Positions 1-64,000 of a stretch of 64,000 bases of DNA are shown here, in pieces. Below the pieces are notes generated by a model. The model was not told where the DNA came from. It saw nothing but the letters and a program-made list of their open reading frames with translations, and made no database searches. Each line of letters begins with the position of its first letter. The stretch's first letter is position 1. This stretch comes from Haloferax larsenii JCM 13917 (lineage in GTDB: Archaea; Halobacteriota; Halobacteria; Halobacteriales; Haloferacaceae). Location of the stretch: positions 1 through 64,000 of the forward strand of contig NZ_AOLI01000033.1 in the NCBI RefSeq assembly GCF_000336955.1. The letters are read 5' to 3'. The position numbers and the translations under genes are program-made.

Positions 1-14
1 CGCTCTTCCGATCT
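1..14. other. Illumina adapter remnant at contig edge
   Basis: Bases 1-14 (CGCTCTTCCGATCT) are identical to the 3' end of the Illumina universal read-1 adapter. They are library sequence, not genome, and mark position 1 as an untrimmed assembly end. Genomic sequence seems to start at base 15. Confidence 0.93.
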
Positions 15-621
15 ACACTGTCGTCTCGACGGCCGGTGAGTCTTCGGGCTCGTCCGCGGCGTCGGTGGTGTCTTCGTCTGCGTCGGACTCGGGCTCGGGT
101 TCGTCCGCTGTTTCAGTCTCTGACTCGTCGTCCGCTTCTGCCTCGGTCTCTGCTTCGACCGTCTCCGAGTCAGCTTCCTCTTCGGATGTGTCAGGCTCGT
201 CTTCCTCTTCGGATGTGTCAGGTTCGGCTTCGTCGGACTCCGCTTCCTCTTCGACCGACGGTTCCGGCTCGGTTTCGTCTTCCTCCTCGACTTCCTCTTC
301 CGTCACCGATTCAGATTCCGCTCCCGCTTCGGACTCCGGTTCCGGTTCGGACGCTGGCTCCGCTTCTTCGATGACTTCGTCTGCTTCGGCGGCTGTTCCC
401 TCCGTCGAAGTATCTTCGTCGTCCTCCGCGTCGGCCGACGCCTCTTCGACTGGTTCCTTTACTGCGGCTTCTGTCTCGATATCCGGTTCTGCGCGTTCCG
501 TTCGCGTATCTCGTTCGACTGTTACTGTCGCGTCGGTGTCACGGCCGTTTTTCGACGCGGACGACGAGTCGCCCCCGAGAAGCGATTTCAGAAAGGACGA
601 GATACTATCGAGCAAACCCAT
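13..621 (-). CDS. Very acidic protein, C-terminus lost at the contig edge
   Basis: The visible 202 residues begin with a short amphipathic stretch (MGLLDSISSFLKSLLGG) followed by about 170 residues made almost entirely of Glu, Asp, Ser, Thr, Ala and Pro, which should be disordered. The stop codon is false: two of its three bases (13 and 14) belong to the adapter, so the real protein runs past the contig end. Haloarchaeal proteins with this layout (amphipathic start, T/V-rich motif, acidic linker) often end in a helix-hairpin-helix DNA-binding domain, so that is my guess for the missing part. The acidic linker repeats TSEEE-type units. The gene is transcribed away from aroE-side sequence and starts at an ATG at 621. 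Confidence 0.7.
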   Translation of the reverse strand: MGLLDSISSFLKSLLGGDSSSASKNGRDTDATVTVERDTRTERAEPDIETEAAVKEPVEEASADAEDDEDTSTEGTAAEADEVIEEAEPASEPEPESEAGAESESVTEEEVEEEDETEPEPSVEEEAESDEAEPDTSEEEDEPDTSEEEADSETVEAETEAEADDESETETADEPEPESDADEDTTDAADEPEDSPAVETTV

Positions 622-668
622 ATTAGTTCTCTGTATGCGGTGCCGTTATTTAAAAACCTGCGGCAGCG

Positions 669-1508
669 TCATGCGGTGAGACGGTCGCGGAGTGCGGCGT
701 TCATCGCTTCGACGGGAGCGTCGCGGCCGGTCCACAGTTCGAACGCCTCGACTCCCTGCAAGAGTAACATCCACGCGCCGTCGATAGTGACCGCTCCAGC
801 GTCGGCGGCTTCCCGGAGGAGTCGCGTCTCGATAGGAGTGTAGACCGCGTCGAGAACCGCGAGGTCTCCGTGGAGGTATTCCGCCGGGACGGGGGTCTCG
901 TCGGGTGCTTCCATCCCGACGCTCGTGGCGTTGACGAGCACGGTCGCGTCGCGGATGCGGTCGAGGCTGTCGAGGCCGCCGCCGGTCGCATCGGGGACGT
1001 CAGTTGCAAGGTCGACTGCTTTCGCCGCGGTTCGGTTGGCGACGTGGACCGACGCACCGGCGTCCGCGAGGGCGAACGCGGCGGCGCGACCTGCACCGCC
1101 TGCACCGACGACGACTGCGTTCGACCCGTCGAGATGGACGTCGTGGCGGTCGAAAGCGCGCGTGACGCCCGCGGCGTCCGTGTTGTACCCTTTCGGCGTG
1201 GTATCGCCGACGTGTTCGCCGTCACCTTCGTCGGCGTCGTCGAAGGCGATGGTGTTGACCGCGCCGATACGGGCGGCGAGTGGGTCGGGGGCGACCAGTT
1301 CGAGAACGTCCTGTTTGAAGGGAATCGTGACGTTGAGACCGTCGATTCCGAGTGCGTCAGCACCGGCGATGGCGTCGGCGAGCGCCGACGGCTCGGGTTC
1401 GAACGTGACGTATCGCGCATCCAGTCCCAGCGTCTCGTACGCCGCTTCGTGCATCGGCGGCGAGAGCGAGTGGCCGACGGGATTCCCGACCAGACCGTAG
1501 ACGTGCAT
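669..1508 (-). CDS. aroE: Shikimate dehydrogenase
   Basis: This enzyme reduces 3-dehydroshikimate to shikimate with NADPH, the fourth step of the chorismate pathway to aromatic amino acids. The 279 residues match the usual length. The N-terminal substrate-binding motif [17 protein letters not shown] is intact, as are the NVTIPFK motif with its catalytic Lys and the glycine-rich dinucleotide loop [13 protein letters not shown] near residue 137. The C-terminus carries the family's [14 protein letters not shown] helix. A TATA-like TTTAA at 1533-1537 lies 27 bp before the ATG, which fits a leaderless mRNA. No other aromatic biosynthesis gene is next to it. Confidence 0.97.
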
Positions 1509-1530
1509 ACCGAGGTGGTGTCTGGCAGAC

Positions 1531-1539
1531 GGTTTAACT
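1531..1539 (-). promoter_or_regulatory. TATA-like box of aroE
   Basis: On the minus strand the sequence reads GAGTTAAACC, with its centre 27 bp before the aroE ATG. This is the spacing expected for a haloarchaeal leaderless transcript. Confidence 0.55.
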
Positions 1540-1712
1540 CGCCCGCCTGCGTCGGATTCCGCCGGGACCCGACTGCTGTCCGGTGCTGCTACCGACCGGC
1601 TCGGGGCGTCGAAGCGGCTGTTCCAAATAATGACTATTTTTAGTGTGGTACCTAGTAACGCGCGCCTCCTGTACCGGCGTGTTTTTGGTCTCCCGTTGGT
1701 CTACTCCCGCCT

Positions 1713-2684
1713 ATGTCGGCACTCGCAACCTTGCTTTCCTTCGATACCGCTATCCTCGTGGCCGGTATCGTCGCACTCTACCTCGGGGCAGAGGCCCTCG
1801 TCGAGGGTGCGTCCCGGCTCGCTATCGGCCTCGGTCTTCGGGCGGCTATCGTCGGCGTGACCATCGTCGCGTTCGCGACGACGACACCAGAACTGTTCGT
1901 CGCCGTCTTGAGCGGTCTCGGCTACAGCGCCGACCTCGGTCTCGGCGCTATCGTCGGCTCGAACATCGCCAACATCGGCCTCGTCTTGGGAATCTCCGCG
2001 CTCATCCAGCCGATGGGCGTCTCGACGACGACGCTCCGGCGACACGTTCCGTTCATGATTGCGGCGGCGCTCGCGCTCGTCTTACTCGGCATGGACGGAC
2101 GGCTCGGTCCGCTCGACGGTGGGATTCTCCTCGTCATCCTCGTCGCGTTCACTGGCTATCTCGTCTACCGGGCGCAGGCCGCCAAGGCAGACGCCATCGC
2201 GACCGAGGAAATCGACATCGAAGACGAAGACGAGGTGTCGGCGACGTTCAAAGACGTGCTCTATCTCGGCCTCGGTCTGCTCCTCCTGTTCGTCGGGTCG
2301 AACTGGCTCATCCAGGGCGGGAAAGGACTCCTCGAAGCCTACGGCTTCAGTACGCGCTTTATCGGACTGACGGTCCTCGCGTTCGGGACGTCGCTGCCGG
2401 AACTCGCGGCCTCTGTGGTCAGTGCCGTCCGCGGCGAGGCCGAGTTCAGTATCGGGAACGTCGTCGGCTCGAACATCTACAACGTCGTCGCCGTCCTCGG
2501 TATCCTCGCAATCATGGTCCCCGTGTCGGTCCCTGAGAGTACCATCACCCTCGACTTCCCTGCGCTCCTCGTGTTCACGTTCGGTGTCATCGCGATGATG
2601 CTCCGCAACCGCGACGTGTCTCGACTCGATGGTGGTCTCCTCGTCGGTGGCTATCTCGTGTTCTTCTGGCTCATCCTCCCGTAA
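1713..2684 (+). CDS. Calcium/sodium antiporter family (YrbG-like) membrane protein
   Basis: A 323-residue cation exchanger of the CaCA superfamily, predicted to move Ca2+ or another cation against Na+ across the cell membrane. It shows the internal duplication of the family. The first half has an alpha-repeat reading TTPELFVAVLSG followed by GSNIANIGLVLG. The second has GTSLPELAASVVSA followed by GNVVGSNIYNVVAVLG. Each Pro-Glu pair and each GSNI motif contributes to the ion site. About ten hydrophobic helices are present, with an acidic cytosolic loop near residues 165-185 between the halves. The true substrate cannot be read from the sequence. Confidence 0.93.
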   Translation: MSALATLLSFDTAILVAGIVALYLGAEALVEGASRLAIGLGLRAAIVGVTIVAFATTTPELFVAVLSGLGYSADLGLGAIVGSNIANIGLVLGISALIQPMGVSTTTLRRHVPFMIAAALALVLLGMDGRLGPLDGGILLVILVAFTGYLVYRAQAAKADAIATEEIDIEDEDEVSATFKDVLYLGLGLLLLFVGSNWLIQGGKGLLEAYGFSTRFIGLTVLAFGTSLPELAASVVSAVRGEAEFSIGNVVGSNIYNVVAVLGILAIMVPVSVPESTITLDFPALLVFTFGVIAMMLRNRDVSRLDGGLLVGGYLVFFWLILP

Positions 2685-2783
2685 GCAGGCTGTCTTCGGC
2701 GCGGTGTTTCTCACGCCCGTTCGTCCGCTCTCCACCTCGCCGTTTCCGACGCGCTTTTCGCTGGTCTCGGCCACTCTCGAAAC

Positions 2784-4103
2784 GTGATTGGAATCGTCGT
2801 CAGCCGCGCCGACAGCGCATCGGTTCACATCGGCGAGCACCTGCGAGACCTCGCGGAATGGGAGGAAGCCACGGACGACACCCGCCCAGACGAAGCGGGC
2901 GGCGGTCGATACTACCGTCGTGATGGCTTCGAACTCCGCGAGTTCGACGACCTGCACATCTACCTCGACGACCCCGCCGAGGCGTTTTCTGCGACGCCCG
3001 ACCTCGTTGCTGTCGTCTCGCGGCACTCTGGTGAGACGGGGCCGCTTCTCACCGCACACTTCACCGGCAACTTCGGCCCTGCCGACTACGGCGGTGAGTC
3101 CGGGCGGTTCGCCCGCGCCTGTCCGAACGCCCAGCGAGCTGCCGTTTCGGCTCTGCGTGACCACGCGCCCGACGGCTACGAGGTCGGCATCGAGGCGACT
3201 CACCACGGACCGACAGAGGTGGACGTGCCCTCGATGTTCGTCGAACTCGGAAGCGGCGAAGATGAGTGGAACGACCCCGAGGGCGCGCGCGCCGTCGCGG
3301 CGGCCGTCCTCGACATCGACGGCGTCGCCCCCGACTCCGACCGCCAACTCGTCGGCTTCGGCGGCGGCCACTACGCTCCCCGGTTCGAGCGCATCCTCCG
3401 CGAGACGGACTGGTCGGTCGGCCACATCGCCGCCGACTGGCAACTGAAGGCGATGGGTGACCCCGACGAGAACCGAGACGTGCTTCGCCGCGCGTTCGAC
3501 GCCTCGGCCGCAGACGTCGCACTCGTCGATGGCGACCGCGAGGGCCTCGCCGACGTACTGGACGACGAAGGCTACCGCGTGGTCTCCGAGACCTGGGTTC
3601 GAGAGACGGCTGGCGTGCCGCTCGCGCGCGTCCGCGACCTCGAATCGACGCTCGTCCGCATCGAAGACGGGCTTCGGTTCGGAGCCGACATCGACGCTGC
3701 CGACTACGACGTCGTTTCGCTCCCGGACCCGCTGTTAACCGAAGCGCAGGGCATCGACATCGATGCCGCGCTCGACGCCGTCGCGGAGACGACAGTCGCC
3801 TACCAGACCGTCGAAGGTGGGACGCGCGCGAGAGGTCGCGCCGCGGTCGCGGGCGACAGCTACGACGAACTCGTCGCGCGACTCTGCGAGATTCTGCGCG
3901 CGAAGTACGACTCGGTCGAGCGAGACGACGGTCGCGTCGTCGCCTCGATGACCGCGTTCGACCCTGAGGCGGCCAAACGGCGCGGGGTACCCGAAGGACC
4001 GGCGTTCGGAAAGCTCTCCGCAGGCCACGAAGTCGAGGTCGATGGAGAGGTAATCTCGCCCGCAGCCGTTTCGAAGGAACGAATCGTCGATTTCTCGGTT
4101 TGA
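2784..4103 (+). CDS. dtdA: D-aminoacyl-tRNA deacylase (archaeal DtdA type)
   Basis: DtdA hydrolyses the ester bond between a D-amino acid and tRNA, recycling mischarged tRNAs. The N-terminus (MIGIVVSRADSASVHIGEHL) and the 439-residue length fit the archaeal DtdA family, which is unrelated to bacterial Dtd. The HFTGNFG motif near residue 93, the THHGPTEVDVPSMFVELGS segment near residue 140 and the FGGGHYAPRFE segment near residue 193 contain the conserved His, Asp and Glu residues of the metal-dependent active site. Start is GTG. The C-terminal 130 residues are a haloarchaeal extension of less certain role. Confidence 0.95.
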   Translation: MIGIVVSRADSASVHIGEHLRDLAEWEEATDDTRPDEAGGGRYYRRDGFELREFDDLHIYLDDPAEAFSATPDLVAVVSRHSGETGPLLTAHFTGNFGPADYGGESGRFARACPNAQRAAVSALRDHAPDGYEVGIEATHHGPTEVDVPSMFVELGSGEDEWNDPEGARAVAAAVLDIDGVAPDSDRQLVGFGGGHYAPRFERILRETDWSVGHIAADWQLKAMGDPDENRDVLRRAFDASAADVALVDGDREGLADVLDDEGYRVVSETWVRETAGVPLARVRDLESTLVRIEDGLRFGADIDAADYDVVSLPDPLLTEAQGIDIDAALDAVAETTVAYQTVEGGTRARGRAAVAGDSYDELVARLCEILRAKYDSVERDDGRVVASMTAFDPEAAKRRGVPEGPAFGKLSAGHEVEVDGEVISPAAVSKERIVDFSV

Positions 4104-4243
4104 TGCAATTTCTGCCCATAATTTATACATAATCTTGTACAATCGGGGGGTTGACCTCCCAACCCAACGCCATGTCGTCGGACAGATGTCTGACGAAAGG
4201 GAGAAAGATAATTAGTGGTCCTCCGTAAACCGTCTCCACAAAT

Positions 4244-5437
4244 ATGGACTCTATCGTCGACGACGCAATCGATGAGGCCGAGGACATGGGGGAGGGGACG
4301 CCTGAAGTCGGCGACCCGACGGAAATCAACCGCTCCGGAACCATGACCGACGACGAACTGAAAGCTGTCCTGAAAGACCTCCAGACCAATATCACGGTCG
4401 TCGGGTGCGGTGGTGCGGGTGGCAACACCGTCAACCGAATGCACGAAGAGGGCATCAAGGGCGCAAAGCTCGTCGCGGCCAACACAGACGTACAGCACCT
4501 CGTGGAAATCAACGCGGACACGAAGATTCTCATGGGCGAACAGAAGACGCAGGGCCGCGGTGCCGGGTCGCTTCCGCAGGTCGGCGAAGAGGCCGCACTC
4601 GAATCCCAAGAGGAGATTTACGACGCCATCGAGGGGTCGGACATGGTGTTCGTCACGGCTGGCCTCGGCGGTGGGACCGGAACTGGTTCTGCTCCCGTCG
4701 TCGCCAAGGCCGCGCGCGAATCCGGCGCACTCACCATCGCCATCGTCACCACGCCGTTTACGGCCGAGGGCGAGGTTCGGCGGACGAACGCCGAAGCGGG
4801 GCTCGAACGCCTCCGCGACGTCTCCGACACGGTCATCGTCGTTCCGAACGACCGCCTGCTCGACGCCGTCGGGAAGCTTCCCGTTCGGCAGGCGTTCAAG
4901 GTCTCCGACGAAGTGCTCATGCGCTCGGTCAAGGGCATCACCGAACTCATCACCAAGCCCGGCTTGGTCAACCTCGACTTCGCCGACGTGAAGACCGTCA
5001 TGGAACGTGGTGGCGTCGCCATGATTGGTCTCGGCGAGTCCGATTCCGAGTCCAAGGCTCAAGAGTCCGTCAAGTCTGCCCTCCGTTCGCCCCTCCTCGA
5101 CGTGGACATCTCCGGCGCGAACTCCGCGCTCGTCAACGTCACCGGTGGCTCCGACATGAGCATCGAAGAGGCAGAGGGTGTCGTCGAGGAGATTTACGAC
5201 CGCATCGACCCCGACGCGCGCATCATCTGGGGGACGTCGGTCGACGACGAACTCGAAGGCATGATGCGAACCATGATTGTCGTCACGGGCGTCGAGTCGC
5301 CCCAGATTTACGGCGGTCGCGGTGAGGACCAACAACAGCAGCAACAGCAGCAACAGCAGCCTCAGCAACAACAGCAAGTACCGCAGGAACAGGTACAGCA
5401 GGGCGGCCGCCTCGAAGATATCGACTACGTCGAGTAA
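4244..5437 (+). CDS. ftsZ1: Cell division protein FtsZ1
   Basis: A tubulin-superfamily GTPase that forms the mid-cell division ring. In Haloferax, FtsZ1 mainly assembles and organises the ring and acts with FtsZ2. The protein has 397 residues with the nucleotide-binding [12 protein letters not shown] loop near 54-65, the tubulin signature GGGTGTG at 132-138, and the T7-loop region [11 protein letters not shown]. The N-terminal 45 residues are an acidic extension typical of the archaeal FtsZ1 group. The C-terminal tail is odd: residues 363-378 are ten Gln, one Pro and five Gln, followed by the acidic end DIDYVE. It lies upstream of secE and spt5 in the usual archaeal order. The assignment to FtsZ1 rather than FtsZ2 rests on the N-terminus and the secE-spt5 context. 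Confidence 0.97.
5330..5377 (+). repeat. Mixed CAA/CAG glutamine tract in ftsZ1
   Basis: Sixteen codons encode Q10-P-Q5 in the FtsZ1 C-terminal linker. CAA and CAG codons alternate irregularly, so the tract is not a pure trinucleotide run and probably reflects selection at protein level as well as slippage. Confidence 0.9.
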
Positions 5438-5629
5438 TCGAGGCCGCGCGCTGTCGATAGGGTCCGTTTGGGTCCCCGCCCGCTCTTGCCCTGTCATCCC
5501 CGCGCCGTGAGTCATATCGCTGTGGCCCGCGCGTCACGTACGGGGTCGCTCGCGCCGCCGCAGACCCGCGCGTACTCTCGTCGTGGCATCAATAGATAGA
5601 AAAAGGGCGACCCCCTATGCCTCGACAAC

Positions 5630-5803
5630 ATGGACGTCAAGTACGACCTGACCAGCTACATTCGCGTGCTGAAGCTCGCGAGCACCCCGTCCTGGCAGGA
5701 GTTCTCTCAAATCGCCAAGATTGCCGGCGCCGGTATCTTCCTCATCGGCCTCGTCGGCTTCATCATCTTCGCGGTCATGAGCTTCCTCCCCGGGGGAATC
5801 TGA
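5630..5803 (+). CDS. secE: Preprotein translocase subunit SecE
   Basis: A 57-residue protein, the Sec61-gamma/SecE component of the SecYEG channel that exports unfolded proteins. It has an amphipathic N-terminal helix (residues 7-30, with the family motif [12 protein letters not shown]) and one transmembrane helix (about residues 31-52), which is the whole of archaeal SecE. The ATG at 5630 follows the ftsZ1 gene, and spt5 starts one base after its stop (TGAGATG), so secE and spt5 are one operon. A TATA-like ATCAATAGAT lies about 37 bp upstream. Confidence 0.95.
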
Positions 5804-5804
5804 G

Positions 5805-6257
5805 ATGCCAATCTTCGCCGTAAAGACGACCGCTCGCCAGGAGCGAACGGTCGCGGACATGATTGCGACGAAGGACTTCGCGGAGATACACGCCGTGTTG
5901 GCTCCCGACTCGCTCACGAGCTACGTGATGGTCGAAGCCGACGACGACGGCATCCTCTCTCGCGTCCTCGACGAGATTCCGCACGCTCGCGGACTGGTCG
6001 AAAGCGGCGGGATGGTCGGCACCTCCAGCATGGCCGAAGTCGAGCACTTCCTCTCGCCGACGCCGGACGTCGAAGGTATCGCCGAGGGTGACATCGTCGA
6101 ACTCATCGCCGGGCCGTTCAAGGGCGAAAAGGCACGCGTCCAGCGCATCGACGAGACGAAAGACCAGGTCACCGTCGAACTCTACGAGGCGACGGTTCCG
6201 ATTCCGGTCACGGTCCGCGGAGACCAGATTCGCGTCCTCGACTCCGAAGAGCGGTAA
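5805..6257 (+). CDS. spt5: Transcription elongation factor Spt5 (NusG homologue)
   Basis: Spt5 binds the RNA polymerase clamp as a dimer with Spt4 and promotes processive elongation. The 150 residues contain an N-terminal NGN domain (about 1-85, starting [20 protein letters not shown]) and a C-terminal KOW domain (about 88-145). The KOW motif is visible in [20 protein letters not shown]. The gene begins one base after secE, an order kept in many archaea. No Spt4 gene is seen in the window. Confidence 0.97.
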
Positions 6258-6349
6258 GACCGCGCCCGCGATATCTCTCTTCTCTCTTTGCGTCGGCCCC
6301 CACCAGCGGCGCGTCTCGTGTTTCGCGTGGGCGATTTCTCGGCGTCTGC

Positions 6350-6652
6350 TCAGAGCGCGCCCTGTTCACGGAGCGTCCGAACGACGCTGTTGAGGTCTGC
6401 TTCTTCTTCGACGTCCGATTTTATCTCCTCTCGAACACGGACCGCAGAGGAGTCCGCGTCGTAGGCGCGGACGAACTCGGCGCGCGTGTGTTCGTCGAAC
6501 GCGTGACGGATGGCGAAGTAGCCGTCCGGGACAATCGTTCCGCACACTTTGCACTCGTGGCGTGTGTGTTCCGTCGTCTGGTGGATGATGGCACCTTCGA
6601 CGTCTTCGAATCGCGCATCGCACCCCTCGATACCGCATTTCCACCGGGACAT
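6350..6652 (-). CDS. C2H2-like zinc-finger protein
   Basis: A 100-residue protein with two paired metal-ligand sets: CGIEGCDARF...HQTTEH (Cys2-His2 spacing like a classical finger, residues about 5-30) and CKVCG...RHAFDEH (about 33-55). The acidic C-terminal half probably forms helices and ends in a helix reading LNSVVRTLREQGAL. This looks like a small nucleic-acid or protein-binding finger found across haloarchaea; the target is unknown. I chose the ATG at 6652 because the fingers start directly after it; an in-frame ATG at 6679 would add nine residues with no obvious motif. Confidence 0.8.
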   Translation of the reverse strand: MSRWKCGIEGCDARFEDVEGAIIHQTTEHTRHECKVCGTIVPDGYFAIRHAFDEHTRAEFVRAYDADSSAVRVREEIKSDVEEEADLNSVVRTLREQGAL

Positions 6653-6750
6653 GTGCGACCCGACGGCCGTGGGGGACAAAATCGTTTCTTCGGGCAGCCG
6701 ACGTTAGCGAAATAGCAACCACTAACTGTCGCCTGTTCAGAGATTCTCGC

Positions 6751-7515
6751 GTGACCGCGAGTACGACGACTCGGGTAGATATGCACGTGAAGATTCTCGA
6801 CGAGCGAGTCGTCTCGCGTGCGAAAGCCCGCGGCATCGACGTGTTGGTTTACGCCCCGCACTTCGTCCGCCTTCCCGACATTCGCGCCCGTGCAGCCCGG
6901 TTTTCTGACGACGACTTGCTCGTCGTCCCCGGCCGCGAGGTGTTCACCGGCTCGTGGCGCGACCGAAAACACGTACTCGCAGTCGGCCTCTCCGAACCGG
7001 TCCCCGACTTCTTGACCCTCGACGGCACGATGGCCGAGTTCGACCGACAGGGTGCTGCCGTTCTCATCCCGCACCCCGAACTGCTCAACGTGAGTCTGAC
7101 CTCGTCCGACATCGAACGGTACCGCGACGACATCCACGCCGTCGAGACGTACAACGCGAAGGCATTCTCGCGACAGAACAAGCGAGGACGCGAAATCTCG
7201 GCCGAGACGGGACTCCCCGGATTCGCCTCGTCGTACGCGCACGTCCGCTGGACGCTCGGCGAGGCGTGGACCGAGTTCGACCGGGCTATCGACTCGGAAG
7301 CCGACCTCGTCGAAGCACTTCGCGAGGGGGCCGAGCGACGGGCGATGCGCCGTTCCGGTCTCTCGCACACTATTCGCGGTGCAGCCGAGTTCGCCCATCT
7401 CGGCTACGAGAACTCGTGGGGGAAACTCGACCGACTCCTTCTGTCCGGGATGGAACCCACACACCCGCGACACATCGCGTACGACGGCCGGTTCGACGAC
7501 GTGAGCGTCTATTAA
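6751..7515 (+). CDS. PHP-domain protein with altered metal motifs
   Basis: A 254-residue protein of the polymerase-and-histidinol-phosphatase fold, a family of metal-dependent phosphoesterases. Recognisable elements are VDMHVKILD (strand 1), VYAPHF, VPGREVFT, IPHPEL, AVETYNAKA and SSYAHVRWTLG near the end. Two usual metal-binding motifs are altered: the opening HxH is replaced by DMH, and the final DAH-type motif reads YAH. The protein may therefore have lost or changed its catalysis. Start is GTG. Transcribed divergently from the zinc-finger gene at 6350; no operon partner. Confidence 0.8.
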   Translation: MTASTTTRVDMHVKILDERVVSRAKARGIDVLVYAPHFVRLPDIRARAARFSDDDLLVVPGREVFTGSWRDRKHVLAVGLSEPVPDFLTLDGTMAEFDRQGAAVLIPHPELLNVSLTSSDIERYRDDIHAVETYNAKAFSRQNKRGREISAETGLPGFASSYAHVRWTLGEAWTEFDRAIDSEADLVEALREGAERRAMRRSGLSHTIRGAAEFAHLGYENSWGKLDRLLLSGMEPTHPRHIAYDGRFDDVSVY

Positions 7516-7539
7516 GAGAACTCGACGACCTGCTGTGCG

Positions 7540-8064
7540 TTAGAACGACCCGACGAGCGACGCCGTCGCCGCCGCCAGCGACACGTCGAGCGAGAACAGG
7601 TAGTAGTGGATACCCGCGAGGACGCCGAGTTCGGCGACGGTGACGACCACAGTCACCATGTCGGCGTACTTCGAACTCGTCGCCACGCCGGTCGGTAAGT
7701 CGTACTCTTGCGGCGACAGCGGGTAGAACAGCGCGATACCGCGCTTGGACCCGACCATATCGAGGACGTAGTGGGTGGCGACGCCAATCCAGACGAAGTG
7801 GAGGTTGCCGAAGACGATGGGGAACGCGAGGAACGCAATCAGCACCGGAAGGTTGTGGAGCGTCTTGCGGTGCTTGCCGAAGGCGGTGTCGACGTCGGGA
7901 AAGAGCGCGCCGAGGACGACCGGAAGCGACAGTTGGCCAATCTTCTGTGCGAGGAGAAACAGCGAGTCGACAGTCGGTTCGAACGACCGCGGGTCGACGG
8001 TGAGGATGACGCCGAGCCCGAGCGCCAACAGGATGGCGTTGAGCACGTGTCCCTTCTTGTTCAT
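7540..8064 (-). CDS. DUF457/YdjM-like membrane metal-dependent hydrolase
   Basis: A 174-residue integral membrane protein with about four transmembrane helices. The early motifs KKGHVLNA and GALFPDVDTAFGKHRKTLHN (about residues 52-71) supply the His and Asp residues of the YdjM/LexA-regulated metal-dependent hydrolase family (DUF457), and THYVLDM near residue 95 supplies another pair. Members are thought to be membrane hydrolases, but the substrate is not established. I use the ATG at 8064, where the family's conserved start begins; the upstream in-frame ATG at 8103 adds an unrelated tail. It lies tail to tail with the PHP gene. Confidence 0.82.
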   Translation of the reverse strand: MNKKGHVLNAILLALGLGVILTVDPRSFEPTVDSLFLLAQKIGQLSLPVVLGALFPDVDTAFGKHRKTLHNLPVLIAFLAFPIVFGNLHFVWIGVATHYVLDMVGSKRGIALFYPLSPQEYDLPTGVATSSKYADMVTVVVTVAELGVLAGIHYYLFSLDVSLAAATASLVGSF

Positions 8065-8147
8065 AGGCTGAAAGTGACCGCACGTGATACAAAGGTTTCC
8101 CACGCGGTCGCCAGACGGCAGTCCGACTGTACTGGGACCTCCCGCAG

Positions 8148-8672
8148 TTAGTCGCCGTCGACCGACTCGATGTCCGCCGCCAGCATCCTGAGCGCGCCGC
8201 GCGCAATCTGTTCTTTCACCTGTGTCCGCGACCCGTCGTACTCGAAGCGCTCGACACGGGTATAGGAGTCACCCGACCCCCACGGAGCGGCGTAGGCGAT
8301 GCCGACGAAGACGGTCCCGACTGGCTTCCCCGGGAGGCCGCCCTCTGGCCCCGCGATGCCGGTCGTGGCGACGCCCCACGTCGTGTCCGCCACGTCGCGG
8401 ACGCCAGCGGCCATCTCGCGGGCGACAGCCTCGGAGACCGCCCCATCCTCGTCGAGCGCCTCGCGCGAGACGGCCAGTTCGTGGCGCTTGGCGTCGTAGG
8501 AGTAGGTAACGAGCGAGCGGTCGAAGTAGTCGCTCGACCCCGGAACGTCCGTGAGGAGCGACCCGATGAGGCCGCCCGTACACGACTCGGCGGTGGCGAC
8601 AGTGTGGCCGGCGTCGCGCAGGGCGTCGCCGACGCGCTCTTCTTCGGGCGGGTCGGATGCGAATTCGCGCAT
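8148..8672 (-). CDS. CinA-type nicotinamide-nucleotide amidase
   Basis: A 174-residue protein equal to the C-terminal domain of CinA (PncC), which deamidates nicotinamide mononucleotide to nicotinate mononucleotide in NAD salvage. Diagnostic motifs are TVATAESCTGGLIGSLLTDVPGSS (starting near residue 22, with the catalytic Ser-Cys-Thr cluster), SYSYDAKRHEL near residue 55 and TTGIAGPEGG near residue 102. The N-terminal molybdopterin-binding-like domain of full CinA is absent, as in many stand-alone archaeal versions. The ATG at 8672 fits the family start; the reading frame stays open to 8789. nadM lies 54 kb away in the same window. Confidence 0.9.
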   Translation of the reverse strand: MREFASDPPEEERVGDALRDAGHTVATAESCTGGLIGSLLTDVPGSSDYFDRSLVTYSYDAKRHELAVSREALDEDGAVSEAVAREMAAGVRDVADTTWGVATTGIAGPEGGLPGKPVGTVFVGIAYAAPWGSGDSYTRVERFEYDGSRTQVKEQIARGALRMLAADIESVDGD

Positions 8673-8812
8673 AGGTACGCCGACGCTCGGCCGGGACAAA
8701 AACCCGGCCGCCACTGACACCACGAGCGTTCGCCCACCACTGCTGACACCACTCGCCCGCACGGGCTTCCGAGACCGAGAAGTACACAAGTGCGGGCCGT
8801 GCAGGGACCGAC

Positions 8813-10084
8813 ATGGATATCGACGTCGAACCGACCGAGCGCCCGGACGACGACAGCGACGGCGACACCGGCGACGACGGCGGCCCCGCCGAAATCGAAG
8901 TCGAGGTCACGGACCCCGAGACGGCGACGACCGAGCGGGCTGACCTCCCGCGCGGCATCGACGCCCCCGAGTACGTCCTCTACGGTGGGAAGGGCGGTGT
9001 CGGAAAGACGACGATGGCCGCGGCGACGGCCCTCGCCAGCGCGGCCGACGGCACCGCGACGCTCGTCGTCTCGACCGACCCCGCACACTCGCTTTCGGAC
9101 ACCCTCGGCGTCTCGGTTCCCGCCGAACCGACGCGGCTTAACGAGGACATGCCACTGTACGCGGCCGAAATCGACCCCGACTCCGTGATGGACGGCCCGT
9201 TCGCGGACTCTGGGATGGGCGACGCGGCTGGAGCTGGCGGAGCAGGCGGAACGGGCGCGGCTGGTGGGGCAGGCGCGGCAGACGAAACCGAGTACGACAC
9301 CTCGGAGTACGACGCCGACAACCCGTTCGTCGGCAACGGAGACGGCTCGAACTCGCCGTTCGGCGGGATGGGCGACGCCATGGGCGGATTCGAAGACATG
9401 CTCGGCGGCGACGGTCCGCTCGGGATGGGTGGCCCGATGCCCGGTGCCGACGAGGCGGCGGCGATGCAGCAACTCCTCGAATATCTCGACGACCCGCGGT
9501 TCGACCGCGTCGTCATCGACACCGCGCCGACCGGTCACACCCTCCGACTGCTCGAACTGCCGGAGATAATGGACTCGATGCTCGGTCGCATCGTCCGAAT
9601 GCGCGACAAGTTCTCGGGGATGATGGACAACATCAAAGGTATGTTCGGCGGCGGCCCGGACGACCCGCAGGCGGGCATGGCCGACCTCGACGACCTTCGA
9701 GAGCGCATCGAGCGCCTTCGGGCCATCCTCCGCGACCCGGCGAAGACGGACTTCCGCGTCGTCATGATTCCCGAGGAGATGAGCGTCGTCGAGTCGAACC
9801 GCCTCGTGTCGCGCCTCGACGAGTTCGGGATTCCGGTCCAGACGCTTGTCGTCAATCGCGTCATGGAACCCGTCGACGACGTGGCCGACGTGGACCCCCG
9901 ATGGTTCGTCTCGCCCGACCTCGACGACTGTTCGTTCTGTCAGCGTCGCTGGGACGTCCAACAGCAGGCGCTTCGCTCCGCGACCGACCTGTTCCGCGGC
10001 CGCGACGTCAAACGCGTCCCGCTGCTCGCGGACCAAGTGCAAGGCGAAGACGCGCTTCGTGTCGTCGCCGCCTGTCTCGACTGA
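8813..10084 (+). CDS. ArsA/Get3-family ATPase with a glycine-rich insertion
   Basis: A 423-residue P-loop ATPase of the deviant-Walker family that includes ArsA (arsenite pump ATPase) and Get3/TRC40 (tail-anchored protein targeting). The P-loop GGKGGVGKTT is at about residues 59-68, switch I at STDPAHSLSD, and switch II at VVIDTAPTGHTLRLLELPE. A CSFC pair near residue 377 matches the Get3 zinc site, and no ArsA-type arsenite cysteines are seen, so a Get3-like role is more likely. Between residues about 128 and 220 is a Gly/Ala/Met/Asp-rich low-complexity insertion replacing part of the helical client-binding domain. The N-terminal 45 residues are acidic and disordered. Confidence 0.9.
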   Translation: MDIDVEPTERPDDDSDGDTGDDGGPAEIEVEVTDPETATTERADLPRGIDAPEYVLYGGKGGVGKTTMAAATALASAADGTATLVVSTDPAHSLSDTLGVSVPAEPTRLNEDMPLYAAEIDPDSVMDGPFADSGMGDAAGAGGAGGTGAAGGAGAADETEYDTSEYDADNPFVGNGDGSNSPFGGMGDAMGGFEDMLGGDGPLGMGGPMPGADEAAAMQQLLEYLDDPRFDRVVIDTAPTGHTLRLLELPEIMDSMLGRIVRMRDKFSGMMDNIKGMFGGGPDDPQAGMADLDDLRERIERLRAILRDPAKTDFRVVMIPEEMSVVESNRLVSRLDEFGIPVQTLVVNRVMEPVDDVADVDPRWFVSPDLDDCSFCQRRWDVQQQALRSATDLFRGRDVKRVPLLADQVQGEDALRVVAACLD

Positions 10085-10102
10085 CGGGAGAACGGAAGCC
10101 GC

Positions 10103-10945
10103 TTACACTAATTTTCGGACGAACCCGTACAGCGCGTCGCGCCACGCGTCGGGAACGAACCGACCGAGAACGCCGACTCGCGCGACTGCGCCGGGTTGGT
10201 AGCGGGCGTGCGGCTTGGTCGAACTCGCGGCGTCGACGATGTCTTCTGCGACTCGTTCCGGCGGAATCGCGCCGGGGCCGCTCCCACCGAGGGCCGCCGT
10301 GTCGTCGAGGAGTTTGTAGATGGTCTCGTACGCGCCGGAGCGCTCGATACCGTCTGACTTCTCGCCGCCGTTGACCTCGGCGTCGACGCGGTCGTTGAAG
10401 TTCGTCTCGACCGGGCCAGGTTCGACGAGGACGGCGTCGATACCGTATTCTTCGACCTCGCTGCGGAGGGCGTCGGTCATCGCTTCGAGCGCGAACTTCG
10501 ACCCCGCGTAGACGCCGCTTCCCGGCAGCGAGACGCGCCCGATGACGCTGGAGACGTTGACGATGGTCCCATCCTCCTGTGTGCGCATGTGCGGCAGCAC
10601 GGCGCGTGTGAGTCGGTGTGGGCCGTAGACGTTCACGTCGAACTGGTCGTGAACCATCTCGGTCGGCACGTCCTCGACGGGACCCAACTGGCCGTAGCCA
10701 GCGTTGTTGACGAGACAGTCGAGACGACCCTGTTCGTCGATGATGCGGTCCACGACGCGGTCGACGTCCGACTGGTCTGTGACGTCGAGCGTCGCGATGG
10801 TCGCACCGCGTTCGCCCAGTGTCTCGATGTCTGCTGGGTTTCGCGCGGTGGCGTAGACCTCCCACTCCTCGCCGAGGAATTCGAGCGCGGCCGCGCGCCC
10901 GATTCCCGAGGAACAACCGGTGATGAGGACCGACTTCTGATGCAC
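10103..10945 (-). CDS. Short-chain dehydrogenase/reductase
   Basis: A 280-residue classical SDR. The NAD(P)-binding motif TGCSSGIG is at residues 9-16, the NNAG motif near residue 84, the catalytic Ser in NVSSVIGRVSLPGSG near residue 135 and the YAGSK pair (Tyr and Lys) near residue 150. The C-terminal helices are longer than in minimal SDRs and resemble the retinol-dehydrogenase-like group. Substrate unknown. The start is GTG. It runs convergent with the ArsA-like gene. Confidence 0.93.
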   Translation of the reverse strand: MHQKSVLITGCSSGIGRAAALEFLGEEWEVYATARNPADIETLGERGATIATLDVTDQSDVDRVVDRIIDEQGRLDCLVNNAGYGQLGPVEDVPTEMVHDQFDVNVYGPHRLTRAVLPHMRTQEDGTIVNVSSVIGRVSLPGSGVYAGSKFALEAMTDALRSEVEEYGIDAVLVEPGPVETNFNDRVDAEVNGGEKSDGIERSGAYETIYKLLDDTAALGGSGPGAIPPERVAEDIVDAASSTKPHARYQPGAVARVGVLGRFVPDAWRDALYGFVRKLV

Positions 10946-11007
10946 GCCGGTAGGTCGAACTGTGCGCTGTTAAGTGTACGCGGTTCGCCACGAGAAGACT
11001 CCCGAAC

Positions 11008-11817
11008 TCACTCGTATCGCGTTTTCACTTCGTCGGCGTAGGCGTCCGCGAGACGTGTCGGTTCGGGGAGTTTGTAGTCGCCGCCGAGTCGTGCGACGAG
11101 GTCGACGGTCGTCTCCGGCGACAGGCGATGGCCGGGACTGACGTACAGTGGGTTGACGATGGGCTGTGAGTCGTACTGCCGCGACTGGAACGCGTAGCCG
11201 AGGACAGTCTCCGGTGTGGCCGGGTGGCCACCGACCGCATCGACAGCGTCGTCGGCGCGGATTGGCGTGTTCCACCCTTCCGGGTGTCCGTCCACGTCTT
11301 CGTCGGGAGTGCCACAGAGGAGCGACTTGGCGACGCCGATGCTCGGCACGTCGCAGACGACGCCCACGTGGGTCGCCAGTCCGGCCTGTCGGAAGTGTAT
11401 ACGCCCGGAGCCGTCGAAGACGAGGAGGTCCGGGTCGTGTTCGAGTTCGGCCAGTGCGTCGAGAATCGGGCCGCCCTCGCGGAACGACAGCAGCCCGGGA
11501 ATGTAGGGTAAATCGAGGTCTGACACGGCGTAGACGCGCTCGACGACTTCGCCGCCCCGAAAGACGACGACGGCGCTCACCGCGCGGTCGTCGAGAAATG
11601 CTTGGTCGACGCCAGCGACGAGGGGTGGGTCGGTGTCCGAACCCGAGTCAGTCCCCGTGAGCGTCGTGGCATCAGGGTCGTCGAGCGAGACGCTCGCCGG
11701 GTCGAACGGGAGGTCGTCTTCGAACACCGCCGCCTCGGCGACGCGACGCTGAAGCGCCTCCATCTCGTCGCGCGAGAGGCCGGCGCGCGGTGCGAGGTCC
11801 GGGGTGGCCGGTCGCAT
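11008..11817 (-). CDS. nfi: Endonuclease V
   Basis: Endonuclease V nicks DNA (and in some organisms RNA) one phosphodiester 3' of deoxyinosine, starting repair of deaminated adenine. In the 269 residues I see the metal-binding strand VAGVDQAF (near residue 65), the signature VYAVSDLDLPYIPGLLSFREGGPIL, the DGSGRIHFRQAGLATHVGV segment carrying the next acidic ligand, and the lesion-recognition region SIGVAKSLLCG. An N-terminal acidic segment of about 55 residues precedes the domain. The ATG at 11817 lies one base after the rhomboid stop codon, so the two genes are co-transcribed and translationally coupled. Confidence 0.94.
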   Translation of the reverse strand: MRPATPDLAPRAGLSRDEMEALQRRVAEAAVFEDDLPFDPASVSLDDPDATTLTGTDSGSDTDPPLVAGVDQAFLDDRAVSAVVVFRGGEVVERVYAVSDLDLPYIPGLLSFREGGPILDALAELEHDPDLLVFDGSGRIHFRQAGLATHVGVVCDVPSIGVAKSLLCGTPDEDVDGHPEGWNTPIRADDAVDAVGGHPATPETVLGYAFQSRQYDSQPIVNPLYVSPGHRLSPETTVDLVARLGGDYKLPEPTRLADAYADEVKTRYE

Positions 11818-11818
11818 C

Positions 11819-12742
11819 TTAGAAGCGGCCGCCGGGACCACCGCGACGCCCGCCGCCGAGCGACATCTGGTTGGGAATATTCCGTTTTCCATTCACGCGC
11901 TGGCCGTACGCGAGGCCGATGACGAGGCCGACGAGGTGGGCGAAGTGGGCGACGTTGCCCTGTCCGGCCGTCGCGGCCGTTCCTGGGTCGAGGAAGAACA
12001 CGACAGAGAGGGCCGCGAAGCCGAAGGTAAACAGCCACAGCGGGATTGGAATCACGAAGTACAGGTAGATTCGAAGTCCGGGGTTCAGGACCGTGAGAAC
12101 GCCGAGGATGGCGAAGACGGCACCTGAAGCGCCGAGGACCGACGTGGTGATACCTGGCGTCAGGACGAAACTGCTCCCGATGTGAGCGAGTCCCGCGGCC
12201 ATCCCGGCGATGACGAACAGCGCGGTGAACTTCCGCGACCCGATGTAGCGTTCGACTGGCGGGCCGAAGAAGTACAGCACGATGCTGTTGCCGACGATGT
12301 GGAAGAACGACACTGGGCTGTGTGAGAACACCGACGTGACCCAGGTCCAGACGAAGAGTGGGTTCTCCGTACTCAGGGTAAACAGCGCGCCGAACGTCCC
12401 GCGGGGGAAGATGCCAGCCTGCATCCCGAGGATGACGGCCCACTCCAGTGCGAACATAATCCACATGACCCCGAGGAAGACGTAGGACATGTTCCCGCGG
12501 AAGTATCCGAGCAGCCCGCCCGTGCTGGTGAGCGAGTCGAGAAGACCGCTCGCACGGCCACGCTGGGAACTCACCGAGTCGTCGAAGCTACTTTCGAAGA
12601 CACCGGACGGGTCGTCCCAGTCTGAAAGCCCCGGACACTCGTGATTCTCCGGAAGGCGGTGTTCTGAACAGAACGTGCCGCCACATCGAGAACAGCGGTA
12701 CGGCAGGTTCTCGTGCCGACCGCACTCGTCGCAGGTAGCCAT
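11819..12742 (-). CDS. Rhomboid-family intramembrane serine protease with N-terminal AN1 zinc finger
   Basis: A 307-residue membrane protease that cleaves substrates within or next to their transmembrane helices. Residues 4-36 form an AN1-type zinc finger with ligands Cys4, Cys7, Cys17, Cys20, Cys25, His28, His34 and Cys36. Six helices follow (about 85-280). The catalytic Ser is Ser206 in GASGAVF, paired with His269 in AHFAHLVG; His148 and Asn152 in HIVGN build the oxyanion hole. The Gly/Arg-rich tail is cytosolic. This architecture matches the haloarchaeal RhoII-type protease, whose loss in Haloferax affects S-layer glycoprotein glycosylation; that link is from memory of the literature. Upstream of endonuclease V in the same operon. 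Confidence 0.94.
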   Translation of the reverse strand: MATCDECGRHENLPYRCSRCGGTFCSEHRLPENHECPGLSDWDDPSGVFESSFDDSVSSQRGRASGLLDSLTSTGGLLGYFRGNMSYVFLGVMWIMFALEWAVILGMQAGIFPRGTFGALFTLSTENPLFVWTWVTSVFSHSPVSFFHIVGNSIVLYFFGPPVERYIGSRKFTALFVIAGMAAGLAHIGSSFVLTPGITTSVLGASGAVFAILGVLTVLNPGLRIYLYFVIPIPLWLFTFGFAALSVVFFLDPGTAATAGQGNVAHFAHLVGLVIGLAYGQRVNGKRNIPNQMSLGGGRRGGPGGRF

Positions 12743-12869
12743 TAGTGACGACTTGCAGCGGCGAGATAAAAAGGGGTTGCCTCCTGCGCGTCGATGTCAC
12801 ACACCTTTCGCGGGCGACGCAGACCGGCGCGGCCGCTCAGAGTGCGGGCGTCCAGAGAAAACAGACGGC

Positions 12870-12992
12870 TTACTCGTCGTCGGACGACGCTTCGTCGGCG
12901 TCTCCGTTCTCCGCGGATGCGGGCGTGAAGTTCGTCGGAACGACGGTCGTGTGGTGGAGACCGAGGCGGGGTTGTTTGGCTGCCATTCTCAT
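12870..12992 (-). CDS. Small protein of 40 residues
   Basis: The ORF encodes a basic start (MRMAAKQPRLGL), a central HHTTVVPTNFTP segment and a very acidic end (ENGDADEASSDDE). The acidic C-terminus is typical haloarchaeal coding sequence. A TATA-like TAATAATTA at 13016-13024 is centred about 28 bp before the ATG at 12992, as for leaderless genes. A second ATG at 12986 is possible. I do not recognise the family and no function can be given. Confidence 0.6.
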   Translation of the reverse strand: MRMAAKQPRLGLHHTTVVPTNFTPASAENGDADEASSDDE

Positions 12993-13015
12993 CAGTAGCT
13001 ACCCGTCGAAGTGAC

Positions 13016-13024
13016 TAATAATTA
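13016..13024 (-). promoter_or_regulatory. TATA-like box of the 40-residue protein gene
   Basis: TAATTATTA on the minus strand, about 28 bp before the ATG at 12992; the spacing supports a leaderless transcript starting at that ATG. Confidence 0.5.
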
Positions 13025-13164
13025 CCCATGCGCATAATTTATCCCCTCGTGGGGGTCCGATAACCGGTGGGTATGTGCGGTGACGACGGCTGTCGATTTC
13101 GTCGAGCGGTGAGTAACGCAGTCGCTCACGGGTTCGCGGTCGAAGAAAGAAATTCGGGAGTCGC

Positions 13165-13698
13165 TTACGCGAAGTTCTCTTCGTAGAGGTCCATCGCGTG
13201 TTCGATGGCGTCCTTCGCGGCCTGCTTGTCTTCCCAGCCGAGGGTCTCGACTTCTTTGCCCGCTTCGAGGTTCTTGTACGTCGCGAAGAACTCGTCAATC
13301 TCGTCGAGCGTCTGCTGCGGGATGTCTTCGAGGTCTTCGATGTGGTCGTAGCGCGGGTCCTCGATGGGGACGGCGATGACCTTGTCGTCCTGCTCGCCGT
13401 CGTCGTCCATCTTCATGAGGGCGACGGGACGGGCTTCGATGACGCAGCCCGGGAACGTCTGGTCTTCGACGAGAACGAGCACGTCGAAGGGGTCTTCGTC
13501 GTCGTAGTACGTCCGCGGCATGAAGCCGTAGTCCGACGGGTAGTGGACGTTGGAGTGGAGCACGCGGTCGAGGACGACACCGGGGATGTCCTTGTCGTAC
13601 TCGTACTTGTTGCGCTCGCCTTTGAGGCACTCGACAACTGCGTAGATTTCGTCCGGCGCGTTCGGGCCGGTCTCCATATCTTCCCAGAGGTTCACCAT
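13165..13698 (-). CDS. ppa: Inorganic pyrophosphatase
   Basis: A soluble family I pyrophosphatase that hydrolyses PPi to two phosphates, driving biosynthetic reactions forward. The 177 residues include the signature NKYEYDKDIPGV (Lys and Glu ligands), HYPSDYGFMPRTYYDDEDPFDVLVLV with the metal-binding Asp cluster, and DDKVIAVPIEDPRYDH. The high Glu/Asp content is normal for a halophilic cytosolic enzyme. I start at the ATG encoding MVNLWED because family members begin there; GGAGG lies 11 bases upstream. The frame is open upstream to 13755 and a longer N-terminus cannot be excluded. Confidence 0.96.
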   Translation of the reverse strand: MVNLWEDMETGPNAPDEIYAVVECLKGERNKYEYDKDIPGVVLDRVLHSNVHYPSDYGFMPRTYYDDEDPFDVLVLVEDQTFPGCVIEARPVALMKMDDDGEQDDKVIAVPIEDPRYDHIEDLEDIPQQTLDEIDEFFATYKNLEAGKEVETLGWEDKQAAKDAIEHAMDLYEENFA

Positions 13699-13832
13699 AC
13701 CGAACTCATCCTCCATACGAGCAAAAGTCCTTTCGGCATCGGTCGCCGGTGACATAACTGCGCGACCGATAGCGTATCCGGATTTGGTGTGTCATGCACT
13801 GACAATGGTGATTTTGTAGAGAAAGTACTGTT

Positions 13833-13866
13833 CTGAACGTATCCAGATTCAGAGGTATTCGTTCAG
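13833..13866. repeat. Inverted repeat CTGAACG / CGTTCAG
   Basis: Seven-base arms at 13833-13839 and 13860-13866 separated by 20 bases. The first of a group of inverted repeats upstream of the padR-type gene. Confidence 0.5.
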
Positions 13867-13883
13867 TATTCTCTTGATACTAC

Positions 13884-13904
13884 AATACGTGGCACTCACG
13901 TATT
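13884..13904. repeat. Perfect 8-bp inverted repeat AATACGTG-5-CACGTATT
   Basis: Arms at 13884-13891 and 13897-13904 with loop GCACT. The size and symmetry fit an operator for a dimeric winged-helix regulator such as PadR, or a small hairpin. Confidence 0.6.
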
Positions 13905-13926
13905 ATTCGGGGAATGCTAAGGGCAT

Positions 13927-13961
13927 ACCAGCTGGTTGGGAAGGTATATACCACTGAGTGG
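13927..13961. repeat. Cluster of three short palindromes
   Basis: ACCAGCTGGT (13927-13936) and GGTATATACC (13943-13952) are perfect 10-bp palindromes, and CCACTGAGTGG (13951-13961) is palindromic around one base. The last two share two bases. GGTATATACC also looks like a TATA element, so a bound dimer here could block transcription. Confidence 0.6.
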
Positions 13962-14057
13962 TTTTACAGTATAATAACGCATTCACTAGGTTTCCACCCT
14001 GATTTTGCCGGTGCTATGCCTATTATCACATCGGAAAAGCGGACCTGCGTTGACAAA

Positions 14058-14066
14058 GTTTAAATA
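14058..14066 (+). promoter_or_regulatory. TATA-like box of the padR-type gene
   Basis: GTTTAAATA with centre 27 bp before the ATG at 14089, as expected for a leaderless mRNA. Confidence 0.65.
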
Positions 14067-14088
14067 GATAGGTGACATTTCCACATCC

Positions 14089-14448
14089 ATGTCAGAGGCA
14101 CAAACAATTGGCAATGAGTCTGGCGCGGCTCGCGACCTTACCGCGTTCCAGCAGAACATCCTCGTCATCCTGGCTGAGGAACCGATGTACGGTCTTGCAA
14201 TCAAGCGTCACCTCGAGACGTACTACGGCACCGAAGTGAACCACGGGCGCCTGTACCCCAACCTTGACGACCTCGTCGAGATGGGTCTCGTCGAGAAGAG
14301 CGAACTCGACAAGCGTACCAACCAGTACGAACTGACCGAAGACGGCCTCCAGGCTGTTCTCGACCGGTTCGACTGGATGTTCGCGAAGTTCGTCACCGAC
14401 GACGAACGCGCCGAGAAGGTCATCGAACGCGTAAACGCCAAGCTGTAA
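14089..14448 (+). CDS. PadR-family transcriptional regulator
   Basis: A 119-residue winged-helix DNA-binding protein. The PadR core is visible in LTAFQQNILVILAEEPMYGLAIKRHLETYYG (residues about 17-47), NHGRLYPNLDDLVEMGLVEKSE (recognition helix and wing) and DKRTNQYELTEDGLQAVL. The C-terminal helix (about 95-119) should form the dimer interface. PadR proteins usually act as dimeric repressors, often of their own gene, and the palindromes at 13833-13961 are plausible sites. The target genes and effector are unknown. Confidence 0.93.
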   Translation: MSEAQTIGNESGAARDLTAFQQNILVILAEEPMYGLAIKRHLETYYGTEVNHGRLYPNLDDLVEMGLVEKSELDKRTNQYELTEDGLQAVLDRFDWMFAKFVTDDERAEKVIERVNAKL

Positions 14449-14468
14449 TCTGGCATACACCGGGCTCG

Positions 14469-15032
14469 TCAGTTGTACTCGGGCACTTCGGCGCCTGCGG
14501 CGTCGAAGAGCAACTGTAACGACTCGGGAAGCAACGACCGTTGTTTATCGGTCGGCCACGCATTGCGTGGATAATATTCTTCGACGAACTCACGCACCTC
14601 GGGAGCGCCTGCTGTCTCGATTCGCCGGACGTAGTGGTTCCCGAGGAAGTCCGCGAACGCGCGGGCGTTCGCCGCGTGGACGGGACCGTGTTCCTCTGCG
14701 ACCGACTCGACGAGTTCGGCGTTGTGCGACTCGACTGCGTTCCACTCGTGGTCTTCGCCGGTTCCGCGAAGCGGCCGTTCGATGCCGCGGTCGATGTCGT
14801 CGATATTGCCCGGATGGACGAGTCCGTCGTCGTCGACCCACGACTCCGGGTGCAACACGAGCACGTCGTCTTCCTCACGAACCCGTGCGGTGAAGCCGTA
14901 CGGTTCGACGAGTTCGTCGCGCGCCGACTGGTAGGTCTCACGCTCGTCAGGGTCGACGGCGTCGCGTGCGAGCCTCGTCAATCGCTCGGCTTCCTGTTGT
15001 ACGTCTTCCGGGATGTCGTCTGACTCAGGCAT
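14469..15032 (-). CDS. RnhA-operon protein, uncharacterised haloarchaeal family
   Basis: A 187-residue acidic, soluble, mostly helical protein with no transmembrane segment and no motif I can link to an activity. The N-terminus (residues 1-35) is a helix like a tetratricopeptide-type or coiled pair. Its start codon lies inside the end of rnhA (overlap 15025-15032), so the two are co-translated; haloarchaeal genomes usually keep them together and the family is often called 'rnhA operon protein'. A role connected to RNase H is only inferred from this pairing. Confidence 0.85.
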   Translation of the reverse strand: MPESDDIPEDVQQEAERLTRLARDAVDPDERETYQSARDELVEPYGFTARVREEDDVLVLHPESWVDDDGLVHPGNIDDIDRGIERPLRGTGEDHEWNAVESHNAELVESVAEEHGPVHAANARAFADFLGNHYVRRIETAGAPEVREFVEEYYPRNAWPTDKQRSLLPESLQLLFDAAGAEVPEYN

Positions 15033-15618
15033 TGTCGAGCGCCTCGTTGGCCAAGGAGTCGGCGTGTTCGTTTATCTCTCGCGGTACGTGTTCGAGCGAC
15101 CAGCGGTCGAACTGGTCGAGAAGTTCGCGCACCGTCACCCGGTGTTCGCGCAGTCCGGGGTCGTTCGTCTTCCACTCGCCGCGCACCTGCTTGACGATGA
15201 GTTGCGAGTCGCCTCTGACGTCGACTTCGTCGTACCCGTACTCGGCGGCGGCGGTGAGCGCCTCGACGAGTGCCTCGTACTCCGCGCGGTTGTTCGTCGT
15301 CTTTCCGATTCGCTTCGACCCCTCGGCGACGATACCGTCGCTTGTGACGATAACCCACCCAATCGCTGCGGGACCGGGATTCCCTCGGCTCGCTCCGTCG
15401 AAGTAGACGTGTGCACGGCCGCCACCGGGCTCCAAGATGGGCAAGAGGTCCGTCGGCGACCCGCCTTGCACGACGACTTTTCCGTCGTAGGCGACCGCAG
15501 TCGCGTCGCCACGCTCGGCTCGCCACCGTTCGTGGTCGGTATTTCCGGGGGTGACGTCCACACCCGCCTCTTCGAGCCGTCGTCGCGCTTCGTCGGGGTC
15601 ACACTCGACCGTCGGCAT
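15025..15618 (-). CDS. rnhA: Ribonuclease HI
   Basis: RNase HI cleaves the RNA strand of RNA-DNA hybrids such as R-loops and primers. The 197 residues consist of an N-terminal segment of about 65 residues ([16 protein letters not shown] and a small beta unit) and a catalytic domain. Catalytic residues are in [13 protein letters not shown] (Asp), [12 protein letters not shown] (Glu), [10 protein letters not shown] (Asp) and [11 protein letters not shown] (Asp). This is the short archaeal form without the basic protrusion. The ATG at 15618 is preferred; a GTG two codons upstream (15624) is possible. Divergent from tfb. Confidence 0.95.
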
Positions 15619-15676
15619 GTCCACACCTCGCCGGTGGGAGGGTAAAGTCGGTTCGTTCGGTCCTCTATAGATTTCT

Positions 15677-15706
15677 GGAAACTATCTCCTCCCGGGATAA
15701 GTTTGA
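15677..15706. promoter_or_regulatory. Imperfect inverted repeat between rnhA and tfb
   Basis: AAACTATC and GATAAGTTT flank a central CCCGGG in the divergent rnhA-tfb intergenic space. The right arm has one extra base. A regulatory site for one or both genes is possible but not shown. Confidence 0.35.
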
Positions 15707-15737
15707 AGTGGGAAGCTCTAAACAGTATATAAATGCG

Positions 15738-16715
15738 ATGAAACGGCCCACACGCCAGCGGGAGCGCGAGCACGACCGGACTCGATGGGGAGACGAGTCA
15801 GCGGACGACGAAGCCGAGACGGACATCGACCTCGACGATTTGGACTCTGACGAGGTCGTCCGCACGGCAGACGGTGAGTTGATCCACGAGGAGACTGGTA
15901 TCGTATTGGAAGAAGAGCGAATCGACCCCGGCCCGGAGTGGCGCGCGTTCAACCACTCGGAGCGACAGGAGAAGTCGCGCGTGGGCGCGCCGACGACCAA
16001 GACGATGCACGACAAGGGGTTGACGACGACTATCGACTGGAAGGACAAAGACGCCTACGGGCGGTCGATTTCGTCACGAAAGCGGTCGCAGATGCACCGC
16101 TTGCGCAAGTGGCAGGAACGAATTCGAACCAAGGACGCTGGTGAACGAAACCTGCAGTTCGCACTCAGCGAAATCGACCGCATGGCGTCGGCACTCGGCG
16201 TCCCGCGGTCGGTCCGGGAGGTCGCGTCGGTCATCTACCGCCGCGCACTCGACGAAGACCTGATTCGCGGGCGCTCTATCGAGGGGGTCGCGACCGCCTG
16301 TCTCTACGCCGCCTGCCGGAAGGAAGGGATTCCACGCTCGCTCGAAGAGATTGCCGAGGTCTCTCGCGTCGAGCGAAAAGAAATCGGCCGCACCTATCGG
16401 TACGTCTCACAGGAACTCGGTCTGGAGATGCGCCCGGTCGACCCGAAGAAGTACGTCCCGCGATTCTCGTCGGAACTCGACCTCTCGAAGGAGGTCCAGT
16501 CGAAGGCCAACGAGATTATCGAGACGACGGCCGAGCAGGGCTTGCTCTCGGGCAAGTCGCCGACCGGCTACGCCGCCGCGGCAATCTACGCCGCCTCGCT
16601 CCTCTGTAACGAGAAGAAGACCCAGCGCGAAGTCGCAGACGTCGCGCAGGTGACCGAAGTCACCATCCGCAATCGCTACCAAGAACAAATCGAAGCGATG
16701 GGCATCCACACCTAA
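15738..16715 (+). CDS. tfb: Transcription initiation factor IIB (TFB) lacking zinc-ribbon cysteines
   Basis: TFB bridges TBP-bound promoter DNA and RNA polymerase. This copy has 325 residues. The B-reader/linker motif [23 protein letters not shown] (from about residue 65) and both cyclin-like repeats (about 120-210 and 215-310) are intact, with the helix-turn-helix [19 protein letters not shown]. The N-terminal zinc ribbon is degenerate: residues 30-60 contain no Cys, the second usual Cys pair being replaced by His50 and Thr53 in [12 protein letters not shown]. Haloarchaea carry several TFBs that serve different promoter sets. The ATG at 15738 is preferred over an upstream GTG at 15708. A TATATAA (15727-15733) lies unusually close to the start. 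Confidence 0.93.
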
Positions 16716-16803
16716 GCGGGCCGTCGTTTCGAGTTCACACGCCGAATTTCATTTGCCGCGCCGTCGCCGAAGGTTCATACCGCCGGACGACTCACTTCCG
16801 GTG

Positions 16804-18066
16804 ATGCGGCTCGACGAGTACATGGACATCGAGCGAGACGAGCGCGCCGAGCGTCGCCGCCTCGCCGAAGAGAAGTCCTACGGCATCCTCGACCACCTCG
16901 AAACGTTTCAGGACCGCTTCGAGGAGACGGTGCAGGGAGACTCGCTGTACGGTGGCGTCTCGCCGTCCATCTTCGTCGGGCGTTCGAACTACCCGCGCGT
17001 CTCGACGGGCATCCTCTCGCCGGTCGGCCACGACGAGGATGCCGCCGCGTTCGAGACGAGCGCCGCGTGGTACGACGAGGGCGTGAGTATCGAAGACGTG
17101 TTTCAGCGCCGCACCTCACTTTTGAACTCGAATCGCGGGACGAAGGTGACGAACGTCGCCGACTCGTGGGACGGCTTTCTCGGAACGCAGCGCGAAGTCG
17201 CTATCGCCGACCGGCCCGTCACCGTCGAAATCGGACTCGACGGCAAACCGGACCTGAACCTCGACGCCAGCGCCGACGACGTGGCGACTCCGGTCGGGCC
17301 GCGTGCACGCGCTCGCTCTGCCGACCTCGCGGAGAATCCGCACGTCCCGAAACTGGTGGAGAAGACGCTGGAAGACGACGACTGGAACGCACAGGGTGCG
17401 ATGGCGTTTCTCTACCGCCGCGGCTTCGACGTGTACGACATCAACACCATCCTCTCGGCCGGCGCACTCGGCCAGACCGAACAGCGCCGACTCGTGCCGA
17501 CGCGGTGGTCTATCACCGCCGTGGACGACACCGTCGGGAAGTACATCCGCGGGCAAGTGAAACACGCGCCCTCCATCGACGGCGTGGAAATCTACCGAAA
17601 CGAGTTCCTCGGCAACGCCTTCTGGGTGATTCTCGCCCCGGGTCGCTGGGAGTTCGAACTGGTGGAGATGAAAGCGCCAGGGAGCGTCTGGAACCCGGAC
17701 CCGCAGGCGGGGATGTACCTCGCTGCCGACAGCGAGGGCTACGAGGGTCGGTCTGGATACGTCGAGGAGACGGCCGGCGCGTACCACGCCTCCCGTCTCG
17801 GGGTGCTCGAACACCTCCACGACCGGGGCAGACAGGCGAAGGCAATCGTCCTGAGACACGTCTCCGACGAGTACTGGGGTCCAGTCGGCGTCTGGCAGGT
17901 CCGCGAGTCCGTCCGCAACACCTTCGACGGCGAGAAAGCGGAGGCTGAGACGTTCGGCGACGCCGTGCGCGACGTGACGGAGTACCTACCCATCTCGCTG
18001 GCTGACCTCAAGCGAAAGTCGACGATGGCGGCCGGGTTGCAGACGAATATCTTCGACTTCGGGTGA
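16804..18066 (+). CDS. nreA: DNA repair protein NreA
   Basis: NreA is an archaeal repair protein that binds the sliding clamp PCNA; in Haloferax volcanii its loss gives sensitivity to DNA damage such as mitomycin C. Of its 420 residues, the conserved core includes PSIFVGRSNYPRVSTGILSP and the segment AMAFLYRRGFDVYDINTILSAG. The protein ends in QTNIFDFG, a textbook PCNA-interacting (PIP) box at residues 413-420. The ATG at 16804 is chosen; a TTG at 16753 would add 17 arginine-rich residues. It follows tfb by about 90 bases on the same strand. Confidence 0.93.
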   Translation: MRLDEYMDIERDERAERRRLAEEKSYGILDHLETFQDRFEETVQGDSLYGGVSPSIFVGRSNYPRVSTGILSPVGHDEDAAAFETSAAWYDEGVSIEDVFQRRTSLLNSNRGTKVTNVADSWDGFLGTQREVAIADRPVTVEIGLDGKPDLNLDASADDVATPVGPRARARSADLAENPHVPKLVEKTLEDDDWNAQGAMAFLYRRGFDVYDINTILSAGALGQTEQRRLVPTRWSITAVDDTVGKYIRGQVKHAPSIDGVEIYRNEFLGNAFWVILAPGRWEFELVEMKAPGSVWNPDPQAGMYLAADSEGYEGRSGYVEETAGAYHASRLGVLEHLHDRGRQAKAIVLRHVSDEYWGPVGVWQVRESVRNTFDGEKAEAETFGDAVRDVTEYLPISLADLKRKSTMAAGLQTNIFDFG

Positions 18067-18145
18067 GCGGCTGGGGGTTCCTTCGATGCCAGACGCCGAC
18101 TGTCGACGAGCGAAGAATTTTGCCACCTGAGAGACAGGTGTGTGT

Positions 18146-18319
18146 ATGCTCCCGTTACAGGTACCCGGCGGTCCAGAACTGCTCGTTATCTTCCTCCTCT
18201 ACGCCGTCGTCGGCCTCCTGCCGGTCGTTGCGGCAGTCGTCGGCATCTACTTGCTGTACAAGATTCGCGGCGATATCGAGCGAATCGCCGACGCGCTCGA
18301 AGAACTCGACTCGGTGTAG
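18146..18319 (+). CDS. Small membrane protein of 57 residues
   Basis: The ORF encodes a short start (MLPLQVPGGPE), a long hydrophobic stretch from about residue 11 to 39 split by a Pro at 25 (one long or two short transmembrane helices), and a charged amphipathic C-terminal helix reading KIRGDIERIADALEEL. The shape resembles small membrane proteins that bind a partner through the cytosolic helix. Codon use and the acidic tail fit a real gene. I do not recognise a family. It stands between nreA and the convergent DUF302 gene. Confidence 0.7.
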   Translation: MLPLQVPGGPELLVIFLLYAVVGLLPVVAAVVGIYLLYKIRGDIERIADALEELDSV

Positions 18320-18351
18320 GCCCTATTCTGGGGCGGCGTCGAGGGGGCGGC

Positions 18352-18807
18352 CTACGCCTCGACAGCGTCGAGGTTGGCAATCGCCGCGTCGACGAGTTCG
18401 CCCGTGTCGGCGACGATATCGGCCATCTCCTCGTCGTCGGGGGCGATGCCGACGAGGCGAGCGATGCGCATGATGCTCACGTGGTAGACGACCTGCGTGC
18501 CGGGTTCTTCCTCCCAGATGACCACGTTACAGGGGAAGAGCGCGCCGAGTTGGTTGTCGCTGGCGTCGAGGGCGCGGTCTGCCATCGCGGGGTTGCACGC
18601 GCCGAGCACGTAGTACGGGTCGCGGTCGGCGTCGACCTTTTCGTTGAGTAGTTCCGAGGGCGAAAATTCGGTGGCGACACCGAACCCGGCGTCCGTGAAG
18701 GCCTCGCGGACGTGCTCGATTGCCGCCTCGTGTTCCATGTGGAGAACAGCGCGCTCCTCGCCGATGTCGTCCGATTTGATGGCTGTCGGGTCGATTGGGA
18801 GTGCCAT
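18352..18807 (-). CDS. DUF302 family protein
   Basis: A 151-residue protein of the DUF302 fold, with the conserved segments VREAFTDAGFGVATEFSPSELL (about residues 30-51), YYVLGACNPAMADRAL and LGALFPCNVVIWEEE. Proteins of this family are small cytosolic alpha-beta proteins, sometimes linked to cofactor or metal binding; the role is unknown. The Cys residues in GACNP and FPCNV are conserved in the family. The ATG at 18807 starts the conserved part; the frame is open to 18864. Confidence 0.88.
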   Translation of the reverse strand: MALPIDPTAIKSDDIGEERAVLHMEHEAAIEHVREAFTDAGFGVATEFSPSELLNEKVDADRDPYYVLGACNPAMADRALDASDNQLGALFPCNVVIWEEEPGTQVVYHVSIMRIARLVGIAPDDEEMADIVADTGELVDAAIANLDAVEA

Positions 18808-18916
18808 GCCCTCCCGTTGACGCCCCGGCGTGGAAAAGCTACCTGTATTGTGCGGTTCGCGCACTCACTGGCGGGAGGGTGTTCCACTTATCTACTCACT
18901 TTTCGGACGAGTCGTT

Positions 18917-19492
18917 CTACTCGTCCGCGACGGCGTCCGTCCCGTCGAGGACTGACTGCACGAACGACGATTTCGCTTCGGTGTAGACATCGCGGTCATC
19001 CGGGTGAACCGATGCGAGGCCGCGTTTCAGTTCCTCGTACGCTGCGGCGAGCGGCCGGTTTCCCCGGAGTGCATCGCGGAATGCGACCTGCTCGCGGTGG
19101 CAGTCGCTTCCGCGTTCGGTCACAGAGAGGTAGTGCGTCCGGCAGGATGGCGGTCCGCGGGCGAAGAACCGCCGGTCCGGAACGTCGTCGTTCGGGCGCT
19201 CTTCGTAGCCCGCATCGGAGAGGACGCGTGCAACGTCCTCGGTCGCGTCGAGGTCGGAGACGAGGACGAGCATATCGACGATTGGTTTGGCGGCGAGTCC
19301 CGGGACCGAGGTGCTTCCGACGTGCTCGAAGCCGAGGACGCTCTCGCCGAGTCGCGGGCGGAGTCGAGCGACTTCGGATTCGTACGCCTCGCGCCACGCA
19401 GGGTCGTACTCGACGAGTTCGACTGTCCCGCGGGCGAGGCCGAGACTGGGGTGTGTCTCGGGGGCGTGGTCGCTGTTTTCGTCTCGGGTCAT
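18917..19492 (-). CDS. GrpB family nucleotidyltransferase-fold protein
   Basis: A 191-residue member of the GrpB/UPF0157 family, related to DNA polymerase beta-type nucleotidyltransferases. Hallmarks are VEYDPAWREAYESE (about residue 27), FEHVGSTSVPGLAAKPIVDMLV (the nucleotidyltransferase-like GS motif and Asp) and SCRTHYLSV. Some members have been tied to coenzyme A synthesis in other lineages, but the role here is open. Its ATG overlaps the CPBP stop codon by four bases (TCAT at 19489-19492), so it is the last gene of an operon. Confidence 0.9.
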   Translation of the reverse strand: MTRDENSDHAPETHPSLGLARGTVELVEYDPAWREAYESEVARLRPRLGESVLGFEHVGSTSVPGLAAKPIVDMLVLVSDLDATEDVARVLSDAGYEERPNDDVPDRRFFARGPPSCRTHYLSVTERGSDCHREQVAFRDALRGNRPLAAAYEELKRGLASVHPDDRDVYTEAKSSFVQSVLDGTDAVADE

Positions 19493-20160
19493 ATTGGAAT
19501 CGGGAGCCACTGAAGCGCAGAGACGACCTTCTCCGGCGGGAAAATCGGCGGGTGAAGCACTAACCAGTCGAGGAGGATGAGTCCGAACCCGTGGGCGACG
19601 ATAGAGGGGAGAATCGAGTTGCTCTCGTAGTCCACGAGGCCGAACAGCACGTCCGTCGGAGCCGACAGCAGAAGCTCTATCGGGGGTTTGCCGACGTGGT
19701 GGAACGCGTAGAGGATGGGACTGATGAGCGCGCTCTTGCGGCCGATGTCGCGGACGCCGACGCAGAGTAAGCCGCGATAGTAGGTTTCGGCGGCGACGAC
19801 GATGAGCAGTTGCTGTGCGGCGTGCGGCAGGAACTCCGCGAGCGCCGTCGAGGTGTGCCACATCGGGTAGTACGTCCGAATCGACGGTAGCGACGACCCG
19901 ACGAGGTAGAACGGGAGGACGAACAGCGCGAGGAGGACCGTGTTCCGAAGCGCGGTGCGGTCCACTGTCCAGCCGAGGTTGCGGCCGTGCGACACGGCGA
20001 GCGCGCCGGGAAGGAGAATAAAGAGCAGCGCGTCGTGGACCGCACGGTACGTGAGGTCACCGCCGGGTATCGGCCAGAGACTCCACGCGGCCCCGATGAC
20101 GCCCCCGGCGAGGAGGGCGCGATGGAGCCACGGAAGCCGCGCGAACCGGCGGCGAAGCAC
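19489..20160 (-). CDS. CPBP (CAAX/Abi-type) intramembrane metalloprotease-like protein
   Basis: A 223-residue protein with about seven transmembrane helices. The family motifs can be seen but are not complete: the first motif, normally EExxxR, reads AETYYRG so the first Glu is Ala; the second is FHHVGKPP; the third is AHGFGLILLDW. Members are glutamate-dependent membrane proteases or maturation factors, including Rce1-like CAAX proteases. The missing Glu makes activity doubtful. Middle gene of the DUF5789-CPBP-GrpB unit: it starts two bases after the DUF5789 stop and overlaps grpB. Confidence 0.85.
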   Translation of the reverse strand: MLRRRFARLPWLHRALLAGGVIGAAWSLWPIPGGDLTYRAVHDALLFILLPGALAVSHGRNLGWTVDRTALRNTVLLALFVLPFYLVGSSLPSIRTYYPMWHTSTALAEFLPHAAQQLLIVVAAETYYRGLLCVGVRDIGRKSALISPILYAFHHVGKPPIELLLSAPTDVLFGLVDYESNSILPSIVAHGFGLILLDWLVLHPPIFPPEKVVSALQWLPIPI

Positions 20161-20162
20161 CG

Positions 20163-20444
20163 TTATTCGGTTGCGACCGGTTCCCGACCGACGATGTCGA
20201 GCACGTCCTCGACGAACGTCTGTCGGGTGTCGAAGTACGTCTCGTCAGCGTCTTCGAGTATCGCTTCGAGGGTCTGGGGACCGGACGGCGTGCGGATGAC
20301 CGCGTCGCCTTCCTTGTTCAGGATGCTGCTCTTTTCTTGGGGCCACGTCAGCCGAGAGGCGACGCGTGCGAGCGGCGCTCCTTCGACGGATTCGCCCTCG
20401 CCCAGTTCGACCACAGGTTCCTCGTCTGCTTCCTCGTCAGCCAT
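20163..20444 (-). CDS. DUF5789 family protein
   Basis: A 93-residue acidic cytosolic protein, first gene of a three-gene unit with CPBP and GrpB. The core VASRLTWPQEKSSIL..GDAVIRTPSGPQTLEAILE is typical of the haloarchaeal DUF5789 family, whose function is unknown. I start at the ATG at 20444 because the acidic start MADEEADEE is typical; an ATG eight codons upstream is in frame. Confidence 0.85.
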   Translation of the reverse strand: MADEEADEEPVVELGEGESVEGAPLARVASRLTWPQEKSSILNKEGDAVIRTPSGPQTLEAILEDADETYFDTRQTFVEDVLDIVGREPVATE

Positions 20445-20590
20445 GGGCGACGGTTGGCTACCGCGCATGATAATCCCTTCGAGATTCGCATCGATTCGGA
20501 GCCACCGCCGAAATCAATAGCCAGCTACGTGTCGGGGAACAGACAATCGTCTGACGCATCGTTTTAGGGACTCGTTTCATATACGGTCTC

Positions 20591-21679
20591 ATGACCAGTC
20601 TTTCGGAGGCGTATCACGGTGGCCGCGGTGGCCCGAGTCTCCGACGGCTCTCCCTGGGGTTCGGGGTGTTCCTCGCCGGCGCGCTGCTCGTCATCGCGGG
20701 CATCGTAGTCGCCACGACAGACGTGTACACGTCGGGTGGCGCGACGCTCGGCGAAGCACGGGAACTCGGGGGCATTCTCGGTGGTGTGGGTGTGCCCGCC
20801 GTCTTCCTCGGCGTGTTCACCGTCCTCCCCGCCAGCCGTCGGACCCGTGCTGCTGCCATCATCGGCGCGAGCATCGCCATCCTCGGGGTCGCGCTCTTCT
20901 CGCACGCGTACCCGTGTCAGTGGTCGGGTGCGACCTGCGGCGAGGGGCTCAGAGACCTGACACTGGAGACCGTCGGCGTCTACTTCTTCGGCGCCATCAC
21001 GACCTTCTGGTGTCTGTTCGTCGGCGTCGCCAACTTCAAGACGCGGAACGACCCCGGCGGCACCGCGACGGTCCAGGTGACGAAGAAGGGCGAGACGCGC
21101 GTCGTCGAAGTCGAAAAACGCGTTCGTGGAGGTCTCGGCGGTATCGGCTTCCTCGGCGGCACGCCCGACGGCGACGTCGACACCCAGACCAACGCCCAGC
21201 CGAAACAGAACCAGGAGCCCGCGAACTCGCAGTCGAATTCGTTCGGGGCGACGACTGCCGGAGCCACCGACGGCGGCGCATCGACACAGGAAATCTCGTC
21301 TCCGCTCGACGGCCAGCGCCAAGCACAGAGCCAAGCCCCGAACCAGCGTCAGAACCAAACCCAGAGTCCGAACCAGACCCAAAGTCCGAATCAAACCCAA
21401 AGTCCGAACCAAACCCAGAACCCATCTGGGTCGACGACCGCGAGCGCCGGAGCCTCGTCGCCCTCGCAGGGCCAGGACATGCAGGCCTCGGACGCCTCCG
21501 AACACCCCGACGCGGACCGCCCGGAGAACGCGACGGTCGGCGACCGCTACTGTGGTAACTGCGCGTACTTCGAATACGTCCGCACTTCGGACGGACTCAA
21601 ACCCTACTGCGCAATCCACGACGAGATGATGCAGGACATGGAAGCCTGCGACGCGTGGTTCCCGCGCGGACGTCAGTAG
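20591..21679 (+). CDS. Four-helix membrane protein with NQTQSP repeats and a C-terminal cysteine motif
   Basis: A 362-residue protein. Residues about 15-140 form four transmembrane helices. From about 145 there is a soluble part: a short conserved strand region (TVQVTKKGETRVVEVEKRV), a long Gln/Asn/Ser-rich disordered region with four 6-residue NQTQSP-type repeats (about 255-278), then a C-terminal Cys cluster reading YCGNCAYFEYV..YCAIHDEMM..ACDAWFPRG, which likely binds zinc or an iron-sulfur cluster. With four helices and both ends inside, the repeats would be cytosolic. Function unknown; I see no operon partner. Confidence 0.85.
   Translation: MTSLSEAYHGGRGGPSLRRLSLGFGVFLAGALLVIAGIVVATTDVYTSGGATLGEARELGGILGGVGVPAVFLGVFTVLPASRRTRAAAIIGASIAILGVALFSHAYPCQWSGATCGEGLRDLTLETVGVYFFGAITTFWCLFVGVANFKTRNDPGGTATVQVTKKGETRVVEVEKRVRGGLGGIGFLGGTPDGDVDTQTNAQPKQNQEPANSQSNSFGATTAGATDGGASTQEISSPLDGQRQAQSQAPNQRQNQTQSPNQTQSPNQTQSPNQTQNPSGSTTASAGASSPSQGQDMQASDASEHPDADRPENATVGDRYCGNCAYFEYVRTSDGLKPYCAIHDEMMQDMEACDAWFPRGRQ
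21353..21424 (+). repeat. Four tandem 18-bp repeats encoding NQTQSP
   Basis: Units at 21353, 21371, 21389 and 21407, differing at a few third positions and degenerate in the last copy. The copy number is likely to vary between strains. Confidence 0.85.
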
Positions 21680-21726
21680 AGAGACGCCACTGCGCGTTTT
21701 TCGCACCGTTCCGCTACATCACTCTT

Positions 21727-22332
21727 TTACAATTCGCTCACCCGCGATTCGACGTCTCGCCAGTGACTCCCGCGCCAGAACACCTGTCCGCAGTCGCGAC
21801 ACCGCCACAACGTCGTCCCTCTGTCGCTCGGGGCGTATTCGGGAATCGGCTCGTCGTTGCCGAGTTCTTTGACGGTCCCGTTGCAGACGCCGCAACGCGC
21901 TGGCTTCTTGTCCAGCGAGATGTCGAAACCGACCGAATCGAGTTCGCGTAACTGGTCGAGTGGGCGTTTCGTCGCCAACAGAACGCTGCTGGGCGCTCGC
22001 TCGGCGAGCGACACGTCGCGGGTGAGGAGCACCCGCGATTCCTCGGCGGCGCGGTCGAGGAGGGTCGAATCGCCGGGGTCGGTGTCGTGTTCGTCGAGCG
22101 CGTAGGCCGTGTCGTACCCGCACATCCGCAGGTACGTGGCAAGCTTGCCGAGCATCACGTCCAGAAGGAATCTCGTTTCTGCCGCGCTTCCGCTGTCGAT
22201 GCCCGAAGCGACAGTTCCCGGGTGGTCGGGCCCGACGCTATCGCTGCCGGTGTCGTTGCTGGCGTCGGTGTCGTTGCTGGCGTCGGTGTCGTTGCTGGCG
22301 TCGGTGTCGGTGGTGTCGCGCTCTCCGGTCAC
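21727..22332 (-). CDS. Mut7-C RNase domain protein
   Basis: A 201-residue protein with a PIN-like Mut7-C nuclease domain. The domain begins FLLDVMLGKLATYLRMCGYDT (about residue 55), continues DRAAEESRVLLTRDVSLAER with acidic active-site residues, and ends in a zinc ribbon: CGVCNGTVKEL..CRDCGQVFWRGSHW. The N-terminal 55 residues are disordered and contain three TDASND repeats. The GTG start overlaps the polX stop codon by four bases (GTGA), so the two are co-translated. Related proteins are thought to be ribonucleases; the substrate is unknown. Confidence 0.88.
   Translation of the reverse strand: MTGERDTTDTDASNDTDASNDTDASNDTGSDSVGPDHPGTVASGIDSGSAAETRFLLDVMLGKLATYLRMCGYDTAYALDEHDTDPGDSTLLDRAAEESRVLLTRDVSLAERAPSSVLLATKRPLDQLRELDSVGFDISLDKKPARCGVCNGTVKELGNDEPIPEYAPSDRGTTLWRCRDCGQVFWRGSHWRDVESRVSEL
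22256..22309 (-). repeat. Three perfect 18-bp tandem repeats in the Mut7-C gene
   Basis: TTGCTGGCGTCGGTGTCG on the plus strand, three identical copies, encoding TDASND on the minus strand. Perfect identity indicates recent expansion. Confidence 0.95.
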
Positions 22333-24077
22333 TGCACGAAGTCCCGGAACTCTTCGACCGGGCGGGCGTTCAGCACATCCGCAGTTTCGACCCACCCGCG
22401 TCGGGCGGTGTGAACCCCGTACCGGACGTGGTCGAGTTCGGCGGGTCGGTGCGCGTCGGTGTTGATGGCGATTGTCGCGCCCGCCTCGACGGCGATTTTG
22501 AGCGCTTCGCCGTTCAGGTCGAGTCGGTACGGACTCGCGTTGAGTTCGAGTGCAACGTCGTTTTCGACCGCCGCTTCGGCGATTCGTTCGTAATCGAGCG
22601 GGAGGCCGGGGCGCTGGTTGATGAGGCGGCCGGTCGGGTGGCCGAGGATATCGACCGCGGGGTGTTCCATCGCACGCACGAGGCGTTCGGTTGCCGTCTC
22701 GCGGTTTTGGTCGAGCGCGCTGTGGGGCGAGGCGACCACCACGTCCAGTTGGTCGAGCACGTCGTCTGCGACGGAGATACCGCCCTCGGCGTCGATGTTC
22801 GCCTCGACACCGTGGAAGACTGCGATGTCGGCGTCTTCGGCAACAGCGCGGACTTCCTCGGCCTGTTCGAGCAGTTCGTCGTCTTCGACGCCGACGCCGC
22901 CGACCATTCCGGGGCCGGTCGCGTGGTCGGAGACGACGTGGTACTCGTAGCCGCGTTCGTCGGCCGCGGTGACCATCTCGGCGATGGTGGTGTCGCCGTC
23001 GGACCACTCGGTGTGGGTGTGGAGGTCGCCGCGAATATCACCTTCTTCGAGGAGGCTCGGGAGTGCTCCGTCGGTCGCGGCCTCTATCTCGCCCGTGTCT
23101 TCGCGCATCTCGGGCGGAACGAGTGGTAAGTCGAGTGCGGCGTACATCGACTCCTCGGTGTCTCCCGCGACTCGTTCGCCGACGCGGGGACCGTCGTCGG
23201 TGTCGGAGACTGCTGTGATGTCGAACATCCCGTACTCGTTCATCTTGAGGCCGCGGTCGATGGCGATGTTGCGGAGGTGGACGTTGTGGTCCTTGCTCCC
23301 GGTGAAATACTGGAGGGCTGCGCCGTACTCGTGGGGGTCGACGACGCGGAGGTCCACCCGCATCGCGTTCACCCGGATGCTCGCCTTCTGCTCGCCCGCT
23401 TCGATGGTGTCGCCTGCGAGTTCGAAATCGACGAAGGAGTCGATGACCGATTGGGGGTCGTCGCTCGCGACGAGGATGTCGATGTCGCCGACCGTCTCGC
23501 GCCAGCGGCGCATCGACCCGGCGGGTTCGGCCCGCTCGACGGCGTCGTTCTCGCTGAGGGAGGCCAGCAGGTCGTCGGCGACGGGGCGCGCCTTTCCGAG
23601 CAGTTCACGGCCGGTCGATTCGCGGGCGAAGTCGATGCCGTCGAGGATGTTCTGCTCGGTCTTCGCACCGAAGCCTTTGACCTCCTGAATCTCTCCGTCG
23701 CGGGCGGCGGCCTCCAACTCGTCGAGGTCGGTGACACCGAGCGCCTCGTAGAGCGTGCCGACCGTCTTTGGTCCGACACCCTCGACGCTCGTCAGCCCGG
23801 CCATATCGACGGGCAACTCGTCTCGGAGGGCGTCTAACTCCTCGATGTGTCCGGTTTCGAAGTACTCGACTATCTTCGAGGAGATGGCGTCGCCGACGCG
23901 GTCGATTGTTTGGACCGCGTCTTCGCCTTCGTCGGCGAGGTCTTCGATGGGGTTCGGATGCTCGCGGACGTTCTCCGCTGCGCGGCGGTAACTCGACGGC
24001 TTGTACTCGACGCCCTTCGCGTCGAGGAGGTCCGCGAACTCTTCGAGGAGCGTCGCAATCTCGTCGTTTCGGCTCAT
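22329..24077 (-). CDS. polX: DNA polymerase X / 3'-5' exonuclease
   Basis: A 582-residue family X polymerase joined to a PHP exonuclease domain. The N-terminal part holds helix-hairpin-helix units (VEGVGPKTVGTLYEALG and VKGFGAKTEQNILDGI), the polymerase motif GSMRRWRETVGDIDIL with its catalytic Asp pair lies near residue 190, and a third Asp is in MRVDLRVVDP. The PHP domain begins GDLHTHTEWSDGD near residue 350, continues FHGVEANID and VASPHSALDQ, and ends NTDAHRPAELDH, all intact. The enzyme fills short gaps and trims 3' ends in base-excision repair. It is in an operon: DUF5788 overlaps its start (TCAT) and Mut7-C overlaps its end. Confidence 0.96.
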   Translation of the reverse strand: MSRNDEIATLLEEFADLLDAKGVEYKPSSYRRAAENVREHPNPIEDLADEGEDAVQTIDRVGDAISSKIVEYFETGHIEELDALRDELPVDMAGLTSVEGVGPKTVGTLYEALGVTDLDELEAAARDGEIQEVKGFGAKTEQNILDGIDFARESTGRELLGKARPVADDLLASLSENDAVERAEPAGSMRRWRETVGDIDILVASDDPQSVIDSFVDFELAGDTIEAGEQKASIRVNAMRVDLRVVDPHEYGAALQYFTGSKDHNVHLRNIAIDRGLKMNEYGMFDITAVSDTDDGPRVGERVAGDTEESMYAALDLPLVPPEMREDTGEIEAATDGALPSLLEEGDIRGDLHTHTEWSDGDTTIAEMVTAADERGYEYHVVSDHATGPGMVGGVGVEDDELLEQAEEVRAVAEDADIAVFHGVEANIDAEGGISVADDVLDQLDVVVASPHSALDQNRETATERLVRAMEHPAVDILGHPTGRLINQRPGLPLDYERIAEAAVENDVALELNASPYRLDLNGEALKIAVEAGATIAINTDAHRPAELDHVRYGVHTARRGWVETADVLNARPVEEFRDFVQ

Positions 24078-24514
24078 CGACCGCCTCGCTTGCTTGCACC
24101 GCCTCCGCGACCCAGCGCTTTCTTGAGGAAGTTCATCCAGCGCTTCTGGTCGGCCGCGTTCTGGAGTTTTTCTTCCTGCGCGAGGTCCACCGGGCGAAGC
24201 TGTTCGAGTGCGTTCAGCGCCCGGTCGATACCGACGATGTCGTTGGCGAGTTGTCGGCCCTCCTCGTAGCTCACCTCGTTGTCCTCGATTGGTTGGAGGC
24301 GTTCCAGTCGCTCCCGCCGGAGGTTTCGCTTTGCTTGGTCGACGCGCTCGCGTTCACCTGCAGGGATGGTGTCTCGACGCTTGATTTCGAAGACGAACTC
24401 TCGCAGGTCAATCATCTCACCCTGTATCTCGATGGTCTCGGGAATCTGTACGCCCACCGTCGCGCCCTCCCGATTGACGCGCTCTAACAGTTGCTTGCGC
24501 TCGAACTCCTTCAC
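24074..24514 (-). CDS. DUF5788 family protein
   Basis: A 146-residue acidic, helical protein. The conserved start KEFERKQLLERVNREGATVGV is followed by a helix-rich domain and a basic Gly/Arg tail (GRGGGASKRGGR), which could bind nucleic acid. Haloarchaeal DUF5788 proteins have no known function. Its stop overlaps the polX ATG by four bases, so a repair-linked role is possible. I start at the GTG at 24514; a longer frame to 24583 lacks similarity to the family as I know it. Confidence 0.82.
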   Translation of the reverse strand: MKEFERKQLLERVNREGATVGVQIPETIEIQGEMIDLREFVFEIKRRDTIPAGERERVDQAKRNLRRERLERLQPIEDNEVSYEEGRQLANDIVGIDRALNALEQLRPVDLAQEEKLQNAADQKRWMNFLKKALGRGGGASKRGGR

Positions 24515-24665
24515 GACCTGACCTTGCCGTGCGTGACACTTCGCTCCTTCGCCGCCGCCGTCTTCGCAGAGTCGGCCGAACACTCACTGTTCAACTGTTT
24601 GCCAGACTGTCTGTAATTGCTGAAAAATGGTTATGCGGCAGTTCGTTGTATTATCAACACGAATC

Positions 24666-25514
24666 ATGTCTGGTGAAACTATTAACGAAGAAGAGACATC
24701 GAACGGTGAAACGCCGACGACGTTCGCTCGGGCGCGCCTCTATACGTTCTATCTGCTCGCGCTCGTGACGCTCGGGATGGCGGCCGCGTTCGTCACTGAA
24801 CTGCTGTCGTACTCGATACTCGGCTGGGGTGCGGGCGGCGAAGAACTCGGGATACACCGCTTGCACCTCATGGTCATCGCATCGACCGTCTGGATGATTA
24901 TCCTCGGCGTCGCGGCGCAACTGTACCGCCCGCTGAAGCGTGTGGCACTGATGCAAATCGCGTTCGCCGTGACGACGCTCGTCCTCGCCGGGACGATTAT
25001 CGGAAACGGCCCGGTCGAAGAGGTTGTGCCGTTCTTCGTGCTGACCGGTCTGATGACGCTGTTCCACCCGGCGGGACGCGACGTTCTCTCGGTCGGTGAC
25101 GAATACAGTCCGGCACTGCTCGGCCTCGTCGCCGTCGCATCGGTTCCCGTGTTGGCCTTCGCAGTGAACCAGTTCGGGCTTCAGAGTACCGGCGATAGCC
25201 ACGCCATGATGGGCCACTACATGGAGATGGCGGTCATGTCTATCGTACTCCTCTTGACGGGGCTCGTCGCCGCCGCAGGCGCACCCGGCCACCGTATCGT
25301 CGCGTGGTTCTCTGCGGGCCTCGCAGTCTACTTCGGCGCGCTCTCGCTGACGTTCCCGGCGCAAGCGTCGAGCATCGATGCCGTCTGGGCTGTCGCACTC
25401 GTCGCGTGGGGGTTGGCGTTCGTCGCCACGAGCGAACTCCGCGTGAGCGGCCGGACCTCACTCGCACAGGAACGGCCGCTGTCGATGCCGGGGAGCCCTC
25501 GGACGCCAGAGTAG
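24666..25514 (+). CDS. Eight-helix membrane protein
   Basis: A 282-residue integral membrane protein with eight predicted transmembrane helices spaced through residues about 20-265 and short loops. Histidines fall near helix ends (IHRLHLM near residue 60, SHAMMGHYMEM near 180), so a haem or metal site is conceivable, as in cytochrome-type membrane proteins, but I cannot assign a family. The ATG at 24666 follows an AT-rich promoter region; an in-frame ATG at 24627 is also possible. Confidence 0.75.
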   Translation: MSGETINEEETSNGETPTTFARARLYTFYLLALVTLGMAAAFVTELLSYSILGWGAGGEELGIHRLHLMVIASTVWMIILGVAAQLYRPLKRVALMQIAFAVTTLVLAGTIIGNGPVEEVVPFFVLTGLMTLFHPAGRDVLSVGDEYSPALLGLVAVASVPVLAFAVNQFGLQSTGDSHAMMGHYMEMAVMSIVLLLTGLVAAAGAPGHRIVAWFSAGLAVYFGALSLTFPAQASSIDAVWAVALVAWGLAFVATSELRVSGRTSLAQERPLSMPGSPRTPE

Positions 25515-25660
25515 CACAGACGAGCAGTCGTTTCGGATGTGCTCTCTTCGCCCGGCGAAACTCGCCGCAGTCTCGGTCAGCAGACGGAGTCCGTCGTATA
25601 TCGCCGCAAACGCGCGTGCAGAGACGAACCTTCTTATGCTTATCTTGGATATCGTGAGGT

Positions 25661-27010
25661 ATGGGTTTGTTCGACCGACTCCGCGGTAAGGACCATCCGC
25701 GTGTCGCTTTCATCGGCATCGACGGGGTGCCCTTTAGTCTCCTCTCTGACCACCCTGAAGAGTTCCCCAACGTCGCGGCACTGGCCGACGAAGGCGCTGC
25801 CGGTGCCATCGACAGCATCGTCCCTCCCGAATCCAGCGCGTGTTGGCCGGCACTCACGACCGGTGTCAACCCCGGCGAGACCGGCGTCTACGGCTTCCAG
25901 GACCGCGAAGTTCGGTCGTACGACACGTACGTCCCGATGGGTCGCGACGTCCAGGCCACGCGTGTCTGGGACCGCGTCACCGACGCTGGCCGCGACGCGA
26001 CCGTGATGAACGTCCCTGTGACGTTCCCGCCGCAGCGAAACGTCCAGCGCATGGTCTCTGGCTTCCTCTCGCCGGGCGTCGACAAGGCGGCGTTCCCCGA
26101 CGAACTCCGAGACACGCTTCAGGACATCGGCTATAAAATCGACGTCAACGCCAAACTCGGACACAAAGACGACAAGTCCGACTTCGTCGAGGACGCCCAC
26201 GAGACGCTCGACAAGCGCTACGAGGCGTTCACACACTACCTCGAAAAAGACGACTGGGACCTCTTTTTCGGCGTCTTCATGACGACCGACCGTCTCAACC
26301 ACTTCCTCTTCAAGGACTACGAGCGCGACGGCGAGAACAAAGACGCCTTCATGGAGTTCTACCGGAAGGTCGACGACTACCTCGGCAAGATTCGCGACCT
26401 CCTTCCCGAGGACGTGACGCTCGTCGTCGCGTCCGACCACGGCTTCACGTCGCTCGACTACGAGGTCCACTGCAACACGTGGCTCGAAGAGAACGGGTGG
26501 CTCTCCTACGAGGACGACGACCACGAGGCGCTCTCGGACATCGCCGAAGAGTCCCGCGCGTACTCGCTCATCCCCGGTCGCTTCTTCATCAACCTCGAAG
26601 ACCGCGAACCCCGCGGTTCCGTCCCGCAGGACGAGTACGAGGACGTCCGCGACGAACTGAAAGCCGAACTCGAAGCACTCGAAGGCCCAGACGGCAAGAA
26701 AGTCGCAGACCGCGTCGTCGTCAAAGAAGAGGCCTTCCGCGGCGACCACGACGATATCGCACCCGACCTCGTCGTCATCCCGAACCACGGCTTCGACCTC
26801 AAGTCCGGGTTCAAGGGCCACGACGAAGTCTTCGGTATCGGCCCGCGAAACGGGATGCACAGCTTCGACAACGCGACGCTGCTCATCGACAACCCCGACG
26901 CCGAAATCGAAGACGCCGACCTCTACGACATCGCACCGACCATCCTCGACCTGATGGAAATCGACTACGCGCGCACCGAACTCGACGGCGCGAGTCTCGT
27001 CCACCAGTAA
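25661..27010 (+). CDS. Alkaline-phosphatase superfamily phosphodiesterase/nucleotide pyrophosphatase
   Basis: A 449-residue member of the type I phosphodiesterase/nucleotide pyrophosphatase family. Metal and catalytic motifs are RVAFIGIDGVPFSLL (Asp), ESSACWPALTTG (the nucleophile, Ser or Thr, in this loop), FFGVFMTTDRLNHFLF (Asp, His), LVVASDHGFTS (Asp-His pair) and the later FKGHDEV with the last His. There is no signal peptide, so it acts in the cytosol or at the inner membrane face. The substrate is unknown; related haloarchaeal proteins are often near glycosylation genes, but none is seen here. A TATA-like CTTATGCTTAT lies about 25 bp before the ATG. Confidence 0.9.
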   Translation: MGLFDRLRGKDHPRVAFIGIDGVPFSLLSDHPEEFPNVAALADEGAAGAIDSIVPPESSACWPALTTGVNPGETGVYGFQDREVRSYDTYVPMGRDVQATRVWDRVTDAGRDATVMNVPVTFPPQRNVQRMVSGFLSPGVDKAAFPDELRDTLQDIGYKIDVNAKLGHKDDKSDFVEDAHETLDKRYEAFTHYLEKDDWDLFFGVFMTTDRLNHFLFKDYERDGENKDAFMEFYRKVDDYLGKIRDLLPEDVTLVVASDHGFTSLDYEVHCNTWLEENGWLSYEDDDHEALSDIAEESRAYSLIPGRFFINLEDREPRGSVPQDEYEDVRDELKAELEALEGPDGKKVADRVVVKEEAFRGDHDDIAPDLVVIPNHGFDLKSGFKGHDEVFGIGPRNGMHSFDNATLLIDNPDAEIEDADLYDIAPTILDLMEIDYARTELDGASLVHQ

Positions 27011-27101
27011 CGCGAGCGAATCGTCTCTCAGTCGAACGCGGTATCGTCGAAAACCGGTCTTTCTTTCACGACTCAGCTACCGACCAGCGCGAGCGCGCCG
27101 C

Positions 27102-28184
27102 TCAGATAAGGTCGTCTATCTTGTCGTTCTGCCACATCTCACTCGGGTCCTCGCGCGTCTCGTTTTCCGCCTCGTCGATGGCCTCGCGAGCGCGCTCCAT
27201 GAACGACTCGACGCGCTCGGAGCGCTCGACACCGCCCATGAGGACGAGTGCCGCGAGTCGGTCACTCTGAAGCGGGAAGTCGCCACCGCGAACCTGTAGA
27301 CTTCCGGTCTCTTCCTCGACCCACCGTCGGGCGCGCTCGACACCTTTTCGCGGAATCGAATCGGGCTTTCCGGCGACGACGACGAGCGCGGAGTCCGCGT
27401 CGCTCGCGTCCGGGAGGCTCGTCCCCGTCAGGACAGCACGGCGGACGATGCTCATCACGGCGTTGATGTTCTCTTCTGCCTTCGGTGCCGCTTCGGCGCT
27501 CGCGTAGCCGAGTGCCGCGATACCCCCGGCACGAAGGGTGTTGATAACCTCGGACGAGTCGACGACGCTCTCGCCGACACCTTCGGTCGCCTCGCCGGAG
27601 GCGAGCAGGAGGCCGACGCGACGGGCGATAGCCTCGTTTATCGCGTCGAACCCTTCGCTCATCGACTCGCCAGACGACCGGAAGGCGTCGTTGTCGACGA
27701 GGAGCACGGCGTCCGACTCACGAGCGACGGTCTTGAGCGACCGACCGGCGTTCACCTGATACATCGCGCCTTCGTCCTCGCCGGGAAGGATGCCGAGGAC
27801 GTAGACCGGGATGTCGTAGATTCGCTGGAGTTCCTTCGCGAGGACGGGCGCACCACCGGAACCGGACCCCCCACCGAGTCCGGCGACGATGAATATCGAC
27901 TCGGCTTCGGCCGTGACACGACCGTCGAGCGCCGAGAGTACTTCCGTCTTGTCCGCTTGCATGACTTCGGCACCGAGTTCGTTGTCGCCGCCGACGCCGT
28001 GGCCGTTGACACGGTCCTGTCCGATGAGGACCGTCTCGAACGGTAGTTGCGTGAGGTCTGCCTTTGCGGTGTTAACACCGACTGCACCGAGGACAGCACC
28101 GAATCCCATTCGCTCGTCGAACGACTGGAGGGCCGCCGTGAGCTTCCCACCCGCTTGGCCGAGACCAATCAGGACTGTCTTCAT
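27102..28184 (-). CDS. cetZ2: CetZ tubulin-like protein (CetZ2 type)
   Basis: A 360-residue tubulin-superfamily GTPase. CetZ proteins control cell shape and motility in Haloferax rather than division; CetZ1 is needed for rod development. Visible motifs are VLIGLGQAGGKLTAAL (start), GVNTAKADL, GGDNELGAEVM and the signature AGLGGGSGSGGAP (about 108-120). The C-terminal region ends in an acidic helix DEAENETREDPSEMWQNDKIDDLI. I call it CetZ2 from its place in the ftsZ1-cct3 neighbourhood as I remember it for H. volcanii; the paralogue number could be wrong. The ATG at 28184 is the family start. It is divergent from the pilus cluster, 195 bp apart. Confidence 0.93.
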   Translation of the reverse strand: MKTVLIGLGQAGGKLTAALQSFDERMGFGAVLGAVGVNTAKADLTQLPFETVLIGQDRVNGHGVGGDNELGAEVMQADKTEVLSALDGRVTAEAESIFIVAGLGGGSGSGGAPVLAKELQRIYDIPVYVLGILPGEDEGAMYQVNAGRSLKTVARESDAVLLVDNDAFRSSGESMSEGFDAINEAIARRVGLLLASGEATEGVGESVVDSSEVINTLRAGGIAALGYASAEAAPKAEENINAVMSIVRRAVLTGTSLPDASDADSALVVVAGKPDSIPRKGVERARRWVEEETGSLQVRGGDFPLQSDRLAALVLMGGVERSERVESFMERAREAIDEAENETREDPSEMWQNDKIDDLI

Positions 28185-28344
28185 ATCCAACACCACTCTG
28201 GGGTCGCTCTTCAACGTTCCCCACGCGAGTCGGGGCCCGCTCGGAAGCGGGTGGCTGCCGCGTTTGGGGGTGGACGACTGCACCCTCTCGAAAGCGAGCG
28301 ACCGCACCTGTCTGTAGCTCCGTGGCGACACCCAACCGAGACGC

Positions 28345-28381
28345 AGGTTTATCCCATATGACGGGACCACCCCGGCGTATG
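28345..28381 (+). promoter_or_regulatory. Pilus-cluster promoter cassette, copy 1
   Basis: A 37-bp element ending exactly at the ATG of the coiled-coil gene. It starts AGGTT, has a TATA-like TTTAT, then ACGGGACCACCCCG and ATG. It aligns without gaps with copies at 29384 and 33181. Confidence 0.8.
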
Positions 28382-28891
28382 ACACGCACCACCGGTCACA
28401 CGACCACCGAGGACAGGAACCGAACGTCGTCGGATGCCGCGGCCGCCGACCGAACAGCAGAACTCGTCGCTCGCCTCGACGCCGTCGAACGGACACTGAC
28501 GGGGACCGACGCGCCCGTCTCGGACCTCGAAGACCTCGCTGCGGTCGAAGAACGCGTCTCGGACCTCGAATCGACCGTCGAGACGCTCACCGAGCGCATG
28601 GACGACATCGACGCTGCGACGCAGGCCATCCGCGGGTACCTCGGCGGCGTTCGCGCGGTCAACGAGTCGGTCGAGCGCCGGGCGGACGCGGCACTCGCTA
28701 AAGCCGAGTCGCTGGAAGCCGCCCTCGTCGACGAATCCGATGCCGCGCGCCAGCAATCGTCGATAGCGCAGGCGACGGCGTCTCCCGAGCCAACCGATAG
28801 TGTCGAACACGGCTCGGTCGATTCCACCGCTGGCGACGACGCGGACGCCCCGAACAGCGGTCTGGCTTCTCGCCTCCGCGACGTGCTGTGA
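28379..28891 (+). CDS. Coiled-coil protein of the pilus cluster
   Basis: A 170-residue acidic soluble protein. Residues about 25-110 form heptad-type helices (LVARLDAVERTLTGTD, VEERVSDLESTVETLTERMDDID), ending near a short GYLGGVRAVNESVERR segment. The last part is disordered. It probably assists assembly of the PilB/PilC machine. The next gene starts inside its stop (GTGA), so both are co-translated. I use the ATG at 28379, leaderless behind promoter copy 1. No enzymatic motif. I do not know a name. Confidence 0.8.
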   Translation: MTRTTGHTTTEDRNRTSSDAAAADRTAELVARLDAVERTLTGTDAPVSDLEDLAAVEERVSDLESTVETLTERMDDIDAATQAIRGYLGGVRAVNESVERRADAALAKAESLEAALVDESDAARQQSSIAQATASPEPTDSVEHGSVDSTAGDDADAPNSGLASRLRDVL

Positions 28892-29328
28892 TTCGCGTCG
28901 TCATCGCGTGTTGTCTCGCCGTGGCGATTGCGGGCGTTGCGTTCCCAGCGGCCGACGCCGCCAGAGCGGATGCGACCGCCGTCAGCGTCGGGTCGATGGC
29001 AGACACGCTCGCACAGGCGGCCACCTCGCTCGCGACGACCGAAGACCCGCCACCGGTCGGTCTCGACGGTGCTCGGAGACGTGTCGTTCTCGACGTTCCC
29101 TCTGGGTCGTGGCGGTCGGCGCGCGTCTCTCAACTCACGATTCGCGGCGGCGACGGTGTCGAACTCACGGCGACGACAGCGGGAGGCCCGACTGTCGTTC
29201 GTCGCGTCGGTGGACCACGCGTTCACGTGGTCGGCGAACGACTCTCGCTGGGTCCCGGCACGCACACGCTCGACCTCACGCTCCAGTCCGATTCGCGCGG
29301 CTCGGTCGTCGTGGTCGAACCGGCGTGA
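28888..29328 (+). CDS. Exported protein of the pilus cluster
   Basis: A 146-residue protein with a clear N-terminal signal peptide (MIRVVIACCLAVAIAGVAF, then PAADAARADA), so it is exported. The mature part is beta-rich, with segments such as LVVLDVPSGS-like RRVVLDVPSGSWRS and SQLTIRGGDG, typical of an extracellular beta-sandwich. The start is GTG, overlapping the previous stop by four bases. Likely a surface component or periplasm-side accessory of the pilus; no known domain is recognised. Confidence 0.78.
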   Translation: MIRVVIACCLAVAIAGVAFPAADAARADATAVSVGSMADTLAQAATSLATTEDPPPVGLDGARRRVVLDVPSGSWRSARVSQLTIRGGDGVELTATTAGGPTVVRRVGGPRVHVVGERLSLGPGTHTLDLTLQSDSRGSVVVVEPA

Positions 29329-29383
29329 ATCGGCGTTCACAACCCCACTGTTCGACCGTTTTCACTCTCAATTCTCCGGGCGT

Positions 29384-29420
29384 AGGTTCAAATACCCGAA
29401 CGGGACCACGCCGGTGTATG
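29384..29420 (+). promoter_or_regulatory. Pilus-cluster promoter cassette, copy 2
   Basis: AGGTTCAAATACCCGAACGG at the 5' end, then GACCACGCCGG, ending at the ATG of the PilB-type gene. Same length and phase as the other two copies. Confidence 0.8.
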
Positions 29421-31436
29421 CCTCTCGACCTCGCCGCCGCACTCGGACTCGACGACACCTCGTCGCCCGATGCAGGACGGTCTCTCTCGCGCACGGTGTC
29501 TGACTACCTCGGGGATTCACCCGTCGCGGATTCCCTTCCTGATTCGCTCGTCACTTCGGGCGACGCCGACTCGTCTCCGGCGTGCGACTGTGCGCCGACG
29601 TTTTCGACCCCGACCGACGACCTGCACGACGACGATGCGGTGCTTCTCGTCGATGCGAGCACGTGCCCGTACGGCGGGTCGCTCGCAACCTCGCCGTCGT
29701 GTCGGGCGACGGCAATCGGTGCGCTGGAGGACCGCGACGCCGATTCGGTCGTCGTCCGCCAAGGCGGCCGAGAGTGGCGGTACGACGACGCCTCGACCGC
29801 GCTCCTCGTCGCTGCCGGACGATTCGCCGAACGCGTCGGCTTTCGTGACGACCGACTGGCCGAACGCGCTCGCCGCGACCCGCTCGCCGCCGCGCACGAG
29901 GCAACCGGCCGAGCGGGACCGGTCAAGCGCGCCGCCGTCGAAACCGGCCTCACCGAGGGAGCGGCCCGCGCCGCCGACTACGACGACGCGCTCCGCGCTG
30001 TCGTCGGGCCGACGATTGCCCGCTCGCGCGTCGACCCGAAACCGCCAGCAGACGCGCGACTCGTCTCCACCAGCGAACTCGACTCGGGTGCGGTCGCCCG
30101 CCGGTACGAGGCTCCGAACGGCCCCGTTTACCACCTCGACCCGCTGGCGTCGACGCTCGATGCCGACTCGGCGCAGACGCTCGCAGACGCTCACGACGCG
30201 CTCGCACAGGGTCGCGTCGAGGCCGGTGAGCGAGCGCCCGGACGCGCGGTTCGTCTCGTCGCCGACGCCGACGACCCGGTCGACGTGCTCACGTCGATTC
30301 TGGCGAAGCACACCCACGGCCACGGCGTCCTCGACGACCTGTTTTCCGACCCGGCGGTCTCGGACGTGTACGTCTCGACGCCAGCGGACGAGAACCCGAT
30401 TCGCGTCGTCGTCGATGGCGAGTCGATGCCGACGAACGTCCGACTCGTCCCCGGCGGTGCCGAGTCGTTGGCGTCGCGCCTCCGTCGCGTGAGCGGCGCG
30501 TCGTTCTCCCGTGCGGACCCGACGCTCGACACCGTCGTCGAAGCTGGCGGGGCGACGGTCCGCGTCGCGGGCGTGACCGCACCTGCAAGTGACGGCCTCG
30601 GGTTCGCGTTCCGCAGACACGACGAGACACCGCTGACGCTCCCCGCACTGGTGGAAAACGGAACCGTCTCGGCCGACGCCGCCGCCCTCTGCTCGCTTGC
30701 TGTCGAGCGCGGTGCGTCGGTCCTCGTCGCCGGCGCACGCGGAGCGGGGAAGACGACCTTCCTCGGTTCGCTCGTCTGGGAACTGCCCGCCTCGGTTCGG
30801 ACGGTTCTCATCGAGGACACGCCCGAGCTTCCGGCGGCGGCACTTCGCGCCGCAGATAGAGACGTACAGACGCTTCGAACCGACACGACTGGCGGGCCAG
30901 AACCGACGCCGCAGGAGGCCCTCCACGCCGCGCTCAGACTGGGTGACGGTGCGCTCGCAGTTGGCGAAGTTCGCGGCGAGGAGGCGTCAGTGCTCTACGA
31001 GGCGATGCGCGTCGGCGCGAGCGCGAGCGCCGTCCTCGGGACGATTCACGGCGACGGAGCGGCCGACGTGCGCGAGCGGGTCGTTTCGGACCTCGGCGTC
31101 CCGGCTTCGTCGTTCGCCGCGACCGACCTCGTCGTCACCTGTGAACGCGCCGACGACCACCGCGTCGCCCGCATCGAGGAGGTGCGCCCGACCGACGGCG
31201 ACGCGTCGTTCGAGACGCTGTTCTCGCACGATGGGGCGTCGCTCACGCCGACCGGGTGTGTCTCGCGCGGTAACAGCGCCGCAATCGAGTCGCTCGCGCG
31301 ACCGGGCGAGTCGTACGCCGACGTGCTCGATGCAATCGACGAGCGCGCACGCCGACTCGAATCGCTCGCCGTGACGGGCAGAACGACGCCAACTGACCTC
31401 GCCGACGCCCGCGCAGGGGGTGTGTCCCGATGCTGA
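29418..31436 (+). CDS. PilB/TadA-type secretion ATPase
   Basis: A 672-residue ATPase that powers archaeal pilus assembly from the cytosolic face. The N-terminal 300 residues are a cluster-specific region with Cys-rich pieces (ACDCAPTF, TCPYGG). The GspE/TadA core begins with VLTSILAKHTHGHGVLDDLFSD; the Walker A loop is GARGAGKTTF near residue 441, the Asp box follows in RTVLIEDTPELP, Walker B in LAVGEVRGEEASVLYEAM and the His box in LGTIHGDG near residue 541. The C-terminal 80 residues are Ala/Arg/Ser-rich. The start is the ATG under promoter copy 2. Overlaps pilC by seven bases. Confidence 0.92.
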   Translation: MPLDLAAALGLDDTSSPDAGRSLSRTVSDYLGDSPVADSLPDSLVTSGDADSSPACDCAPTFSTPTDDLHDDDAVLLVDASTCPYGGSLATSPSCRATAIGALEDRDADSVVVRQGGREWRYDDASTALLVAAGRFAERVGFRDDRLAERARRDPLAAAHEATGRAGPVKRAAVETGLTEGAARAADYDDALRAVVGPTIARSRVDPKPPADARLVSTSELDSGAVARRYEAPNGPVYHLDPLASTLDADSAQTLADAHDALAQGRVEAGERAPGRAVRLVADADDPVDVLTSILAKHTHGHGVLDDLFSDPAVSDVYVSTPADENPIRVVVDGESMPTNVRLVPGGAESLASRLRRVSGASFSRADPTLDTVVEAGGATVRVAGVTAPASDGLGFAFRRHDETPLTLPALVENGTVSADAAALCSLAVERGASVLVAGARGAGKTTFLGSLVWELPASVRTVLIEDTPELPAAALRAADRDVQTLRTDTTGGPEPTPQEALHAALRLGDGALAVGEVRGEEASVLYEAMRVGASASAVLGTIHGDGAADVRERVVSDLGVPASSFAATDLVVTCERADDHRVARIEEVRPTDGDASFETLFSHDGASLTPTGCVSRGNSAAIESLARPGESYADVLDAIDERARRLESLAVTGRTTPTDLADARAGGVSRC

Positions 31437-33163
31437 ACGGGGCGACGCGAACGATGGTCAACACCGCCCTGCCAGCACTTGCACGGCTCTCGCCGGTCTC
31501 TGTCGACCCCGGCGACGAGCTAACCCAATCGCTGGCGTTTCTCACCGCCGACCTCGACGCCCAGACCGTCGTTGATGCCGGATACGGCGCGAGCGTTCCG
31601 GCCGGTCTCGTCGGCGGTCTGCTCGCGGCGCTCGTCGGCGTCCCGCCCCTGACCATCGGACTCGTCTTCCTCGCCGTAGCGATGGGTGCGACGCACGCGA
31701 TTCACACCGCTCCGGTCTGGCTCGCCAGACTCCACCGAACGCGGGCACTCGGCCGCGCGCCGGAACTCGTCGGGCGACTCGTGCTTCGGATGCGACTCGA
31801 ACCGTCTGTCGAGCGCGCGGCGGTGTTCGCCGCGAACGCTGGCGACGACGCCTTGGCGAACTCGCTGGACACGCACGTCGAACGCGCCCGCGGAACGCCG
31901 ACCAGCGGCCTCGGCGAGTTCGCCGCCGCGTGGCGCTCGTGGTTCCCCGCGCTCGACCGAGCGACCGCGCTCGTCGAAACTGCCGCGGACGTGCCTGCCG
32001 GCGAACGAGACCGAACACTCGAACGAGCCCACGAGGTCGTTCGCGTCGAGACGCGTGACCGACTCGCCACGTTCGTCGGTGAGGTTCGCGGACCGATTAC
32101 CGCCGTGTACGCGTTCGGCGTCTTGCTCCCGCTCGCACTGGTCGGGGCGCTCCCGGCGGCCCGCGTCGCTGGCGTCGGCGTCGGTGTCGCTCACGTCGTC
32201 GCGCTCTACGATATCGTCCTTCCGGTGTGTCTCTTCGCTGCTGTCGCGTGGGTACTGGTTCGCCGTCCCGTCGCGTTTGCACCGCTCTCTATCGACGCCT
32301 CGAACCCGGCGGTCGAGGATACCCGACTGCTGGCTGCTGTCGCCGGTCTCGTCGCCGGTGGGGCCGGATTCGTCGGTGCCAACGCGCTCGTCGCGCCGTG
32401 GGCCGCGCCACTCGGGGCAGTCGGACTCGCGTCGGGTGCGGCGCTCGTCGTCGGCTCCCGCCCGGTCGTCAAACTCCGCGAACGGGTTCGAGCGGTCGAA
32501 GACGGACTCTCGGACGCGATGTACCTCGTCGGCAGGGCTGTCGGTGAGGGCGAAGCCGTCGAATCGGCGCTCGCCCGCGCCGCAGAGACGACACCCGGCG
32601 CGACCGGGGACCTGCTCTCCGACGCTGTCGGCGTTCAGCGCCGACTTCGGGTTGGCGTCGTCGACTCGTTCTGCGGCGACCACGGCGTTCTCGAATCGCT
32701 GCCGAGCCCGCGTGTCGCCAGCGTCGTGACGCTCCTCGGACTCGCCGCACACGAGGGCCGACCTGCGGGTCGCGCCATCGTCTCGATGGCCGACCAACTC
32801 GACGCACTCGCCCGACTGGACGCCGAGGCTCGCCGCGAACTCGCGACCGTGACCGAGACGCTGTCGAACACGGCGTCCGTCTTCGGGCCGCTCGTTGCTG
32901 GCGCGACGGTCGCCCTCGCCGATGGCATGGCTCCGGCGCGAACGCTCGACCAGACTGCCGTCACTGCACCGCTGGCAACAGCCGACCTCGGGCTGGCGGT
33001 CGGCGTCTACGTTCTCCTCTCTGCGGTGCTTCTGACGACGCTCTCGGTCGGCGTGGCGAACGGACTGGACCGTCACCTCGTTGCGACCCGCGTCGGGCGC
33101 GCGCTCCTCTCGGCGACCGTGACGTTCCTCGCTGCGTTCGTCGCCGCAGGGACGCTGCTCTGA
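31430..33163 (+). CDS. PilC/TadC-type membrane platform (T2SS F family)
   Basis: A 577-residue inner-membrane protein of the type II secretion F/TadC fold, the platform on which the ATPase acts. Residues about 45-85 are the first membrane helices, 220-345 the central set, and 480-577 the last set, with two cytosolic F-domains between them (about 90-210 and 345-475). Each F-domain shows family motifs: ALGRAPELVGRLVLRMRLEPSVERA and GLSDAMYLVGRAVGEGEAVESAL. Start ATG overlaps the PilB end, so the two are co-translated and probably assembled together. Confidence 0.9.
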   Translation: MLNGATRTMVNTALPALARLSPVSVDPGDELTQSLAFLTADLDAQTVVDAGYGASVPAGLVGGLLAALVGVPPLTIGLVFLAVAMGATHAIHTAPVWLARLHRTRALGRAPELVGRLVLRMRLEPSVERAAVFAANAGDDALANSLDTHVERARGTPTSGLGEFAAAWRSWFPALDRATALVETAADVPAGERDRTLERAHEVVRVETRDRLATFVGEVRGPITAVYAFGVLLPLALVGALPAARVAGVGVGVAHVVALYDIVLPVCLFAAVAWVLVRRPVAFAPLSIDASNPAVEDTRLLAAVAGLVAGGAGFVGANALVAPWAAPLGAVGLASGAALVVGSRPVVKLRERVRAVEDGLSDAMYLVGRAVGEGEAVESALARAAETTPGATGDLLSDAVGVQRRLRVGVVDSFCGDHGVLESLPSPRVASVVTLLGLAAHEGRPAGRAIVSMADQLDALARLDAEARRELATVTETLSNTASVFGPLVAGATVALADGMAPARTLDQTAVTAPLATADLGLAVGVYVLLSAVLLTTLSVGVANGLDRHLVATRVGRALLSATVTFLAAFVAAGTLL

Positions 33164-33180
33164 TACCCTGCCCGGTGCTG

Positions 33181-33217
33181 AGGTTTATATACTCGAACGG
33201 GACCACCCCGTGCTATG
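33181..33217 (+). promoter_or_regulatory. Pilus-cluster promoter cassette, copy 3
   Basis: AGGTTTATATACTCGAACGG then GACCACCCCGTGCT and ATG; clear TATA (TTTATATA). Same length and phase as copies 1 and 2. Confidence 0.85.
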
Positions 33218-33775
33218 TTGGACGTTCCGTTCGAATCGATGTACACGCTGGTCGCGCTCTCGGTGGGTGCCACGCTCCTCGTCGGCGTCGTGGCAGGACT
33301 CCCGACGACGCCGGCACCGGACGCGCAGGAGGTCGCCGAGACCATCGACGACGTCGCAGTCGCCGAGTACGACGCGACGGCCGAGATTCCGCTCGGAGCG
33401 GCCGAAATTCGGCTCGGCCCGCAGCGAATCGGCCTGCGGAACGACGGCGGTGCCGCGCACGCGACACTCGCCTTCGGCCCTGTCGTCCCCACCACGTTGG
33501 ATTCGCGGCTCGGTGCTGTCGCCACGGGCGCAGCCCCGAGCGACGTCTTCGAGTCGCCAGCCGCATTCCGGGAGGCTGCTGCCGAGTCCCGCGAGGTCTC
33601 GGCCGCAACTCACGAGGCTGCGACCACAATCCGCGGCCCCGCGACTGCGACCGCAACCCGTAACTCCACGACTGCGACCCACGAACCCGGTCGCTCGTGG
33701 CGTCCTGCCCCTGAATCGCTCGTCGTCCGTCACGTCACTTGGGAGGGAGTCGATGTCACTATCGTCGCAGCGTAG
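33215..33775 (+). CDS. Membrane-anchored surface protein of the pilus cluster
   Basis: A 186-residue protein with one N-terminal membrane helix (VALSVGATLLVGVVAGL, about residues 12-28), an extracellular mostly beta segment (AEIPLGAAEIRLGPQRIGLRNDG), a Thr/Ala-rich stretch, and a short C-terminal strand. Probably a minor pilin or anchor. It overlaps the next gene by 23 bases. No named family is certain to me. Confidence 0.75.
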   Translation: MLDVPFESMYTLVALSVGATLLVGVVAGLPTTPAPDAQEVAETIDDVAVAEYDATAEIPLGAAEIRLGPQRIGLRNDGGAAHATLAFGPVVPTTLDSRLGAVATGAAPSDVFESPAAFREAAAESREVSAATHEAATTIRGPATATATRNSTTATHEPGRSWRPAPESLVVRHVTWEGVDVTIVAA

Positions 33776-34151
33776 AGGCCAGTTATCGCCGACGTCTGCG
33801 CTCGTCGGTCTCGTCGTCGTGTGTGCGGCCGTCTCGGGCTATGCGGCGGTTCTCGACCGGTCGCTTCCGACCGCCGACCGCGACCTCGCACCCTCGACGC
33901 TGACTGCTGTCGAGTCGGCCCTCGCCGACGATTCCGGCGTCGTCGAAGTCTCTCGTCTCTCGGCGGGCCTCGACGCGTGCCCAACCGGGTACTCGTGCCG
34001 TCTCGTCGTGGCGGTCGGAGACGAGCGGCGCGTCGCAGGCGCGGAGGTGCCGGAAGGGACCACCACCGACACGGCGAGTACGCAGGTGAGCGTTCGCTCC
34101 GAACCCGGCCACGTCGGCTTCGGGACGCTTCGCGTGGAGGTCTGGGCGTGA
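33753..34151 (+). CDS. Prepilin-like exported protein
   Basis: A 132-residue protein with an N-terminus that looks like a class III (prepilin-type) signal: the basic SQRRG is followed by QLSPTSALVGLVVVCAAVSGY, where PibD-type peptidases could cut after the Gly and leave the hydrophobic stem of a pilin. The rest is a compact domain with one CPTGYSC pair. The ATG is inside the preceding gene and has a strong Shine-Dalgarno GGGAGG at 33741-33746. It overlaps the next gene by four bases (GTGA). Confidence 0.78.
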   Translation: MSLSSQRRGQLSPTSALVGLVVVCAAVSGYAAVLDRSLPTADRDLAPSTLTAVESALADDSGVVEVSRLSAGLDACPTGYSCRLVVAVGDERRVAGAEVPEGTTTDTASTQVSVRSEPGHVGFGTLRVEVWA

Positions 34152-35026
34152 CCGACCTCGTCCTCGACGTGACGCTCTGTCTGCTCCTCGTGAGTGCGAG
34201 CGTCGGCGTCGTCGTCACCGCAGACGAAGGCAGCCTCACGGGGGCTGACAACGCGCTCGACGCAGACGGTATCGCAACGTCGCTGGCGACCAGCACGGCG
34301 ACGGTCTACTACGACCTCGACCCCGGCGTCGAAGCCGCGGACCCGTCGCTTCTGGAGTCGGGTGGCGTCGATGCGCGCGAACTCGACCGCACTGCACACG
34401 GTAGTCTCGCCAGCCTCCTCGCCCGAAGCACCCTGGGGACAGTCGCTATCGATGGCGTTCGACTCACTCACGCCCGCGACGACATGCGTCAGGGCGTCGC
34501 TGAACGCGTCGCTTCGGAACTCCCGGTCCGCGGTGTCAACGTCGCCGTTCGGTGGGCACCGTACCCCGGTGCGCCGGTTCGAGCGACCGACACGCTCGGC
34601 CCTCGTCCCTCCGCGGCCGCGACGGTTCACTCGGCCTCGCTTCGCGTTCCGAGTGGCTTCCCGTCAGCACGTGACGACGCGCTCGCCGCGAGCGACGACG
34701 GATTCGACGCTGTAGCGCGAGTCGTCGCGAAACGGACGGTTGCAGGTTTGTTCCCACCCGAACAGGCTCGGCTGGCGCTTCACGGCGACGAGCCGGTTTC
34801 GACGCTGATGGCTCACCGCTACGAGCGGGCGGGCACGCTTCTGAACGCGTCTGTCGAACCGGAAGTCGAGAGCGTCGAGCCTCGTGCCGCTAACGCCGAC
34901 CTCGAAGCGGCGCTCGCATCCAAACTCGCAGCCGACATGCAGGCAAACTACGAGACGCCGACTGAGGCCGCACGGGCTGTCTCGGTCGGCCACGTCGACA
35001 TCGTCGTCAGGACGTGGTCGCTGTGA
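34148..35026 (+). CDS. Large surface protein of the pilus cluster
   Basis: A 292-residue protein beginning with a hydrophobic helix VTDLVLDVTLCLLLVSASVGVVV, then an extracellular region without recognised domains. It is Ala/Asp/Arg/Thr-rich with a likely amphipathic C-terminal part. Start GTG overlaps the previous stop (GTGA), and its stop overlaps the next start, so it is co-translated with both. Probable minor pilin or assembly factor. Confidence 0.75.
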   Translation: MTDLVLDVTLCLLLVSASVGVVVTADEGSLTGADNALDADGIATSLATSTATVYYDLDPGVEAADPSLLESGGVDARELDRTAHGSLASLLARSTLGTVAIDGVRLTHARDDMRQGVAERVASELPVRGVNVAVRWAPYPGAPVRATDTLGPRPSAAATVHSASLRVPSGFPSARDDALAASDDGFDAVARVVAKRTVAGLFPPEQARLALHGDEPVSTLMAHRYERAGTLLNASVEPEVESVEPRAANADLEAALASKLAADMQANYETPTEAARAVSVGHVDIVVRTWSL

Positions 35027-38000
35027 GACTCGCAGACGACAACCGGGGACGCGTCCCCTTCGCGCTCCTCGGTATCCTCTTGCTCGTCGCCAGCGCGACG
35101 TTCTCCGGCGCGCTCTCGACCCACAACCCGGTTGCTGACCGCCGCGTCGACGAGGCAGTCGAGACGGTCACTGCCGAGACGAATACCGCAGTTCGCACAG
35201 CGGTTCACGACGCCGCGCGTGAGGCGGCCGCGAATCCGGTCACGAAACGGTCGAATACGACCGTCGGTCGGGTCCTCTCGGCGAACGACACGTTCCGCGA
35301 TTATCTCCGACTCCGAATCGCACTCGCTGCGTCCGAGCGCCTGCACACGACGACCGTCCGACGTGGCGGCGTGTGTGCGACCGCGTCGCTTCCGCCGACG
35401 CCGAACGAATCTGCGCTTCGGGCGGCGCTCGACCGCGTCGCAATCGAGGAACGAGAAAACGGGACGCTGCTCGTCGTCACTGTCGAGAACGTCTCGGTCG
35501 ATGCGTGGCGCGACGGTCGCCACGTGGTCGACGACACGATAACGACGACCGTCGGCGTCCAGACGCCGGTACTCGCGCTCCACGACCGAACCGAACGGTT
35601 CGAACATCGTCTCGACGCGGGCATCACTGACGGTGGAACCATGGACGCGACGGTCACGACCGCGCTCTGGGCCTCCGCGTGGACCCGTGGCTGGGGACAG
35701 TACGCGGGCGCACCAATCGACAACGTCGTCACGAACGACCACGCCGCGCTGGCAGCGAACGCAGGCGTCCTCCTCGCCGAGCAGCAGGCTTTCGGCGCGA
35801 CCGACCGCGACGCGACTGGCGCACTCGGCCGAGCGGCCGTCAAGACCGGCGCGCGCGACCTCCTGACACTGACCGGCTCCCCCGCTGCGCCCGAGTTGGC
35901 CAACGCGCTTCCCGCGCCGAACCCGTCTGAAAACTCGGACGCTCCGACGCCGACCGACCCGGAGAACCGCACCATCAACTCGTCTGTCGGACCGGCCGCA
36001 GACCACGCGCTCGTCGCGCTCCTCGACGGCGACGAATCCGGTGGCGAGGACGGCGACCATGCAGAATCGTTCGACGGTGTCGTCACCGATGCCTACCGGG
36101 CGGACGCCGCAGTCGTCGCGGAGCGAACAGTCGAGCAAACGACTACCCAGATGACTCGGCCGGGCGACGGGTGGGAACTCGTCGGCACGGAGACCGAGTC
36201 GAACACGACGGTCACGTCGCTGCCGACCCGGACGCCGGACACGCACGTGGAAACTGTCGTCGTCGATTCCGCCTCCCGGCTGGTCACGACGACCGAGACG
36301 ACGACGCGAACGTGGCGTCGCGGAAACGACACGCTCTCGTCGCAAGCGCGGTCGACCACCGAAACTCGCGTCGACCTCGCTGTCGTCGTCGACCCGCGAA
36401 GCGTGCCCGGACCGAACCGCGACATCTCTCCCGCACTCTCCCGCGGGGGCGCACTGAATGGTCCGAACTACGAGTCGGTGGCGGATGTCGCCGCCGACAC
36501 GCTGGAGACGAGTGGCGGCTTCGACGGTCTCGCACGCGACGTGGCTGCCGGTGACGCGCCCACCCCGGATTCTGTCGCCGTAACTCGTCCATCGAAGCTC
36601 GACACGTGGCTTCGCGGAGACCTGCTCGACCTTCACGAGCGCGTCCGCAACCGGACCGTGACCGTCTCGGCGCAGTCGCTCGCGGCGGGTGAATCCAACC
36701 CTGCGGCCGAACTCGCGGCCGACATTCGAGCGGACAGAGACGAACTTCTCGACGCACCGACCACCTACGACGGCGTCGCCGACCGCGCCCGCGTCGCAGT
36801 CCGTGCGGCCTACCTCGACCGCGTCCTCACCGAACTCGACCGCCGCGCGAACCGAACCGCCGACGCGACCGGTGCCGCAGACGATGCGTCGCAGGATTCG
36901 AACGTCGGGTCGCTCTCTGCGGCCGTCGCCGCGAAACGAGCAGCAGGCGACACGCTCGGGTCCGCAAATTCGACCCAGTCGGCCGACGGCGTTCGGTACG
37001 TCCCCGATGCCGACCCGATGTATCTCTCGCTCGACGGCCGCACCGGTTCGTCGCTCCCGGCTGTCGATTCGGCGGGGACCTACCACCCGCTCGTCGCCCG
37101 CAACACCAACCTGTTCACGCTTCCCTACGGCGACGCGACCGACACGGTCCTCGAACCCGTGTTCGGTGCGAGCCGCCGGGTCCCACTCCGAGTCGCGGCG
37201 CGGACACTTCTCGCCGCGGACGCGACGCTCGCTGCGTCGAACGCCTCGAACGAGAGTCTCGAAGCTAGACGGGACCGCCTCGAAGCCCGCCACACCCACC
37301 TCGAAGCGGCTGTCACCCGAGCGATGCGGCCCCCTACGACCGCGGCCGCAACGACGCTCGCCGAACACACCGACCTCTCGAACGCCGAGCGTCGGCGCGT
37401 CCTTCGAACCGCACTCGGTCGCTGGGAGCGTCCGGGCCACCGCGCGCTCGCCGTCACGAACGGGTCGGCGTCACGGGCGATTGCTGTCGAAGCCGCGGGC
37501 GCGGGAACCACGGAGGCCGACCTCCTCGAACTCCGTCTCGACGAGGCATTCCGGACCGCCCGCAAGCAGACGGGAGCGACGGTCCCGCAGCGACTCACGA
37601 ACCGGACTGTCCACACGACTCGGTCGGTTCGCGAAGACGCAGTCGCGACCGTTGCGACAGACGCCGCGATGGGTGCAACTGAAAAGGCAGTGTCGAAGCG
37701 GGTGAACAAGACGCTCTCGTCCCGGCTCGGCAAGAACTTCCGGCGCGTTCCCGCTGGATTCCCGGTCGCACCCGTGCCGGGCTACTGGTACGCGACGGTC
37801 AACGTGTGGGACGTCGAACTCGCGGGCGAGTTCGCGCAGTTCCGTGTCCACGCTCGCGGTGACACGGAGTCGCTGACCTACGCCCGCGATGGGTCTTCCG
37901 TGGCACTCGACTGGGACGGCGACGGGACCAGCGAAGACGTTGGACGCGGTGAGCGCGTCAACTTCACTGTCGAGACGGCCATCGTCGTCGCAGTCCCGCC

Positions 38001-38106
38001 GTCGGGAATCGGCGTCGGCGACATCGACGGCGACGCCGACGAACGTTCCGCTGGCTGGGCTGGCGGACCCGGCTGTACCGCCGTCGGGGACTGTCGGCAG
38101 TCCTGA
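35023..38106 (+). CDS. Very large prepilin-like surface protein (1,027 residues)
   Basis: The last and by far the largest pilus-cluster gene. The N-terminus is LADDNRGRVPFALLGILLLVASATFSGAL: a charged stretch ending in RG followed by a long hydrophobic helix, like a class III prepilin signal. The rest is extracellular, rich in Thr, Asp, Ala and Arg, with many N-x-T/S sequons (for example NTT, NGT, NDT) for N-glycosylation, and repeated helical stretches; the end is GPGCTAVGDCRQS. It may be a tip adhesin or a giant pseudopilin. The GTG at 35023 overlaps the previous stop as in the other junctions; a GTG at 35014 is also in frame. I cannot name the family. Confidence 0.82.
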   Translation: MRLADDNRGRVPFALLGILLLVASATFSGALSTHNPVADRRVDEAVETVTAETNTAVRTAVHDAAREAAANPVTKRSNTTVGRVLSANDTFRDYLRLRIALAASERLHTTTVRRGGVCATASLPPTPNESALRAALDRVAIEERENGTLLVVTVENVSVDAWRDGRHVVDDTITTTVGVQTPVLALHDRTERFEHRLDAGITDGGTMDATVTTALWASAWTRGWGQYAGAPIDNVVTNDHAALAANAGVLLAEQQAFGATDRDATGALGRAAVKTGARDLLTLTGSPAAPELANALPAPNPSENSDAPTPTDPENRTINSSVGPAADHALVALLDGDESGGEDGDHAESFDGVVTDAYRADAAVVAERTVEQTTTQMTRPGDGWELVGTETESNTTVTSLPTRTPDTHVETVVVDSASRLVTTTETTTRTWRRGNDTLSSQARSTTETRVDLAVVVDPRSVPGPNRDISPALSRGGALNGPNYESVADVAADTLETSGGFDGLARDVAAGDAPTPDSVAVTRPSKLDTWLRGDLLDLHERVRNRTVTVSAQSLAAGESNPAAELAADIRADRDELLDAPTTYDGVADRARVAVRAAYLDRVLTELDRRANRTADATGAADDASQDSNVGSLSAAVAAKRAAGDTLGSANSTQSADGVRYVPDADPMYLSLDGRTGSSLPAVDSAGTYHPLVARNTNLFTLPYGDATDTVLEPVFGASRRVPLRVAARTLLAADATLAASNASNESLEARRDRLEARHTHLEAAVTRAMRPPTTAAATTLAEHTDLSNAERRRVLRTALGRWERPGHRALAVTNGSASRAIAVEAAGAGTTEADLLELRLDEAFRTARKQTGATVPQRLTNRTVHTTRSVREDAVATVATDAAMGATEKAVSKRVNKTLSSRLGKNFRRVPAGFPVAPVPGYWYATVNVWDVELAGEFAQFRVHARGDTESLTYARDGSSVALDWDGDGTSEDVGRGERVNFTVETAIVVAVPPSGIGVGDIDGDADERSAGWAGGPGCTAVGDCRQS

Positions 38107-38184
38107 TAGCCGGATGCCGTCGTTGTCACCGCGGTGCTGTGCGAGTAACAATCGTTTTCCCGCCCCACGCCTCACACCCGGCAT

Positions 38185-38604
38185 ATGTTGTACGACGCCG
38201 TGGAGCAACCCGGTGCAGTCTCGGCCGACGAGCTTCGAGCCGCGTACGAAGACGAACTTCGCGCGGCGGTCGAGACGGTTGGCGCTGACGCGGCCGCAGC
38301 GGCGGCTGACGTCTCCGAACAGGCACTCTCCAACGGGATGTTGGAACTGACGCTCGAACAGGCAGCCGAGATTCTCGCACTGACCGACGAGAACCCGGAC
38401 GCCGACGCCATCGTCTGGGAGTTCCGAGACCACCTTCTCATGGGGATGACGACGGGTATTCTCGACGTAGACAGCCTCGCGTCCGCGGTCGACCTCGACC
38501 TCAACGGACAGGAGGTTCAACAGGCAATCGAGGGCCGAACGTCCGTCACGCTGAACGAACTGGCTGCCATCCACCACGCTATCGCCGTCCGTAACGAGCG
38601 ATGA
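38185..38604 (+). CDS. DUF5791-like acidic protein
   Basis: A 139-residue cytosolic acidic protein, all-helical. Motifs SADELRAAYEDELRAAVE, LTLEQAAEILALTDENPDADAIVWEFRDHLLMGMTTGILDVDSLA (split here) and NGQEVQQAIEGRTSVTLNELAAI recall the haloarchaeal DUF5791 family. Function unknown. It ends with ATGA, in which the next gene begins, so the epimerase is translationally coupled to it. Confidence 0.8.
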   Translation: MLYDAVEQPGAVSADELRAAYEDELRAAVETVGADAAAAAADVSEQALSNGMLELTLEQAAEILALTDENPDADAIVWEFRDHLLMGMTTGILDVDSLASAVDLDLNGQEVQQAIEGRTSVTLNELAAIHHAIAVRNER

Positions 38605-39497
38605 GAGTCGCCATCCTCGGGTGCGGATACGTCGGCCTCGAACTCGCACGTGACCTCGTCGCCGACGGCCACGAGGTCTGGGGCGTCAGGCGCTCCGACG
38701 AGGGACTCGACGCCGTCTCCGAGACCGGGGCCGAAGCTGTTCGCGCCGACGTGACGGACTCCGAATCGCTGTCGGCGGTATCCGACGTGGACCACGTCGT
38801 CTTCGCCGCCAGTTCGGGCGGTCGCGGAGCCGAGGCAGCCCGCACCGTCTACGTCGATGGACTTCGAACCGCTATCGACCACTTCGCCGCCCGCGACGAT
38901 GCGCCCGACAGACTCGTCTACACGTCCAGCACGGGCGTCTACGGCGACCACGGCGGCGACTTCGTCGACGAGGAGACGCCACTCGAACCGACGACAGACA
39001 AGACGCAGGTCCTCGCCGAAGCCGAACGCGTCGCCCGCGAATACGCCGCAGAGAAGGGAATCGACGGGACGGTCGCCCGATTTGCAGGCTTGTACGGTCC
39101 CGACCGATACCGACTGGAACGGTATCTGTCCGGTCCCGTCACTGCGGGCTATCTCAACATGGTCCACCGAGACGACGCCGCAGGCTCGGTCCGGTTCCTC
39201 CTCGAAGAAGACCGCGCTCGCGACGAGGTGGTACTCGTCGTCGACGACGAACCGGTCTCGAAACACGAGTTCGCCGACTGGCTGGCTGACGAGTGCGGCG
39301 TCCCACGGCCCGAAAAATACTCGAAAGAAGAGCGACTGGCGGCTGACGACCTCTCTGAGGCTGCTCGGAGGCGCATTCTGACGAGCAAGCGCTGTTCGAA
39401 CGACCGCCTTCGCGACCTCGGCTACGAATTCAGGTATCCCACGTATCGGGAGGGATACCGCGCCGCAATCGACGCCTACCGCGGCGACCACGCCTGA
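38601..39497 (+). CDS. NAD-dependent epimerase/dehydratase-like SDR
   Basis: A 298-residue extended SDR. The NAD-binding loop is VAILGCGYVGLELARDL (G-x-x-G-x-x-G); YTSSTGVYGDHGG and AREYAAEKG supply a Tyr-x-x-x-Lys-like region in place of a strict YxxxK, and RFAGLYGPDRY is the family's third motif. The group resembles YeeZ-like proteins. Substrate unknown; a nucleotide sugar is possible. The ATG lies in the ATGA overlap with the preceding gene. A run of six T lies after it. Confidence 0.88.
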   Translation: MRVAILGCGYVGLELARDLVADGHEVWGVRRSDEGLDAVSETGAEAVRADVTDSESLSAVSDVDHVVFAASSGGRGAEAARTVYVDGLRTAIDHFAARDDAPDRLVYTSSTGVYGDHGGDFVDEETPLEPTTDKTQVLAEAERVAREYAAEKGIDGTVARFAGLYGPDRYRLERYLSGPVTAGYLNMVHRDDAAGSVRFLLEEDRARDEVVLVVDDEPVSKHEFADWLADECGVPRPEKYSKEERLAADDLSEAARRRILTSKRCSNDRLRDLGYEFRYPTYREGYRAAIDAYRGDHA

Positions 39498-39530
39498 GAC
39501 GCCTGCAATCGAGCGGCGCTCGGTCCCCGA

Positions 39531-39536
39531 TTTTTT
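39531..39536 (+). terminator. T-run after the epimerase gene
   Basis: Six T in a row, 34 bases after the stop, in a locally GC-rich stretch; archaeal transcription often ends at such runs. Confidence 0.35.
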
Positions 39537-39570
39537 GTCACACGGAAACGATGGATTAGGGGGAATATTG

Positions 39571-40782
39571 ATGACACCGGGGTTGGACGTGTTGGGTATG
39601 GCTGGTTCGGTGGGACAAGTCGACTCGGCACAGGTCGCCGAGTCGGTCGGGTCGTTCGTCAACACCCATCCAGAGGTAGTCGCTGCTGTCGTCGTCGGTC
39701 TCGCTGCCTTCGTGCTCGCGGCGTACGCGGCGATTCGATTCAAACGCCCGATGGGTGCGCGCTTCGCCGAGGCGCTCGCAGACGTCGACGAAGTCGCCGT
39801 GCTCATGCACCCGAACCCGGACCCGGACGCGATGGCCGCTGCAATCGGCGTCGCGTGTCTCGCCGAACAGGTCGGGACAACACCGACGATTCAATTCGCC
39901 GGGCAGATTCGACATCAGGAAAATCGCGCGTTTCGGACCGTTCTCGACCTCGACTTGGACTCTATCGACCACGTGAGCGACCTCGCTGCGGAAGCGGTCA
40001 TCCTCGTGGACCACAACACCCCTCGCGGATTCGCGGGCGCGGAAGGAATTCTCCCCTACGCCGTCGTCGACCACCACCCCGGAGACGGGACGGGCGAGGC
40101 GTTCACTGACGTTCGAACCGACTACGGGGCCTGTTCGAGCATCATCGCGGAGTACTTCCGCGACGTGGGCGCGAAACCCGTCCCGCCGGACATGCACGCA
40201 AGCGAGGTCAACTCGTCGTACACCGTGCCCTCGGAGGTTGCGACGGGGCTCGTGTACGGGATTCTCACCGACACGAAACAACTCACTGCCGGGTGTTCTG
40301 CCCCCGACTTCGACGCGGCGGGCTATCTCTTCCCCGGCGTCAACGAAGACCACCTCGACCGCATCGCCAACCCCGAAGTATCTCGCGAGGTGCTCGAAGC
40401 GAAGGCCCGCGCAATCGCTGGACGCGACGTCCGCGGTCCGTTCGCCGTCGCCGACATCGGAACCATCTCGAACGTCGATGCCATTCCGCAGGCGGCCGAC
40501 GAACTCATCCAACTCGAAGGCGTCACCGCCGCGGTCATCTGCGGCGAGCGCGACAACAACGTCTATCTCTCCGGTCGCTCCCGCGACGACAGGGTCCACA
40601 TGGGTCGAACGCTCGAAGCCGCACTCGAAGACTATCGCGGTGCGAGCGCTGGCGGCCACGCCCGCATGGGCGGCGGCCAGATTCTCCGCCCGGACGCGGT
40701 CACAGATGGCGGCAACGGAAACCACGTCCCGCGAGACGAACTGGTCGAGCGGGTGTTCGAGGCGCTCTCTGGCGATATCTGA
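39571..40782 (+). CDS. Membrane-anchored DHH-family phosphoesterase
   Basis: A 403-residue protein. An N-terminal membrane helix (VVAAVVVGLAAFVLAAYAAI) is followed by DHH and DHHA1 domains. Motifs are MHPNPDPDAMAAAIG (motif I), ILVDHNTPRG, YAVVDHHPGDG (the DHH motif), ATGLVYGILTDTKQL and, in the DHHA1 part, AVICGERDNNVYLSGRSR and GGHARMGGGQI. Relatives include nanoRNases and cyclic-dinucleotide phosphodiesterases; this could degrade a signal nucleotide or short RNA. The ATG at 39571 has an upstream AGGGGGA; a TTG at 39535 is less likely. Confidence 0.92.
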   Translation: MTPGLDVLGMAGSVGQVDSAQVAESVGSFVNTHPEVVAAVVVGLAAFVLAAYAAIRFKRPMGARFAEALADVDEVAVLMHPNPDPDAMAAAIGVACLAEQVGTTPTIQFAGQIRHQENRAFRTVLDLDLDSIDHVSDLAAEAVILVDHNTPRGFAGAEGILPYAVVDHHPGDGTGEAFTDVRTDYGACSSIIAEYFRDVGAKPVPPDMHASEVNSSYTVPSEVATGLVYGILTDTKQLTAGCSAPDFDAAGYLFPGVNEDHLDRIANPEVSREVLEAKARAIAGRDVRGPFAVADIGTISNVDAIPQAADELIQLEGVTAAVICGERDNNVYLSGRSRDDRVHMGRTLEAALEDYRGASAGGHARMGGGQILRPDAVTDGGNGNHVPRDELVERVFEALSGDI

Positions 40783-40858
40783 GGCTCGTTCTGTCCGCTG
40801 TCGTGACTCCCCGACAGCGACCGGTGAGCCTTAACCGTCCGCGTTCCAACGCCCGCCT

Positions 40859-41950
40859 ATGGCTACAGGACGGGGCACGTGGGCGTACCGCGACCGCTTC
40901 GGCGACAGTTTCGGCCGCACGTTCTTCCGACGCTTCGGGCCGGGCGTCGTCTCCAGTATCGGCATCGGGACGTACCTCGGCGACCCGACCGACGAGGTCG
41001 ACGAGCAGTACCGCGAGTCGCTCGTCCTCGCGCTGGAAAGCGGAATCAACCTCCTCGACACCGCGTCGAACTACCGCCACGGGCGCTCCGAGCGCGTCGT
41101 CGGCGAGGCGGTTCGTGAGGCCGATATCGACCGCGACGCTATCGTCGTGGCCTCGAAAGCCGGGTTCGTCCCATTCGACCGCACTCGTCCGGAGAATCCC
41201 GCCCAGTACGTCCGAGAGACGGTGCTCGACGCCGGATTAGCCGCTGCCGACGAACTCGCCCACGGCAGCCACACCATCGCCCCGACGTTCATCGACGAGA
41301 TGGTCGACCGCTCGCTCGACCTGACCGGCCTCGACCACATCGACCTGTACTATCTCCACAACCCGGAGACGCAACTCGCAGTCGCAGACAGAGACACTGT
41401 CTACGACCGCATCGAATCTGCCTTCGAAGTGCTCGAACGGCGCGTCGCGGCCGACGACATCGGTCGGTACGGCGTCGCCACGTGGGAGGCGTTCCGCGTC
41501 CCCGAGGGCCACGACTCGTATCTCTCGCTTCCGGAAGTGGTTCGGCGGGCCGAACAGGCGGCTGAAACCGTCGGCAACGACGAGCCCAGCCTCGACGCGG
41601 TTCAACTCCCGTTCAACGTCGTGATGGCGGACGCGTTCACCGTGGACGCCCACGAAACCGACGACGGAGAACAGACGAGCGCGCTGTGGTACGCCCACGA
41701 ACACGACCTCGACGTGTTCACGAGCGCGAGTCTCGCACAGGGAGACCTCTCACGAGAGATTCCAGAATCGGTAAACGAGTTGCTGACGGGTGAGACGCTT
41801 GCGCAACGGGCACTCAATTTCTCGCGGAGCGCGCCCGGCGTGACCGCGGCGTTAGTTGGCGCGGCGTCGCCCGAGCACGTCGCGGAGAACGTCGCCGCCG
41901 GGACGTTCGACCCGCTTGGGGCGCGGTCGTTCGACGCCGTCTTCGAGTGA
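40859..41950 (+). CDS. Aldo/keto reductase
   Basis: A 363-residue NAD(P)H-dependent oxidoreductase of the AKR fold. Motifs are SIGIGTYLGDPTDE (start), NLLDTASNYRHGRSERVVGEAV with the catalytic Asp and Tyr, VVASKAGFVPF with the catalytic Lys, DLYYLHNPETQL with the catalytic His, and YGVATWEAFRVP. It is longer than the usual 300-320 residues by loops in the middle. The substrate is unknown. A TATA-like CTTAACC is about 28 bp before the ATG. Confidence 0.92.
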   Translation: MATGRGTWAYRDRFGDSFGRTFFRRFGPGVVSSIGIGTYLGDPTDEVDEQYRESLVLALESGINLLDTASNYRHGRSERVVGEAVREADIDRDAIVVASKAGFVPFDRTRPENPAQYVRETVLDAGLAAADELAHGSHTIAPTFIDEMVDRSLDLTGLDHIDLYYLHNPETQLAVADRDTVYDRIESAFEVLERRVAADDIGRYGVATWEAFRVPEGHDSYLSLPEVVRRAEQAAETVGNDEPSLDAVQLPFNVVMADAFTVDAHETDDGEQTSALWYAHEHDLDVFTSASLAQGDLSREIPESVNELLTGETLAQRALNFSRSAPGVTAALVGAASPEHVAENVAAGTFDPLGARSFDAVFE

Positions 41951-41976
41951 GCGTCGGTTTGGGCGCTGTGATACTG

Positions 41977-42147
41977 CTATCGGAGTTCTTTCCACTCGCT
42001 TCCGCAGTTCGGGCACATTCGGAGTGAGAACACTTCGTCGGGGTCGTTCTTCTTCTTCAGCGACTCCCCGCACTCGGAGCAGGTCAATCGCCCGTAGGTA
42101 TCCTTTTTCAGCTCCCCGTCACGAAGCCCTTTCCGCGTTGTCTTCAT
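41977..42147 (-). CDS. HVO_0758-family zinc-finger microprotein
   Basis: A 56-residue protein with two CPxCG-like pairs: CSECG (residues 23-27) and CPNCG (45-49), spaced to bind one zinc. It matches the Haloferax family HVO_0758, a zinc-finger microprotein reported to affect swarming and biofilm formation (from memory). The basic N-terminus (MKTTRKGLRDGELKKD) and basic central part are consistent with nucleic-acid or protein binding. The reading frame is open far upstream, but the ATG at 42147 is the family start. Confidence 0.93.
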   Translation of the reverse strand: MKTTRKGLRDGELKKDTYGRLTCSECGESLKKKNDPDEVFSLRMCPNCGSEWKELR

Positions 42148-42246
42148 ACCGGCTGGTTTGTCCAACGAACATAAAAAGCCGCCGCCGACCCGGCAACCGA
42201 ATCCCCGTTCGAAAGGATTGTCATCACGCGGTGCGCGTCTCCGAGC

Positions 42247-43446
42247 GTGTCCCGTGGCCGTCTCTTTGGTACGCTGTGTGGGATGGTGCTGCTCGTCAAC
42301 CTCGCCCGCGTCGTCTTCGCGCCGCTTCTCGGCGAGTTCATCCTCTTTTTCGACGTGAACCGGGCCACCGTCGGCTTCGTGGCGACGCTCGTCTGGCTCG
42401 GCAGCGCCAGCCTCCGCGTTCCGACGGGGTGGCTTCTCACCCGAATTCCCCGTCACCGCGTGGTCCTCGGAACCGGCATCGTTCTGGTTCTCGCCTCCGC
42501 GCTCACCGCCAGCGCCCAGTCCATCGAGATGCTGATGGTCGGTGCCGCGTCGATGGGGCTGGCCTCCGGTGCCTACTTCGTCGCTGCGAACCCGCTCGTG
42601 AGCGAACTCTACCCGGAGCGCGTCGGTCGCGCGATGGGCATCCACGGCACTGCGAGCCAGCTCGCGGCCGTCGGCGTCGCCCCCTTCGTCACCCTCGTCC
42701 TCGCGGTCGGTGCCGACCTCGACGTTCCCTTCATCTCGGCGTCGTGGCAACTCGTGTTCGTCTGTGTCGGTATCGCGGCCGCCGTGGTCACTGTCGCGCT
42801 CTATCTGACGGCTCGCTCGACTGACCTCCCCGACGCCGGGGCGGACGACCGCGACCTGCTCGGTGCCGTCCGTAGGGAGTGGCGCGTCATCCTCACCGGC
42901 GTCGTCATCCTCGGCGCGACCGGGTTCGTCTGGCAGGGCGTGTTCAACTTCTACGAGTTGTACATGACCTCGAAGGGACTGCCGCAGGCGACGGCGCGGA
43001 ACATGCTCACTGTCGTCTTCGGCGCGGGCGTCCCGGCGTTCTTCCTCTCCGGTCGTCTCGCCGACAAACTCCCGCGTGTCCCGTACATCCTCGGCGTCCT
43101 CGTCGCGTTCGTCGTGTCGGTCCTCGTCCTCACACAGACGCGAGGGCTCGTTCCGCTACTCGTCGTCACGGCCATCCTCGGATACGTCATCCACAGCCTC
43201 TTTCCGGCACTCGACGCCTACCTGCTCGACACGCTCCCGGACGAGAGTCGCGGCAGCGCCTACTCGGTGTATTCGTTCGGGATGATGATTTTCCAGGCCA
43301 CCGGCGCGGGTGCGGTCGGGTACCTGACCGATGTCGCGTACACGTTCGACCAGGTGTTCGTCGGCTTCGCGGTCGGGCTTGGCGTCATCGTCGCGGGACT
43401 CCTCGTTCTACAGCGCGCTGGACGGATTCCGAACGGTGGCGCCTGA
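42247..43446 (+). CDS. Major facilitator superfamily transporter
   Basis: A 399-residue transporter with twelve predicted transmembrane helices. The typical cytosolic loop between helices 2 and 3 reads GWLLTRIPRHRVVLG, and the same position in the second half reads GRLADKLPRVPYILG. The GTG start gives a compact first helix. The C-terminal tail is short. Substrate unknown; drugs, sugars or organic acids are all possible. Confidence 0.92.
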   Translation: MSRGRLFGTLCGMVLLVNLARVVFAPLLGEFILFFDVNRATVGFVATLVWLGSASLRVPTGWLLTRIPRHRVVLGTGIVLVLASALTASAQSIEMLMVGAASMGLASGAYFVAANPLVSELYPERVGRAMGIHGTASQLAAVGVAPFVTLVLAVGADLDVPFISASWQLVFVCVGIAAAVVTVALYLTARSTDLPDAGADDRDLLGAVRREWRVILTGVVILGATGFVWQGVFNFYELYMTSKGLPQATARNMLTVVFGAGVPAFFLSGRLADKLPRVPYILGVLVAFVVSVLVLTQTRGLVPLLVVTAILGYVIHSLFPALDAYLLDTLPDESRGSAYSVYSFGMMIFQATGAGAVGYLTDVAYTFDQVFVGFAVGLGVIVAGLLVLQRAGRIPNGGA

Positions 43447-43490
43447 CCCCACAGCGGTGAGTTGAGGACCGACTCCGACGCCCATCGCAC

Positions 43491-43497
43491 TTTTATT
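43491..43497 (+). promoter_or_regulatory. TATA-like box upstream of leader ORF 43521
   Basis: TTTTATT with centre 27 bp before the ATG at 43521, not before the ATG of the main gene at 43598. Confidence 0.6.
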
Positions 43498-43520
43498 CGC
43501 TGCGTGTGACCTCCGGGCTA

Positions 43521-43601
43521 ATGACGACCCACGGGCACCACACGGGCGACACTCGAACACCACACGGGCGGCGACCCAACACGGTTCGGGGAGACAGATG
43601 A
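43521..43601 (+). CDS. Putative 26-residue leader peptide
   Basis: The ATG is 27 bp after the TATA box, as for a leaderless mRNA. The peptide (MTTHGHHTGDTRTPHGRRPN..) is rich in His, Thr and Arg. Its stop codon TGA overlaps the ATG of the following gene (ATGA at 43598-43601), so ribosomes ending the leader could start the main gene. The three CACGGGC boxes inside it are 11 and 22 bp apart. Confidence 0.45.
   Translation: MTTHGHHTGDTRTPHGRRPNTVRGDR
43530..43569. repeat. Three CACGGGC boxes, helically phased
   Basis: CACGGGC begins at 43530, 43541 and 43563, that is 11 and 22 bases apart (one and two turns). The last two are part of the 13-bp direct repeat CACCACACGGGCG at 43536-43548 and 43558-43570. 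This may be operator DNA as well as leader-peptide coding. Confidence 0.5.
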
Positions 43602-44086
43602 GTGAGGAGACCTACGACGAGTTGGCAGGCGTCGTCGACCTCTTCGGCGCACTCACTCGCGAGGAACTCGAAGACGCGCTGGACGAACTGGCATTCAAAC
43701 AGGGACACGAAACCGACACCGACGCACTCGCTGGTACGATTTCGGACGCTGTGGACGCGTACTACCTCGTCCCGTACGAGTCGGACGAAGCCGATGCCGA
43801 GTTGCTGACGGTTGGCCCGGTGGCCTTCCCGACGCTTCCACCGCGAGCAGAGGACCTCCCGCACATCCTCGACTATCCGACCCGCACGGTCCCCCGCGAC
43901 GAACTGGTCGAGCAGGTCGAAGGCCGACTTCGAACCGCGGCGGCGAAAGCCGTCTCGTCGGGAGACACCGACGAGGCCGCTCGACTGCTCGATATTACCT
44001 ACGACCTCGAAGCGTGGGCAGACACCGACGTCGCCTCGATTCGCGACCGTCTGGACGCAGCATTGGCAGAAGAGGGGCAGGCCTAA
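43598..44086 (+). CDS. Uncharacterised acidic protein
   Basis: A 162-residue cytosolic acidic, helical protein. The N-terminal helices (ELAGVVDLFGALTREELEDALDELAFKQG) suggest a small helical domain. A central YYLVPYESDEADAEL stretch follows, then LPPRAEDLPHILDYP and a C-terminal helical pair. No motif links it to an activity. The nudix gene starts 30 bases downstream on the same strand. Its start overlaps the putative leader ORF stop. Confidence 0.82.
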   Translation: MSEETYDELAGVVDLFGALTREELEDALDELAFKQGHETDTDALAGTISDAVDAYYLVPYESDEADAELLTVGPVAFPTLPPRAEDLPHILDYPTRTVPRDELVEQVEGRLRTAAAKAVSSGDTDEAARLLDITYDLEAWADTDVASIRDRLDAALAEEGQA

Positions 44087-44115
44087 GTCGCGTCGCCGCT
44101 TTCTCTGTCGTGACG

Positions 44116-44712
44116 ATGGACCTCGCGAGAGTCGCCCAACACGACCCGGAGACTGTCGAGGCGGGGCGGCACGCAGCGGTCATCGCGCCGGTCGTGATGC
44201 GTGACGACCGGCCGCACGTGCTGTTCACGAAGCGAGCCGACCACCTCGGCGAACATCCCGGGCAGATGAGCTTCCCCGGCGGTGGGCGCGAGCCCAGCGA
44301 TGTAGACCTCAGAGCGACCGCACTCCGCGAGGCCAACGAAGAAATCGGACTTCGGGCGGACGAACCCGCGTTTTACGGCCGCCTCGACGATATCCTCACG
44401 GTGACGGACTACGCGGTCTCGCCGTTCGTCGCCACAATTCCCGACCGAGAGTACGAGCCAGACGACCGCGAGGTCGCGGAAATCGCCGTCCTCTCGGTCG
44501 ACGACCTGACCGACCGCACGAACTACGAATCCGAACTCCGCGACCACCCACAGTACGGTGAGATTCGACTCCACTTCTTCCACGTCGACGGCTACACCGT
44601 CTGGGGTGCGACCGGTCGGATGCTCGTGCAACTTCTCGAACTCACGACCGACTGGGAAGTCCCGCCCGAAGTCGACCGCGTGGTCGACCCGGACGCCGAT
44701 TTTCGGGTGTAG
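44116..44712 (+). CDS. CoA-pyrophosphatase-like Nudix hydrolase
   Basis: A 198-residue Nudix enzyme that removes pyrophosphate-linked moieties. The family's UPF0035 prefix VLFTKRADHLGEHPGQMSFPGG precedes the Nudix box region GGGREPSDVDLRATALREANEEIG, which matches the NUDT7/8-like CoA pyrophosphatase group (with Asp in place of the usual Glu before the REANEE helix). The likely substrate is coenzyme A or an acyl-CoA, split to phosphopantetheine and 3',5'-ADP. ATG at 44116. Confidence 0.93.
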   Translation: MDLARVAQHDPETVEAGRHAAVIAPVVMRDDRPHVLFTKRADHLGEHPGQMSFPGGGREPSDVDLRATALREANEEIGLRADEPAFYGRLDDILTVTDYAVSPFVATIPDREYEPDDREVAEIAVLSVDDLTDRTNYESELRDHPQYGEIRLHFFHVDGYTVWGATGRMLVQLLELTTDWEVPPEVDRVVDPDADFRV

Positions 44713-44851
44713 TGTCGCGACTCGGAGCACTCGTTTAGTTTCTCAGAGCCACCGCCTCACCAGTCACGGTAAAACGCAGTAAAAAATCGCTTCGTCACGG
44801 CTGCGCCCGCGAGTACCTCGGCCGCGAAGCCGAGGAGATAACGTCCCCGGT

Positions 44852-45382
44852 TCAGCCGAGGATGTACTTCAGGATGGGGCGCTGGCGGACGAACTCCATC
44901 TTCTCGACGATGGCGTCGAGGCCGTAGATTCGTCCCGCGGCGAGGGTGCCGACGATGACGAACATCAGGAGGCCGAAGAGGTCGCCGTTGACGTAGCCGT
45001 GCGCCCAGTCGGCGTTCCCGAGGTAGAAGAACACCATCAGGAAGCCACCGAAGAAGGCGGCCAGGCGGGTCAGGAGACCGACCATGATTCCAAGGCCGAT
45101 GAGGAACTCACCGGCGGGAATCATGAAGTTCGTAAGCTCCAGCATCCACGGCGTGTTGGCGGCCCACACGAGGAAGCCGTGAATCGGCGCGCCCTCGGCT
45201 CCGTGAATCATCCAGCCCGAAGCGTCGAACGCCTCGGGGCCGACGAGCTTGGTCCAGCCAGCGTGGAGGAACCAGTAGCCCGTCAGCAGACGGACGAGAA
45301 CGAGGACGTAGCCGGTGACGCCCTCCGAGTAGTCGAAGTTCATGCGGTTCCCCATCATCTCGATTTGTGCGGGTTCAGCCAT
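44852..45382 (-). CDS. DoxX family membrane protein
   Basis: A 176-residue protein with four transmembrane helices (about residues 22-42, 78-100, 105-125, 132-150) and the DoxX motif region VRLLTGYWFLHAGWTKL followed by LELTNFMIPAGEFLIGLGIMVG. DoxX proteins are quinone-linked membrane proteins that act with oxidoreductases; the exact role in this gene is unknown. An AAGGTG lies eight bases before the ATG, so it has a short leader; a TATA-like TTTATATGG is about 40 bp upstream. Confidence 0.92.
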   Translation of the reverse strand: MAEPAQIEMMGNRMNFDYSEGVTGYVLVLVRLLTGYWFLHAGWTKLVGPEAFDASGWMIHGAEGAPIHGFLVWAANTPWMLELTNFMIPAGEFLIGLGIMVGLLTRLAAFFGGFLMVFFYLGNADWAHGYVNGDLFGLLMFVIVGTLAAGRIYGLDAIVEKMEFVRQRPILKYILG

Positions 45383-45634
45383 CGTAGTTCACCTTACAAT
45401 TGAACCGTCGGCCGAGAAGACCATATAAAGGGTGTGTGGTTTTCGACTCCATGGAACTGGGAACGAGCGAAATCGATTGTCGAAGCTCGTACTTCGTATT
45501 CGACTGACTTTTACACCACTCCGAATATGTTCGATATCGAATCGTGGTGTTTCGAGTCTCGTACTAGCTGGTATCTCGGATGTCAACTGTTCTCATGACA
45601 GCTAGAGTAGCAGCTCTCGACTGCCTCACTCGGG
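45383..45634. other. Intergenic region with an inverted repeat
   Basis: About 250 bases without a credible gene between doxX and the TATA of the next gene. It holds the doxX promoter (TTTATATGG) and the inverted repeat described below. Confidence 0.5.
45513..45550. repeat. Nested inverted repeat around TTCGATATCGAA
   Basis: TTCGATATCGAA (45530-45541) is a perfect 12-bp palindrome. It lies inside a wider repeat with ACACCA at 45513-45518 and TGGTGT at 45545-45550. This could be an operator for the divergent transcripts or a hairpin. Confidence 0.5.
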
Positions 45635-45642
45635 TATATAAA
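45635..45642 (+). promoter_or_regulatory. TATA-like box upstream of leader ORF 45664
   Basis: TATATAAA with centre about 26 bp before the ATG at 45664. The nearer main-gene ATG at 45773 has no such box. Confidence 0.6.
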
Positions 45643-45663
45643 TGGTCTCCGGAGTCGCCAGCG

Positions 45664-45768
45664 ATGCCGTCACCGATAGGGTTTTGGCGTCATCTGCGCT
45701 ATCCGGTAGCACATGGTCGCACAGACGATGGATCGCGTTCCGCGACGGTACTGAAACTTTTGTGGTGA
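45664..45768 (+). CDS. Putative 34-residue leader peptide
   Basis: The ATG fits a leaderless start after the TATATAAA box. The peptide (MPSPIGFWRHLRYPVAHGRT..) is mildly basic. Its TGA stop is four bases before the ATG of the next gene, so translation could be coupled. It has no family I know. Confidence 0.4.
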   Translation: MPSPIGFWRHLRYPVAHGRTDDGSRSATVLKLLW

Positions 45769-45772
45769 TAGC

Positions 45773-46555
45773 ATGCTGACCGCCGAGCGTGCGGTCTCGA
45801 AAGCAGGATTGGACGCAGTCGCACTCAAACCCAAAGAGTGCGACGTGCGTCGGGCGCTCGACATCCCGCTCGACGTCGTCGCCATCGACTACGAGGGCCG
45901 GAATCACCTCCCGGCGTCGTCGGTCCTCGAAGAACTCGCGACGGAGAAAGAGGTCCGTCTGACGACGCCCGTCCGAGCGGACGGGTTCGACCCGCTCGGT
46001 GACGACTCGTTGTACGAGTGGCTCCCCGACGGCGTTCGGCAGGTGCTCGTCGCCGGCCACGGCGCCTATCTGACCGACGACGAGAAGCGACGGCCGATTG
46101 CGCCTCGCCTCCGGGCGGCCAGAGAGCGCGCGCCGGACGCGTGGGTCGGCACCGAAGGAATCGAGCGCATCGCGCTCGCCGCGGGCGGCACGCAGTACGA
46201 ACTCCTCTCGCGGTCGACACGGCGGGACGTTCGCGCGCTCCGCTCGGCCGGATTCGACGGCGAAATCGCCGTCTACGCGCCGACGGTCCTCACCGACGAC
46301 GAGGACGAAATCCTCGACGCCGTCGGTGCCTACGTCTCGCGGCGGCGACCCGTCACTCGGGCACTTCCCGACGACGCCGCCACCGACTCGTCGGCCGACG
46401 GTCGCGCCCGCGAGGTACTGCTGAAAGCGGCGAAAGACTACGCCCTCATCGGCTCGGTCGCGGACGTCCGCGGCCGTGTCGACGAACTGCGCGAGACGGG
46501 CGTCGACATCTTCGTCGGCTATCCGGCCCGCGGAGTCGACGAGTTCGTCGGGTAG
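45773..46555 (+). CDS. Uncharacterised barrel-like protein with a luciferase-type C-terminal motif
   Basis: A 260-residue cytosolic protein. The early segments (DAVALKPKECDVRRAL, DVVAIDYEGRNHLPAS) are followed by VLVAGHGAYLTDDEKRRP, VGTEGIERIALAAGG and a C-terminal part DYALIGSVADVRGRVDELRETGVDIFVGYPARG. The last part resembles the end of luciferase-like F420-dependent monooxygenases (GSxxxVxxRVxELxxxGVD), suggesting a TIM-barrel protein, but the usual F420 contacts cannot be identified. I do not know its reaction. Confidence 0.75.
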   Translation: MLTAERAVSKAGLDAVALKPKECDVRRALDIPLDVVAIDYEGRNHLPASSVLEELATEKEVRLTTPVRADGFDPLGDDSLYEWLPDGVRQVLVAGHGAYLTDDEKRRPIAPRLRAARERAPDAWVGTEGIERIALAAGGTQYELLSRSTRRDVRALRSAGFDGEIAVYAPTVLTDDEDEILDAVGAYVSRRRPVTRALPDDAATDSSADGRAREVLLKAAKDYALIGSVADVRGRVDELRETGVDIFVGYPARGVDEFVG

Positions 46556-46886
46556 TCGGACACGTCGCTCACACGCACTCGATTCCGTTTTTTCGCTGCT
46601 CGTACCGTGCTGCGTTCAGCGCGTGTCGACGACTACCAACTGCGTCCGGCGTGTTCAGACGGTTGCCAGTTCGAGTACCGGAGGTGTTTTACGCGGCCAC
46701 CGGAGAAGACAAGTGACGGCACGGTTGGACGGCTCCTTTCGACCCACGTGGTTTCCACGCGGGTTACTGCTGGCCAACCTACCCCGTCTCTCTAAAACTG
46801 TGAGCGACTGCGACGTGCGCTCGACGATGCTCCTACACGACCGACGAGCAACGGCTATTCAAGTCACTCGCCGACCCAAACCGGGT
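46556..46886. other. Intergenic region without a recognised gene
   Basis: About 330 bases between the barrel-like protein and the FAD oxidoreductase. It has a T-run at 46588-46593 close to the upstream stop. I find no tRNA or other recognised RNA and no convincing small ORF. Confidence 0.5.
46588..46593 (+). terminator. T-run after gene 45773
   Basis: Six consecutive T, about 33 bases after the stop codon, consistent with an archaeal terminator. Confidence 0.4.
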
Positions 46887-48014
46887 ATGGACGTTCCCGA
46901 GCGAGTCGCGGTCGTCGGTGCGGGCGCGGTCGGTCTCACGACCGCGTACGACCTCGCCGCCCGCGGCGCGGCTGTGACAGTCTTCGAACGAGGCACTCCA
47001 GGGTCAGGAATGACGGGTCGCGCGGCTGGCATCTGCTACGACGCCTATGCTGAGGACGTGGACGTAACGGTTGCAGACCGGGCGATGCGTCGATTCAGGG
47101 AGTTGGACGGCGACCGCGAATTCGAGTTCTACGAAGTGCCGTACGTCTTTCTCGCGCGCGAGGGCGACGACGCTGGCGCGACCGCCCTCTCGGAAGCGGT
47201 CGACCGAATGCGGGTCCACGACCGGTCGGTCGAACTCGTCGACGCCGACGAATTGGGCGAGCGTTTCTCCATTCGCACCGACGACGTGGGTCTCGCGGGT
47301 GTGAGCGACAGCGCCGGCTGGGCGGACCCGAAGGCGTACGTCGACCTGTTCGTCGAGAAGTGCGAAGCCGAAGGCGTCGAGTTCCGTGTCGGCGAGGCGG
47401 TCTCGATTCGAACCGACCCACCGGGTGTCGTCGGAGGGGATGGCGAGCGTGTCTTCGACTACGACGCAGTGGTCGTCGCGGCGGGCGTCCACTCGCGCGC
47501 GATACTCGCCGCGGCAGGATATCCAATCGCACTCAAGCCCTACCGAGCACAGGCGCTCGTCGCCGAGTGCGACTACGACGGGCCGACCGTCTACGACGCC
47601 ACCGACGGGTCGTACCTTCGGCCGCATCCCGCCGGTGTTCTCGCCGGCGACGGCGTCGAAGCGGTCGAAGCGGACTTCGACGACTGGGACCCGGCCGCAG
47701 ACGACTGGTTCGTCGCAGAGTCGACCGCCGCCGTCCGCCACCGAACCGAGACCGCCCCGACAGTCGAGCGAGCGTGGGCGGGGCTTTGCGGGGCGACGCC
47801 GGACCGGAATCCGCTGGTCGGCGCTGTCGCGTCGGGTGTCTACGTCGCAACCGGCTGGCACGGCCACGGGTTCATGTGGGCACCCGCAATCGGCGAACTG
47901 CTCGCGGCCGACGTGCTCGGCGCTGACGAGTCAGTTCCAGATTCGTTCGACCCCTGTCGATTCGACGGAGACGAGGAGTTCGAGGTCGTCGAGGGGATGA
48001 CGCTCGACGAGTGA
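46887..48014 (+). CDS. FAD-dependent oxidoreductase (DAO-type)
   Basis: A 375-residue flavoprotein of the D-amino-acid-oxidase/glycine-oxidase fold. The FAD-binding start reads VAVVGAGAVGLTTAYDLAARGAAVTVFERG, followed by SGMTGRAAGICYDAYAED in place of the common Ser-His start. DYDAVVVAAGVHSRAIL is the second nucleotide-binding motif, and GVYVATGWHGHGFMWAPAIGELLAADVL the typical C-terminal FAD-binding element. Substrate unknown, likely a small amino or hydroxy acid. ATG at 46887. Confidence 0.93.
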   Translation: MDVPERVAVVGAGAVGLTTAYDLAARGAAVTVFERGTPGSGMTGRAAGICYDAYAEDVDVTVADRAMRRFRELDGDREFEFYEVPYVFLAREGDDAGATALSEAVDRMRVHDRSVELVDADELGERFSIRTDDVGLAGVSDSAGWADPKAYVDLFVEKCEAEGVEFRVGEAVSIRTDPPGVVGGDGERVFDYDAVVVAAGVHSRAILAAAGYPIALKPYRAQALVAECDYDGPTVYDATDGSYLRPHPAGVLAGDGVEAVEADFDDWDPAADDWFVAESTAAVRHRTETAPTVERAWAGLCGATPDRNPLVGAVASGVYVATGWHGHGFMWAPAIGELLAADVLGADESVPDSFDPCRFDGDEEFEVVEGMTLDE

Positions 48015-48060
48015 GTCGCAGTCGGTGTTCGGGCTTTTCAGGCGTCTTGGTCGTCTACTT

Positions 48061-48570
48061 TTAGGCGTCGTGGTCGTCGTGATCGTCGAGGACGTCTACG
48101 TCGTCGTCCGGGCGCGAGACGTCCGCTGAGTGGTCGTCGTCCGTCTCGGCTTCCTCGTCGTTTTCTTCGGTAACGTGGATGTCGCTGGCGGAGCCGTCTT
48201 TGGGAATCTCGACCTGCAGCGTGCCGTTTTTCTTGACGGTCGCGGTCGCCTCGGCGGCTTCGACGTTGGCGTCGGAGGGGAGTTTGGCACTGCCGGAGAG
48301 CGTGAGGCCGCGGCCGGGGAAACGCATCTCGAATCCCTCGTGGAAGTCGCGGAAGCGGTCGATTCGAATCTCGACTTCTCCTTCGAGGAATCGCACTTGG
48401 ACGTCTTCGCTGCGGGCGTCGGGGGCGTCGAAGACGACGAGATAGGCGTCTTCGGATTCGAGGAGGTCGTACGCGAGCGGCTTTCGCTCTTGCATCTGGC
48501 TCACGCCGCGGCCGACGCGTTCGAGGACGGCGTTGGCGGCCGACTCACCGAACTTTCGGAGGTCGCTCAT
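48061..48570 (-). CDS. Hsp20/alpha-crystallin-like small heat shock protein
   Basis: A 169-residue protein with an alpha-crystallin domain at about residues 35-125: AYDLLESEDAYLVVFDAPDA, VQVRFLEGEVEIRIDRFRD, MRFPGRGLTLSGSAKLPSDANVEAAEATATVKKNGTLQVEIPKD (given in parts). The GRGLTLSGSAKLP motif is the alpha-crystallin signature. The C-terminal 40 residues are very acidic and His-rich. Predicted holdase chaperone. Its ATG overlaps the stop of the upstream zinc-ribbon gene by four bases (48567-48570), so both are expressed together. Confidence 0.9.
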   Translation of the reverse strand: MSDLRKFGESAANAVLERVGRGVSQMQERKPLAYDLLESEDAYLVVFDAPDARSEDVQVRFLEGEVEIRIDRFRDFHEGFEMRFPGRGLTLSGSAKLPSDANVEAAEATATVKKNGTLQVEIPKDGSASDIHVTEENDEEAETDDDHSADVSRPDDDVDVLDDHDDHDA

Positions 48571-48725
48571 AGCGCTATCTCCTCCAGGAACTGCCCCTCA
48601 CCACAGTACGGGCAGGTAAAGTCCGCCACCGTCGTGTCGTCGGGCATGTCGTAGGTGTAGTGCAACTCGAACATGTCGAGTTCGCAGTCCGCGTTGGCGC
48701 ACTTGACTTCGAGGGTCGCGGGCAT
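48567..48725 (-). CDS. Small zinc-ribbon protein
   Basis: A 52-residue protein with two metal-ligand pairs, KCANADCE (Cys-x4-Cys-like spacing) and TCPYCGEG (CPxCG), forming a zinc ribbon. The middle is an amphipathic stretch (LDMFELHYTYDMPDDTT). The function is unknown; such microproteins are common regulators in haloarchaea. I take the ATG at 48725; the frame is open to 48752. It is upstream of, and overlaps, the Hsp20 gene. Confidence 0.82.
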   Translation of the reverse strand: MPATLEVKCANADCELDMFELHYTYDMPDDTTVADFTCPYCGEGQFLEEIAL

Positions 48726-48810
48726 AGGGGTTGGTTGCGCTCCCACGCCCATAAACGCGCTGGAGGCGGAAGGTGCGTGCTGTCGGTCGATGTCGGTACG
48801 CTCCGCTCTG

Positions 48811-48852
48811 GTGTGTGACTCGGCTGCTCCGGTGTGTGACTCGGCTGCTCCG
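48811..48852. repeat. Two perfect 21-bp tandem repeats
   Basis: GTGTGTGACTCGGCTGCTCC plus one G, copies at 48811-48831 and 48832-48852, directly upstream of the radical SAM gene and outside any gene. Likely a recent duplication, possibly of a regulatory site. Confidence 0.85.
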
Positions 48853-48901
48853 ACAACTCGCGACCGGTTCCGTTTTCAGCGTCGAACTCGAACCCCGACC
48901 A

Positions 48902-50599
48902 ATGACTGACCCCGCCGACCTCACTGTGACCATCGTCGACGGGTACGTGGACGAACCGGCGCACTTCGGCGTGCCGCCGTACATCTCGACGTATCCGCGA
49001 TTCACCGCCGGGGCGCTGGTCGACGCGGGCGTCTCCGAGTCCAACGTTGTCTACCACACCATCGACGAACTCCGCGAGGACCGACAGAAGTGGCGCGACG
49101 TCGCCGACGCCGACTTGATGATTTACATCGGCGGGATGACCGTCCCCGGAAAGTACGTCGGCGGTACCCCGGCCGAACCCGACGAAGTCCGCGAACTCGC
49201 GTGGGTCGCCGAGGGAACAGCGCTGATGGGTGGCCCGATTCGCTTCGGCGTCGGCGAGGAGAACGCCGGCGCACAGGACATGGAGCGCAAGAACCTCGAC
49301 TACGACTTCGTCGCCAAAGGCGACATCGAGGCGGCCGCCTACGACCTCGTCGACTCCGGCCTCGAAGGCTTCGGCAACCGAATGCGTGACAACGAGGAAC
49401 TCGACCGCTGGGCCGCCAAAGGCGCGTTCGTGGTCGAACAACACCCGAATCACCCCGAGTATCTCATCTGCGAGATGGAGACTTCCCGGGGCTGTGCCTA
49501 TCGGTGTTCGTTCTGTACCGAACCGCTGTACGGGAATCCCGCGTTCCGCACCGCTGACTCCGTCGTGAAAGAGGTCGAGAACCTCTACAACCGCGGTGCG
49601 CGACACTTCCGTCTCGGCCGACAGGCCGACATCCTCGCGTTCGGCGGCGACGGCGAAGCTCCGAACCCGGACGCCCTCCGCCGACTCTACGGTGGCATTC
49701 GCGAAGTCGCACCCGACCTCGGAACACTCCACCTCGACAACGTCAACCCCATCACCATCGTCGGGTGGCCCGAGAAGTCCCGCGAGGCGCTGCGCATCAT
49801 CGCCGAGCACAACACCGCGGGCGACACTGCCGCGTTCGGTCTCGAATCGGCCGACCCCGTGGTCCAAGAGGAGAACAACCTCAACGTCTCCGCCGAGGAG
49901 TGCTTCCAGGCGGTCAAAATCGTCAACGAGGTCGCCGGCTGGCGTCCCGGTGACGACCCGGCAGACGCCCCCACACACGGCCCGGATGCCGCCGACCGAC
50001 TGCCGAAGCTCCTCCCTGGAATTAACCTCCTGCACGGTCTGAAAGGCGAACGCGAGGAGACGTTCGAGCACAACAAACAGTTCCTCCAGCGTGTCTACGA
50101 CGAGGGCCTGATGGTCCGCCGTATCAACATCCGGCAGGTCATGGCCTTCGACGGGACCGACATGTCCGACACCGGTGCAGACATCGCCCGCGACCACAAG
50201 CAACTGTTCCAGGAGTACAAACAGGAGGTCCGCGAGGAAATCGACCGGCCGATGCTCCGTCGGGTCGCACCGCCGGGAACCGTCCTCCCGAACGTCCATC
50301 TGGAGTACCACCAAGACGGTCGAACCTTCGGCCGCCAACTCGGAACGTACCCGCTCCTCGTGGGGATTCCGGGCGAGTTGGAACTCGGCCAGACCATCGA
50401 CGCCGCCGTCGTCGACCACGGCTACCGGTCGGTTACGGGCGTCCCGTACCCGATGGACCTCAACGAAGCGTCGATGGACGAACTCACTGCGATTCCGGGA
50501 ATCGGTCGGTCGACGGCCGGTGACATCGTGGTGAACCGCCCCTACGAGACTCCCGACGAGGCCCCGACCAAAGCGAATCTCTCGAAGTACGTTCGATAG
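48902..50599 (+). CDS. Radical SAM protein with C-terminal helix-hairpin-helix
   Basis: A 565-residue protein. The N-terminal domain (about 1-185) resembles a B12-binding-like Rossmann fold (VTIVDGYVDEP, IYIGGMTVPGKYVGG). The radical SAM core carries the cluster motif CAYRCSFC (Cys198, Cys202, Cys205), followed by RLGRQADILAFGGDGE and LHLDNVNPITIVGWPEKS. The C-terminus (about 517-560) is a helix-hairpin-helix reading LNEASMDELTAIPGIGRSTA, often DNA- or RNA-binding, so the target may be a nucleic acid. Reaction unknown. ATG at 48902; a frame to 48773 is open but unlikely. Confidence 0.9.
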   Translation: MTDPADLTVTIVDGYVDEPAHFGVPPYISTYPRFTAGALVDAGVSESNVVYHTIDELREDRQKWRDVADADLMIYIGGMTVPGKYVGGTPAEPDEVRELAWVAEGTALMGGPIRFGVGEENAGAQDMERKNLDYDFVAKGDIEAAAYDLVDSGLEGFGNRMRDNEELDRWAAKGAFVVEQHPNHPEYLICEMETSRGCAYRCSFCTEPLYGNPAFRTADSVVKEVENLYNRGARHFRLGRQADILAFGGDGEAPNPDALRRLYGGIREVAPDLGTLHLDNVNPITIVGWPEKSREALRIIAEHNTAGDTAAFGLESADPVVQEENNLNVSAEECFQAVKIVNEVAGWRPGDDPADAPTHGPDAADRLPKLLPGINLLHGLKGEREETFEHNKQFLQRVYDEGLMVRRINIRQVMAFDGTDMSDTGADIARDHKQLFQEYKQEVREEIDRPMLRRVAPPGTVLPNVHLEYHQDGRTFGRQLGTYPLLVGIPGELELGQTIDAAVVDHGYRSVTGVPYPMDLNEASMDELTAIPGIGRSTAGDIVVNRPYETPDEAPTKANLSKYVR

Positions 50600-50877
50600 C
50601 TGTTTGAGCGCTTCTTCCTGTTTTCTTCACTTGAATCGGTGCTCTGTGTTCACTCGAAATCGTGGTGGGGTGTTCGTCCGTCGCGAGGGGAGTTCACTTG
50701 TACCGGTGGTCTGTCCACGTACGATACGGTTCGGCCTCGCGTTCTCAGAAGCATCCTCCGGTTTCGCGGCTCGCGAGAGAAGCGACGGCTCCGGTTCAGT
50801 GTGATTGCCGGCCGAGGTGGTGTGAGAAATACTCGTCGACGAGATGTACAGACGCTAATTCCGAAAGAAACGACGGA
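50600..50877. other. Intergenic region without recognised elements
   Basis: About 280 bases between the radical SAM gene and the convergent TRAM gene. I see no RNA gene, repeat or convincing small ORF. Confidence 0.45.
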
Positions 50878-51282
50878 TTAGAAGTCTTCGTCGACGACTT
50901 CGCCGACGGCGAAGTTGGATTTGACTTCCGTAATCTCGACTTTCACGCGCTCGCCGATTTCGGTTCCGGGGACGATGATGACGTAGCCACGCTCGACGCG
51001 GGCGATACCGTCACCTTGCTTGCCGATATCCTCGATTTCGACGTAGCGGAGTTCCCCGGTTTCGACGGGGGGTTGTGGTTCGGCAGACGGTGTCGCACCG
51101 CCGCTCGGTTCTGACGTCGTCGTCTCTGAGTCGGTACGAGAGATGAGAGCAACGCGATACGTCTCGCCGGGTTCGACCGTCCCGGTTTCGACCTCGCGGC
51201 GAGGAATCTCGACGACGTATCGGTCGTCCTCGGCGCGAACATCCGCGTTGAACAGACACAGGAGTTTATCTGAGATTTCCAC
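50878..51282 (-). CDS. TRAM domain protein
   Basis: A 134-residue protein with a C-terminal TRAM domain (about residues 75-134): TGELRYVEIEDIGKQGDGIARVERGYVIIVPGTEIGERVKVEITEVKSNFAVGEVV (in parts), a beta-barrel that binds RNA. The N-terminal half is a short beta-rich segment (EISDKLLCLFNADVRAEDDRY) with a disordered Ser/Thr/Pro linker. Archaeal TRAM proteins act as cold-shock-like RNA chaperones. Convergent with the radical SAM gene. Confidence 0.92.
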   Translation of the reverse strand: MEISDKLLCLFNADVRAEDDRYVVEIPRREVETGTVEPGETYRVALISRTDSETTTSEPSGGATPSAEPQPPVETGELRYVEIEDIGKQGDGIARVERGYVIIVPGTEIGERVKVEITEVKSNFAVGEVVDEDF

Positions 51283-51343
51283 CGTTAGACCTCCACATAT
51301 AGGTCAGTTCGAAGTCTTAAAGATGTACCGCCGTCAGTGGATT

Positions 51344-52069
51344 CTACTTTTCGAGCGGTGTTCCGTCCGGCTGTTTGGCACCCTCGGAGTCGTGGACGAC
51401 GACCTCGCCGGGGTTCGTCTCGACCGGCGCGTAGGACTCACTGAGACGTATCGCTTCTTCGACTTCTTTGATAGCGCGCGTCTTCAGCGCCCGTGCCAGT
51501 TCCTCTGCGTCCGCCCGCGAGATGTCTCGCCCCAAGCCCTCACATTCGTGGGCGCGAACCACTCCTTCTTCGTCTACCGCTTCGCCCATCGGCTGGCTCG
51601 TCCCACCGAGTGCGACGCTAAACGGGTAGGTTTCACAGATGAGTGGCCGGGCGTCGTGAACTGTGCAGGCACCCATCCCGGCGTCGTCCTCCTCGTAGAA
51701 TCGGCAATCGCCGCACGAGGTAGTTTGGAGCGCCCACTCGAACGTCTCGCCTTCCGGGCCGTCCTCGCCGTCGACGAGTCCGTAGGGCATCGGGCGGGCG
51801 ACGTCTCTCCACTCCAGCGAGGCGTCCGAGGTGGAGGCCGCAGCGACTTCGTCGCCGCCAGCGTCGTCGTTCTCGTCGGCCGCTTCCTGCAAACTTCGCA
51901 CCTCGTCGGGGAACACCGTGGCAGTGTGAGGTTCGGAGCCGTCGTCGGTCTCGTAGCCCTTACAGCACGCTCCGCAGCGGGTGCACTCGAAGCCGATGGA
52001 CTCGATGGCGTCGGCCAGTTCCGACACGTCGAGGTCGCGGGCGCGGTCGAGTTCGGCTTCGAGGTCCAT
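51344..52069 (-). CDS. YkgJ-family cysteine-cluster protein
   Basis: A 241-residue cytosolic protein. The cysteine cluster has the YkgJ pattern: FECTRCGACCKGYET (about 28-42), SCGDCRFYEED (about 119-129), GMGACTVHDARPLICETYPFSVALGG (about 132-157), which likely binds zinc or an iron-sulfur cluster. The N-terminal 45 residues and a Glu-rich region form helices. Function unknown. It is convergent with the downstream TRAM gene. Confidence 0.92.
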   Translation of the reverse strand: MDLEAELDRARDLDVSELADAIESIGFECTRCGACCKGYETDDGSEPHTATVFPDEVRSLQEAADENDDAGGDEVAAASTSDASLEWRDVARPMPYGLVDGEDGPEGETFEWALQTTSCGDCRFYEEDDAGMGACTVHDARPLICETYPFSVALGGTSQPMGEAVDEEGVVRAHECEGLGRDISRADAEELARALKTRAIKEVEEAIRLSESYAPVETNPGEVVVHDSEGAKQPDGTPLEK

Positions 52070-52114
52070 ACACGTCCTGCGAGCGCGACGCCCAAGAGGG
52101 GCGCGGTTTCGGAG

Positions 52115-52912
52115 TCATATCGGTTCGACGCGGCCTGTCTCGGGGCCCCACTGGACGCTCCCCTCGGCGGCAAGTTTCTCGATGTGCGCGACGACTGTTG
52201 CCTGCGCCAAGTCGCGGACGTCGGAGATATCCTTGTCGTAGGCGGCGTCTGTCACTGTCTCAGGCGTCTCGTGACCGGCGCGAACTGCGTCGAGAACCGC
52301 TTGCTCGCGGGCACGGCGGTGGTCGATGAGACGGGCGAGAACCGCCCGCGGGTCGTCTATCACGGGGCCATGGCCCGGGCACAAGCGTCCGGGGTTGCGG
52401 GCGTGGAGTCGTCGAAGCGCGACCAGATATGCGCGCATGTCGCCCTCGGGCGCACCGACGACGACGCTGCCCTCGGCAACCGCGAGGTCGCCACAGAGGA
52501 GGTCGTCCCCGGCGACGAAGGTCACGTGGTCGCGGGCGTGGCCGGGCGTGTCGAGGACGGTAACACCGGTGCCAACGGGGATGGTCGCCCCCTCGACGAA
52601 CGTCTGGTCGGGTTCGACCCCAGTGGCGGTCGTGAACGCCGCTTCTCGCCCGCGACGACACCAGACAGTCGCGTCAGTCTCGCGTGCATACGAGGCAACC
52701 GCACCGACGTGGTCGCTGTGAGTGTGCGTCACGGCGATGTGTGAGACGTTCTGGGACTCGACTACGGCATCGAGTTCGGGCGTCCGTGCGGGAGGGTCGA
52801 CGAGGAGCGAGCCGTCTGTGACGCTCCCGTCGCCACTGGCGACGACGTAGGCGTTCGTGGCACCGGTTGGAGCGCGAGTCGCGACCGGAACGGAGACGCG
52901 CGTGACCTGCAT
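52115..52912 (-). CDS. MBL-fold metallo-hydrolase
   Basis: A 265-residue metallo-beta-lactamase fold protein. The metal site is intact: THTHSDHVGA (His-x-His-x-Asp-His), DTPGHARDHVTFVAG, DLLCGDLAV (Asp) and CPGHGPVI (His). The C-terminal part (about 200-265) adds helices with AAYDKDISDVRDLAQATVVAHIEKL, like a winged-helix. The substrate is unknown; relatives are glyoxalase II-like or beta-lactamase-like hydrolases. ATG at 52912; the frame is open to 53227. Confidence 0.92.
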   Translation of the reverse strand: MQVTRVSVPVATRAPTGATNAYVVASGDGSVTDGSLLVDPPARTPELDAVVESQNVSHIAVTHTHSDHVGAVASYARETDATVWCRRGREAAFTTATGVEPDQTFVEGATIPVGTGVTVLDTPGHARDHVTFVAGDDLLCGDLAVAEGSVVVGAPEGDMRAYLVALRRLHARNPGRLCPGHGPVIDDPRAVLARLIDHRRAREQAVLDAVRAGHETPETVTDAAYDKDISDVRDLAQATVVAHIEKLAAEGSVQWGPETGRVEPI

Positions 52913-53012
52913 GGCGGCGGCTACGCTCGGGGGGAAGTTATCGGGTTCGCAAAATGGTGGCTTGGTCTGTGGGAGTACGCCCCCACGGGCGGTGTTCGGT
53001 CGTGTCGGCAGA

Positions 53013-53291
53013 TTACGTGTTGAGGAAGTAGACCTGCTTGCGCGCGTCCTTGAAGGAGTAACGCGAGCCGACGAGGTCTGACTCTTCGAGACGGTTGAGC
53101 GCGTAGCGGACGGTGCGGTCCGGCAGCAGCGACTCGTCCGCGAGTTGACCCTGCGAGAGAGGTGCATCGCTCTCGAGGACCTTTGCGACGAGCTTTGCGC
53201 TCGGTGGGAGTTCACGGAGGCGCTCACGGAACTCGGCTTCCGAGAGCAAGTCTTCAGTATCAGGCTCTGCAGTGGTGGTGCTCATATCCAT
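53013..53291 (-). CDS. Small winged-helix (MarR-like) DNA-binding protein
   Basis: A 92-residue protein. After an acidic start (DMSTTTAEPDTEDLLSEAEFRERLREL) it has a winged helix: LPPSAKLVAKVLESDAPLSQGQLADESLLPDRTVRYALNRLEESDLVGSRYSF (in parts; residues about 28-80). Archaeal regulators of this size act as homodimers. I prefer the ATG at 53291 because the Shine-Dalgarno GGAGGT lies 7 bases upstream; an ATG at 53285 is near. A TATA-like TGTATAAGG about 60 bp upstream gives a short 5' leader. Confidence 0.9.
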   Translation of the reverse strand: MDMSTTTAEPDTEDLLSEAEFRERLRELPPSAKLVAKVLESDAPLSQGQLADESLLPDRTVRYALNRLEESDLVGSRYSFKDARKQVYFLNT

Positions 53292-53406
53292 CACAGCAAC
53301 CTCCTCTGTGTTAAGGGTTAGCTTCAAGTGTGTCAAAACAATCCAGACACCTTATACACATATTATCATCATGAAGAAACAATATGAATACCGACTGACG
53401 ACGAGA

Positions 53407-53568
53407 CTATGCAGATTCTTGCATCGTATCGACGGCCGGCGACTGTGTTCGATACCGGCCAAGTCCCGCGTGACAGTCGGGACAGTGAATCACCAACCAC
53501 TCACCGCGGGTGTGGCGAACCAGGTCTTCTGCGTCGTGGGTCGCCCCACAGATTCGACACGTTGGCAT
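53407..53568 (-). CDS. CPxCG-like zinc-finger microprotein
   Basis: A 53-residue protein read on the minus strand. It starts MPTCRICGATHDAEDLVRHT and has a second pair CPDC (residues 29-32), so a four-Cys zinc site is expected: Cys4, Cys7, Cys29, Cys32. The rest is basic with several His (HTR, HCPDCH), so it could bind nucleic acid. Length and Cys spacing fit the haloarchaeal zinc-finger microproteins. It is divergent from the methyltransferase gene, 95 bp away. I do not recognise its subfamily. Confidence 0.75.
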   Translation of the reverse strand: MPTCRICGATHDAEDLVRHTRGEWLVIHCPDCHAGLGRYRTQSPAVDTMQESA

Positions 53569-53663
53569 ATACCATGATACGTCCTCTGTCGAGGAAAACG
53601 TATCCCCCGACGGCGAGACGTATCCAGTACCGTTTTAGGGTCGCCCCCGCGACTACCCGTAGC

Positions 53664-54422
53664 GTGAAAGGAAAGGAGTGGTACCAGGCCGACGACGTCG
53701 CCCAGGAATACGACTCGAAGCGGTTTTCCAAGGGCGGTCGGCTCATCGACCGGCGCGAGAAAGAGGCAGTCCTAGCTGCGCTCGGGCCAGTCGAGGACAA
53801 GAACATTCTCGAAATCGCCTGCGGAACAGGCCGGTTCACCGTGATGCTCGCACAGGAGGGGGCGAACATCGTCGGACTGGATATCTCGCGGGCGATGATG
53901 GCACAGGGACGGGAGAAGGCTCGTGCAGCGGGTGTCGATGACCGAATCGAATTCCTCCGTGGTGACGCTGCTCGCCTTCCGTTCCCGGACGACCACTTCG
54001 ATGCGGTGTTCGCGATGCGGTTTTTCCACCTCGCGGACACCCCGGCGAAGTTCCTCGCGGAGATGGCGCGCGTCTCGAAAGAACAGGTCTTCTTCGATAC
54101 GTTCAACGACCAGAGCCTTCGGGTCGCCTACAACTGGCTGCTTCCGATGGGCTCGCACCTCTACTCGGAGCGTGACGTGCAGCGACTCCTCAGCGACGCG
54201 GGTCTCGACCTCGTCGACGCCGCGCACGATTTCGTCCTCCCCTTCGGATTCTACCGAAAGATTCCCAACGGCGTCGCACGACCCTTCCGCAGCATCGACT
54301 TGGCAATTGGCGACTCCACCGTCGGCGACGACGTCGCGTCGGTTTCGTACTGGAACGCGCACGTCACCCAGTCGGCCGCCGCCGACACTCGTGCGACGGA
54401 CCGCGCGAGTGACGCCGAGTGA
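53664..54422 (+). CDS. Class I SAM-dependent methyltransferase
   Basis: A 252-residue methyltransferase. The SAM-binding motif I is NILEIACGTGRFTVMLAQEGANIVGLDIS, followed by FLRGDAARLPFPDDHFDAVFAMRFFHLADTPAKFL, the post-I and motif II region of Methyltransf_11 proteins (given in parts). The C-terminus is Ala/Thr/Asp-rich and disordered. Substrate unknown; the glycosyltransferase next to it might share a pathway. GTG start at 53664 with a TATA-like GTTTTAGGG about 28 bp upstream. Confidence 0.9.
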   Translation: MKGKEWYQADDVAQEYDSKRFSKGGRLIDRREKEAVLAALGPVEDKNILEIACGTGRFTVMLAQEGANIVGLDISRAMMAQGREKARAAGVDDRIEFLRGDAARLPFPDDHFDAVFAMRFFHLADTPAKFLAEMARVSKEQVFFDTFNDQSLRVAYNWLLPMGSHLYSERDVQRLLSDAGLDLVDAAHDFVLPFGFYRKIPNGVARPFRSIDLAIGDSTVGDDVASVSYWNAHVTQSAAADTRATDRASDAE

Positions 54423-54491
54423 CGTTCGCTACGGGAGGAATTACCACGATTCTCGATTCACATTTAAGTACGTCCACCGCAAGTGTCGGGT

Positions 54492-55394
54492 ATGGACCTC
54501 TCGGTTGTGCTCCCGACCCTCAATGGACGGGACCGTCTCGCGGCCAGCCTCGACGCGCTGGCTGCCCACGCCCCTGACGCCGAGGTCATCGTCGTCAATG
54601 GCCCGTCGGCGGACGGGACGACCGGGATGGTACGAGAACGCGACGACGTAGACGTGCTCGTCGAACTCTCCGACCGAAATCTCAACGTCGCCCGCAACGC
54701 CGGTCTCGAAGTGGCGAGCGGCGAGGTCATCGCACTGCTTCGATACGACCTCTCTGTGGAGTCGTCGTGGCTCTCGGCGCTCGAAGCCGGTATCGAAGAC
54801 GCCGACGTCGTCACCGGACCGCTCCACCAGACACTCAGAAACGGGATGACGACCGAGTCACTCGAACGGAACACGATTGCCGGGCGCACGGTCACGTACT
54901 TCAACGGCGGGAACGTCGCGTTCCGCCGACAGGCCATCGAGTCGCTCGACGGCTTCGACGAGTACCTCGAAACCGGCGGCGCGCGTGACGTTGCTCACCG
55001 ACTCGCTGCGTTCGGAAAAGAGGTCGCTTGGGCACCGGAGATGTGTGTTCGCCGGGAGTTCGAGGCCGACGGCGGTATCTCGGAACGAGATTGGGGCTGG
55101 AAGTACCGAGCGCTCACATATCGACTCGTAAAGAACTACGGCCCCCGGCCTGCGATGGCGAAACGAACACTCAAACACGCTCTTTCTGACGCTGCTGATG
55201 CCGCCTACGGTGTACTCACGGGAGACGTCACGCCGTCTGGGTGGGTTGGAACCGGCCGCGACGTCCTCGGTGGAATCGCCACGGGTGCGTCTGACGGTCT
55301 CGTTGCGAGGGCTCGCGACCGGTCGCGGACACGGAACCCACACGGGTGTTCGAAGCGGGCCGACCGCGCCGTCGCGCGCTACGACTGGCGGTAA
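54492..55394 (+). CDS. Family 2 glycosyltransferase
   Basis: A 300-residue GT2 enzyme. The catalytic core is visible: DLSVVLPTLNGRDRLAASLDAL (residues 2-23, nucleotide-sugar site), AEVIVVNGPSADGTTGMV, NLNVARNAGLEVASGEVIALLRYDLSVE, NGGNVAFRRQAIESLDGFDEYLETGGARDVAHRLA (in parts). The typical Asp-x-Asp is altered to RYD. No transmembrane segment is clear, so it is a cytosolic or peripheral transferase. Sugar and acceptor unknown. A TATA-like ATTTAAG is 27 bp before the ATG. Confidence 0.92.
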   Translation: MDLSVVLPTLNGRDRLAASLDALAAHAPDAEVIVVNGPSADGTTGMVRERDDVDVLVELSDRNLNVARNAGLEVASGEVIALLRYDLSVESSWLSALEAGIEDADVVTGPLHQTLRNGMTTESLERNTIAGRTVTYFNGGNVAFRRQAIESLDGFDEYLETGGARDVAHRLAAFGKEVAWAPEMCVRREFEADGGISERDWGWKYRALTYRLVKNYGPRPAMAKRTLKHALSDAADAAYGVLTGDVTPSGWVGTGRDVLGGIATGASDGLVARARDRSRTRNPHGCSKRADRAVARYDWR

Positions 55395-55469
55395 GGCATC
55401 TTCGGGTGCTGCCCGGCGGCGCTCACGAGTTTGGTTCTGACGACGCTCACGAGCGCCGACTCGCTTACC

Positions 55470-56294
55470 TTACTCTCCACCGGGTGCGAGCGCGTCGATG
55501 ACGCGGGCGGCGTTCTTCGAGAACGCTTTCGCCATCGCGTCTTCCGAGACGTCGAGCGTCAGTATCTCCATGATGCCGACGTTCGGGTGTGTTTCGGGGG
55601 CACCGCTGCCGAAGAGCACGCGGTCGGGGTGTTCCAGCAGTGCACGTTCGAGAACACTTCGATACCGGACGAATCCCGTGTCGAGATACAGGTTGTCGTG
55701 GTCGTCGAGCAGGTCGATAGCTTCGTGCATCAGGTCTCGGTCGAGTGGGTATCCGCCGAAACTTGAGAGGATGACCGGGAACCGCCCCAGAAGCGACGAC
55801 TCGACAGCGGACGGTTCGAACGAGCGGCCGCCGTGGACGAAGACGGGAAGGCCGACCTGTTCAAGCATCGCCAGCGTCTCTTCGTCCGGGAGACCGTCGA
55901 CCGCGGGTGCGAGACAGAAGCCGTGGAAGCGGTCGTCGTAGGCGTACTGCTCGATGTCGCCGGGGTCGGTGTGGTGGTCGGCCCGCGAAGACGTGAAGTT
56001 GCGAAGGCGGGCGGTCGCTTTGGCACTCGGGTCGCGCGGCCCGTTGATGCGGGCGAACGCCAGAAACGGCCTATCGACGCTCATCCGCGCGACGGCGTTG
56101 TTCGGTCGGAGGTAACTCTGCCCCTCGGGTTGTGTTCCCGGCGAGACGAGTGCGCGGACGACACCCGCTTGGTGCAGTTCGCGCTCTAACCGTTCTGGAC
56201 TGATTTCCCGTCCCCGCGTCGCCACCGAGTGCTCGTCGGGGTCGAGGCGGGCGTTCACGTCGACGACCCTGAACCCGTGTTCCAACTCCAACAT
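55470..56294 (-). CDS. Amidohydrolase-fold protein with missing metal ligands
   Basis: A 274-residue TIM-barrel protein related to amidohydrolase_2 (ACMSD-like) enzymes. The usual early HxH is VDVNARLDP, the third His site in VFVHGGRSFEP is kept, the next is ILSSFGGYP with no His, and the final FGSD is FGSGAPE. Several metal ligands are thus gone and the protein is probably not an active metal hydrolase. It could bind a ligand or another protein. I start at the ATG at 56294, about 30 bp after a TATA-like CTATTTG; a TTG nine codons upstream is possible. Confidence 0.83.
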   Translation of the reverse strand: MLELEHGFRVVDVNARLDPDEHSVATRGREISPERLERELHQAGVVRALVSPGTQPEGQSYLRPNNAVARMSVDRPFLAFARINGPRDPSAKATARLRNFTSSRADHHTDPGDIEQYAYDDRFHGFCLAPAVDGLPDEETLAMLEQVGLPVFVHGGRSFEPSAVESSLLGRFPVILSSFGGYPLDRDLMHEAIDLLDDHDNLYLDTGFVRYRSVLERALLEHPDRVLFGSGAPETHPNVGIMEILTLDVSEDAMAKAFSKNAARVIDALAPGGE

Positions 56295-56441
56295 CGTCTG
56301 TTGCTCATCGGTGAGGGCCAAATAGGTTTAGAAACCACAGCGCAAGAGACCTGTAAGACGAGAAAACATTCATTTCTGCCTTTCTTCTTCGGTGGTACAC
56401 AACGACTCACGTTTTTGACCGAATCTCGCGTAGGGAGAGGT

Positions 56442-57119
56442 GTGTGTCTGATTGCAGAGGCAATCGCCCCGTTCTCGGCGCTTCCACTCGTCGAGGCAGA
56501 CGCGCTCGGTGACCTCGAACTCGAACTCGAACGGACGGTCCCGACGGCCGAGCGGCGACAGCAGCGTCTGTGGGTGTGGGGACCGGGGGCGTCGAACTTC
56601 GATGCACACACTGTGTTCGACCCCAGCCTCGACGACGTTTCGTGTCTCGAATCGATTCCCGGCGGAGCGTTGTATCGATTCCAGTGGGACGCTGCACAGA
56701 ATACACTCTTGACGGCGCTGGCGGACCTCGATATCACGCTCTTGGAGTGTGTCGGCACGAACGAGTCGTGGGAGCTGCGACTTCGAGCACCGTCGCATAC
56801 GTCTCTCAGCGACCTCCGAACACGCTGTGAGGCCCACGGTATCTCGCTCGAATTCGACCGCATCACGTCGGTCGCAGAAGAGTCTGCACCGCTTGGAACG
56901 AGACTCACCGACGACCAGCGCGAGGCGCTCGTGCTCGCGCTCGAACGCGGCTACTTCGACGACCACCGACGCACGTCACTCGACGAACTCGGCCGTGAAC
57001 TGGATATCTCGCGACAGGCCGTCTCCGGCCGACTTCGTCGGGCGTACCGGACGCTCGCAGAACAGGTGCGTGACGAGGCGGTCAAAAGCGAACGTTCCAA
57101 TCGCGATGTCGGCTATTGA
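56442..57119 (+). CDS. Bat-type (HTH-10) transcriptional regulator
   Basis: A 225-residue regulator of the haloarchaeal bacterio-opsin-activator (HTH-10) type. The N-terminal sensory-like domain (about 1-150) begins CLIAEAIAPFSALPL and carries the group's VWGPG motif. The C-terminal HTH is at about 155-215: LTDDQREALVLALERGYFDDHRRTSLDELGRELDISRQAVSGRLRRAYRTL (in parts). Its GTG start at 56442 gives the family's usual beginning. The target genes are unknown. Confidence 0.9.
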   Translation: MCLIAEAIAPFSALPLVEADALGDLELELERTVPTAERRQQRLWVWGPGASNFDAHTVFDPSLDDVSCLESIPGGALYRFQWDAAQNTLLTALADLDITLLECVGTNESWELRLRAPSHTSLSDLRTRCEAHGISLEFDRITSVAEESAPLGTRLTDDQREALVLALERGYFDDHRRTSLDELGRELDISRQAVSGRLRRAYRTLAEQVRDEAVKSERSNRDVGY

Positions 57120-57245
57120 ACTCCCACCAACCTCACACCAGTTCATTCAACACAGGAACAGGATTTCTCTCGATAGTGGGGTCAGAGTGTAAGGCCTTTC
57201 ATAGTCAACCCATACGCATAGGTACTCAATCTCCGTTTACACAGT

Positions 57246-57527
57246 ATGGATAACCAGCGCGATGGAAATGCTGGGTCCGTGGTCTCAGTGTCTCTCGACG
57301 GGTACGAAGAGGTTGCGGTCGCGGTTACCTCGGCCGTGGCGAAGGCAGCGGAACTCAACCCACTCGACCTCCCACCACTCGCAGACGTTGGAGTCGACCC
57401 TGAAGCACTTGAAACACTTTTCGGGACCACTCACGACCAGTCTTTGAGCTTCACGTTTCGATATGCAGGACACCTCGTCACACTCGCTGGCGATGGCTCT
57501 CTCACCGTCGACGAAGAAGGAGGTTAG
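57246..57527 (+). CDS. HalOD1 output-domain protein
   Basis: A 93-residue protein consisting of one HalOD1 domain, an output domain found in haloarchaeal signalling proteins. Characteristic are LNPLDLPPLADVGVDPEALETLF and LSFTFRYAGHLVTLAGDGSLTV. Stand-alone HalOD1 proteins are thought to be small partners in signalling; the mechanism is unknown. It follows the Bat-type regulator by about 125 bases on the same strand. Confidence 0.9.
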   Translation: MDNQRDGNAGSVVSVSLDGYEEVAVAVTSAVAKAAELNPLDLPPLADVGVDPEALETLFGTTHDQSLSFTFRYAGHLVTLAGDGSLTVDEEGG

Positions 57528-57605
57528 CTAGTTCTGGCGAGCGGGGAATAATCGACGTAAGCGGCTCTCTGTCGTGTGATTACACGTCGCAGCTACTGGA
57601 GAAAG

Positions 57606-57614
57606 ATATTTATA
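57606..57614 (+). promoter_or_regulatory. TATA-like box of cct3
   Basis: ATATTTATA about 40 bp before the ATG of the thermosome gene, giving an mRNA with a short leader of about 14 bases. Confidence 0.6.
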
Positions 57615-57649
57615 GAACTGCAATCGTTGATAGCGGTTGAGGTTTCAAC

Positions 57650-59224
57650 ATGGCTTCACGAATGCAGCAACCGATGTACATCCTGGCAGAGGGTTCGCAA
57701 CGAACACGCGGCCGGTCCGCGCAGGACTCGAACATCCGCGCCGGGAAAGCGGTCGCCGAGGCCGTACGCACGACGCTCGGCCCGCGCGGGATGGACAAGA
57801 TGCTCGTCGACTCCTCGGGCGAAGTCGTCATCACGAACGACGGGGCGACCATCCTCGAGAAGATGGACATCGAACATCCCGCTGCCCAGATGATCGTCGA
57901 AGTCTCCCAGACGCAGGAGGAGGAAGTCGGCGACGGCACGACCACCGCCGCCGTCCTCACGGGCGAACTCCTCGCCCACGCCGAGGACCTCCTCGATGAC
58001 GACCTCCACCCGACCGTCATCGTCGAAGGCTACACCGAAGCGGCGGCAATCGCACAGGACGCCATCGACGAGAGCGTTCTCGACGCCGAACTCGACGACG
58101 ACCTCCTCCAGAAGGTCGCCGAGTCGTCCATGACCGGCAAAGGAACCGGCGACGTGACCGCCGACGTACTCGCGAAACACGTCGTCAAGGGCGTCAGAAT
58201 GGTCCACGAGGACAACGACGGCGCGTTCGACCGCGACAACGTCCGCGTCCTCACTCGCACGGGTGCCTCGTCGTCTGCGACCGAACTCGTCGGGGGCGTC
58301 GTCCTCGACAAAGACCCCGCCAGCGACAACATGCCCCGGTCGGTCGAAGACGCCGCTGTCGCCGTTCTCGACGTGAAGCTCGACGTACGCAAAAGCGAGA
58401 TGGACACCGAGTACAACATCACCTCGGTCGACCAACTCACCGCAGCTATCGACGCCGAAGACGCCGAACTCCGCGGCTACGCGAAGTCGCTCAAAGAAGC
58501 TGGTGTCGATGTCGTGTTCTGTACGAAGTCCATCGACGACCGCGTCGCAGGCTACCTCGCGGATGCTGGTATTCTCGCGTTCGAGAGCGTCAAGAAGTCC
58601 GATGCCCGCGCTATCGCCCGCGCAACCGGTGCGAAGCGCCTCGGCTCGCTCGAAGACATCGACGAGTACGACCTCGGCCACGTCGACTCTGTCAGCCTCC
58701 GTGCGTTCGGCGACGACGAACTCACCTTCGTCGAGGGCGGCGCGGCAGCCAAGGCCGTGACGCTGTTCCTCCGCGGCGGTACCGAGCACGTCGTCGACGA
58801 ACTCGAACGCGCCATCAACGACGCGGTAGATGTCGTCGTCGCCGCCATCGACAAGGGCGGTGTCGTCCCCGGCGCTGGCGCGACCGAAATCGCCATCGCC
58901 GACCGCATCCGGTCGAAGGCCGCCGGTATCGAGGGCCGCAAGCAACTCGCCGTCGAAGCCTACGCCGACGCCGTTGAGGCGCTCCCGCGCATCCTCGCCG
59001 AAAACACCGGTCTCGACCCCATCGACGCGCTCGTCGACCTGCGCGCCCGCTACGAGAACGAGGGTATCGCAGGCATCATCTCGACCGGCCGAGCGGGCGA
59101 AATCGGCGACCCCGTCGAATACGGCGTCATCGACCCCGCGGCGGTCAAGCGCGAAGCCATCGAATCCGCCACCGAAGCCGCGACGATGATTGTCCGCATC
59201 GACGACGTTATCGCCGCAGAATAA
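57650..59224 (+). CDS. cct3: Thermosome subunit (Cct3 type)
   Basis: A group II chaperonin subunit that forms a double-ring ATP-driven folding chamber. The 524 residues match Haloferax Cct3, the shortest of three subunits. Motifs are [25 protein letters not shown] (start), [15 protein letters not shown] (about 101, ATPase), [11 protein letters not shown] and [12 protein letters not shown]. The C-terminal Gly/Met-rich tail typical of Cct1 and Cct2 is absent and the protein ends [11 protein letters not shown], as expected for Cct3, a non-essential subunit in H. volcanii. A strong TATA box lies about 40 bp upstream. Confidence 0.96.
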
Positions 59225-59408
59225 CGTTCGACGCCCGAACGACATCGCCGATGGCCACCTGACGGCCGTCGAGCCACTTCGTGTCTGTCTGTTTTGCTCG
59301 TCTGTGTACGACGCTCAGAGCTGTTTGACCACTGATTGGTAGTCGCTGAATAGTCTCTCCGTAGTCGCCAATATATCCAAGTCCGTCGAGTGGGAAACGA
59401 ATTGTGAC

Positions 59409-60725
59409 ATGTCCGAGAAAGTTGGCCTTCCCGAGGCTGTCTCGATGGCGGTCGGTGGGATGGTCGGCGGCGGAATCTTCGCCGTTCTCGGTGTCGTCGC
59501 CACTTCTTCAGGTACTCTCGCGTGGGCGGCATTCGTCGTCGCAGGTCTCCTCGCGCTCTCTGCGGGGTACTCGCTCCTCCAACTGAACGGGCTCTGTGAG
59601 CAACCGCGGACGCCCGTCGGATACGTCCAGCAGTTTGCCGACGATACGACGCTTTCGGGCATCGTCGGGTGGACGTTCGTCTTCGGGTACGTCGGGACGA
59701 TGGCGATGTACGCCCACGCCTTCGGCGGCTACTTCACCAGACTGGTCGGCGTCTCGTCACTCGGGTCGGTCCCGCTCTCGCCCGCCGTTTCCGTGCTCAC
59801 GGTCGCTTCCTTCGTCGGGCTCAACGTCTTCGGTGCACACGCTTCCGGCCGGGCCGAGGACGCGCTCGTCGGTCTCAAAGTCGCCATTTTGCTCCTCTTC
59901 GGCGTCGGCGGAGCCGCATACGGCGCGACACACGGTGGCCTCTCGTTCGGGCTGTCGAACGTCGGTGTCGGGCCGCTCGTCGCGGCCGCGATTTCCTTCG
60001 TTGCGTTCGAGGGCTGGGAACTCCTCCTGTTCGACCAAGAGAGCATCGAAGACCCTCGGGAGACGGTGAAAAAGGCGATTTACATCTCAATCGTGGGTGC
60101 AACCGCGTTGTACGTCCTCGTCGCCCTCGTCACGACGAACCTCGCGGGGACGCAGGCCATAACGCAGCACGCCGAGACCGCACTCGCTGTCGCGGCCCGT
60201 CCCTTCCTCGGACAGGCGGGATTCGTCCTCATCTCGATTGCGGCGCTGTTCTCGACCGGCAGCGCCATCAACGCCACGCTGTTCAGTTCTGCGCGCCTCT
60301 CGAAGCGTCTCGTTGCCGACGACCTCCTCCCGAGTCGGCTTCGAGACGAGTCGACCGACGAACCGATTCGACCGCTTTTCACGCTCGGCGTGCTCGCCGC
60401 CGCGTTCGCCTCTCTCGGAAGTCTCGACGCCATTAGCTCGTTCGCCTCTCTCGCGTTCATCACCATCTTCGGCGGTCTCAGTTTCCTCGCGTTCCGTGAG
60501 CGCGAAGACGCGTGGACCGCAGTGATTCCGGCGGTCGGGACCGTCGGTGCGGCCGGGTCTGTCACCGCGCTCCTCTGGCACCTCTTCCGGGCGGAGCGCG
60601 GAACGTTTTGGACTGTCCTGTTGCTCGCCATCATCGTTGTCGGCGTCGAACTGCTCTACTTCGAGCGCGACGCGATTGTCAGCGAAGCGCAGTCGGTCGA
60701 AACCCGAGTCGAAAGCGAACTCTGA
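59409..60725 (+). CDS. APC-family amino acid permease
   Basis: A 438-residue transporter with about twelve transmembrane helices. It begins VGLPEAVSMAVGGMVGGGIFAVLGVVA, the conserved APC helix-1 motif (GxxxGGGIF), and continues with SFVAFEGWELLLFDQESIEDPRETVKKAI, the helix-6/7 region. Substrate is likely an amino acid or a related organic cation. The ATG at 59409 is preferred. A TATA-like AATATATCC is about 36 bp upstream. Confidence 0.93.
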   Translation: MSEKVGLPEAVSMAVGGMVGGGIFAVLGVVATSSGTLAWAAFVVAGLLALSAGYSLLQLNGLCEQPRTPVGYVQQFADDTTLSGIVGWTFVFGYVGTMAMYAHAFGGYFTRLVGVSSLGSVPLSPAVSVLTVASFVGLNVFGAHASGRAEDALVGLKVAILLLFGVGGAAYGATHGGLSFGLSNVGVGPLVAAAISFVAFEGWELLLFDQESIEDPRETVKKAIYISIVGATALYVLVALVTTNLAGTQAITQHAETALAVAARPFLGQAGFVLISIAALFSTGSAINATLFSSARLSKRLVADDLLPSRLRDESTDEPIRPLFTLGVLAAAFASLGSLDAISSFASLAFITIFGGLSFLAFREREDAWTAVIPAVGTVGAAGSVTALLWHLFRAERGTFWTVLLLAIIVVGVELLYFERDAIVSEAQSVETRVESEL

Positions 60726-60777
60726 CCGGTGACATGGGGGCCACCCGTACCCCCCGTGACCGTCGGGGTGGAACGGT

Positions 60778-61392
60778 CTACACTCGTGGCAGTCGCCACT
60801 CGTACCGAAGCGCCGCCATCCGCACGAGGAACACTATCGCGGCGCACAGACCGGACGGAATCCCGGTCGGTGCGGCGACCCATTGCGCGGCGAGAAACGC
60901 GAGACCGCCGACGACAGCGGGCGTCGCGTAGAAGTCGTCGCGGAGGACCACCGGCACGCGCCCGATGAGGATGTCGGCGATAGAGCCGCCGCCGACACCC
61001 GTAATCGTTCCGAGGATGACGACGCCGAACGGCGAGACGCCCGCTTCGACGCCGACCAGCGCGCCCGTGGCAGTGAATGCTGCGAGACCGATGGCGTCGG
61101 AGGTCAGGAACGCGGGATGGTCGCGGACGCGACCCTGCATCATGTGGATGAGTACGATAGCGAGGCCGACGCCGACGAGCGCGACCGACATGTCGCCGGT
61201 CGTCGCGAGCGAGGCCGGAACGCGGTCGACCAGAATGTCGCGGGTGGTCCCGCCTCCGAGCGCCGTGACGACGCCGAGGACGGCCACGCCGAACACGTCG
61301 AGTCCGGCGTCGGCCGCCTTGAGCGACCCGGCAACGGCGAACGCGAGGAGGCCGACGACGTTCATCACCGCGAAGGGGGCGAGGTCGACCAT
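60778..61392 (-). CDS. TRIC/UPF0126-type cation channel
   Basis: A 204-residue membrane protein of the trimeric intracellular cation channel family (UPF0126). Seven helices with two copies of the family motif: VVTALGGGTTRDILVDRVPASL (about 40-61) and TITGVGGGSIADILIGRVPVVL (about 127-148). Forms a trimer conducting cations in archaea and bacteria. The ATG at 61392 overlaps by one base the stop of the SAM hydrolase gene (TGATG), so they are co-translated. Confidence 0.93.
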   Translation of the reverse strand: MVDLAPFAVMNVVGLLAFAVAGSLKAADAGLDVFGVAVLGVVTALGGGTTRDILVDRVPASLATTGDMSVALVGVGLAIVLIHMMQGRVRDHPAFLTSDAIGLAAFTATGALVGVEAGVSPFGVVILGTITGVGGGSIADILIGRVPVVLRDDFYATPAVVGGLAFLAAQWVAAPTGIPSGLCAAIVFLVRMAALRYEWRLPRV

Positions 61393-62174
61393 CAGTCGCG
61401 GACCACGCGAACGCTGTCGCCCGGGGCGAGGCCGAACGCCTCGTCGCCGCGGCCGTGGTTTACGTCGCACTCGACGTTTCCGTGACTCCCGACGGTGACG
61501 AGTCTCTCACCGCGCGGGACGGCCTCGAAGGTGTGGCCGACCGGGACTTCCTCGCCGTTTACCGTGACGTGGTCGCATCCGCGGACGAAGTCGCCCGGAA
61601 CGTTCGTGATGCAGTTGCCGAAGTCGTCGACGACGAGTACGTCGCCGGTTGCGACCCCGGCGTCGGAATCGACCGTCGCAGTCGGGAGCGCGAGGTCGAC
61701 GAGGTCGTCTGTATCGAGTGGCGAAAATCGTTCGATTCCGCCGAGTTCGTCGGGTGCCACGTCGTGAGCGTCCGCGGCGGCCGGGGCGAACACGTCTCGG
61801 CCGTGGAACGTGGTGGATGCCGGGTTTTCGACGCGGATTTCGTAGGCGTCGATGGTCGGAGAGCCGTCGGCTTCGTCGGCGATGCGGCGCGCTGGGGGTC
61901 GAAGCACGCCGTTGTCGGGCCCGACGAGGATGTGGTCGCCGACGCGGAGCACGATTGCTCGACGGTCGGTTCCGACGCCGGGGTCGACGACGACGAGATG
62001 GACCGCTGGCGGGAAGTACGGAAGCGTCTCACGAAGCCAGAACGCGGCGGCTCGGATATCCTGTCTGGGCAGGTCGTGTGCCACGTCGACGAGGCGGGCG
62101 TCGGTCCGCGAGAGCACGACGCCTTTCATCGCCGCGGGGTACGCCGACCCGAAGTCGGACGCGAGCGTAATCAT
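61392..62174 (-). CDS. SAM hydrolase (DUF62 / hydroxide adenosyltransferase)
   Basis: A 260-residue member of the DUF62 family. These proteins split S-adenosylmethionine into methionine and adenosine; fluorinases are related. Motifs are ITLASDFGSAYPAAMKGVVLS, LVVVDPGVGTDRRAIVL with the active-site Asp, HILVGPDNGVLRPP, and DDFGNCITNVP. The enzyme is probably a regulator of SAM level. The ATG at 62174 lies one base after the nadM stop. It is in an operon nadM-DUF62-TRIC. Confidence 0.93.
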   Translation of the reverse strand: MITLASDFGSAYPAAMKGVVLSRTDARLVDVAHDLPRQDIRAAAFWLRETLPYFPPAVHLVVVDPGVGTDRRAIVLRVGDHILVGPDNGVLRPPARRIADEADGSPTIDAYEIRVENPASTTFHGRDVFAPAAADAHDVAPDELGGIERFSPLDTDDLVDLALPTATVDSDAGVATGDVLVVDDFGNCITNVPGDFVRGCDHVTVNGEEVPVGHTFEAVPRGERLVTVGSHGNVECDVNHGRGDEAFGLAPGDSVRVVRD

Positions 62175-62175
62175 C

Positions 62176-62721
62176 TCAACACGGGTTCGGGTCGTCGTCG
62201 GACGCCACGTGCTCTGACCCGTCGGAGGCGGTGACGCGCTGAATGCGCTCGATACCGCCGATTTCGTAGACAACATCCACGACCGCATCGGGAACGAGCG
62301 ACTCCCAGTCCCGGTCTTCGATCATCCGCTGGCGGACTTCGGTCCCTTCCAGCACGTCGCGGTTGAACATGGGAGACTGGCGAACCTCGACGCCCGCCTC
62401 CTTGAACAGTTGGATGACGAGCGGGTTGTTGGAGTAGGCGACGTCGAACGCCGGCGACATCGACTGGACGTGGCTCACCCACACCGAGTTGCGGTCTAAG
62501 TCCTCGATTGGAACCGCGTACGTCGTGACGTCGAAGTCCTTGACGGCTTTCGTGACCATCATGATGCGCTCGCCAGCAGTAAACGGGTTCCGTGGCGAGT
62601 GCGAATCGCCAGCGGACCCGATACCGAGAACGAGTTCGTCGACGTCTGCGGCTATCTCTTCGACCATCCGGTGGTGGCCGTTGTGGTACGGCTGAAACCG
62701 GCCGATGTAGAACCCCCGCAT
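62176..62721 (-). CDS. nadM: Nicotinamide-nucleotide adenylyltransferase
   Basis: NadM joins NMN (or NaMN) with ATP to form NAD+ and PPi. Of 181 residues, the N-terminal GFYIGRFQPYHNGHHRMVEEI carries the nucleotidyltransferase motif HNGH and the SAGDSHSPRNPFTAGERIMM region is typical of the archaeal family. A TATA-like CTTATAAATA at 62745-62754 is 28 bp before the ATG (leaderless). It leads the operon with the SAM hydrolase and TRIC genes. Confidence 0.96.
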   Translation of the reverse strand: MRGFYIGRFQPYHNGHHRMVEEIAADVDELVLGIGSAGDSHSPRNPFTAGERIMMVTKAVKDFDVTTYAVPIEDLDRNSVWVSHVQSMSPAFDVAYSNNPLVIQLFKEAGVEVRQSPMFNRDVLEGTEVRQRMIEDRDWESLVPDAVVDVVYEIGGIERIQRVTASDGSEHVASDDDPNPC

Positions 62722-62744
62722 TGGTCAGGGCTTGGGTTGCTCCA

Positions 62745-62754
62745 CTTATAAATA
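62745..62754 (-). promoter_or_regulatory. TATA-like box of nadM
   Basis: On the minus strand TATTTATAAG, with its centre 28 bp before the ATG. Confidence 0.6.
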
Positions 62755-62843
62755 CGCCGAGTTAGCTTAATTTCGGTATTCTGGTGGTAGGACTGTCGAA
62801 ACCGGATAATACGGCCCGGTACGTGTGATGCAATCGGGGAGAA

Positions 62844-62852
62844 AGTATATCA
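62844..62852 (+). promoter_or_regulatory. TATA-like box of lonB
   Basis: AGTATATCA, about 43 bp before the ATG at 62891; gives an mRNA with a short leader. Confidence 0.5.
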
Positions 62853-62890
62853 GGCGTAGGGCCCACGTTAGAAGTAGCGACGACAGTTCT

Positions 62891-64000
62891 ATGAGTAACG
62901 ATACGAACACCGACGACAGCCTCCGCGAGCGGGAGGATTCACCCGACGACGCGCCCCAGGAGACGGGCGGCGACAGCGGGTCGTTCCACCAGCACGAGGA
63001 GGCCGATGAGGTCGACAAGAAGACTATCGACGACCTCGGGAGCGACGTCGAGATCGAGGCCGACATCCGCGAAGACGTGGACGAAGACGATCTCCTCGGT
63101 GGACTCGCTATCGAGTCTACCGACGAGATTTCCGTCCCTGACCGGCTTGTCGACCAGGTCATCGGGCAGGAACACGCCCGCGACGTCATCATGAAGGCGG
63201 CCAAACAGCGCCGCCACGTTATGATGATCGGCTCTCCGGGTACGGGGAAGTCGATGCTCGCGAAAGCGATGTCCGAACTCCTCCCCCGCGAGGAGTTACA
63301 GGACGTTCTCGTCTACCACAACCCCGACGACGGGAACCAGCCCAAGGTCCGCACTGTCCCCGCGGGCAAGGGTGACCAAATCGTCGAGGCGCACAAAGAA
63401 GAGGCACGCAAGCGCAACCAGATGCGCTCGTTCCTCATGTGGATCATCATCGCCATCGTGCTGGGCTACTCGCTTATCATCGCTCAGCAGGTTCTTCTCG
63501 GCATCCTCGCTGCAGGTATCATCTACCTCGCGTTCCGCTATGGGTCGCGCGGCAGCGACGCGATGATTCCGAACCTCATCGTGAACAACGCAGACCAGAA
63601 GGCCGCGCCCTTCCAGGACGCGACTGGTGCCCACGCGGGTGCACTCCTCGGCGACGTCCGCCACGACCCCTTCCAGTCCGGCGGGATGGAGACGCCGAGC
63701 CACGACCGCGTCGAACCCGGCGCGATTCACAAGGCCAGCAAGGGCGTGCTGTTCATCGACGAGATCAACACGCTCGACGTGCGCAGCCAGCAGCACCTGA
63801 TGACGGCGATTCAGGAAGGCGAGTTCGGCATCACCGGCCAGTCCGAGCGCTCCTCGGGTGCGATGGTCCAGACCGAACCCGTCCCGACGGACTTCATCAT
63901 GATTGCTGCGGGTAACCTCGACGCGATGGAGAACATGCACCCCGCACTCCGCTCCCGTATCAAGGGGTACGGGTACGAGGTGTACATGGACGACACCATC
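62891..64000 (+). CDS. lonB: Membrane-bound Lon-type ATP-dependent protease, partial
   Basis: The first 370 codons of an archaeal LonB, an ATP-driven membrane-anchored protease; in Haloferax it is essential and controls membrane and carotenoid proteins. An acidic extension of about 75 residues is followed by the Lon AAA+ domain: Walker A GSPGTGKSML at 114-123. Two transmembrane helices interrupt the ATPase domain near residues 178-216 (FLMWIIIAIVLGYSLII and LLGILAAGIIYLAF), typical of LonB. Walker B GVLFIDEIN is near 286-294. The catalytic Ser-Lys protease domain lies beyond the window end, so the gene is cut by the window and not truncated in nature as far as can be seen. Confidence 0.96.
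   Translation, partial: MSNDTNTDDSLREREDSPDDAPQETGGDSGSFHQHEEADEVDKKTIDDLGSDVEIEADIREDVDEDDLLGGLAIESTDEISVPDRLVDQVIGQEHARDVIMKAAKQRRHVMMIGSPGTGKSMLAKAMSELLPREELQDVLVYHNPDDGNQPKVRTVPAGKGDQIVEAHKEEARKRNQMRSFLMWIIIAIVLGYSLIIAQQVLLGILAAGIIYLAFRYGSRGSDAMIPNLIVNNADQKAAPFQDATGAHAGALLGDVRHDPFQSGGMETPSHDRVEPGAIHKASKGVLFIDEINTLDVRSQQHLMTAIQEGEFGITGQSERSSGAMVQTEPVPTDFIMIAAGNLDAMENMHPALRSRIKGYGYEVYMDDTI

Follow-up and report, generated by a model that had tools for sequence, protein, structure and literature searches.

Introduction

To our knowledge, archaea have no identifiable ComEC homologues, no machinery has been assigned to DNA uptake in haloarchaea, and the mechanism of DNA import in archaea is not established. 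A T4-like pilus together with MinD/ParA-like, TctA-like and nuclease genes is essential for transformation of Methanococcus maripaludis (PMC10133366), and uptake of naked plasmid, by an unexplained route, is on record for Haloferax mediterranei (PMC6759562). Among haloarchaeal pili, the "subclade 4F" type IV pilus was described by Makarova, Koonin and Albers in 2016 (PMC4858521), and the position of pilB2/C2 beside cetZ2 by Brown and Duggin in 2023 (PMC9856176), who inferred a recent mobile acquisition and reported rarity in Natrialbales. Here we analyse a locus of this kind and a promoter element that connects it to genes elsewhere in the genome.

Results

The window is a 64,000 nt stretch of Haloferax larsenii JCM 13917 (GCF_000336955.1, contig NZ_AOLI01000033.1, positions 1 to 64,000, forward strand), for which a preliminary description had proposed an eight-gene pilus or secretion cluster. 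All eight open reading frames proved to be real and correctly placed, most of them with Pfam families, and they form three transcription units on the plus strand. The first encodes a DUF7310 coiled-coil protein (28379..28891; Pfam 3e-29), which probably corresponds to arCOG07564 in the subclade 4F pilus, and a DUF7311 exported protein (28888..29328; 1.2e-34), and the second the assembly ATPase PilB2 (29418..31436) and a putative PilC2-like platform protein (31430..33163). The surface-protein genes, said earlier to be joined by overlaps, do constitute a single third unit, comprising the membrane-anchored DUF7283 (33215..33775; 2.4e-45), the small pilin-like DUF7285 (33753..34151; 2.5e-26), the pilin-like surface protein DUF7284 (34148..35026; 2.3e-90) and the 1,027 aa DUF7286 surface protein with its N-terminal anchor (35023..38106; 1017.7 bits). 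Genes overlap by 4-23 nt inside the units, with gaps only at 29329-29417 (before PilB) and 33164-33214 (before DUF7283). Among 80 haloarchaeal loci, nearly all keep the genes of the block in this order, which is therefore not a chance arrangement. It is followed by a DUF5791 gene (38185..38604, plus strand; Pfam 1.1e-41), probably arCOG04674, which is a predicted transcription factor in PMC9856176 and no more than a candidate regulator.

The cluster is the haloarchaeal subclade 4F PilB2/PilC2 pilus beside cetZ2, an assignment that rests on published gene content; since that content was published in 2016 and 2023, the cluster itself is not new. PilB2 (672 aa) has its ATPase domain at residues 314-577 (T2SSE 1e-16) and is a PilB/VirB11-type assembly ATPase, with GspE-type 2oap, CpaF and FlaI as solved relatives; the Cys-bearing N-terminal extension noted previously was borne out, with four Cys conserved in 65/65 orthologues that align there. 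The PilC2-like protein is a candidate platform by its position and its conservation beside PilB, yet has no Pfam match. The coiled-coil partner DUF7310 and the FtsZ-family neighbour CetZ are further subclade 4F features, and the presence of both an assembly ATPase and a prepilin with a class III signal, DUF7285, upholds the proposal of a pilus-type cluster.

Class III signals had been suggested for two surface proteins, in the sequences SQRRG/QLSP of DUF7285 and DDNRG/RVPF of DUF7286. Using the FlaFind motif [KRDE][GA][ALIFQMVED][ILMVTAS], as quoted in PMC4307647, the suggestion stood for DUF7285 (70/78 orthologues matched) and failed for DUF7286, which falls outside the motif because its +1 residue is a conserved Arg; only 2/77 orthologues were flagged, both away from the conserved site. 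DUF7283 had the motif in 0/76 orthologues. DUF7286, proposed as a large prepilin-like protein, thus lacks a standard class III signal, and we reject its identity as an ordinary giant prepilin, since the conserved +1 Arg breaks the motif. It is nevertheless a conserved family, present in 299/391 Halobacteria genomes. Its model (pLDDT 79.7) gave only a SecB-like beta part and an acyl-CoA-dehydrogenase-like helical part in structure searches of the whole protein with Foldseek and VIA (Z 6-7, noise level), with no recognised binding-protein domain, and a sequence search with the whole protein returned nothing credible. The DUF7285 model (pLDDT 89.6) consists of an N-terminal helix and four strands; against the PDB, the matches listed were mainly to a ribosomal S3-like alpha/beta arrangement at Z 8 or below and included no pilin.

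Each of the three units is headed by the element TTYA-N10-CG[G/C]G[A/G]CCA, located about 16 nt upstream of the ATG and with its core at a fixed 14 nt after the start of the TATA box. The plus-strand copies lie before DUF7310 (28348..28373; TATA-like TTTA, then GACGGGACCACCCC; kept in orthologues), before PilB (29387..29412; TTCAAATA, then AACGGGACCACGCC; orthologues examined) and before DUF7283 (33184..33209; TTTATATA, then AACGGGACCACCCC), the last being perfect in 49/76 orthologues and within one mismatch in 72/76. Within the cluster the element occurs at these unit starts only, not at internal genes. A scan for bacterial promoters and terminators was uninformative. The element seems to be previously unreported; the literature that we could search gave no report of it or of a regulon.

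Genome-wide, exact TTYA-N10-CGGGACCA occurs at 7 sites in 3.7 Mb, three of them in the cluster and four ahead of other genes, and across 15 Haloferax genomes there were 77 element sites versus 3 with the reversed pattern. Unlinked targets encode a TctA-family transporter (PF01970, 9.1e-56), MinD-like and HerA-like ATPases (the latter with HerA_C and DUF87 matches), nuclease-like proteins (NucS-like and PLD-family), and a DUF7382-type pilin-like protein. In the genomes checked, the element also heads the Mre11-Rad50 operon and helicase, NreA-like and RPA-like genes, targets that would fit a general DNA-repair regulon as well as they fit DNA uptake. PyrE-like, lipoprotein, DUF4013 and AIM24-like genes are other targets. 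Among orthologues of the TctA, NucS-like, MinD-like, PLD and HerA-like genes in genomes not used for finding targets, the core was perfect in 46/106 versus 2.2 expected, while upstream of control genes it was perfect in 0/569. Within this out-of-sample set, the element of the TctA-like genes was within one mismatch in 17/21, and that of the HerA-like gene was the most weakly conserved, perfect in 4/20. In Natrialbaceae the pilin-like, HerA-like and MinD-like genes adjoin the pilus genes. The TctA and PLD genes were present in 30/30 genomes tested, and since one of these has lost the pilus, both genes also have a role apart from it, an observation that counts against DNA uptake as the purpose of the set.

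The cetZ2-like tubulin-family gene diverges from the cluster (27102..28184, minus strand; CetZ_C 1.4e-66, Tubulin 5.6e-26; start re-read using the MKTVLIGLGQAGG motif). Doubt as to whether this neighbourhood is conserved in other haloarchaea can be dismissed, because it is kept in Haloferacales and Halobacteriales, and the synteny was published before (PMC4858521, PMC9856176). cetZ2 is nonetheless the loosest part of the association: the element was found upstream of it in 0/51 orthologues, it is missing beside about 15/66 loci that retain DUF7310 and beside a Natrialbaceae copy of the cluster, and it remains where the pilus genes were deleted. CetZ2 is thus a neighbour of the pilus rather than a core part, and the pilus has stronger links to the unlinked DNA-handling genes than to CetZ2.

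The cluster tree and the flanking-gene tree have 27 supported splits in common and 5 in conflict, and two deletion scars of the cluster were found. Recent acquisition is not favoured by these results; the breadth of the locus and the two scars suggest an old locus that has been lost repeatedly rather than a recent mobile element.

Discussion

We see about an even chance that this type IV pilus belongs to a haloarchaeal regulon for DNA uptake (competence) and recombination. A DNA-uptake pilus is made probable by the fact that the cluster's element also heads genes for DNA repair, nucleases and transporters, some of them related to genes that methanogens need for transformation. The fuller proposal is slightly less secure, at a little under even: that the element defines an unrecognised competence regulon in which the PilB2/C2-DUF7286 pilus captures DNA, and TctA-, HerA- and MinD-like proteins with nucleases import and process it in place of ComEC-type systems. 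In such a scheme, one regulator would turn on all element-bearing genes together, and PilB2/PilC2 would build a pilus whose subunits are DUF7285, DUF7284 and the DUF7382-type protein, with DUF7286 perhaps a large uncleaved anchored component at its base or tip. The pilus would catch external DNA, which surface nucleases may trim and which could enter through the TctA-like protein or a different channel. HerA- and MinD-like ATPases would work within the cell, where repair proteins such as Mre11-Rad50 would recombine the incoming DNA. For archaeal DNA import, a short promoter element thereby links an orphan pilus with genes akin to those of methanogen transformation, and because it yields a concrete gene list, the uptake question becomes directly testable in tractable Haloferax strains.

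In gene content, the set resembles the M. maripaludis system (PMC10133366) in its T4-like pilus, MinD/ParA-like ATPase, joined to the pilus in Natrialbaceae, candidate surface nuclease and TctA-like protein (PF01970), the last a possible counterpart of MMJJ_13030. It differs in having HerA-like and NucS-like members, in that the surface nuclease candidate is a PLD-family protein instead of a thermonuclease, and in that no OB-fold single-TM membrane partner matching MMJJ_13020 was identified among element targets. These differences in nuclease family and OB-fold partner, like the weak conservation of the HerA element, speak against uptake. Gene content likewise recalls the Sulfolobales Ups/Ced systems, where a type IV pilus accompanies a HerA/VirB4-type ATPase and repair genes. 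With subclade 4F the locus shares the Cys-bearing ATPase domain, a putative PilC/TadC protein, the coiled-coil partner and the FtsZ-family neighbour, while the available part of that report (PMC4858521) describes neither the shared promoter element nor the unlinked gene set found here. The genes and neighbourhood, including arCOG04674 and an epimerase, are those of the cetZ2-pilB2/C2 regulon of PMC9856176; in contrast to that account, cetZ2 lies outside the shared-promoter set, and recent acquisition and rarity in Natrialbales have to be set against the deletion scars and a complete divergent Natrialbaceae copy. Two published ideas are thereby revised, namely the pilus as a recent mobile acquisition and CetZ2 as its main partner.

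The element-bearing Mre11-Rad50, helicase, HerA-like, NreA-like and RPA-like genes could instead mark a DNA-damage regulon whose pilus joins cells for chromosomal exchange or recombination repair, for which the Ups pili and the Ced system (ATPase CedB) of Sulfolobales are a precedent (PMC11868833; PMC6759562). We regard this as unlikely, as TctA and surface PLD proteins are better suited to the uptake of free DNA, and because deletion of pibD leaves the conjugation rate of H. volcanii unchanged, processed pilins are dispensable for its mating (PMC4187195). Slightly more doubtful is that the element represents one haloarchaeal promoter class or global-regulator site, so that the pilus and DNA genes share timing and not a pathway; the PyrE-like, lipoprotein, DUF4013 and AIM24-like targets, and the persistence of targets in pilus-less genomes, fit this idea, whereas the scarcity of sites and the control genes argue against it, and it would not predict the joining of HerA-, MinD- and pilin-like targets to pilus genes in Natrialbaceae.

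An adhesion, biofilm or shape pilus with CetZ2 as scaffold or positioning partner, following PMC9856176, would account for the conserved divergent gene and for the change in cell length early in biofilm on cetZ2 loss (PMC10606840); we consider it very improbable given the missing element, the loci without cetZ2 and its survival after pilus deletion. Equally remote is a pseudopilus or bindosome-like surface complex built around DUF7286 instead of a filament. The size and conservation of DUF7286, its want of a standard cleavage site, the absence of a typical major pilin from the cluster and the bindosome precedent (PMC4187195) are in keeping with such a complex; the DUF7286 model, however, offers no recognised binding-protein domain, and the DUF7382 pilin-like gene both carries the element and, in Natrialbaceae, adjoins HerA and the cluster.

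Results

All eight genes listed in the preliminary description are present at 28379-38106 on the forward strand, where they encode, in order, proteins of the Pfam families DUF7310, DUF7311 and T2SSE (PilB), a PilC-like protein without a family, and DUF7283, DUF7285, DUF7284 and DUF7286. Two gaps, at 29329-29417 and 33164-33214, divide them into three units within which the genes overlap, and the closest named locus, with 94% identity over DUF7286, is that of Haloferax elongans, the host genome itself being Haloferax. By its gene content the cluster corresponds to the halobacterial subclade 4F pilus described by Makarova et al. 2016 (PMC4858521), an already known kind of system. That study had noted a Cys-rich domain at the N-terminus of the ATPase, a coiled-coil gene and an FtsZ-family gene nearby, and Brown and Duggin 2023 (PMC9856176) reported that the pilB2/C2 cluster adjoins cetZ2 in Haloferacales and Halobacteriales.

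At least two class III-like prepilin signals had been proposed; of the two named, one stands when scored with the class III motif from the literature (PMC4307647): DUF7285 matches in 70 of 78 orthologues, whereas DUF7286, whose N-terminus reads R[GA]RVPFAL(V/L)G before a hydrophobic stem, has no orthologue matching at the conserved site because a conserved Arg occupies position +1. From this we infer that the DUF7286 N-terminus would act as an uncleaved signal-anchor. DUF7284 orthologues match the motif in part, and those of DUF7283 do not (0/76). An AlphaFold model of DUF7286 (54 sequences, pLDDT 79.7, pTM 0.54) begins with a short helix, a break and a second helix, and includes a beta region with long strands, helical regions and, at the C-terminus, a small beta domain; no solved structure matches it convincingly. 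The C-terminal domain seems also to exist as a separate module in one genome (G551; L102:1-4400), in which three small proteins match mainly this domain, each followed by a protein of ~200 residues with a PGF-CTERM-like tail.

The first clue to a shared promoter element came from a deletion scar in genome G012, whose promoter resembles those ahead of PilB and DUF7283. Sites resembling AACGGGACCACCCC end 5 nt upstream of the automatically assigned start codons of DUF7310, PilB and DUF7283, and the 13-mer ACGGGACCACCCC occurs twice genome-wide, both times in the cluster. Among orthologues the core, CG[GC]G[AG]CCA, lies ~16 nt upstream of exactly these three genes and is not found before PilC, DUF7311, DUF7285, DUF7284, DUF7286, CetZ, DUF5791 or the epimerase gene. 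The distance from TATA-box start to core is 14 nt in 74/87 sites while that from core to ATG shifts by one, which favours a transcriptional rather than a translational element.

The pattern TTYA-N10-CGGGACCA has seven exact sites genome-wide, four of them outside the cluster and 16-20 nt upstream of the start codons of genes for a MinD/ParA-like ATPase, a NucS-N plus zinc-ribbon protein, a HerA-like ATPase and a DUF4013 membrane protein. Fifteen Haloferax genomes hold 77 sites (3 for the reversed pattern), recurrently before MinD/ParA-like, NucS-like, HerA-like, DUF4013 and lipoprotein genes and, in G304, a TctA-family gene. Scanning seven genomes from several families for the core added TctA (PF01970, 9e-56), a surface PLD-family protein, a DUF7382-type pilin-like gene divergent from HerA, a second MinD operon with DUF7857, an XPD/DinG-like helicase, a DUF83/Cas4-like nuclease and the Mre11-Rad50 operon. 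Since the motif itself had found these targets, it mattered that genomes outside the discovery set contained a perfect core at 46/106 genes (TctA 11/21, NucS-like 14/22, MinD-like 10/23, PLD 7/20, HerA-like 4/20) against 2.2 expected when the same search was run at 18 other offsets, and at 71/106 against 4.4 with one mismatch allowed. Linked and unlinked sites align to a nearly identical consensus.

The DUF7382/Ig-like protein (RAIEGLPIRLV stem; L286, on the minus strand beside HerA, L327 and L335) is a candidate pilus subunit, encoded divergently from the HerA-like gene behind a separate copy of the element.

Gene adjacency, a different line of evidence, supports this motif-based grouping, because genes scattered in Haloferax adjoin one another in other genomes. 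In three genomes that probably belong to Natrialbaceae, judging by their group (f4) and by gene content, the order is MinD, membrane proteins, a second MinD, a pilin-like gene (minus strand), HerA-like and DUF7310 onward to DUF7286 (G005); pilin-like, HerA-like, DUF7310, DUF7311, PilB, PilC, DUF7283, DUF7284, DUF7286, lipoprotein, MinD and second MinD (G052); or DUF7286 adjoined by both MinD genes (G025). In G058, from group f3, a DUF7310-like gene lies next to HerA, and MinD is close by.

DUF7286 is present in 299/391 Halobacteria, and across 80 loci in named genomes the order DUF7283-DUF7285-DUF7284-DUF7286 is nearly invariant, usually preceded by DUF7310-DUF7311-PilB-PilC and followed by DUF5791 and the epimerase gene. 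Other Halobacteriota have divergent DUF7286 copies, often of 1,340-1,450 residues, one of which (L105) keeps the DUF7285-7284-7286 order. The expected synteny with cetZ2 holds as a conserved neighbourhood in Haloferacales and Halobacteriales (PMC9856176) but is not universal: cetZ is absent beside DUF7310 in about 15 of the 66 loci keeping that gene (Haloarcula, Natronomonas, Halomarina and others), and one Natrialbaceae genome has the full pilus gene set without a neighbouring cetZ. In Halorussus and a relative (L086, L088, L095) the cluster is split into CetZ-DUF7310, PilB-PilC and DUF7283-7286 modules, rearranged yet mostly within ~20 kb of each other, although PilB and PilC do not occur within the stretch covered for L086 and L088.

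Discussion

Between cetZ2 and DUF5791, two genomes retain deletion scars. In G012 (L109:8533-9321) the DUF7310 start runs in frame into the C-terminal portion of DUF7286 behind a retained promoter element, and in Haloferax G304 (L180:929-2099) the element, a degenerate DUF7310 start and roughly the last 15 residues of DUF7286 are left. Between the trees of the cluster and those of its flanking genes, 27 supported splits agree, with 5 in conflict. Given the scars and these shared splits, an old locus with repeated losses fits better than recent mobile acquisition, though some transfer may have occurred.

The distribution of the element suggests that it would regulate its targets together, with DUF5791 only a candidate regulator. 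This regulon would be wider than the pilus, because TctA and the nuclease genes also occur where the pilus is lost. Natural transformation of M. maripaludis requires a T4-like pilus, a MinD/ParA-like ATPase, a TctA-like protein, an OB-fold membrane protein and a surface thermonuclease, the TctA-like protein being the proposed DNA transporter, given that ComEC homologues are lacking (PMC10133366). The element's targets here cover three of the five kinds and also a surface nuclease, although of another family. Uptake of naked plasmid is known in H. mediterranei (PMC6759562), and external DNA serves H. volcanii as a nutrient (PMC3929857). On this overlap and these observations, we favour a DNA-uptake pilus, at about even odds; a damage-induced pilus for DNA exchange ranks next after DNA uptake. 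On standard arrays of H. volcanii, three of five pilBC operons are silent (PMC4371748, in a passage that does not name the three), a pattern consistent with conditional expression.

Some element sites (L320, L324, L326, L328, L332) have a two-codon ORF at the normal start-codon position (GTG-ACC-TGA, ATG-CGC-TGA or GTG-CGT-TGA) and then a GC-rich leader, an arrangement that may reflect attenuation; in L328 a long ORF of NreA-like appearance begins ~145 nt downstream of the element.

Follow-up and report, generated by a model that had tools for sequence, protein, structure and literature searches.

A 26-codon open reading frame in Haloferax larsenii JCM 13917 (43521..43601 on the forward strand of the window, by which we mean the whole 64,000-nt stretch of DNA analysed) occupies the slot of a lost gene, one that resembled the gene for the glucosyl-3-phosphoglycerate synthase GpgS and that in related species stands directly ahead of a gene for a DUF7109 protein. 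We propose, with a probability of roughly 0.6, that this mini-ORF stands in for the deleted first gene of the operon and brings ribosomes to DUF7109, its peptide being a by-product.

Anatomy of the mini-ORF

The locus carries, all on the forward strand, an MFS transporter gene (42247..43446; Pfam MFS_1, 1.7e-41) that is a conserved upstream neighbour and ends 74 nt before the mini-ORF ATG; the mini-ORF itself; the gene for a DUF7109 protein of 162 residues and pI 4.05 (43598..44086; Pfam PF23421, 2.3e-61); and, 29 nt after it, a gene for a CoA-pyrophosphatase-like Nudix hydrolase of 198 residues (44116..44712; Pfam NUDIX, 4.2e-16; 104.1 bits against NCBIfam NF007980, below its cut-off of 134), with DoxX as a further neighbour. 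The mini-ORF product, MTTHGHHTGDTRTPHGRRPNTVRGDR*, ends at a TGA (43599-43601) that lies within the tetramer ATGA (43598..43601, forward strand), the start of which opens the DUF7109 gene; this is an overlap of the kind (4 or 1 nt between stop and start) seen in termination-reinitiation (TeRe) pairs. A Shine-Dalgarno-like GGAG (43590..43593, forward strand) stands at -8, and the same tetramer is found 8-15 nt ahead of the DUF7109 ATG in all 15 Haloferax genomes. On the other side of the mini-ORF is a TATA-like TTTTATT (43491..43497, forward strand). The preliminary description of this DNA had picked out TTTTATT, the ATG, the 26-codon frame and the ATGA into the DUF7109 gene, and every one of these parts is present. 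When the window was scanned for the full layout (a TATA-like element, an ATG mini-ORF of at most 45 codons and an ATGA that opens a frame of 120 codons or more), this locus alone showed it, out of the 308 long open frames that the 64 kb contain.

The openness of the frame at 43521 carries little information by itself, since such a frame is easily open by chance: of 2000 random 74-mers drawn from the window, 1369 left it open. Inside the mini-ORF (43524-43597) there is no TA or TG dinucleotide, and three of the 74 nt are T. As a consequence of the missing dinucleotides, each of 2000 dinucleotide shuffles (2000/2000) was open and no inner forward frame can hold a stop codon.

Two further features of the preliminary description were a CACGGGC box in three copies, spaced by 11 and 22 bases, and a peptide rich in His and Thr. 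The boxes are indeed there, starting at 43530, 43541 and 43563 (43530..43569, forward strand), and their triple occurrence is mildly unusual, a 78-nt segment with some 7-mer in triplicate having come up 45 times among 4918 sampled (~1%). As a conserved operator they were rejected, given this chance rate and the alteration of two of the three copies to CACAGGC in Hfx. elongans. The peptide does hold 4 His and 6 Thr among its 26 residues, yet it has 5 Arg too, and its pI of 11.8-12 compares with 4.05 for DUF7109.

Loss of the GpgS-like gene

DUF7109 is present in all 15 Haloferax genomes, and the C-terminus of the MFS protein lies upstream of the slot at all 15 loci. In 13 of the 15, a GpgS-like gene of 366-368 codons is directly upstream of DUF7109 and ends in ATGA, the stop/start overlap being found at the GpgS-like/DUF7109 junction in each of the 13 congeners that have the gene. 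Its product matches the NCBIfam family GpgS_Meth (NF040724; E 8.2e-71, 238.9 bits) and, over residues 105-272, the solved GpgS 7pdo (E 1.9e-10); as the family score is under the curated cut-off of 700, we use the name “GpgS-like” only and claim no activity. The window species (G000) and Hfx. elongans (G003) differ: the GpgS-like gene has no match anywhere in their whole genomes, and they are the two genomes among the 15 that contain the 26-codon frame, with the same length and frame in both. The MFS neighbour is still in place at these two loci. The missing gene is not explained by an assembly gap, since in two assemblies MFS and DUF7109 sit on unbroken sequence that includes the mini-ORF junction.

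In Haloferax the distance from the MFS stop to the GpgS-like start varies widely, from 4 to 126 nt, and in two loci no stop was found before that start (loci concerned: L016; L006, L013); some species of the genus may have an MFS gene that extends into the promoter of the GpgS-like gene.

The direction of the change emerges from a family sample of 148 genomes (15 Haloferax and 133 from outside the genus), in which DUF7109 occurs in 122 and the GpgS-like gene in 137. Outside Haloferax, DUF7109 was found in 107 of the 133 genomes, and 100 of these contain the GpgS-like gene as well; its position is adjacent, upstream and on the same strand in 98 (5 to 539 nt between match edges), and ~1.6 kb from DUF7109 in the remaining 2. 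The window species and Hfx. elongans form one clade (support 99/100) in a tree of DUF7109 plus Nudix with 19 rows, one of them DUF7109 only. With the adjacency near-universal outside the genus and the two species in a single clade, the absence of the GpgS-like gene is a derived loss in their ancestor. The 7 DUF7109 genomes without the GpgS-like gene are all 7 sampled of one genus (g3), the only other lineage found to lack it while keeping DUF7109. In that genus (L033-L039), DUF7109 itself begins 28-31 nt after TTT[TA] at 7 of 7 loci. The near-constant adjacency suggests that DUF7109 and the GpgS-like glycosyltransferase belong to a shared pathway; a full-text search of open-licence papers returned none naming DUF7109.

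The promoter was inherited along with the slot. In all 15 Haloferax genomes TTTT stands 30 nt ahead of the start codon, whether the start is that of the GpgS-like gene (13) or of the mini-ORF (2). In exact register, the window promoter is identical to that of each of the 13 congeners at 24-27 of 43 nt, and for each of the 13 the true register beats all 600 shifted placements. The preliminary description had assigned the TATA-like element to the 43521 ATG rather than to the annotated gene, and the spacing, equal to that of the GpgS-like starts in the 13 congeners, agrees with this assignment; between 43521 and 43598 there is no other AT-rich or TATA-like element (longest A/T run, 2). From the spacing we infer that the mini-ORF transcript is leaderless and that it most likely starts at or beside the 43521 ATG.

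We also tried to trace the interior of this stub to the GpgS-like gene by sequence, and the result was non-significant. Against the last 60 residues of the GpgS-like protein, 17-65 of 300 shuffles scored as well as the stub peptide; against the last 120 nt of the gene, 32-200 of 200 shuffles equalled the stub DNA (window query) in 12 of the 13 genomes, and the best case (G005, 7 of 200 shuffles equal) was a weak match over the final 16 nt. An in-frame likeness of DTRTP to DTRLP, with GTTCGGGGAG near the end, is suggestive only. The stub thus has the slot, the promoter spacing, the start position and the terminal overlap of the GpgS-like gene and no recognisable sequence of it; as position matches and sequence does not, “remnant” is used here in a positional sense. 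Its interior may be heavily decayed or of other origin.

Proposed ribosome loading and alternative roles

A history that would account for this locus begins with the order MFS, GpgS-like gene, DUF7109, Nudix, in which a leaderless-type promoter would have served the GpgS-like gene and ribosomes finishing that gene would have restarted on DUF7109 at the common ATGA. The ancestor shared by the window species and Hfx. elongans then lost the body of the GpgS-like gene and retained the promoter, the position of the start codon and the terminal ATGA, with GGAG just before it, joined by a short open stretch. In the present-day locus a ribosome would load at 43521, read 26 codons, stop at the TGA (43599-43601) and reinitiate at the ATG at 43598, giving DUF7109.

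Studies of translational coupling, cited here from excerpts, explain why such a stub might be kept. Among overlapping or closely spaced gene pairs of Hfx. volcanii, 9 of 9 had a downstream gene that strictly required translation of its upstream partner and, in the excerpted text, internal SD motifs gave no de novo initiation (PMC6728339); in that species coupling is almost lost when stop and start stand ~20 nt apart, and the last 15 nt of the upstream gene are enough for it in E. coli (both PMC10666635). On the Hfx. volcanii data, loss of the GpgS-like gene without a translated frame up to the ATGA should silence DUF7109. Two arrangements that avoid silencing are both seen: the ATGA-ending stub in the window species and Hfx. 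elongans, and DUF7109 at the promoter in genus g3. It is this combination of predicted silencing with both arrangements that leads us to read the mini-ORF as a ribosome-loading stub. DUF7109, for its part, is clearly under purifying selection (26 of 489 sites differ between the window species and Hfx. elongans, with 22 synonymous and 4 non-synonymous changes) and, being still constrained, must still be translated.

Between the same two species the stub differs at 7 of 77 nt (9%), without an indel, 4 of the changes being synonymous and 3 non-synonymous. In simulation, at least 4 synonymous among 7 changes arose in 11-13% of cases (P 0.11-0.13); this P and a frame so easily open by chance fall short of demonstrating that selection maintains the frame, whose conservation in the sister pair is suggestive. 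The neighbouring coding sequences differ at 31 of 597 (Nudix) and 60 of 1200 (MFS) sites, the DUF7109-Nudix spacer at 2 of 29, and other spacers at 50 of 390 and 27 of 138, the latter (Nudix/DoxX-like, 44713-44851) being indel-rich, with 55 gap columns in addition.

These figures bear on the possibility that the stub is a neutral scar, that is, a 77-nt 5' untranslated leader of DUF7109 whose frame and ATGA end are roleless leftovers, DUF7109 being started de novo on a leadered transcript. The stub's divergence falls between that of its coding neighbours (5%) and that of spacers (13-20%), as a scar might; an open frame is to be expected in about two of three random stretches of the window, and this one has an interior free of TA and TG; and, with 72% of the protein-coding transcripts of Hfx. 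volcanii leaderless according to the excerpted text of PMC4983044, the remainder have leaders. We nevertheless consider it rather unlikely, because the start codon has been held exactly in place relative to TTTT and the promoter is nearly unchanged, with 1 of 40 sites differing, when the spacer just upstream has 7 of its 41 sites changed and 2 gap columns besides. Further, the Hfx. volcanii work does not support de novo starts from internal SD motifs (PMC6728339, in excerpt), and a 5'-terminal AUG would recruit ribosomes anyway.

The preliminary description saw the locus as one of translational control, in which the His- and Thr-rich peptide, acting as a regulatory leader, might sense an amino acid or metal and control DUF7109 and the Nudix gene. 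The control part finds support, in that coupling through the ATGA is the most likely mechanism; the sensing part is unsupported. Neither species has lost any of the four His codons, and leaderless cysteine-rich mini-ORFs of mycobacteria do work in this way (Canestrari et al., via the excerpted PMC9031893), but here the His codons are scattered, with a longest run of two in place of the codon run of an attenuator, and Pfam and NCBIfam identify no His, Thr or metal genes among the neighbours. Nor is there the stable leader structure that an attenuator would have: in neither species does the 120-nt leader RNA fold better than its shuffles, 193 of 200 and 73 of 200 of which fold equally well or better. 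Of the three CACGGGC boxes, the sister species has two in altered form. The preliminary description had also taken conservation of the frame in relatives as the mark of a regulatory peptide, and across Haloferax the comparison went the other way: outside the sister pair the frame is missing, leaving it in 2 of 15 genomes, and the substitutions within the pair show no significant coding constraint. A sensing role is, in our judgement, highly improbable.

We are at least as sceptical of a functional micro-protein. Length and frame are equal in two species, without an indel; the peptide, however, has no family match in Pfam or NCBIfam, and it has taken 3 non-synonymous changes in 26 codons as against 4 in 162 for DUF7109. 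Its pI is 11.8-12, whereas the uORF products of Hfx. volcanii that were judged valid (15-31 residues) all have a low pI (PMC4983044, in excerpt).

If ribosome loading is indeed what the stub does, the locus shows the fate of a translationally coupled operon after it has lost its leading gene: the peptide would be roleless, and translating through to the ATGA would be what is retained. It would also offer an evolutionary origin for small ORFs ahead of haloarchaeal genes, as well as a natural experiment on whether internal de novo initiation fails in these organisms, as has been claimed, with the 7 genomes of genus g3 providing the alternative arrangement, DUF7109 straight at the promoter. More tentatively, and as a possibility that we would rate well short of even, obligatory termination-reinitiation may bar the clean removal of first genes from haloarchaeal operons in general, so that a gene no longer needed leaves either a minimal leaderless stub, made up of a start codon, a few further codons and the terminal ATGA, or a promoter directly on the next gene; such mini-ORFs would then be fossils of lost genes and widespread in haloarchaeal genomes. 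If the stub does load ribosomes, it also cautions against taking all coupled mini-ORFs for sensors.

Relation to described systems

The nearest described systems, as they appear in excerpts of the papers cited, each share part of this anatomy. The RTGA-coupled leaderless small ORFs of mycobacteria (PMC4633059) are likewise short frames at the transcript start that end in the stop/start tetramer of the next gene, and the authors propose that they deliver ribosomes and regard the linkage as more strongly selected than the peptide; the present case is in an archaeon and lies in the slot of an identifiable lost gene. The ATGA/TGATG termination-reinitiation pairs of Hfx. volcanii (PMC6728339, PMC10666635) come from the same genus and share the -4 overlap and the GGAG near it, but there the upstream partner is a full gene, whereas here it is 26 codons of no recognisable protein.

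The uORFs of Hfx. volcanii (PMC4983044) are likewise frames of 15-31 codons ahead of normal genes; they were sought in 5'-UTRs of 150-250 nt and have low-pI products, whereas the mini-ORF described here is basic and would open its transcript. The polycysteine leaderless attenuators of mycobacteria (Canestrari et al. 2020, via PMC9031893) likewise place a leaderless short ORF before an operon, and the mini-ORF differs from them in lacking both a run of codons for a single amino acid and a matching pathway gene. In the excerpts of open-licence literature searched, we found no prior account of a mini-ORF filling the slot of a nameable lost gene. The Haloferax locus is thus distinct from its nearest described counterparts in that the lost gene behind the mini-ORF's slot can be named.
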